This document shows, in pieces, positions 1 to 24,836 of a stretch of DNA of 24,836 nucleotides. Source of the DNA: a bacterium. Its GTDB lineage: Bacteria; UBP18; UBA7526. The position numbers were made by a program, and so were the translations under genes. The notes beneath the pieces were generated by a model that made no database searches, was not told where the DNA came from, and was given only the letters and a program-made list of their open reading frames with translations. The stretch is taken from positions 1 through 24,836 of the forward strand of contig JAUXAI010000011.1 of NCBI GenBank assembly GCA_030619985.1, in the 5' to 3' direction. Position 1 is the first letter of the stretch. Each line of letters opens with the position of its first letter.

Positions 1-1
1 T

Positions 2-190
2 GACGCCGGGAATACGGTCTTAGTCATTGAGCATAATCCGGAAGTGATAAAGACCCCAGACTACATCATCGATCTGGGGCCAGAGGGAGGAGAGGAGGGG
101 GGCTTTATTGTTGCCTCTGGCACCCCAGAAGAGGTGGCCAGGAAAAAGGAATCCTACACGGGACAACTCCTAAAGAAAATTCTGGCTTGA
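2..190 (+). CDS. uvrA: UvrABC system protein A, C-terminal end (partial)
   Basis: This is the 3' end of a gene that starts before the window. It reads in frame from base 2 to the TGA at 188-190. The translation contains [20 protein letters not shown] followed by DLGPEGG, then VASGTPEE and a short tail. That is the end of the second ABC ATPase domain of UvrA (the His-switch region 'VIEHN' and 'DLGPEGG'), the damage-recognition subunit of nucleotide excision repair, which acts in the cytoplasm. Only about 62 residues are visible, so nothing can be said about the zinc fingers or Walker motifs. Identification is by the very conserved motif order. Confidence 0.93.
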
Positions 191-389
191 TTTCTTCAGA
201 AAAATGTGATAAACTATTTGGGTTAAGATAAATATTGTATCACCTTTCTATTTTAAGGTATCGGAACTTCAATAAGTAAAAGACGGCGGAGAGCGAAGCG
301 CGCCGTTATTTTGAAGCATCGAAACTTGAATAAGCAAAACAAGGTTCTCCGATGAAATCGGAGGTTCTTATCTTTGGGAGAGATATTCA
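191..389 (+). other. Spacer with imperfect direct repeat and two hairpins
   Basis: No gene is seen here. Bases 258-281 and 316-339 form an imperfect direct repeat (20 of 24 identical; core ATCGGAACTTCAATAAG against ATCGAAACTTGAATAAG). Between the copies is a hairpin with arms ACGGCG (283-288) and CGCCGT (301-306). After the second copy is another with arms CTCCGAT (347-353) and ATCGGAG (357-363), ending about 10 bases before the likely ribosome binding site of the histidine kinase gene. There is no T-run after either hairpin, so they are not obvious terminators. They may be a leader structure or part of a dispersed repeat. Confidence 0.55.
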
Positions 390-1889
390 ATGAGCCCCAA
401 AACCAATAAGATCAAACCTGCTCCAGGCATCTTCTATCCCGAAGAGCAGTTCAAGAGGATGATGGTGACCTTGACCCTCTTGGTCTGTATCGCCTTGTCC
501 TGGTATCTCTATATGGGCTATGGCCTGAGGGCCTTCTTCTTCTACATTTACTACCTCCCCATTCTGGCCGGAGCCATCTATTATGGCTTAAGAGGAGGAT
601 TGATAGTCTCTATTACAGTGAGCATCCTCTATGCCGTTGTTTTAGTCAGTGTTACTGGAGAATGGGGGGCCTTCTTAACCCGGGACTTCTTGATAAAGGT
701 TATCTCTCTTAACATAGTGGCCTTTATTGTGGGGAAAATATCCGGAATCGGTCTTCGCTATAGGAGTCAGTTATTCTATCTAAAGGAGTACAATGAGAAT
801 ATTGTAGAAAGTATCACGGAAGGAATCGTTACTACTGATAGATGGGGCAAGATAACTGGGGTGAATAGGGAGTTAGGGGCCCATACTGATCTAAAAAAGA
901 GTGAGATTCTGAAGAAATACTTCTGGGAGATTTTTCCCTCCACAGAGGATTTCGATTGGAGGGCGAACCTCTCCCATCTCATAGAGACCGGATCACCCAC
1001 CCACAGTAGCAACATAAGATATCGACCCCCTATGGTTAAAGAGGAGGTGAGCATCAACATCCGGTCCCATCCCCTAAAGAATAGGGAGAATAACATCATC
1101 GGAACGGTAAGCCTGGTAGAGTATGTAACAAAGAAGGCCAAGTTGGAAGAGGGTCTGAGGAGGGCCTATAGGGAGCTGCGGGCTACTCAGGAGCAGCTCG
1201 TCCAATCGGGGAAGATGGCTGCTGTGGGAAGATTGGCAGGTGGGGTAGCCCATGAACTGAATAATCCCCTAGGGGGGATCCTGGGCTTTACCCAGGCAGC
1301 ATTGTTGGATACCAAGGAGAATGAACCGAGGTATAAGGACCTGAAGGCCATCGAGGAGGCCGCCCTCCACTGTAAGGGGATCGTCTCTGGTCTATTGAAC
1401 TTCTCTCGCCAGACGAAGGGAGAATTTAAAGAAGCGGATGTTAATAAGACCATTGAGGCCACTTTGGCCTTGGTCGACCACCAGACTAAATTACAGAATA
1501 TAGAGATTGTAAAGAATTTGAGCCCAAAGCTCTCAAAAGTTACCGGGAATTTCAATCAGTTGCAGCAGGTATTCTTGAATATGGTGACTAATGCCCGGGA
1601 TGCCATGCCCCATGGTGGGAAGATATTCATTACTACCAGGAACATTGCACGGGGGAAGAAGGTGGAGGCCACCTTCTTAGATACTGGTTCTGGGATCCCA
1701 GAGGAGCATATGGATAAGCTCTTTGAGCCTTTCTTCACTACCAAGGAGCCGGGTAAGGGGGTAGGCCTGGGGCTTTCTGTTACTTATGGAATTGTTAAGG
1801 ATCACGGAGGAGAGATAGAGGTGAGAAATAGAAAGGGGGCGGGAGCAGAGTTTCGAATTATTCTGCCTACCCGCAGAATAGGAAAATAG
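390..1889 (+). CDS. Membrane-bound sensor histidine kinase (PAS, HisKA, HATPase_c)
   Basis: A 499-residue sensor kinase, expected to autophosphorylate on histidine and pass phosphate to a response regulator, probably the gene that follows 2 bases later. Residues 25-122 hold about four hydrophobic segments (roughly 26-42, 48-66, 70-90, 101-120) with little periplasmic sequence, so the N-terminus probably senses within the membrane. Residues 133-245 look like a PAS domain ([20 protein letters not shown]). The HisKA H-box is [20 protein letters not shown] with H288 as phosphoacceptor. The ATP-binding domain shows the N-box around N397-N401, DTGSGIP at 431-437 and [15 protein letters not shown] at 456-469. 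ATG is preceded by GGGAGAG. It has the architecture of NtrB/AtoS-like kinases; the signal cannot be deduced. Confidence 0.93.
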
Positions 1890-1891
1890 AT

Positions 1892-2284
1892 ATGGCACAG
1901 GGAGCAAACATTCTGGTCGTTGACGATGAGCAGGTTATTCTAGATCTTTTTTCCAGAGTCTTGGGTACTAGGGGACATAAGATCACTACAGCAAAGGATG
2001 GCTATCAGGCAATAGAGGAAGTGAAGAAAGGTAAGTTCGATATCATCTTTTTAGATATTGTAATGCCCGGAATAAATGGCTTGGAGACCTATAAGAAGAT
2101 TAAAGAGGTCGATCCCAATGCTCATACCATTATGATGACCGGTTACTCTGTAGAGGAACTCATTGAACAGGCCATGATCGAAGGGGTTCAGGACTGTCTC
2201 CATAAGCCATTCGACATTGTGGAAATTATGAAGACTGTGGAGAAGGTTTTGGAGGTTAAGAAGTTAGAAGAGGGCAAAACCTGA
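1892..2284 (+). CDS. Single-domain response regulator (CheY-like receiver)
   Basis: A 130-residue protein consisting of one receiver domain and no output domain. Visible landmarks are the acidic pocket DDE at 11-13, the phosphoacceptor D55 in IIFLDIVMPG, the switch Thr at 83 (MMTG) and the conserved K105 in LHKPFD. Starting 2 bases after the histidine kinase stop, it is almost certainly co-transcribed with it and is the probable phosphate acceptor. Lacking a DNA-binding or enzymatic domain, it must act by protein contact, as a phosphorelay intermediate or as a CheY/Spo0F-type protein. A hairpin terminator follows the stop, which closes the two-gene operon. Confidence 0.93.
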   Translation: MAQGANILVVDDEQVILDLFSRVLGTRGHKITTAKDGYQAIEEVKKGKFDIIFLDIVMPGINGLETYKKIKEVDPNAHTIMMTGYSVEELIEQAMIEGVQDCLHKPFDIVEIMKTVEKVLEVKKLEEGKT

Positions 2285-2319
2285 GGACGCGAATTAACGC
2301 GAATTTAAAAATGCAGGGG

Positions 2320-2344
2320 AGCAGGGTCAAGCCCTGCTTTTCTT
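2320..2344 (+). terminator. Rho-independent terminator after the two-component operon
   Basis: A perfect 7-bp stem, AGCAGGG (2320-2326) with CCCTGCT (2332-2338), encloses a 5-base loop. A T-rich run (TTTTCTTCT) follows. It lies 36 bases after the response regulator stop. Confidence 0.8.
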
Positions 2345-2356
2345 CTCCCACAGAAT

Positions 2357-2371
2357 GCCGCGGTGGTGGAA
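2357..2371 (+). pseudogene. Truncated tRNA-Leu-like 5' fragment (first)
   Basis: GCCGCGGTGGTGGAA has the form of the first 15 bases of a class II tRNA (7-base acceptor arm, TG, start of the D-arm). It then stops and CCCCGCACC (2372-2380) follows directly. No 3' half of this tRNA is present, so it is a relic. Confidence 0.55.
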
Positions 2372-2387
2372 CCCCGCACCATTTTAG

Positions 2388-2410
2388 GGGCGAGTGGCGG
2401 AACTGGTAGA
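2388..2410 (+). pseudogene. Truncated tRNA-Leu-like 5' fragment (second)
   Basis: A second tRNA-Leu-like 5' end: acceptor GGGCGAG, TG, then D-arm GCGGAACTGGTAGA, close to the D-arm of the intact tRNA-Leu genes at 2446 and 9938. It breaks off inside the D-arm, and CCCCGCAC of a perfect palindrome begins at the next base (2411). Confidence 0.6.
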
Positions 2411-2438
2411 CCCCGCACTATTCTTCGAAAGTGCGGGG
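2411..2438. repeat. Palindromic element CCCCGCAC...GTGCGGGG
   Basis: CCCCGCAC (2411-2418) and GTGCGGGG (2431-2438) form a perfect 8-bp stem. The 12-base loop itself contains TTCGAA. The same left arm CCCCGCAC also begins at 2372 and 9693, each time directly after a broken tRNA D-arm. Confidence 0.75.
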
Positions 2439-2445
2439 CAGGCGC

Positions 2446-2532
2446 GCAGGCGTGGCGGAATCGGAAGACGCGTACGGTTCAGGGCCGTATGGGCGTAAGC
2501 TCATGTGGGTTCGACTCCCACCGCCTGCACCA
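2446..2532 (+). tRNA. tRNA-Leu (anticodon CAG)
   Basis: An intact 87-base class II tRNA. The acceptor arm GCAGGCG pairs with CGCCTGC. The anticodon arm TACGG/CCGTA encloses TTCAGGG, giving anticodon CAG. A long variable arm and a T-arm GTGGG/CCCAC are present, and CCA is encoded at 2530-2532. It sits between two truncated tRNA-Leu fragments and smpB. Confidence 0.95.
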
Positions 2533-2581
2533 CCCTTGTTTTTCTTGCAAATTTAACCAAGATATGATAAGTTAATAAAAT

Positions 2582-3028
2582 ATGAAGATTGTTGCCACCA
2601 ATAGAAAAGCGCTCTATAACTACCATATTTTGGATAGTTTCGAGGCCGGAGTGGTATTAAAAGGTAGCGAGGTGAAGTCCTTGCGCACGGGAAAGGTGAG
2701 TCTGAGGGAGAGTTTCGCCAGAACCGAGGGGAATGAGGTCTTTCTATATAACTTACATATTGCTTCCTATAGCCATCAGGGCATTCCCGGACCAGAGCCC
2801 ACCCGACCAAGAAAGTTGCTCCTTCATAAAAGGGAGATAAAGAAATTAGTTGGTCTAACCTCGCAGAGGGGCCTGACCTTAGTTCCCCTAAAGATTTATT
2901 TTAAGGAGGGAAGGGCGAAGGTTGAGATCGCCGTAGCTAAGGGTAAGAAAAAGTACGACAAGAGGGAGAGGCTGAAGAGAAAGGCTGCCCAGAGGGAGAT
3001 GGAGCGAGCCCTCAAAAGCCGCAGATAA
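2582..3028 (+). CDS. smpB: SsrA-binding protein SmpB
   Basis: A 148-residue protein that binds tmRNA and mimics the missing anticodon arm, so that tmRNA can enter the A-site of stalled ribosomes. The family signature is clear: NRKALYNYHILDSFEAGVVL, KGSEVKSLRTGKVSLRESFA, then PTRPRKLLLHKREIKKL at about 93-109. The basic C-terminal tail (KKYDKRERLKRKAAQREMER) is the part that folds in the decoding centre. Length is typical. The ssrA gene begins 129 bases downstream, a common pairing. The last codons and stop are shared with a dispersed GCAGATAAACGCAGAT-type repeat. Confidence 0.97.
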   Translation: MKIVATNRKALYNYHILDSFEAGVVLKGSEVKSLRTGKVSLRESFARTEGNEVFLYNLHIASYSHQGIPGPEPTRPRKLLLHKREIKKLVGLTSQRGLTLVPLKIYFKEGRAKVEIAVAKGKKKYDKRERLKRKAAQREMERALKSRR

Positions 3029-3152
3029 ACGCAGATCAAAACGCTGATGCCGGATGCGCTTCGCTGGCATCCGAGAGAGCATGAATATCAAGCAATGACC
3101 ACAGATAAATCTGCGAAAATCTGCGCCATCAATCAGCGGCAATCTGCGTATA
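3019..3152. repeat. Composite intergenic repeat between smpB and ssrA
   Basis: The segment begins inside the last codons of smpB (GCAGATAAACGCAGAT supplies its stop). It continues with a hairpin GGATGC...GCATCC (3052-3072) and then a block at 3102-3152. That block recurs at 11396-11446 with only 2 differences in 51 bases. The hairpin block and its flank (GGCATCC, AGAGAGCAT) recur in degenerate form at 12203-12262. It is a mosaic of dispersed repeat pieces with no credible gene. Confidence 0.75.
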
Positions 3153-3157
3153 AGAAA

Positions 3158-3505
3158 GGGGGCGAAAAGGTTTCGACAGGGATATTTAATCTAAAAGGAG
3201 CATGCCGGCCTCGTCAGGTCGCCGTAAAATACCTGGCAGAAACTTAATTGCCAACGAGCAATTAGCTTACGTCTGCTAAAGAGCAGGCACGCTCCTCCCA
3301 TCTCGCCTGTGGGATGGGATGTGGGTGTCAGAGACACAGGATAGTCTCTTCTCCTTGTTTGAGGAAGAGGAGATGAAAACACATCAAACTGGTCTCGATC
3401 AATCCTGCTAACAGGAGTGATCGAGATGAGAGAAAAATGTTGGCTAAGCATGTAGCGCCCTTAGAGCAATATTCCTGGACAGGGGTTCGATTCCCCTCGC
3501 CTCCA
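3158..3505 (+). ncRNA. ssrA: tmRNA (SsrA)
   Basis: One-piece tmRNA that rescues stalled ribosomes with SmpB. The 5' end GGGGGCG pairs with CGCCTCC near the 3' end (3498-3504, one G-U) to form the tRNA-like acceptor; A3505 is the discriminator and CCA is not encoded. Typical landmarks are AAGGTTTCGACAGGG, GGAGCATGCCGG, a PK1-like pseudoknot (CGGC/GCCG interleaved with CAGGT/ACCTG), GCTAAGCATGTAG and the T-arm CAGGGGTTCGATTCCCCTG-like segment. The best tag frame is 3250-3279 (GCC...TAA), giving ANEQLAYVC. This lacks the usual LAA end, so the tag assignment is less certain than the RNA itself. Confidence 0.93.
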
Positions 3506-3536
3506 CGGAATAATAAACATTTTTAATGAGGGCAAA

Positions 3537-5006
3537 ATGGTGAAGAGAATTTCGATTGGGCTGGTGGTCACAGCCCTCATAGCATTAATTGCCTTGCCCC
3601 TCTTAGCTCAGCAAGAGGAGATTAAGGTCATCTACGATGAGGGACAGGCAGAGGCCACCGTAAAGTCCCTCATCTTTCAGGGAACAGACTTCGTCTACCT
3701 GAAAGAGATGGTCAAGCTCTTCCGGCTTGATCTAGAATGGGATGCCATTACCAAGAAGGTCACTCTAACCTCTGGACCAGACCAGGTCATCTTCTTCGTG
3801 GGCAGCTCCCAGGTCATGGTCAATAATAGAATCAAGAGAACCACCCAGCCCTCCCGTTTTAGTAATGGAGCCATCGTTCTGCCCATAGAGTTCCTGAGCG
3901 AGATATTGGATGGGGTCTTGAAAGCCAAGATCGATTGGGAGCCCAAGACGAGGATCTTGAAGGTCAGTGGGGGAAGGCTCAATGTCCGGGGAGTGAGGCA
4001 CTCCTCCTATTTCGATTCCACAAGGATCGTCATCGATCTCCTAAAGCCCTTAAACTATAGGGCGAGGAAGGAACTCCCCGATCAGGTCATTATAGATGTC
4101 TATGGTGGAGAGTGCAATCCGGGAGAGTTATCCCTGGAGATAAACGATAGTCGGGTAAAGAATATCCAGGCCTTCCAGCTGCCCAATGCTACCCAAATCG
4201 TGGTAAGACTTATCCAGGACCTTCCCTACAAGGATTTCACCCTAAAGAATCCCCATCGCATCGTTCTGGATATTAACCCTCCCCAGAAGAGGTTGGACTA
4301 TAAGATCACCACCATCGTCATTGATCCAGGACATGGAGGGAAGGATCCGGGAGCCATAGGAAGGGGAGGGACGAGAGAGAAGGATATCGTCTTAGCCATT
4401 GCCAAGGAATTGAAGAGGCTGATTAGCGAGAGGCTGGGGATAAGAGTAGTCTTAACCAGGACCGGAGATTACTTCGTTCCTCTGAGAGAGCGTACCGCGC
4501 GGGCAAATAATGAAAGAGCAGACCTATTCATCTCCATCCATGCCAATGCCGCTCTGGGAAGAGCGCGCGGAGGAGGCTTTGAAACCTACTTCCACTCCCT
4601 GGCCTTGACCAAGGAGGCCAAGGCAGTAGCCAGGCGTGAGAACGCGGTCATCAGATTGGAGAAGGGGAGTAGAAGAGCTATGAGCCAGGCAGATTTCATC
4701 CTGTGGGATATGGCCCACAATACTTATTTGAATGAGAGCAGCGAGCTGGCCATTCTGGTCCAGGAGGGATTGGACAAGAAGCTGAAAATTAGGAATAGGA
4801 AAGTGGACCAGGCCCACTTCTATGTTCTATCTGGAGCGGATATGCCTTCCATCTTAGTGGAGGTGGCCTTCATCTCTAACCCTAGAGAGGAGAGTATGTT
4901 AAGGAATCCCAATTTTCAGAAGAGGGTGGCAGAGGGCATCTATAATGCTATCGCCCTTTATAAACGAAACTTTGAGAGAAGCATGGGCCTGGTAACCACG
5001 GATTAG
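3537..5006 (+). CDS. N-acetylmuramoyl-L-alanine amidase (AMIN plus Amidase_3), exported
   Basis: A 489-residue cell-wall hydrolase cleaving the amide bond between N-acetylmuramic acid and the stem peptide. A signal peptide (KR, then IGLVVTALIALIALPLLAQQ) targets it to the periplasm. Residues about 30-142 resemble the copper-amine-oxidase-N/'stalk homology' fold, 147-248 an AMIN domain that localises amidases to septal or polar wall, and 258-475 a zinc amidase. The zinc and catalytic residues are visible: H266 (VIDPGHGGKDPGA), E281 (TREKDIVL), H335 (SIHANA) and E442 (LVEVAFISN). It resembles AmiC-type enzymes and is longer because of the stalk domain. Its stop codon TAG lies in a CACGGATTAGCACAGATT repeat. 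Confidence 0.94.
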   Translation: MVKRISIGLVVTALIALIALPLLAQQEEIKVIYDEGQAEATVKSLIFQGTDFVYLKEMVKLFRLDLEWDAITKKVTLTSGPDQVIFFVGSSQVMVNNRIKRTTQPSRFSNGAIVLPIEFLSEILDGVLKAKIDWEPKTRILKVSGGRLNVRGVRHSSYFDSTRIVIDLLKPLNYRARKELPDQVIIDVYGGECNPGELSLEINDSRVKNIQAFQLPNATQIVVRLIQDLPYKDFTLKNPHRIVLDINPPQKRLDYKITTIVIDPGHGGKDPGAIGRGGTREKDIVLAIAKELKRLISERLGIRVVLTRTGDYFVPLRERTARANNERADLFISIHANAALGRARGGGFETYFHSLALTKEAKAVARRENAVIRLEKGSRRAMSQADFILWDMAHNTYLNESSELAILVQEGLDKKLKIRNRKVDQAHFYVLSGADMPSILVEVAFISNPREESMLRNPNFQKRVAEGIYNAIALYKRNFERSMGLVTTD

Positions 5007-5060
5007 CACAGATTCTTCTCTGTCAAAGGCGAGGGTTAGTCGATGAGCACAGATAAAGGA
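4996..5060. repeat. CACGGATTAGCACAGATT-type repeat at the amidase 3' end
   Basis: Starts with CCACGGATTAGCACAGATT across the amidase stop codon and ends with GAGCACAGATAAAGG. The opening 17-mer recurs at 12176 just after the clpP stop. No gene is present. Confidence 0.65.
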
Positions 5061-5076
5061 GCGAAGGAGTAGAGCT

Positions 5077-5640
5077 TTGGAAAGGAAGAGAATCTTAATA
5101 ATTTTGGGAGTCTTGGTTCTCTTAATTGTTGTTATTGTCGTTGTTCTTTCAATTCCTTTTCTTAAGAGGAAGGGGGTATTCTATCGCATCCCCTTTCTTG
5201 CTCCAGAAGAGAATGTTAAATTGGTCCGGCTCTACTTCGCTTCTCCAGATGCCGACTATCTCAGGGTTGAGGCACGAAGAATATTGAGGGAAGAGAGAAT
5301 AACTGATGAGGCAAAGGCACTGGTTGAGGAGCTTATTAAGGGTCCCCGGGGGAATCTGGATCCCACCATTCCTCCAGAGACTCAGTTGCGCGAGCTATAC
5401 ATCGTTCCTGAGGAGAAATGTGTTTATTTGGACTTTAATCAGGCCTTTCAGGCCAATCATCCTGGAGGAAGTGCAGGAGAGCTTCTCACTATCTATTCCC
5501 TGGTCAATACGCTGATAGACAATCTTAAGGAGATAGAGAGGGTTCAGATTTTAGTTGAGGGCGGAACCATCGAAACCCTGGCCGGCCACATTGATACTAC
5601 CAAATCCTTCCCTCGAAACAGCACAATTGTTGAGTATTAA
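5077..5640 (+). CDS. GerMN-domain lipoprotein-like membrane-anchored protein
   Basis: A 187-residue protein with a single N-terminal membrane anchor (about residues 5-30, very rich in Ile, Leu and Val) and a GerMN domain over roughly 50-185. The domain is recognised by VRLYFASPDADYL, ALVEELIKGP, YLDFNQAF and the closing ILVEGGTIETLAGHID. GerMN domains occur in spore germination GerM and in many envelope proteins of non-spore-formers; the molecular role is unclear. The start is TTG at 5077, chosen because GGAG at 5066-5069 sits 7 bases before it and no ATG lies nearby in frame. Placement after an AMIN amidase suggests a wall-related job. Confidence 0.85.
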   Translation: MERKRILIILGVLVLLIVVIVVVLSIPFLKRKGVFYRIPFLAPEENVKLVRLYFASPDADYLRVEARRILREERITDEAKALVEELIKGPRGNLDPTIPPETQLRELYIVPEEKCVYLDFNQAFQANHPGGSAGELLTIYSLVNTLIDNLKEIERVQILVEGGTIETLAGHIDTTKSFPRNSTIVEY

Positions 5641-5657
5641 AAGAAATAGAAACTCGG

Positions 5658-5770
5658 AATCCTAAATCCGAAACTCTAAACAAATCCAAAGCACAAATGA
5701 CCAAAATCCAAAACATTGTTTAGAACATTTGAATTTAAAATTTGTTTAGGATTTAGATATTAGGATTTAG
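5658..5770. repeat. AT-rich inverted-repeat element
   Basis: AATCCTAAATCCGAAAC-type left arm (5658-5685) is largely complementary to the right arm 5740-5770 (ATTTGTTTAG, GATTTAG, AGGATTTAG). The middle is built of short AAATCCAAA-like units. The whole could form a long imperfect hairpin between the GerMN gene and murI. No coding potential is seen. Confidence 0.65.
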
Positions 5771-5795
5771 TATTTCACCAAATTAAGGATTAAGT

Positions 5796-6581
5796 ATGGA
5801 TGATCGGCCCATTGGGGTCTTCGATTCTGGGGTGGGAGGACTGACAGTAGTAAAGGAGATTATAAGGCAACTGCCCCAGGAGGATGTCGTCTACTTCGGG
5901 GATACTGCCCATCTTCCCTATGGCCCCAAATCCTCTCAAACCATCAAGCGCCTGGTGCGGGATAATATCCGCTTTCTTCTCAAAAAGAAGGTAAAGGCCA
6001 TCATCCTTGCCTGCCATACTGCATCCGCTTTTACTTTAGAAGAGATAAGGGAAGAAAACCCCATTCCCATCATTGGGGTCATCAGGCCCGGGGCAGAAGA
6101 GGCCTTAAGACTCACCAAGAATAAGAGAATAGGAATAATCGGAACCTACGGCACCATAAAAAGTAGGGCATATTCCAAGGAATTGAAGAGATTAGAACCT
6201 GGGGCCTTCGTGATTGAGAAGCCCTGCCCCCTCTTCGTTCCCCTGGCAGAAGAAGGTTGGATAAAGAAAGAGGCGACCAAGCTCATTGTAAGGGAGTATC
6301 TGGAACCCTTAAAGGAGGAGGAGATAGATACCCTCATCCTAGGGTGTACCCACTACCCTCTCTTGAAAGAAGAGATTGCCCAGGTCATGGGAGAGGTATA
6401 TCTGATTGACTCTGCCCGAGCAACCGTTGAGAGACTTAAGAGAATACTGGAGGAGAAGGATCTTCTGGCGAGGGAAGGAGTTCCCAGACATTCCTTCTTT
6501 GTGAGCGATGCCCCAGAGAGGTTTGCTCGCCTGGGCAAAATATTTTTAGGGAAAGAGATTGGAAAGGTAAAAAGAATATGA
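5796..6581 (+). CDS. murI: Glutamate racemase
   Basis: A 261-residue cofactor-independent racemase making D-glutamate for peptidoglycan. The hallmarks are GVFDSGVGGLTV (D10, S11), VYFGDTAHLPYG at 32-43, the first catalytic cysteine C73 in LACHTASA, and the second, C184, in LGCTHYPLL. Length is normal. The residue after the first cysteine is His, where most MurI proteins have Asn (CNTAS). The gene's TGA overlaps the next ATG (ATGA), so it is translationally coupled to the fumarase alpha subunit. Confidence 0.95.
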   Translation: MDDRPIGVFDSGVGGLTVVKEIIRQLPQEDVVYFGDTAHLPYGPKSSQTIKRLVRDNIRFLLKKKVKAIILACHTASAFTLEEIREENPIPIIGVIRPGAEEALRLTKNKRIGIIGTYGTIKSRAYSKELKRLEPGAFVIEKPCPLFVPLAEEGWIKKEATKLIVREYLEPLKEEEIDTLILGCTHYPLLKEEIAQVMGEVYLIDSARATVERLKRILEEKDLLAREGVPRHSFFVSDAPERFARLGKIFLGKEIGKVKRI

Positions 6582-7411
6582 GAAGGATTGGCCCTGAAAG
6601 GATCAGGGATGTAGTAGCCCAGTTATGTATTGAAGCAAACTACCAGTTACCAAAAGAAGTAATCCAGGCTCTAAGAAAAGCAAGGAGAAGGGAAAATTCT
6701 TCCCTGGGAAGAGAGGTCCTGGACCAGTTAATTGAAAATGCCCGAATAGCAGAAGAGGGAGTATATCCTCTCTGTCAGGATACCGGAATGGTAGAGGTCT
6801 TCTTAGAGATAGGAGAAAGGATAAGGATCGAGGATCTGGAGGAGGCCGTTCAGGAAGGAGTGAGGAAAGGATACAGGAAAGGTTACCTTAGAAAGTCCAT
6901 TGTTAGTCCTCTGAATAGAAAAAATACCAAAAATAATACCCCAGCCATTATTCATACTAAGATAGTGAAAGGAGAAAGGTTAAAAATCATTGTCTTCATT
7001 AAGGGCTTTGGAAGTGAGAATGTCTCTGCCACAGGAATGCTTCTCCCCTCTCAGGGTAGAGAGGGGGTTGTGGAGTTCGTCTTGGAGAAGGTGAGGGAGG
7101 CGGGCGCCGATCCCTGTCCCCCGATTGTAGTTGGGGTAGGGATTGGGGGGACCCTAGAGAAATCTAGTCTCCTGGCAAAGGAAGCTCTCCTGCGCCCCCT
7201 AGGAAGACATCATGCTAAGAAAGAGATTAGATCCTTAGAGAAGGAGTTACTTAAAAAGATCAATGGATTGGGCATTGGTCCCTCTGGTCTGGGAGGGAAG
7301 ATTACCTCTCTTGCGGTCCATATCGAGACCTTCCCCACCCATATCGCTGGATTACCGGTAGCGGTTAATATCAACTGCCATGCCTTGAGATACGCTCGAA
7401 AGATAATCTAG
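6578..7411 (+). CDS. Class I fumarate hydratase, alpha subunit (N-terminal domain type)
   Basis: A 277-residue subunit of the oxygen-sensitive, [4Fe-4S] two-subunit fumarase (or the closely related L-tartrate dehydratase), which interconverts fumarate and malate. The three expected cluster cysteines are visible: C66 in YPLCQDTGM, C180 in DPCPPIVVGVGIGG and C267 in NINCHALRYA. The signature KSIVSPLNRKNTKNNTPAII is also typical. It overlaps murI by 4 bases and is followed after about 37 bases by the beta subunit. Fumarase and tartrate dehydratase cannot be separated by eye, but fumarase is likelier for a lone pair of genes of this type. Confidence 0.92.
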   Translation: MRRIGPERIRDVVAQLCIEANYQLPKEVIQALRKARRRENSSLGREVLDQLIENARIAEEGVYPLCQDTGMVEVFLEIGERIRIEDLEEAVQEGVRKGYRKGYLRKSIVSPLNRKNTKNNTPAIIHTKIVKGERLKIIVFIKGFGSENVSATGMLLPSQGREGVVEFVLEKVREAGADPCPPIVVGVGIGGTLEKSSLLAKEALLRPLGRHHAKKEIRSLEKELLKKINGLGIGPSGLGGKITSLAVHIETFPTHIAGLPVAVNINCHALRYARKII

Positions 7412-7448
7412 GGAAAATGGGAAAGTGGGCAGGTGGGAAAGTGAGAAG

Positions 7449-7985
7449 ATGCGAAAAACGAGTTATAAATTGAAGACTCCTTTAACCATAGAAAAAGTGA
7501 AAAAATTGAGGGTGGGGGATAGGGTAAGGATTTCAGGAACCATCTATACTGCCCGGGATGCCAGCCATAAAAGACTAATGGCAGCTTTAAAAAAGAAATC
7601 TTTACCCATTCCTATAAGGGATCAGATTCTCTACTATACCGGACCAACCCCCGTTCGGCCAGGAAAGGTCATTGGTTCGGCTGGCCCGACTACCAGTTTT
7701 AGAATGGATCCCTATACCATTCCCCTATTAAAGAAGGGTCTCAGAGGGATGATTGGCAAGGGGGAGCGTTCCCAAAAAGTTAGGGAGGCCATGAAGAGGC
7801 ATCAGGCGATCTACTTCGCTGCCCCGGGAGGATGTGGGGCCCTTCTTTCTCGATATATAAAAGAGGCAAAGGTAATCGCCTATCCCGATTTGGGACCAGA
7901 GGCCATCTACAGGCTGGAAATAGAGGACTTTCCAGTAATTGTCGCTATCGATAGCGAAGGAAAGAGCCTTTTTAGGAGAGAGTAA
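7449..7985 (+). CDS. Class I fumarate hydratase, beta subunit (C-terminal domain type)
   Basis: The 178-residue partner of the preceding subunit. Diagnostic segments are [70 protein letters not shown] and [23 protein letters not shown] at 7449 is preferred: an in-frame GTG at 7425 would only add residues read through a purine-rich tandem repeat (units like GGGAAAGTG, 7411-7448) that are not conserved-looking. The stop is 1 base before the RNase PH start, so this is one transcription unit from murI to rdgB. Confidence 0.9.
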
Positions 7986-7986
7986 G

Positions 7987-8715
7987 ATGAGAGCCGATGG
8001 CAGAGCACCAGATAGGATACGCAGAGTAAAGATTACCAGGAACTACATCAAGCCTGCAGAAGGCTCCTGTCTCATCGAGGTGGGGGATACTAAGGTCATC
8101 TGCACCGCTTCTGTTGAGGAGAAGGTTCCCCCCTTCTTGAGGGGCTTGGGAGAAGGCTGGATTACCGCAGAGTATGGAATGTTGCCGAGGGCTACATCGG
8201 ATAGGTCATCTCGCGAAGCATCTAGGGGACGAGTTGGTGGAAGAACCCACGAGATCCAGAGGCTAATCGGCAGGTCCTTAAGAGCAGTGGTCGATTTAAA
8301 GGCCTTAGGAGGGAGAACCATCTGGTTAGACTGCGATGTCATCCAGGCAGATGGGGGGACGAGGACGGCAAGTATTACTGGGGCTTTCGTTGCCTTAGTC
8401 GATGCCCTGAAATGGCTGAAGAAAGAGGGCAAGATAACCTCTTGGCCCATAAGAGACTTTGTAGCTGCCACCAGCGTAGGAATTGTGGATGGTAAGTCCC
8501 TTCTCGACTTAACATATGAAGAGGATTCCAAGGCAAGCGTAGATATCAATGTGGTCATGACGGGAGAAGGGAAGTTCGTTGAGGTCCAGGGGACAGCAGA
8601 GGAGCATCCCTTTACAAAGTTCGAGATGGATAAATTGATAGGTTTAGCGAAGGAAGGGATTGAAGAATTAATCGCTATCCAAAGAGAAGCCTTAGGAAAA
8701 CTTCCGTGCAAATAG
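7987..8715 (+). CDS. rph: Ribonuclease PH
   Basis: A 242-residue phosphorolytic 3' exoribonuclease that trims tRNA 3' ends. It opens with [20 protein letters not shown] and contains the family block [40 protein letters not shown], and [20 protein letters not shown]. The ATG at 7987 matches normal RNase PH starts and has AGGAG at about 7974; an upstream in-frame ATG would lie inside the fumarase gene. It overlaps rdgB by 10 bases, a widespread rph-rdgB pairing. Its position ahead of a tRNA cluster fits its role. Confidence 0.96.
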
Positions 8716-9287
8716 TTTTAGCAACCAGGAACCTCAAGAAAGCAAGAGAAATAAGGAAGATTCTAAAAGGACTAAACGTAGAATTTCTATCCCTGAAAGA
8801 TTTTCCTGAAATACAAAAGATTGAAGAGAAAGGGAGGAGTTTCTCAGAGAATGCCACCCTCAAGGCAAGGAAGGTTGCTTGCTTAACAAAGAGGATTTCA
8901 TTGGCAGACGATTCTGGCCTGGAGGTAGATGCCTTAGGAGGAAGACCAGGAATCTATTCTGCAAGATTTGCCAGAAATGACAGAGAAAGGAATAGAAAAC
9001 TCTTGAGATTATTGAAAAATATTCCCGCGAGTAAGAGGAAGGCGACCTTTAGATGCGCGGTAGCCATCGCCTGGCCGAATCGTAGAACCCAAGTTCTCGA
9101 AGGTAGATACCGGGGAAAGATCGCTTTCAAAGAGAGAGGCAAAGCAGGCTTCGGCTTCGATCCTATTTTTATCATTCCCAGATATAATAAGACCTTTGCT
9201 GAACTAGGCCTAAAGATTAAGAATAGAATTAGCCACAGATCTCAGGCCTTCAGAAAGGCAAAAAAAATATTAGAAAAAATGCTTTAA
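8706..9287 (+). CDS. rdgB: XTP/dITP diphosphatase (non-canonical purine NTP pyrophosphatase)
   Basis: A 193-residue HAM1/RdgB enzyme that hydrolyses dITP, ITP and XTP to monophosphates, keeping deaminated purines out of nucleic acids. Motifs: [28 protein letters not shown], the active-site block [28 protein letters not shown] and SHRSQAF. The start is GTG at 8706, inside the end of rph. The first tRNA of the cluster begins 3 bases after its stop, so the tRNAs are probably read from the same transcript. Confidence 0.95.
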
Positions 9288-9290
9288 CAG

Positions 9291-9366
9291 CGGGAAGTGG
9301 CGCAGCTTGGATTAGCGCGCGTGCTTTGGGAGCACGAGGTCGCGGGTTCGAATCCCGCCTTCCCGA
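9291..9366 (+). tRNA. tRNA-Pro (anticodon TGG)
   Basis: Acceptor CGGGAAG pairs with CTTCCCG; anticodon arm CGTGC/GCACG encloses TTTGGGA, giving TGG; T-arm GCGGG/CCCGC. The discriminator is A9366 and CCA is not encoded. It starts 3 bases after rdgB and ends 1 base before the next tRNA. Confidence 0.95.
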
Positions 9367-9367
9367 T

Positions 9368-9445
9368 GCGCCTGTAGCTCAGTCTGGATAGAGCATCGGA
9401 TTTCTAATCCGACGGTCGCAGGTTCGAATCCTGCCGGGCGCGCCA
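9368..9445 (+). tRNA. tRNA-Arg (anticodon TCT)
   Basis: Acceptor GCGCCTG pairs with CGGGCGC (one G-U); anticodon arm TCGGA/TCCGA encloses TTTCTAA, giving TCT; T-arm GCAGG/CCTGC; CCA encoded at 9443-9445. It reads AGA/AGG, the arginine codons this genome favours. Confidence 0.95.
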
Positions 9446-9551
9446 TCCCGAGCTGACAAGCGCGGGATGGCATCGAGGCCATAAAGCCGAGATGCCTTAA
9501 GGTCTCTCACCCCTTGGGGGTCGAGATCAAATTTTTGTGGGACAAAAATTT
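9446..9551. repeat. Palindrome-rich spacer between tRNA-Arg and tRNA-His
   Basis: About 106 bases with three hairpins in a row: ATCCCG.../CGGGAT (about 9445-9468), GGCATC.../GATGCC (9469-9496, with an inner GGC/GCC), and a perfect 10-bp inverted repeat AAATTTTTGT (9529-9538) with ACAAAAATTT (9542-9551) around a GGG loop. The last ends directly at the tRNA-His gene. No coding sequence is seen. Confidence 0.65.
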
Positions 9552-9629
9552 GGTGGCTGTAGCTCAGTTGGTTAGAGCACCTGGTTGTGGCCCAGGTGGT
9601 CGCCGGTTCAAGTCCGGTCAGCCACCCCA
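9552..9629 (+). tRNA. tRNA-His (anticodon GTG)
   Basis: The acceptor GTGGCTG pairs with CAGCCAC, and the extra G-1 at 9552, opposite C73, is the histidine identity element. The anticodon arm CCTGG/CCAGG encloses TTGTGGC, giving GTG. CCA is encoded at 9627-9629. Confidence 0.95.
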
Positions 9630-9643
9630 ATGCGCCTGTAGCC

Positions 9644-9677
9644 CCCCGTAAAGCCCCGCTAAAGCGGGACAACGGGG
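9644..9677. repeat. Nested palindromic insert in the D-stem of the split tRNA
   Basis: The outer arms CCCCGT (9644-9649) and ACGGGG (9672-9677) enclose inner arms CCCGC (9655-9659) and GCGGG (9664-9668) around TAAA. The insert as a whole spans 9643-9681. Confidence 0.7.
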
Positions 9678-9706
9678 CAGGCAGCGGATTAGCCCCGCAC
9701 CAATTT

Positions 9707-9783
9707 GTCTCCGTAGCTCAATTGGATAGAGCATCTGGCTTCGGACCAGAGGGTTGCAGGTTCGACTCCTGCCGGAGACGCCA
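9707..9783 (+). tRNA. tRNA-Arg (anticodon TCG)
   Basis: Acceptor GTCTCCG pairs with CGGAGAC; anticodon arm TCTGG/CCAGA encloses CTTCGGA, giving TCG; T-arm GCAGG/CCTGC; CCA encoded at 9781-9783. The gene lies inside the remains of another tRNA-Arg and is bracketed by CCCCGCA (9693-9699) and TGCGGGG (9789-9795). Confidence 0.95.
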
Positions 9784-9818
9784 AGTGATGCGGGGTCGGA
9801 CCACTAGGTCGTGGGTTC

Positions 9819-9839
9819 CTGCCTCGTCGGCAGACAGGC
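9819..9839. repeat. Hairpin insert in the T-loop of the split tRNA
   Basis: Twenty-one bases starting CTGCCTCGTCGGCAG (stem CTGCC/GGCAG) interrupt a T-loop that would otherwise read GTGGG TTCAAAT CCTAC. Confidence 0.65.
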
Positions 9840-9859
9840 AAATCCTACCAGGCGCGCCA

Positions 9860-9935
9860 GCCCCCATAGCTCAGTTGGAAGAGCACCTGACTCTTAATCA
9901 GGGTGTCCCAGGTTCGAGCCCTGGTGGGGGTACCA
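9860..9935 (+). tRNA. tRNA-Lys (anticodon CTT)
   Basis: Acceptor GCCCCCA pairs with TGGGGGT (first pair G-U); anticodon arm CCTGA/TCAGG encloses CTCTTAA, giving CTT; T-arm CCAGG/CCTGG; CCA encoded at 9933-9935. It directly abuts the end of the split tRNA relic. Confidence 0.95.
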
Positions 9936-9937
9936 CT

Positions 9938-10022
9938 GCGGACGTGGCGGAATTGGTAGACGCGTACGGCTTAGGACCGTATGCCTTTTGGCTTGGGGGT
10001 TCGAGTCCCTCCGTCCGCACCA
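9938..10022 (+). tRNA. tRNA-Leu (anticodon TAG)
   Basis: Class II tRNA. Acceptor GCGGACG pairs with CGTCCGC; anticodon arm TACGG/CCGTA encloses CTTAGGA, giving TAG; a long variable arm is present and CCA is encoded at 10020-10022. The trigger factor start follows 17 bases later. Confidence 0.95.
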
Positions 10023-10039
10023 AGAATGTAAGGATAACT

Positions 10040-11338
10040 ATGAAAGCGCAAGTAGAGAGACTGGGAGAATGCAAGATAGCTCTGAAGATAGAGGTTCCTG
10101 CAGACAGGATTATAGAGGAACTTGATAACCTCTATCAAGATCTACAGAAGAAAGCCAAGCTACCTGGGTTCCGGAGAGGGAAGGTTCCCCTTGATGTCCT
10201 GAAGACCTATTTTGCCAGAAGCCTAAAAGCAGATGCCCTGGATAGACTCATTCCTGATGCCTACCAAGAGGCTCTAAAGGAGAATGATTTTGTTCCTTGT
10301 TCCCAGCCCAAGATAGAAGAAGTAAAGTATGAGGAGAATAAGCCTTTGAGCTTTAAGGCCACAGTGGAAATAAAACCAGAAATAAGATTGAAGAGGTATA
10401 AAGGCATCAGGGCAAAGAGGGTTGTTAAGATAGTTAGGGAGGAAGATGTGGGCCGTGCCCTGGAGAGGCTTGCGTCAAAGCATGCAGAATTTACTAGTAT
10501 AGAAAACCGGCCGGCGAAGAAGGGGGACTGGGTAATCATTGATTTTGTAGGGAACATAGAAGGGAAGCCCTTCAAGGATAATGAGGCCAAGAACTTCTCC
10601 TTAGAAATCGGCTCCAAAACCTTAATTGGCGATTTTGAAAATCAGTTAATTGGTTTAAAAAGGGGAGAGGAGAAAGAGATCAAGGTAAGATTTCCCAAAG
10701 GTTATCACAATAAAGAGTTGGCTGGGAAAGAGGTTCTCTTTAAGGTGAACTTAAAGGAGATTAAGGAGAAAAAACTTCCTGAACTCAATGATGAGTTCGC
10801 TAAGGATTTAAAGTTCAATAACTTAGAGGAACTGAAGAAGCGGATTAAGGAGGATTTAGAAAAATATGAGACAGAACACAGTGAGAGACTTTTAAGGAAT
10901 AATCTAATGGATTGGCTGATAAAGAAGACCCCCTTTCCTCTTCCCGGGGCCATGGTTGAGAGGGAACTGGAAGTAATGATTGAAGATGCCTTAACCAGGA
11001 TGCGCTATTCAGGCCTGGATCCCAAAAGGATGGGGATTGAGGAGGCGAAGTTAAAGGAGGAGTATCGACCGAGCGCAGAGAGGAAGGTAAAAAACACCCT
11101 CATTTTAGAGGAGATTGCAAAGCAAGAGAATATTGAAATAAATGAGCAAGAGATAGAGAAGAGAATAGAGGAGATGGCTTTAAGCACCAACCAGAAGAAA
11201 GAAGATTTGAGAGACTTTTTTGATAGAGAGAGAAGCCATCTCGCTGGCTTGAGGGAAGAGATAAGATTAAAGAAAGCATTGGAACTCATTGTAAAAGAAG
11301 CAAGAATAAAGGAAGTAACGCAGAGACGCAGAAAATAG
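10040..11338 (+). CDS. tig: Trigger factor (ribosome-associated chaperone and prolyl isomerase)
   Basis: A 432-residue chaperone that docks at the ribosomal exit tunnel. The N-terminal ribosome-binding domain carries LPGFRRGKVPLDVL with the docking motif GFRRGK at 43-48. The FKBP-like domain follows at about 150-235 (KKGDWVIIDFVGNIEGKPF), then the helical C-terminal chaperone domain. The open frame runs back through the tRNA genes, but the true start is ATG 10040, with TAAGGA at 10029-10034 and the normal family N-terminus MKAQVERLGECKIALKIEV. It heads a tig-clpP-lon proteostasis cluster; clpX is not in this window. Confidence 0.96.
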   Translation: MKAQVERLGECKIALKIEVPADRIIEELDNLYQDLQKKAKLPGFRRGKVPLDVLKTYFARSLKADALDRLIPDAYQEALKENDFVPCSQPKIEEVKYEENKPLSFKATVEIKPEIRLKRYKGIRAKRVVKIVREEDVGRALERLASKHAEFTSIENRPAKKGDWVIIDFVGNIEGKPFKDNEAKNFSLEIGSKTLIGDFENQLIGLKRGEEKEIKVRFPKGYHNKELAGKEVLFKVNLKEIKEKKLPELNDEFAKDLKFNNLEELKKRIKEDLEKYETEHSERLLRNNLMDWLIKKTPFPLPGAMVERELEVMIEDALTRMRYSGLDPKRMGIEEAKLKEEYRPSAERKVKNTLILEEIAKQENIEINEQEIEKRIEEMALSTNQKKEDLRDFFDRERSHLAGLREEIRLKKALELIVKEARIKEVTQRRRK

Positions 11339-11446
11339 ACGCAGATGAGCGCAGATGGCAAGGAAGAGTAAACGGAATAGGGACGCAGATGACCGCAGAT
11401 AAATCTGCGAAAATCTGCGCTGTCAATCAGCGGCAATCTGCGTATA
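11317..11446. repeat. GCAGAT-type composite repeat at the trigger factor 3' end
   Basis: ACGCAGAGACGCAGAAAATAG supplies the last codons and stop of tig, followed by further ACGCAGATGAGCGCAGATG units. The block 11396-11446 matches 3102-3152 (behind smpB) with 2 differences in 51 bases. No gene is seen in the 230-base spacer before clpP beyond this repeat and the leader described separately. Confidence 0.75.
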
Positions 11447-11467
11447 GAAGGGAAGAAGAAAAGATGA

Positions 11468-11571
11468 ATCCCGTTAGACCTATATAGGTATTTTCTGTAG
11501 TGGGGTCAACGGGAATACAAATAGATAAGAAAGCAAAAACTTAAAATTTAAGAAAGGAGGTCTAACGGGAT
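11468..11571 (+). promoter_or_regulatory. clpP leader with SD-sequestering inverted repeat (candidate)
   Basis: Arm A, ATCCCGTTAGACCT (11468-11481), is perfectly complementary over 14 bases to arm C, AGGTCTAACGGGAT (11558-11571). Arm C contains part of the Shine-Dalgarno AAAGGAGG (11553-11560) and the first two bases of the clpP start codon. A third segment, arm B (GGTCAACGGGAAT, 11504-11516), can also pair with arm A using bulged bases. A-B and A-C are mutually exclusive, so one would free and the other hide the start site. ACCTATATAGGT (11479-11490) is also self-complementary. What is seen is the complementarity; a regulatory role is inferred. Confidence 0.6.
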
Positions 11572-12172
11572 GAACGAGAGAGAATTGAGGGAGAGATGGA
11601 AGTTAGAGGAATTAGCCAATATCTTTGTCGGTCTCATGAAGCACCGCATCCTTTTCTTAGGTGCCAGTTCTGTAGATCAAGAAGGCCGACCAATAGTGAC
11701 CGATATCGATGCCAATCGTCTCATCGGCCGCCTCTTATACTTAGAGGCAGAGGATCCTGATAAAGATATTGCCTTATACATCAATTCACCCGGGGGAGCA
11801 ATATCGGGAATGCTCGCTCTCTATGATACCATCCAGTATATTAAGCCCGATGTCTCAACCATATGCGTTGGTCAGGCAGTCTCAGCTGGTGCTTTGCTTT
11901 TAGCAGCAGGGAAGAAGGGGAAGAGGTTTGCTCTCTCTAATGCCAAGATCATGATTCATCAGCCCTCCGGGGGAGCAATAGGCACGGCAATAGATGTCGA
12001 TATTGAGGCCAAGGAATTGATGAGGACCAGAAAGAGACTGAATGAGATTTTGGCAAAGCATACTGGACAGCCCATAGAGAAGATCGAGAAAGATACGGCA
12101 AGAAACTTCTGGATGAGCGCTGAGGAGGCCAAGGCCTACGGGCTCATTGATAAGGTAATTACCACCCGCTAA
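11570..12172 (+). CDS. clpP: ATP-dependent Clp protease proteolytic subunit (ClpP-type, altered triad)
   Basis: A 200-residue S14 serine peptidase that should form the two-ring barrel fed by Clp ATPases. Clear landmarks are [20 protein letters not shown], the nucleophile S105 in [15 protein letters not shown], and H130 in IMIHQPSGG. The third triad residue, Asp in most ClpP (DTERD before FMSAEEA), aligns with Asn: [14 protein letters not shown]179. The N-terminal part is a little longer than usual around residues 33-48. It lies between tig and lon with no clpX next to it. It could be an active variant or a paralogue working with another ClpP elsewhere. A strong SD is overlapped by an inverted repeat. 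Confidence 0.92.
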
Positions 12173-12317
12173 ATCACGGATTAGCACAGATTGATTAAAC
12201 TGATTACAGGATGCACTTTGTTGGCATCCTAGAGAGCATAAATAATTAAGCATTGGCACGGATTTATTGATGTGCATCAGTGCTAATCTGTATCTTTTAA
12301 TCCGTCCCATCCGTGTT
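12173..12317. repeat. CACGGATTAGCACAGATT repeat between clpP and lon
   Basis: Starts immediately after the clpP stop with ATCACGGATTAGCACAGATT and ends with partly complementary GTGCTAATCTGT and AATCCGT segments (about 12280-12317), so it could fold on itself. The middle part (12203-12262, GGATGC...GCATCC, then AGAGAGCATAAAT) matches 3046-3105 in degenerate form. No gene is seen. Lon's SD AAGGAG (12318-12323) follows directly. Confidence 0.7.
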
Positions 12318-12329
12318 AAGGAGTAAAGA

Positions 12330-14699
12330 ATGGCAGAGAGGTTTGAGAGAAAGAAAAAGAAGGAGATAAGGATTCCCCCGACCTTACCCCTCTTGCCCTT
12401 AAGGGAGATGGTGGTTTTTCCCCATATGATCATCCCCCTCTTTGTGGGCCGGGAGAAGTCCCTCAAGTCCTTAGATGAGGCCATGCTCCATGGTCGCCTC
12501 ATCCTCTTAGTGGCCCAGAGGGCAGGGAATGTAGAGAGGCCTACTCCAGGTGATATCTTTGATATCGGTACTGTGGCCGAGATCCTTCAGTTACTCAAAC
12601 TTCCTGATGGGACAACCAAGATATTAGTGGAAGGGATCTCTCGGGCAAAGGTGGTAAGGTATCTCTTACAGGAGAAGTTCTTCCAAGTGAGAATAGAGGA
12701 GGCGGAGGAGGCCATTCTAAAGACTGTGGAGATGGAGGGATTGATGAGGTCGGTCACCTCCCAGTTCGAGGATTATGTGAGGCTCAATAGAAAGGTTCCT
12801 CCCGAGACACTGATGAGCGTCATCAATGTTGAGGAGCCGGGAAGGTTGGCGGATACCATCGCTGCCCACCTTACCCTAAAGACAAAGGATAAGCAGACCA
12901 TCTTAGAGGCCCTGGAACCCAGGGAGAGGCTGGAAAGGTTGGCTCAGATCTTGAATCGGGAGAATGAGATCCTGGGGATTGAGAAGAGGATCCGGGAGAG
13001 GGTGAAGAAGCAGATGACCACCACCCAGAAGGAGTATTATCTATCTGAGCAACTGAAGGCCATCCAGAAAGAGATGGGAAGGAAGGGTGAGGTAATAAGT
13101 GAGGTCGAGGAACTTAAAGGGAAGATCAAGAAGGCCAGGATGACCAAGGAGGCCCAGGAGAAGGCTCTGAAAGAGGTGGATCGGCTCTTCCAGATGCCTT
13201 CCATGAGCGCTGAGGCAGCGGTGATTAGAAACTATGTCGACTGGCTTATCTCTCTGCCTTGGGCAATTGAGACCAAGGATAAATTGGACATCAAAGAGGC
13301 GGAGAGGATACTGGAGGAGGATCACTATGACCTGAAGAAGCCCAAGGAAAGGTTATTAGAGTACCTTGCGGTAAGGAAACTGGTAGAGAAGATGAAGGGG
13401 CCCATACTATGCTTTGTGGGTCCGCCAGGGTCGGGCAAGACCTCCTTAGCAAGATCCATCGCAAGGGCCTTGGGTAGAAACTTTGTCAGGATGTCGTTAG
13501 GAGGAGTGAGGGATGAGGCAGAGATCAGGGGTCATAGAAGAACCTATATCGGCGCCCTGCCCGGTCGCATCATGCAGGCCATGAAGAAGGCTAAGAGTAA
13601 AAATACGGTCTTTCTCTTAGATGAAATAGACAAGATCGGAAAGGACTTTCGGGGAGACCCAGCAGCTGCCCTCTTAGAGGTCTTGGATCCAGAGGAGAAT
13701 AAGGCCTTCAGCGACCACTACTTAGAGGTGGACTTCGACCTCTCCAAGGTACTATTTATTACTACCGCTAATATAAGGGACTTTATCCATCCTACCCTCT
13801 TAGACAGGATGGAGATCCTCGACTTTCCAGGTTATACCCAGGAGGAGAAACTGAAGATCGCAGAGAGGTTCCTGGTTCCCAAGCAGCTCAAGGCCCATGG
13901 AATAACTAAAGAAAACCTAACCTTCTCTCCGCCCAGCATCCTGCGCATCATCAATAGGTACACCATGGAGGCCGGGGTGAGGAACTTAGAAAGGGAGATC
14001 GAGGCCATATGTCGCAAGGTGGCCAAGGAGGTAGCCAGGAAGGGTAAGGGCTTCGGACTCCGAGTGGGGAGAAAGGCCATTGAGAGGTATCTCGGACCAC
14101 CCAGGTATCGTCCAGAGGAGGCCCTGGAGAAGAAAGAGATTGGAGTAGCCACGGGACTAATCATAGGACCAGCCGGAGGAGAGCTGGCTACCATTGAAGC
14201 CACAGTGATGAGTGGCAAGGGGGAGAGGGAAGGACTCATCTTGACTGGAAGGCTACAGGAGGTCATGCAGGAGTCTGCCCGGGCTGCCCTATCCTATATC
14301 CGTTCGCGGGCCGACTCTCTGGGCATCGCGAGTGACTTCTATAAGAATGTGGACATCCACATCCACGTCCCCAAGGGAGCCATTCCCAAGGATGGCCCCT
14401 CTGCTGGGATCACCATGGCCGTTGCCCTGGCCTCTGCTTTAACCAAGAGGAGGGTGAAGAACAATGTGGCCATGACTGGTGAGATCACCCTGAGGGGAAG
14501 GGTCCTGGAGATTGGGGGAATAAAGGAGAAGGTCCTGGCCGCCCATCGGGCAAACATCCCAACAATCATTATCCCCAAAGAGAATGAGAAGGACTTGGTT
14601 GAGATTCCCGCCAATATCAAGAGAAGAATAAAGTTTGTCTTGGTTGAGAACATGGATGAAGTAATCAAAGTTGCTTTAGAGAAAAAGAAAGTTTCCTAA
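12330..14699 (+). CDS. lon: ATP-dependent protease La (Lon)
   Basis: A 789-residue cytoplasmic AAA+ protease degrading misfolded and regulatory proteins. Domains in order: LON substrate-binding domain (about 18-215, [20 protein letters not shown]), coiled helical region, AAA+ ATPase with Walker A GPPGSGKT (364-371), Walker B VFLLDEID (427-434) and [17 protein letters not shown]-like sensor region, then the S16 protease domain with the Ser-Lys dyad S691 (KDGPSAGIT) and K734 ([12 protein letters not shown]). Length is typical of LonA. Start ATG has AAGGAG 6 bases upstream. The stop TAA shares its last A with the ATG of the next gene, which ties lon to the pilT genes. Confidence 0.97.
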
Positions 14700-15799
14700 T
14701 GAAGATTAAAGAACTATTAAATCTCATGATTAAGAGAGAGGCTTCTGATCTCTATTTCAAAGTGGGTAGTCCTCCTTGTTTACGCATCGATGGCAGATTA
14801 ACCCCTCTTGAAGAAAAGAAATTGACCCCCCAGGATACAGAAAAGATAGCCCGTGAGATTATGAGTGAAAGACAGAGCCAGGATTTTAGCAAAAAGAGAG
14901 AGATGGATCTAGCCTATGAGATATCAGATCTGGGTCGTTTCAGAGTCAACATCTTCTATCAACGTAATTCGGTAGGAATTGTATTGCGTGAGGTGAGAAA
15001 AAAGATACCTTCTTTCGAAGAACTGAACCTTCCCGCAGAGGTTTTAAGAAAACTTTCTCTCGAAACCCGGGGGTTGGTGCTCATTACTGGAGTGGCGGGA
15101 AGCGGAAAGTCTACTACTTTAGCAGCTATGGTTGAATATATAAATGAGCATAGGAAAGCCCATATTATTACCATTGAGGATCCCATTGAGTTTGTCCACC
15201 AGGATAAGAAGAGCATCATCAGTCAAAGGGAGGTGGGCCTCGATACCCACTCTTTTAATGAGGCTCTACGACATGTCATTCGTCAGAGTCCGGATGTCAT
15301 CCTCATTGGTGAGATGAGGGATGAGGAAACTATGGAGGCCGCCATTATGGCGGCAGAAACCGGGCACCTGATCTTAAGCACCCTGCATACCGTAAATGCT
15401 GCCCAGGCAGTAGAAAGAATCATTAACTACTTCCCCCCCTATCTTCATGGCCAGGTCAGGATGCAGCTCTCCCTCATTTTAAAGGGAGTAATTTCTCTTA
15501 GGCTTCTCCCCTTGGCAAAGGGAGAAGGGCGCATCCCGGCAGTGGAGGTCCTGGTCTCTACTCCCACAATAAAGAAACTAATTCTGGAGGGAAAGACCAC
15601 CCAGATTCCTGCTGCTATGGAGGCTGGTGAACTATTCGGTATGCAAACCTTTAACCAGGCACTAATTAAACTTCATACTAAAGAATTGGTTAATTATGAG
15701 ACAATGCTATCTGCCGCAGATAGCCCGGATGAATTAAAATTGAGTATCGAAGGTATCTACTCTGGTCAGAAATCAATCAAGGCAGAAGAGGAAACCTAA
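14699..15799 (+). CDS. PilT/PilU-like type IV pilus retraction ATPase (first copy)
   Basis: A 366-residue hexameric secretion-type ATPase of the PilT family that would pull type IV pili back at the inner membrane. Visible: N-terminal EASDLYFKVGSPPCLRIDG, Walker A GVAGSGKS (131-138), the Asp-box ITIEDPIEF, Walker B-like VILIGEMRD and the His-box ILSTLHTVNAAQAVERI. The PilT C-terminal AIRNLIRE-like motif appears as TIKKLILEGK. Its start overlaps the lon stop by one base and the second copy begins 1 base after its end. By sequence style it resembles PilU more than the second copy does, but the split is not certain. Confidence 0.88.
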   Translation: MKIKELLNLMIKREASDLYFKVGSPPCLRIDGRLTPLEEKKLTPQDTEKIAREIMSERQSQDFSKKREMDLAYEISDLGRFRVNIFYQRNSVGIVLREVRKKIPSFEELNLPAEVLRKLSLETRGLVLITGVAGSGKSTTLAAMVEYINEHRKAHIITIEDPIEFVHQDKKSIISQREVGLDTHSFNEALRHVIRQSPDVILIGEMRDEETMEAAIMAAETGHLILSTLHTVNAAQAVERIINYFPPYLHGQVRMQLSLILKGVISLRLLPLAKGEGRIPAVEVLVSTPTIKKLILEGKTTQIPAAMEAGELFGMQTFNQALIKLHTKELVNYETMLSAADSPDELKLSIEGIYSGQKSIKAEEET

Positions 15800-15800
15800 A

Positions 15801-16850
15801 ATGTTGGAGATGAAAGAATTGTTGAAGATGGTAGTAGAGAAAAAAGCCTCAGATTTGCATATTACGGAAGGGGCACCTCCTGTCTTGAGAATCGATGGAG
15901 AGTTGGTATTCACCAATCTGAAGGAACTCTCCAGTGCCGATACTAAAAGGTTAGTCTATAGTATCTTAAACGATGAGCAGAAGGCGAGGTTTGAGGAAGA
16001 GTTAGAGCTCGACTTTTCCTTAAGTGTTCCCGGTATCAGCCGTTTTCGAGTAAACGCTCATATACAGAAGGGGAATGTGGAGGTTGCCTTGCGCATCGTT
16101 CCCTTAGAGGTTAAGTCTATTGAGGAATTGGGCCTTCCCCTGGTGGTGAAGGATCTGGCGCGCCGACCGAATGGCCTGGTTCTGGTCACCGGACCAACCG
16201 GAATGGGTAAGACTACTACCTTAGCGGCCATGGTCGACCTCATAAATAACGAAAGGCATTGCCTGATAATATGCATTGAAGACCCTATAGAATACCTTCA
16301 CCATAATAAGAAGAGCATCGTGAAACAGAGGGAGGTCTACTCTGATACCAGGTCTTTTGCCCAGGCCTTGAAACATGTCCTGCGCCAGGACCCAGACGTT
16401 ATACTGGTGGGGGAGATGAGAGACTTAGAGACCATATCTACCGCAATTACTGCTGCGGAAACAGGGCATTTAGTCTTAAGCACCCTTCATACTTCGGATG
16501 CCCCTCAGACTATTGATCGTTTAATCGATGTCTTTCCTCCCCATCAGCAGCGTCAGATTCAGGTTCAGTTAGCTGGTGCCCTTCAGGGCATTATCTCCCA
16601 ACTCTTACTTCCCAGAGCAGATGGGAAGGGGAGAGTGGTAGCGGTGGAGACCTTAATCGCTACTCCTGGAGTACGCAATCTAATCCGGGAGCATAAGACG
16701 GAACAGATTCCCACTCTCATCCAGACGGGAGCAGAGTCCGGCATGCAAAGCATGGATAAGTTCTTGAAGGAACTCTATCAGAATGGGGCTATAAGGTATG
16801 AGGATGCTCTTGCTAAGGCAAAGGACCCCAAAGAGTTTAGAAGACTATGA
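15801..16850 (+). CDS. pilT: Twitching motility ATPase PilT (second copy)
   Basis: A 349-residue PilT-type ATPase, about 50% similar by eye to the gene just before it. It carries KASDLHITEGAPPVLRIDG, Walker A GPTGMGKT (131-138), Asp-box CIEDPIEYLHHNKKS, VILVGEMRDLETI, His-box LVLSTLHTSDAPQTIDRLID, and the PilT hallmark GVRNLIREHKTEQIP near 294-308. A second in-frame ATG at 15810 is possible as start. The last bases ATGA overlap the following gene. PilT and PilU pairs commonly sit together; here they lie away from pilus structural genes. Confidence 0.92.
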   Translation: MLEMKELLKMVVEKKASDLHITEGAPPVLRIDGELVFTNLKELSSADTKRLVYSILNDEQKARFEEELELDFSLSVPGISRFRVNAHIQKGNVEVALRIVPLEVKSIEELGLPLVVKDLARRPNGLVLVTGPTGMGKTTTLAAMVDLINNERHCLIICIEDPIEYLHHNKKSIVKQREVYSDTRSFAQALKHVLRQDPDVILVGEMRDLETISTAITAAETGHLVLSTLHTSDAPQTIDRLIDVFPPHQQRQIQVQLAGALQGIISQLLLPRADGKGRVVAVETLIATPGVRNLIREHKTEQIPTLIQTGAESGMQSMDKFLKELYQNGAIRYEDALAKAKDPKEFRRL

Positions 16851-17482
16851 AGATGACCCAGGATGACCTGGCTACCATTATCAGAAGTTTTGCCATAATT
16901 TTGATTGTGGTTTTAATAATAGGTATGCTCTTTACTGGTAAAAAATTTTCCATTCTTGGAGATAAACTTGGTGCTTTCGGCTCTTTCGCAGTCTATATCT
17001 TTTTTGTCGCTATTCTCGGCGCTTTAATTGTCCCTCCGATTACTGACTTCATAACCCAAAAGTTTACTGGATTCTTATACTCTGCTGTGGGTATAAGAAT
17101 AGCCAAATCCTATAGTTTTCCCAAGAGTTACTATACTAAAGGGAAGTACGAGGAAGCAGTTAAAGAGTATCGCAAGATGTTGGAAGAGGATCCCAAGGAT
17201 GTTACTGCCCAATTTGAGATTGCAGATATCTATTACTTCAAACTAAAGAACTATAGCCAGGCAGCCACAGAATACCGTGAGGTCTTGAATAGAAACCCGG
17301 ATGATGAGCTATGGACTTTCACTATCAATCGCTTAGCAGATGTTTACTGTGAGCACTTTGGGGAACCAGATTGGGCAATCAGGGAATTGGAAAAGATTAT
17401 CAGAAGATTTCCGGATAGTAAGCGAGCCATGCAGGCCAAAAGAAGGATCGAGAGTATTAAAAGTAAGGGAGAACTAAAGTGA
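16847..17482 (+). CDS. Membrane-anchored tetratricopeptide-repeat protein
   Basis: A 211-residue protein of unknown specific function. Two hydrophobic helices (about 13-30 and 44-64) anchor it; a linker (65-90) leads to about three TPR-like helical hairpins: YYTKGKYEEAVKEYRKMLEE (95-114), YYFKLKNYSQAATEYREVLN (129-148) and a degenerate third at about 160-190. It overlaps pilT by 4 bases and the next gene by 4 (GTGA). TPR proteins often act as assembly scaffolds (for example PilF/PilW for pili), but this one has no lipoprotein signal and the link to pili is only positional. Confidence 0.8.
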   Translation: MKMTQDDLATIIRSFAIILIVVLIIGMLFTGKKFSILGDKLGAFGSFAVYIFFVAILGALIVPPITDFITQKFTGFLYSAVGIRIAKSYSFPKSYYTKGKYEEAVKEYRKMLEEDPKDVTAQFEIADIYYFKLKNYSQAATEYREVLNRNPDDELWTFTINRLADVYCEHFGEPDWAIRELEKIIRRFPDSKRAMQAKRRIESIKSKGELK

Positions 17483-18609
17483 GAAAGTATCTTTTAATTC
17501 CGGGACCGACGCCCATTCCCCCTCGGGTTTCAAGGGCCATGCAAAAGCCCATGATCGGCCATAGGAGCCCAGAGTACGGAGAGATTCTCAAGAGGGTTGT
17601 TGAGAACTTAAAATATGTCTTTCAGACCCAGAATGATATCCTGGTCTTCTCCTCTTCTGGTACCGGAGGGATGGAGGCGAGCATCGCCAACCTTCTCTCC
17701 CCAGGTGATAAAGCAATCGCCTTAGCAAGCGGAGCCTTTGGTGAGAGGTTCGTCAAAATCCTGGAAAGCTTTGGGATAGAGATAATATCCTTGAGGTGTG
17801 AGTGGGGAGAGGTCATCGATCCTAAATTGGTTGCCAAGGAACTGGATAGGGACAGGGATATAAGAGCGGTCTTTACTACCTTAGTTGAGACTTCAACTGG
17901 AGTGGTAAATGATATTAAATCTTTAACTAAGATATGTAAGGAACGTAAGACCCTTCTGGTTGTTGATACAGTAAGCGGACTGGGGGTAGAAGAGTTAAAG
18001 ACAGATGATTGGGGAGTGGATGTGGTCATCTCTGCTTCCCAAAAGGGATTGATGACCCCTCCTGGACTATCCTTCATTAGTATCAATCAAAGGGCCTGGG
18101 AGGCGCGAGAGACCTCGCGGATCTATAGGTTTTACTGGGACTTCAAGACCTATAGGGAATTCTTGGAAAAAGGGCAACCCCCCTATACCCCGCCTGTCTC
18201 TTTAGTCTTTGGCCTGGATGAGGCCTTGAAGATGATAAGAGAAGAGGGGATGGAGAAGGTCTGGGAGAGGCAGAAGAGATTAGCCAAGGCAACCAGGGAA
18301 GGAGTGAAGGGGCTTGGCTTAGAACTATTGGCAAAAGGCAGTTTCTCTAATGGGGTGACAGCCATTAAAGTACCAGAGAATATAGATGGATTAGAACTCT
18401 TGAAAGTATTGAGAGAGAAGTATGGAGTGACTCTGGCTGGTGGTCAGGAAAGATTAAAGGGTAAGATCTTTCGCATCGGTCATATGGGCTACATTCAATT
18501 TAAAGATATATTGATTGCTTTAGGAGCTTTGGAGAAAACATTATTAAGCCTCGGCCATAGATTAAGGAAAGGAGAAGCAATGAAAAGAGCAAAGGAGGCA
18601 TATAAATGA
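17479..18609 (+). CDS. Class V aminotransferase (alanine-glyoxylate / serine-pyruvate / aspartate type)
   Basis: A 376-residue PLP-dependent aminotransferase. It opens with LLIPGPTPIPPRVSRAM and GHRSPEY, both typical of the AGXT/serine-pyruvate group. SSSGTGGMEA binds the cofactor phosphate, D163 lies in VVDTVSGLG, and the PLP lysine is K189 in ISASQKGLMTPPGL. Starts at GTG 17479 inside the previous stop (GTGA). Known relatives transaminate serine, alanine, glyoxylate or aspartate, and some serve as phosphoserine aminotransferases in archaea and anaerobes; the substrate cannot be read from the sequence. It overlaps the homocitrate synthase-like gene by 4 bases, hinting at a joint amino acid pathway. 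Confidence 0.87.
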   Translation: MRKYLLIPGPTPIPPRVSRAMQKPMIGHRSPEYGEILKRVVENLKYVFQTQNDILVFSSSGTGGMEASIANLLSPGDKAIALASGAFGERFVKILESFGIEIISLRCEWGEVIDPKLVAKELDRDRDIRAVFTTLVETSTGVVNDIKSLTKICKERKTLLVVDTVSGLGVEELKTDDWGVDVVISASQKGLMTPPGLSFISINQRAWEARETSRIYRFYWDFKTYREFLEKGQPPYTPPVSLVFGLDEALKMIREEGMEKVWERQKRLAKATREGVKGLGLELLAKGSFSNGVTAIKVPENIDGLELLKVLREKYGVTLAGGQERLKGKIFRIGHMGYIQFKDILIALGALEKTLLSLGHRLRKGEAMKRAKEAYK

Positions 18610-19763
18610 AAGAGAAGACGAAGAAGGCCTTAAAGGGAAAAGTGATCATCGATGATACCACCCTGAGAGATGGAGAGCAGTCAGCGGGGGTGGTCTTTGC
18701 CAATCAGGAGAAGATAAGGGTCGCTAAACTCTTAGATGAGATAGGAGTCCAGCAGATCGAAGCTGGGATCCCCACTATGGGAGGGGATGAGAAGGAGGCC
18801 ATAAAGAAGATCGTCAAGATGAATCTGAAGGCAAGCATCTTGGGTTGGAATCGGGCAGTGGTCAAGGATGTCGAGCATTCCTTAGATTGTGGGGTGGATG
18901 CCGTTGCCCTATCCATCTCTGCCTCAGATATTCACATCAAATATAAACTGAAGAAGGACAGGAACTGGGTTCTAAAATCGGTAGAGGAGTCAACGAAATT
19001 TGCTAAGAAGCATGGTCTCTATATCTCGGTCAATGCTGAGGATGCTTCACGGGCAGATAAGAAGTTCTTGTTAAAATTCGCTCAAGTGGCCAAGGATTTT
19101 GGAGCAGACAGGTTACGTTACTGCGATACCTTGGGAATTATGGGCCCCTACCAGACCTATACTATTGTGAAGGAGATTATTGCCGAGATCGGAATCCTAG
19201 TTGAGATGCATACCCACAACGACTTTGGTATGGCTATGGCCAATGCCCTTTCTGGAGTGGAGGCAGGAGCGACCATAGTCAATACCACGGTCAATGGATT
19301 GGGAGAGAGAACTGGGAATGCCCCCCTGGAAGAAGTGGTCATGGCCCTGAAGTACATCTATAACATCGACTTAGGATTTGCTACAGAAAGGTTCCGGGAA
19401 TTATCGGAGTATGTTGCTCAGGCCTCGGGAAGAGAGATTCCGGACTGGAAGCCTATTGTGGGAAATAATGTCTTCGCTCATGAAGCGGGCATCCACGCCG
19501 ATGCCGTATATAAGGACCCCAGGAACTATGAGGTCTTCACCCCAGAGGAAGTGGGGATGGAGAGGAGGATCATCATCGGAAAGCATTCCGGAACCTCGAC
19601 AGTCATTGAAGTACTGAAGAAGCATGAAATCAAGGTGAGTAAGGAAGAGGCAGCCAAAATCCTGGTTAGGATGAGGGAGACCGCAGTGGCCTTAAAGAGA
19701 GCCCTGACCGAGATGGAACTCGTCTATATCTATCAGGACTACCTTGCGGAAAGTAGCAAGTAG
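18606..19763 (+). CDS. nifV: NifV-type homocitrate synthase (isopropylmalate/homocitrate/Re-citrate synthase family)
   Basis: A 385-residue DRE-TIM metallolyase condensing acetyl-CoA with a 2-oxo acid. The metal and catalytic sites are clear: DDTTLRDGEQSAGV (R21, D22), IEAGIPTMG, the HxH metal pair H202/H204 in MHTHNDFGMAMAN, and NGLGERTGNAPLEEVVMAL. GNNVFAHEAGIHADAV is the usual homocitrate/LeuA-type C-terminal motif. AGIPTMG and the overall length (no LeuA regulatory domain) point to the NifV branch rather than LeuA. No other nif genes are here. Homocitrate for lysine, Re-citrate synthase, or another chain-elongating synthase are alternatives. An aconitase-like large subunit gene lies 159 bases downstream. 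Confidence 0.85.
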   Translation: MKEKTKKALKGKVIIDDTTLRDGEQSAGVVFANQEKIRVAKLLDEIGVQQIEAGIPTMGGDEKEAIKKIVKMNLKASILGWNRAVVKDVEHSLDCGVDAVALSISASDIHIKYKLKKDRNWVLKSVEESTKFAKKHGLYISVNAEDASRADKKFLLKFAQVAKDFGADRLRYCDTLGIMGPYQTYTIVKEIIAEIGILVEMHTHNDFGMAMANALSGVEAGATIVNTTVNGLGERTGNAPLEEVVMALKYIYNIDLGFATERFRELSEYVAQASGREIPDWKPIVGNNVFAHEAGIHADAVYKDPRNYEVFTPEEVGMERRIIIGKHSGTSTVIEVLKKHEIKVSKEEAAKILVRMRETAVALKRALTEMELVYIYQDYLAESSK

Positions 19764-19922
19764 CAAGCAATAAGTTAACAAGTATACAAGTTAACAAGGT
19801 AAAAAATATAGGTTATGTCAAAGGGTTACGGTTACGTAACCGAACAACGTAACCCTAACCGTAACCGATGACTTCTTATTAACTTGTCAACTAAAATCTA
19901 AATCCTGAACGAAGTGGGGGTT
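19764..19922. repeat. Repeat-filled spacer before the aconitase-family gene
   Basis: No gene is seen. The core is an 11-bp perfect inverted repeat GGTTACGGTTA (19824-19834) with TAACCGTAACC (19856-19866). Outside it lie tandem AAGTTAACAAG units (about 19770-19800) whose complement (ACTTGTCAAC and neighbours) appears near 19880, so the whole can fold as a long imperfect hairpin. Confidence 0.6.
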
Positions 19923-21179
19923 ATGGGCCAGACCATAGCAGAGAAGATACTATCAAGCCATAGCAAGAAAAGGGCAAAGGCTGGAGACCTCGTCATAGCA
20001 GATATAGACTTCTCCTTTGCCCAGGATGGAACCGCCCCCTTGGCCATAAAGACTTTCCAAGATATCGGAGCGAAAAGGATCGCCCATCCCAAGAAGACGG
20101 CCTTTGTCATTGACCATTCTGCGCCAAGCCCCAATGTGGGAGTCTCCACTCTACATAGACTGATGAGGGAGTTTGTCAGAGAGCATAGGATTCTTCTCTA
20201 TGATATAGGCTGTGGGGTCTGCCATCAGGTCATTCCGGAAGGGGGGAATGTCACCTGCGGGGACTTAGTAGTTGGCGCTGATTCCCATACCTGCACCTAT
20301 GGTGCCTTAAACTCTTTCTCTACCGGCCTGGGTTCTACAGACATTGCGGCAAGCATGATCTCTGGGAAGTTATGGTTCAAGGTTCCAGAGAGCATCAAAA
20401 TTATCATAGATGGTAAATTACCTAAGGGGGTATATGCTAAGGACATTATTCTTTATATTATTGGAGAATTAACCGCAGATGGGGCAACCTATAAATCGAT
20501 AGAGTTCACTGGGGAAGTGATTAAAAGACTTTCTATGGAAGGTCGTTTTACTATATGTAATATGGCGGTTGAGATGGGGGCAAAGGCCGGGATAATGGAG
20601 GCGGATGAGAAGACTCTGAAGTGGTTGAAGAAGCATTCTTCGGGGAAAAAACCCAAGCCAGTAAAAGCAGATAGGGACGCCCATTATAGCGAAGTCCTAG
20701 AATTTGACATAAGAAGATTAGAGCCTCAGGTCGCAAAACCACACAGGGTAGATAATGTCTTTCCAATTAGCAAGGTAAAAAGAATAAAGATAGATGTTGC
20801 CTTCTTGGGAACCTGTACCAATGGAAGATTAGAGGATTTAAAGGTCGCTGCTCATATTCTAAAAAGAGAGAGGATTCATAAGGACGTAAGATTCATCATT
20901 GCTCCGGCCTCAAAAGAGATCTATCTGGAAGCCTTGAGAGAAGGAATAATTGAGACCTTTATTAGAGCTGGAGCAGCAGTGGTGGCTCCAGGTTGTGGTC
21001 CCTGTGTGGGAACCCATGAAGGAATACCAGCAGATGGAGAGAATGTAATCTCTACCGCAAATAGGAACTTCAAGGGAAGGATGGGGAATCCCAAGGCCTT
21101 TATCTACCTTGCCTCTCCGGCTACCGTAGCAGCCAGCGCCTTGGAAGGAAGAATCGCCGATCCCAAGAAGTATTTATAA
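19923..21179 (+). CDS. leuC: 3-isopropylmalate dehydratase / homoaconitase large subunit
   Basis: A 418-residue aconitase-superfamily hydro-lyase large subunit. The [4Fe-4S] ligands C298 ([12 protein letters not shown]), C358 and C361 ([13 protein letters not shown]) are visible, as are [13 protein letters not shown] and GSTDIAA. It is the shorter 'HacA/thermophile LeuC' type (about 420 residues) that works with a separate small subunit. No leuD-like gene lies in the window, so the partner must be elsewhere. ATG 19923 gives the family N-terminus [10 protein letters not shown]; a GTG at 19914 is also open. Substrate (isopropylmalate, homoaconitate or even citrate) is not decidable by eye. The upstream NifV-like synthase makes the homoaconitate option plausible. 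Confidence 0.88.
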
Positions 21180-21193
21180 GAAAGGAAGAATGG

Positions 21194-22381
21194 ATGTTGC
21201 CGAATAAGAAAGGTTACTTTGGAGAGTTTGGGGGAAGGTTCGTTCCCGAGACCTTAATGAGTGCACTAGAAGAGTTAGAAAAGGCCTACTCTTCGGCAAA
21301 GAAGGATAAAGGATTCCAGAAGGAACTCAAATACTATTTAAGTCAGTATGCGGGAAGACCAACCCCTCTATACTTTGCCCAAAAGTTAACTAAGAAGTTA
21401 GGTGGGGCAAGGATATATCTTAAGAGAGAGGATCTCTGCCATACCGGGGCCCATAAGATCAATAATACACTTGGTCAGGGGCTTCTCACCAAGAGGATGG
21501 GAAAGAAAAGGGTCATTGCTGAGACTGGTGCTGGCCAGCATGGGGTGGCTACAGCTGTGGCTGCTGCCTTATTAGGCTTAGAGTGCGAAATTTATATGGG
21601 AACAAAGGATATCAGACGCCAATCCCTGAATGTCTTCCGAATGAAGTTATTGGGATCTAAGGTAATCCCGGTAAAGAGTGGCTCTCGAACCTTGAAGGAT
21701 GCCATAAACGAGGCCTTAAGGGATTGGGTGACGAATATCAGGACCACCCATTACCTCTTGGGTTCTACGGTAGGGCCTCATCCCTATCCTGTGATGGTGA
21801 GGGACTTCCAATCCATTATTGGAAAAGAAACAAGAGAGCAGATATTAAAGCAAGAGGATAGGCTACCAGATTATTTAGTAGCCTGTGTTGGTGGAGGAAG
21901 CAATTCATTGGGCCTCTTTCATTCCTTTTATAGGAATAAAAGAGTAAAGTTCATTGGCGTTGAGGCAGCAGGAAGAGGAATAAAGACGGGAAAGCACTCC
22001 TCACCCCTTTTGGCAGGAAGCATTGGAATCCTACACGGAAGCGAAAGTTATTTACTACAAGATAAGGATGGCCAGATTAGAGAGACTCATTCCATTGCTC
22101 CGGGGCTGGACTATCCTGGAGTGGGACCAGAGCACTCCTTCTACAAAAGGTCAGGAAGGGCGAAGTATGTTCCCGTTACAGATAAAGAAGCCCTAAAGGC
22201 CTTTCTTCTACTTGCTCAGACAGAAGGGATTACCCCTGCCTTGGAGAGCGCCCATGCCTTGGCCTATGTGGTCAAATTGGCCCCAAAACTCTCGAAAAAC
22301 AAAGTAATTATCATCAATCTCTCTGGTCGGGGAGACAAGGATGTCCACATCGTAGCAGAGGCCTTGGGCGTACAACTATAA
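21194..22381 (+). CDS. trpB: Tryptophan synthase beta chain
   Basis: A 395-residue PLP enzyme that joins indole, channelled from TrpA, with serine. Signatures: [30 protein letters not shown], the PLP lysine K88 in HTGAHKINN, catalytic E110 in [13 protein letters not shown], the phosphate loop GGGSN near 231-235, and [13 protein letters not shown]. Length and motifs fit TrpB1, the form that pairs with TrpA. It starts 14 bases after the aconitase-family gene with AAAGGAAG upstream; another ATG at 21190 is out of frame. trpA follows after a 94-base repeat-bearing gap. Confidence 0.96.
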
Positions 22382-22470
22382 ACAATGCAAAATGCAAAAT
22401 GCCCGCCGAAGGCGAGGTCTCGCCCCTCCGGGGCGGACAAAATTAGCAATGCAAAATGAGAAAAGTGGAG
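22382..22470. repeat. GC-rich palindromes flanked by ATGCAAA units between trpB and trpA
   Basis: Short ATGCAAA repeats flank two GC-rich hairpins: CGCC/GGCG in CCCGCCGAAGGCGAGG (about 22403-22418) and CGCCCC/GGGGCG around TCC (about 22422-22436). The segment is open in the trpA frame, but the resulting extension is repeat-derived and not TrpA-like. Confidence 0.6.
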
Positions 22471-22475
22471 CGAGG

Positions 22476-23270
22476 ATGAATAGGATAGAGACTAAGTTCA
22501 AGGAGCTAAAAAAGAAGAAAAAGACGGCACTCATTCCTTTTATTACTGCTGGAGATCCGGACCTTAAAACTACTAAGGCCTTGGTTCTGGAGATGGAAAA
22601 AAGGGGAGCAGATATCATTGAGTTGGGAATACCTTTCTCTGACCCCATTGCAGATGGCCCTACCATTCAGGAAGCAGATATCAGGTCCTTAAAGCACAGG
22701 ACCTCTCTAAAAGATGCTTTAGATCTGGTTAAGGAGTTAAGAAAGAAGACAGAAGTTCCTTTAGTCTTAATGACCTACTACAACCTGCTTTATAAGTATG
22801 GAATAAAGAGATTCGTTGCTCAGGCAAAAAGAAGTGGAGTGGATGGGGTGATCGCTGCTGACCTACCGGTTGAGGAGGCGAGTGAATTAAAGAGATATGC
22901 CAGAAAGAGCAATTTAAATACTATTTTCTTGGCTTCTCCCACCAGTCCTTCCCAAAGATTAAAGCTAATTGCTAAAGAGAGCAGGGGGTTCATCTACTAT
23001 GTCTCTTTAACCGGGGTAACCGGGGCGAGGGAGGAATTAGCAAAAGACCTTATCTTCTCTCTCAGAAGATTAAAGAGGCTCACCAATAAACCCATCGCGG
23101 TGGGTTTTGGAATATCGAAGCCAGAGCATATAAGAAAGATAAGAAGATATGCTGATGGGGCGGTGGTGGGGAGCGCCATCGTCTCTGTGGTTGAGAAGAA
23201 CCTGAAGAGTAAAGACTTGGTGAAGAAGGTAGGGGATTTTGTTCAAAGGTTAGCCCAATCCTGTTATTAA
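22476..23270 (+). CDS. trpA: Tryptophan synthase alpha chain
   Basis: A 264-residue TIM-barrel lyase that splits indole-3-glycerol phosphate and passes indole to TrpB. The catalytic pair sits at the canonical positions E49 (IIELGIPFSDP) and D60 (IADGPTIQEA). PFITAGDPDL, LMTYYNLLYKYG, VDGVIAADLPVEE, IYYVSLTGVTGAR and AVGFGISKPEHI are all standard. ATG 22476 is chosen because GGAG (22467-22470) lies 5 bases upstream and the residues before it come from a palindromic repeat. A terminator hairpin overlaps the stop, so the operon leuC-trpB-trpA probably ends here. Confidence 0.96.
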   Translation: MNRIETKFKELKKKKKTALIPFITAGDPDLKTTKALVLEMEKRGADIIELGIPFSDPIADGPTIQEADIRSLKHRTSLKDALDLVKELRKKTEVPLVLMTYYNLLYKYGIKRFVAQAKRSGVDGVIAADLPVEEASELKRYARKSNLNTIFLASPTSPSQRLKLIAKESRGFIYYVSLTGVTGAREELAKDLIFSLRRLKRLTNKPIAVGFGISKPEHIRKIRRYADGAVVGSAIVSVVEKNLKSKDLVKKVGDFVQRLAQSCY

Positions 23271-23319
23271 AGCGGGTCCTGCCCCCGATATAATCGGGGC
23301 CACCCGCTTATTCCTTTTT
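23270..23319 (+). terminator. Terminator after trpA, with nested hairpin
   Basis: Outer arms AAGCGGGT (23270-23277) and ACCCGCTT (23302-23309) pair perfectly. Inside is a second perfect stem CCCCGAT (23283-23289) / ATCGGGG (23293-23299). TTCCTTTTT (23311-23319) follows. The outer stem begins at the last base of the trpA stop. Confidence 0.8.
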
Positions 23320-23336
23320 GGTGTCCAAAATTTGTT

Positions 23337-24665
23337 ATGAGGTATCAACAAGCGCTTGAATATCTGGAGAGTTTTCAAAGGTTTGGGATAAGGTTAGGAT
23401 TAAAGAATATAAGAAAACTCCTTAAGTTACTGGGGAATCCAGAAAAGAGATTAAAAGTCATTCATATTGGAGGAACGAATGGCAAAGGCTCGGTGGGAGC
23501 CTTTCTTTTTTATATCTTAAAAGAAGCGGGCTATAAGGTGGGGTTCTATACCTCTCCCCATCTGGTCGATTTTCGAGAAAGGATAAGAACAAGCGAGGGA
23601 TTGATACCAAAGAGGGAACTCACCAGATTAGTTTCAGGCTTCAGGCTTCAGGCTTCAGGCTTCAATTTTCAACCCACCTTTTTTGAAATGACTACTGCTC
23701 TGGCGCTAAAGTATTTTGCAGAGCAAAGGGTAGATTTTGCTATCTTAGAGGTGGGGATGGGAGGAAGGTTGGATGCCACAAATGTCACTAGGCCTCTAGT
23801 CTCAGTGATTACTAATGTTGATTTCGAGCATACAGAACATCTGGGAAAAAGCCTTAGGAAAATCGCTTATGAGAAATGTGGGATCATTAAGGAGAAAGTA
23901 CCTGTCATTACCGCAGAGAATAAGAAGGAAGCCTTAAGAGTAATAGAGGAGACTTGTCGAAAGAAAAAGGCAAGACTATACAGGATAGGGGAAGAGATAC
24001 TGATCAAGGGTAAAGGGTTAAGGGTTAAGGGTCAAGGGTCGATAAGAAAACCATCGATTACCCACTATTGGCAGACTTTTAATATTAGTGGAATTAAGGG
24101 TAGATACGATAATCTAAAGATCTCGCTTTTGGGTAAGCATCAATTATTGAATGCTACTTGCGCTCTGGGAGCAGTAGAACTTCTCCGGCCAAAAGTAAAA
24201 ATTACCGAAGAAAAGATAAGAAAAGGCTTAGCCAGGACTATCTGGCCCGGAAGATTAGAAGTTATACCGATCACCGATCACCGATCACCGATCACCGTAA
24301 TATTGGATGGTGCCCACAATGTGGCAGGAGCAAGGGCCCTTAAGGAAGCCATTAGGGACTCTTTTAATTATAAGCGGTTAATCCTCCTTTTGGGTATCCT
24401 GAAGGATAAGGATATTAAAGGAATTCTAGCCCAGTTAGCACCCTTAGCCTCCCGGATAATCATTACCAGACCCCAGAGCCCTCGGGCAGAAGAACCAGAA
24501 GAGATAGCCGAAATAGCAAAGGAATATTCAGGTTCAATAGTGATTAAAGAAAAAGTCTCTCAGGCGATTGAATATGCTCTCTCTTGTGCAAAGAGGAGGG
24601 ATATAGTTCTTATTACTGGCTCACTCTATACGATAGGTGAAGCCAAAACCTATCTGGAAGGCTGA
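23337..24665 (+). CDS. folC: Folylpolyglutamate synthase / dihydrofolate synthase (FolC)
   Basis: A 442-residue Mur-ligase-family enzyme adding glutamate to dihydropteroate and folates with ATP. P-loop GGTNGKGS at 45-52, GFYTSPHLVDFRERI, PTFFEMTTALALKYF, the Mg/ATP block VGMGGRLDATNV and TNVDFEHTEHLG, LLGKHQLLNATCAL, WPGRLEVI and VILDGAHN are in the right order. Three different heptanucleotide tandem repeats lie inside the frame at surface-loop positions (about residues 99-108, 224-235 and 310-320); they replace variable loops and leave the catalytic motifs intact. No clear SD is seen before ATG 23337. The preceding terminator implies its own promoter, which I could not place. Confidence 0.94.
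   Translation: MRYQQALEYLESFQRFGIRLGLKNIRKLLKLLGNPEKRLKVIHIGGTNGKGSVGAFLFYILKEAGYKVGFYTSPHLVDFRERIRTSEGLIPKRELTRLVSGFRLQASGFNFQPTFFEMTTALALKYFAEQRVDFAILEVGMGGRLDATNVTRPLVSVITNVDFEHTEHLGKSLRKIAYEKCGIIKEKVPVITAENKKEALRVIEETCRKKKARLYRIGEEILIKGKGLRVKGQGSIRKPSITHYWQTFNISGIKGRYDNLKISLLGKHQLLNATCALGAVELLRPKVKITEEKIRKGLARTIWPGRLEVIPITDHRSPITVILDGAHNVAGARALKEAIRDSFNYKRLILLLGILKDKDIKGILAQLAPLASRIIITRPQSPRAEEPEEIAEIAKEYSGSIVIKEKVSQAIEYALSCAKRRDIVLITGSLYTIGEAKTYLEG
23633..23660 (+). repeat. Heptanucleotide tandem repeat TTCAGGC x4 inside folC
   Basis: Four exact copies of TTCAGGC, then a partial TTCA. In frame they encode FRLQASGF at about residues 101-108, just before PTFFEMT. Confidence 0.9.
24006..24040 (+). 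repeat. Heptanucleotide tandem repeat AAGGGTN x5 inside folC
   Basis: Five 7-base units: AAGGGTA, AAGGGTT twice, AAGGGTC twice. They encode KGKGLRVKGQGS around residue 224-235. Confidence 0.9.
24266..24297 (+). repeat. Heptanucleotide tandem repeat ACCGATC x4 inside folC
   Basis: Four exact copies of ACCGATC plus ACCG. They encode ITDHRSPIT directly between GRLEVIP and VILDGAHN. Confidence 0.9.
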
Positions 24666-24722
24666 AGATTTGAAGCAATTTGTATTCGATCGAACATAAA
24701 TTGCCTCACCCTTAAAGATCTT

Positions 24723-24750
24723 AGCTCCCATTCTTTTGGGGGCTTTTGTT
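24723..24750 (+). terminator. Rho-independent terminator after folC
   Basis: Stem AGCTCCCA (24723-24730) with TGGGGGCT (24737-24744), one T-G pair, around a 6-base loop, followed by TTTGTTTT. It lies 58 bases after the folC stop. Confidence 0.85.
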
Positions 24751-24755
24751 TTAAT

Positions 24756-24784
24756 TTGACTACAGCATATATATGTGATATTAT
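24756..24784 (+). promoter_or_regulatory. Sigma-70-type promoter for the next gene
   Basis: TTGACT (24756-24761) and TATTAT (24779-24784) are separated by 17 bases. TG at 24776-24777 adds an extended -10. It follows a terminator and points at an SD at the window edge, so it probably drives the gene that starts just beyond. Confidence 0.65.
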
Positions 24785-24824
24785 ATGAGTTATTAGAAAT
24801 TTGACCAAATGAGCGTGATTAAGC

Positions 24825-24830
24825 AGGAGG
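24825..24830 (+). promoter_or_regulatory. Ribosome binding site of a gene starting past the window
   Basis: A consensus AGGAGG ends 6 bases before the window edge. No start codon follows inside the window, so a coding sequence very probably begins within the next few bases. Confidence 0.6.
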
Positions 24831-24836
24831 TTCAAG

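Follow-up and report, generated by a model that had tools for sequence, protein, structure and literature searches.

The question raised by this locus is why the start of clpP should lie inside one arm of a perfect inverted repeat. In the window, i.e., the whole stretch of 24,836 nucleotides that was analysed (all features below are on its + strand), arm A (ATCCCGTTAGACCT, 11468-11481) is complementary at 14 of 14 positions to arm C (AGGTCTAACGGGAT, 11558-11571), which spans the AGG of GGAGG (11556-11560) and the AT of the ATG at 11570; a third segment, arm B (GGTCAACGGGAAT, 11504-11516), can pair imperfectly with arm A. Chance is a very unlikely origin, as the initial annotation held, with about 0.014 perfect 14-nt repeats expected and A-C being the only one in the whole window with arms this close. 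Folding of 11460-11600 gave -30.9 kcal/mol (z = -3.65), and the minimum-energy stem was A-C. The annotation had proposed a switch specific to clpP, with exclusive A-B and A-C folds acting as a thermosensor, a protein-bound leader or an autoregulatory device, or alternatively a dispersed palindromic repeat made of A and B, with arm C as the remnant of another copy.

The window's family (f1) comprises six genomes (G000-G005), and clpP was compared across it. The site is uninterrupted in G002, where it reads GGAGGAAGAAAAGATGAACGAG, and clpP of G001 and G004 has a native Shine-Dalgarno (SD) sequence without the element. G000 carries the full element, with GGAAGAAGAAAAGATGAA followed by TCCCGTTAGACC...AAAGGAGGTCTAACGGG and then ATGAACGAG, and G003 has the right end alone (AAAGGAGGTCTAAACGGGATGAATGAG), an instance of decay of the element down to this end and the SD in it. 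Since ATGAA now stands twice around DNA that these relatives lack, the element must have entered the clpP start codon. Alignment with the uninterrupted site GAAGAAAAGATGAACGAG of G002 identified the first ATGAA of the target duplication (11464-11468) as the original clpP start codon, and comparison with the relatives identified the right copy (11570-11574) as the rebuilt one. Relative to the uninterrupted site, the inserted DNA is 106 bp long (11469-11574) and comprises the element and the second ATGAA. The inverted repeat proper is CCCGTTAGACCT/AGGTCTAACGGG, at 11470-11481 on the left and 11558-11569 on the right, and the adjoining A/T bases of the arms are part of the duplicated ATGAA. The right end brings the SD sequence AAAGGAGG (11553-11560), after which clpP (11570-12172; 200 aa; Pfam CLP_protease) follows with an N-terminus that is conserved in five family genomes. 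We consider it very probable that the clpP hairpin is one copy of a non-autonomous element resembling miniature inverted-repeat transposable elements (MITEs), inserted in the start codon with duplication of ATGAA. A dispersed palindromic repeat was thus right in kind, although arm C is no remnant of another copy, A and C being the two ends of a single one.

Further copies show how the element is built. The terminal inverted repeats are 12 bp long (YCCCGTTAGANNN/NNNTCTAACGGGR) and the element usually measures 70–125 bp, with a length peak at 50–150 bp and no ORF besides leader frames, i.e., it is short and without a transposase gene. Across 167 copies the ends pair over exactly 12 bp: the outermost 9 bp are fixed by our search pattern, positions 10-12 match within a copy in 92–94% of cases while varying between copies, and pairing drops to 37%, the background level, at position 13. 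Because the ends of a DNA element would match as well, these inner bases were not used as evidence for RNA pairing. The target duplication is 4–5 bp and of the form RTGNR, and an exactly matching 4-bp duplication was found in 46 of 66 patescibacterial copies; leaving out TGAA, it was present in 20 of 29 copies, compared with 3.4 expected with shuffled partners. The duplicated word changes from copy to copy, on the two sides together (ATGAA, ATGAG, ATGGA, ATGCG, GTGAA and RTAAA). Tandem copies were seen at L138, L293 and L297, where one ATGAA is shared between neighbouring copies (ATGAATCCC...GGGATGAATCCC...GGGATGAAA) and points to repeated insertion in one start codon.

Within the window's family, copies were found at leuD, pgsA, an arsR-like gene and others. 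A search of the 1.25-Mb genome, which the annotation had proposed, returned CCCGTTAGACC eight times, all of them element ends; three sets are pairs about 90 nt apart, and in a fourth, at pgsA, one of the arms has diverged. TCTAACGGGATGA had 4–6 matches in each of five of the six f1 genomes and one match in 92 other genomes, and its reversed control likewise gave about one match per collection. At leuD the element is present in G000 and G002, and the site is uninterrupted in G001, although the element is accompanied there by a few additional bases; at rpsF, G004 and G005 have the right end alone. A clean uninterrupted site was looked for at pgsA in the relatives and not found, the upstream sequences being too divergent. 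The right end, GGAGGTCTAACGGGATGAA, lies directly at the ORF start of clpP, leuD, pgsA and other genes, and about 12 f1 genes have a right end and lack a left arm, as would be expected if the recurring GGAGGTCTAACGGGATGAA were a conserved translation-initiation sequence or an operator of the lineage and not a mobile element. We regard this as very improbable, given the clean uninterrupted clpP site, the left arms with the old start upstream, target duplications that vary in step, and the recurrence of these ends in other phyla and at sites that are not genes; right-end-only copies also fit decay after insertion, as in clpP of G003.

A switch dedicated to clpP also appears improbable, if slightly less so. 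Its support comes from the A-C stem being the minimum-energy fold, from a start codon predicted to be 35% unpaired with the element and 86–92% unpaired in relatives without it, and from a third arm resembling that of clpP in 10 of 162 copies (1.4 expected). The same arms, however, precede many unrelated genes, and the element is absent from clpP in three of the four relatives and reduced to its right end in the fourth. Conservation or compensation of the arms upstream of clpP, a check proposed in the initial annotation, was absent in G001, G002 and G004, with a truncated copy in G003. At leuD the left arm of G002, one of the two genomes with the element there, has changed from CCCGTTAGA to CCCATTAGA without a compensating change in the right arm, and pairing is thus not maintained. 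The three-arm layout, found in about 6% of copies, makes the alternative A-B fold a minor subfamily trait, and A and B are not the repeat itself, B being an extra internal arm that resembles a right end. A search of Rfam returned no family above the gathering score. RNA thermometers were tried as a candidate and set aside: modelled accessibility of the SD and AUG is nearly flat from 25 to 60 °C and the stem stays closed, which makes the proposed thermosensor unlikely. The element resembles RNA thermometers and SD-sequestering leaders in that its stem covers part of the SD and the AUG, and differs from them in that it is not conserved at clpP, shows no modelled melting and places the same stem before unrelated genes. 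Based on the folding model, a stem that holds part of the SD and AUG is physically plausible in transcripts of the mobile element and might have a regulatory effect.

Ends of the form YCCCGTTAGA...TCTAACGGGR occur in Patescibacteria, Omnitrophota, WOR-3 and Planctomycetes. The pattern AATCCCGTTAGA-N70-100-TCTAACGGGAT matched at least 119 further stretches in GTDB genomes. Most of these belong to Patescibacteria, and Omnitrophota, WOR-3, Planctomycetes and Firestonebacteria are also represented; one viral contig matched as well. An ends-only search of 14 whole genomes gave 1–26 copies per genome and no control matches. No autonomous copy or transposase was found among the loci examined, where long end pairs either joined adjacent copies or flanked unrelated genes by chance, and mobility is therefore deduced from the duplications, the uninterrupted sites and the dispersal; transposition would depend on a transposase acting in trans. 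Transposases of the Y1 type are not known to make target duplications. Y1_Tnp was tried as the obvious mobiliser and rejected, being absent from all six f1 genomes and, where it was found elsewhere, not flanked by element ends. Short palindrome-bearing repeats in many copies, together with Y1_Tnp genes in some host genomes, would suit a REP element whose mobility depends on a Y1 (RAYT, IS200/IS605) transposase, but these absences and the presence of target duplications make this very improbable. Like REP/RAYT palindromic repeats (PMC3733652), the element is a small dispersed palindrome; unlike them, it shows no GTAG/CGTC tag in the copies seen, has no linked Y1 transposase and duplicates its target.

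Judged by its repeats, target duplication, dispersal and uninterrupted sites, the element is a MITE by structure, and its start-codon preference and its way of keeping the gene readable are unusual. Correia elements are one bacterial example of MITEs. Others are MITEAba12 of Acinetobacter (PMC6382973) and the MITEs of Pseudomonas syringae (PMC3189936). The element shares with MITEs its short length without a transposase gene, its terminal inverted repeats, the target duplication and the many copies, and some MITEs alter the expression of their neighbours, as this element may. It differs from known MITEs in that the majority of its copies occupy a start codon and restore it, with an SD or a leader ORF inside the element, in that its partner transposase was not found in the loci examined, and in that its ends are common to several candidate phyla. 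We found no description of the element among open-access papers.

The initial annotation had also considered many copies at random sites unrelated to start codons; the copies are indeed many, but they are not random, most lying exactly in start codons. In most stretches recovered by the pattern search, ATG precedes the match and GAA follows it, though the pattern demands nothing outside its own letters, and in about 90% of the at least 119 stretches the right ATG opens a plausible gene. Pfam domains begin at residue 3 (SSB, S8, L22) or 5 (AlaRS, SecE) of the rebuilt genes, and ClpP and RRF were likewise confirmed by Pfam; target genes include ssb, rpsH, rplV, alaS, secE and clpP. Simple ORF rules were used to call genes. 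Among the 66 patescibacterial copies from the ends-only search, 49 (74%) terminate precisely where an ORF of 50 aa or more begins, and two others are tandem copies. A count over 861 kb of such genomes gave 1798 non-coding ATGNR sites to 924 genes, so that at most about half of the acceptable sites, more likely a third, are gene starts; compared with this estimated one third, the excess at start codons has p ~3e-11. The enrichment is real, and it may come from targeting, from survival after insertion or from both.

Selection after insertion could suffice if the element enters any RTGNR and survives only where a gene start is rebuilt in a compact genome, an explanation to which we give roughly even chances. 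The target is a short sequence found in many start codons, insertions inside coding regions would be purged, and copies at RTAAA and other sites away from starts occur in f1 and WOR-3; for WOR-3 copies and C/G-ended f1 copies, most sites are not gene starts. Against selection alone stands the occurrence of 74% of copies at gene starts when these are estimated at about a third of patescibacterial non-coding ATGNR sites. Specific targeting of start codons by an element family spanning several candidate phyla, built to be harmless through a duplicated start, a leader ORF, and its own SD or reinitiation, is a reading that we put a little short of even. In WOR-3 (L267-L270), RTAAA-like duplications were seen away from gene starts, and some of these may sit at stop codons (TAA).

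At clpP the start now in use is that of the right ATGAA. The native SD has been pushed about 106 bp upstream, and translation most likely relies on AAAGGAGG within the right end, where the paired transcript ends would cover part of the SD and AUG. In f1, right ends carry an SD in 26 of 39 cases at starts and in 4 of 59 elsewhere (p ~3e-10; tallied by hand, with "elsewhere" also taking in the other end of each copy at a start). Outside f1, SD sequences are rare both at the native site (4 of 138) and in the element, with the exception of a CCT/AGG type (4 of 6). The left ATGAA also opens a candidate leader ORF at clpP (11464-11487; ATG AAT CCC GTT AGA CCT ATA TAG, MNPVRPI*), the start of which, MNPVR, is common to nearly all element copies as a putative leader peptide. 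Since codons 2-6 are arm A, a ribosome on this ORF would pass through arm A and could open the stem.

In 45 of 156 copies outside f1, the frame that begins at the original start (MNPVR...) runs through the interior without a stop, compared with 14–19 copies for each of five control frames (p ~1e-9); weighting by cluster gave 34 of 116 (p ~1e-7); the test covered six frames of the interior only, since TGA (in ATGA) and TAG (in CGTTAG) close the offset frames of the whole element by construction. Open leaders stop at a TAA beginning 7 bases before the start (TC-TAA-CGGG-ATG), which leaves a 4-nt gap, or at a TGA overlapping the start (ATGA). Of the 34 copies in the length class that would fuse leader and gene, none has an open leader (p 2e-6 against other length classes, 0.018 against the neutral rate). 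From the sequences, the excess of open leaders suggests translated leaders coupled to the rebuilt start: copies without an SD often keep a leader ORF that opens at the original start and has its stop either 4 nt ahead of the rebuilt start or overlapping it, which could permit termination-reinitiation. An early stop closes the leader frame in 111 of 156 copies, and at clpP it lies at -85, so that such coupling cannot be general and other routes must exist in the 71% of copies that lack the signature. The arrangement recalls coupled initiation from 5'-terminal upstream AUGs and leader ORFs in Escherichia coli (PMC4965119), where an mRNA likewise has an AUG ahead of a second start; in contrast to that case, the upstream AUG here arose when the original start codon was duplicated, and a mobile element brings the leader frame. 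An internal -10 promoter was also sought at the right end, where TATAAT-like hexamers numbered 23, below the 45 in a shuffle of left-flank composition, so that a restoration of leaderless starts by the element finds no support. In the patescibacterial left flanks themselves (L116-L234), TATAAT-like boxes were present in 69, compared with 45 in shuffles, and peak 11–15 nt before the original start, as for leaderless transcripts.

If this account is correct, a mobile element that rebuilds the translation start of essential genes has thereby gained a safe place within them, in tiny genomes with little neutral space. It would act as a movable 5' leader before genes for ribosomal proteins, replication and proteolysis in Patescibacteria and further uncultured phyla, where predicted N-termini and annotated ribosome-binding sites would change (MNPVR... 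leaders), and would offer a testable case of a displaced start codon still in use where SD sequences are rare.

Several other repeats and one further copy were observed. A 75-bp dispersed repeat, 85% identical and with CGCAGAT/ATCTGCG words, lies at 3095-3169 and 11389-11463 of the window; this repeat ends immediately before the clpP element and before the tmRNA, and is also present upstream of clpP in G004. A AACCACGGATTAGCACAGATT-type repeat follows directly after two genes (4994-5014 and 12172-12192), and the similar AATCTGTG words adjoin several right-end-only copies in the window's family. Upstream of pgsA (L393, L391), AACGGAGTGAGGCC|ATG and ACGAAGTGAGGCT|ATG represent a different repeat that abuts start codons and may act as a ribosome-binding site. 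On the viral contig IMGVR_UViG_3300029811_000060 (L400, 3733-3829), a copy sits at a start codon with AAAGGAGGT, which suggests that phages can carry the element.
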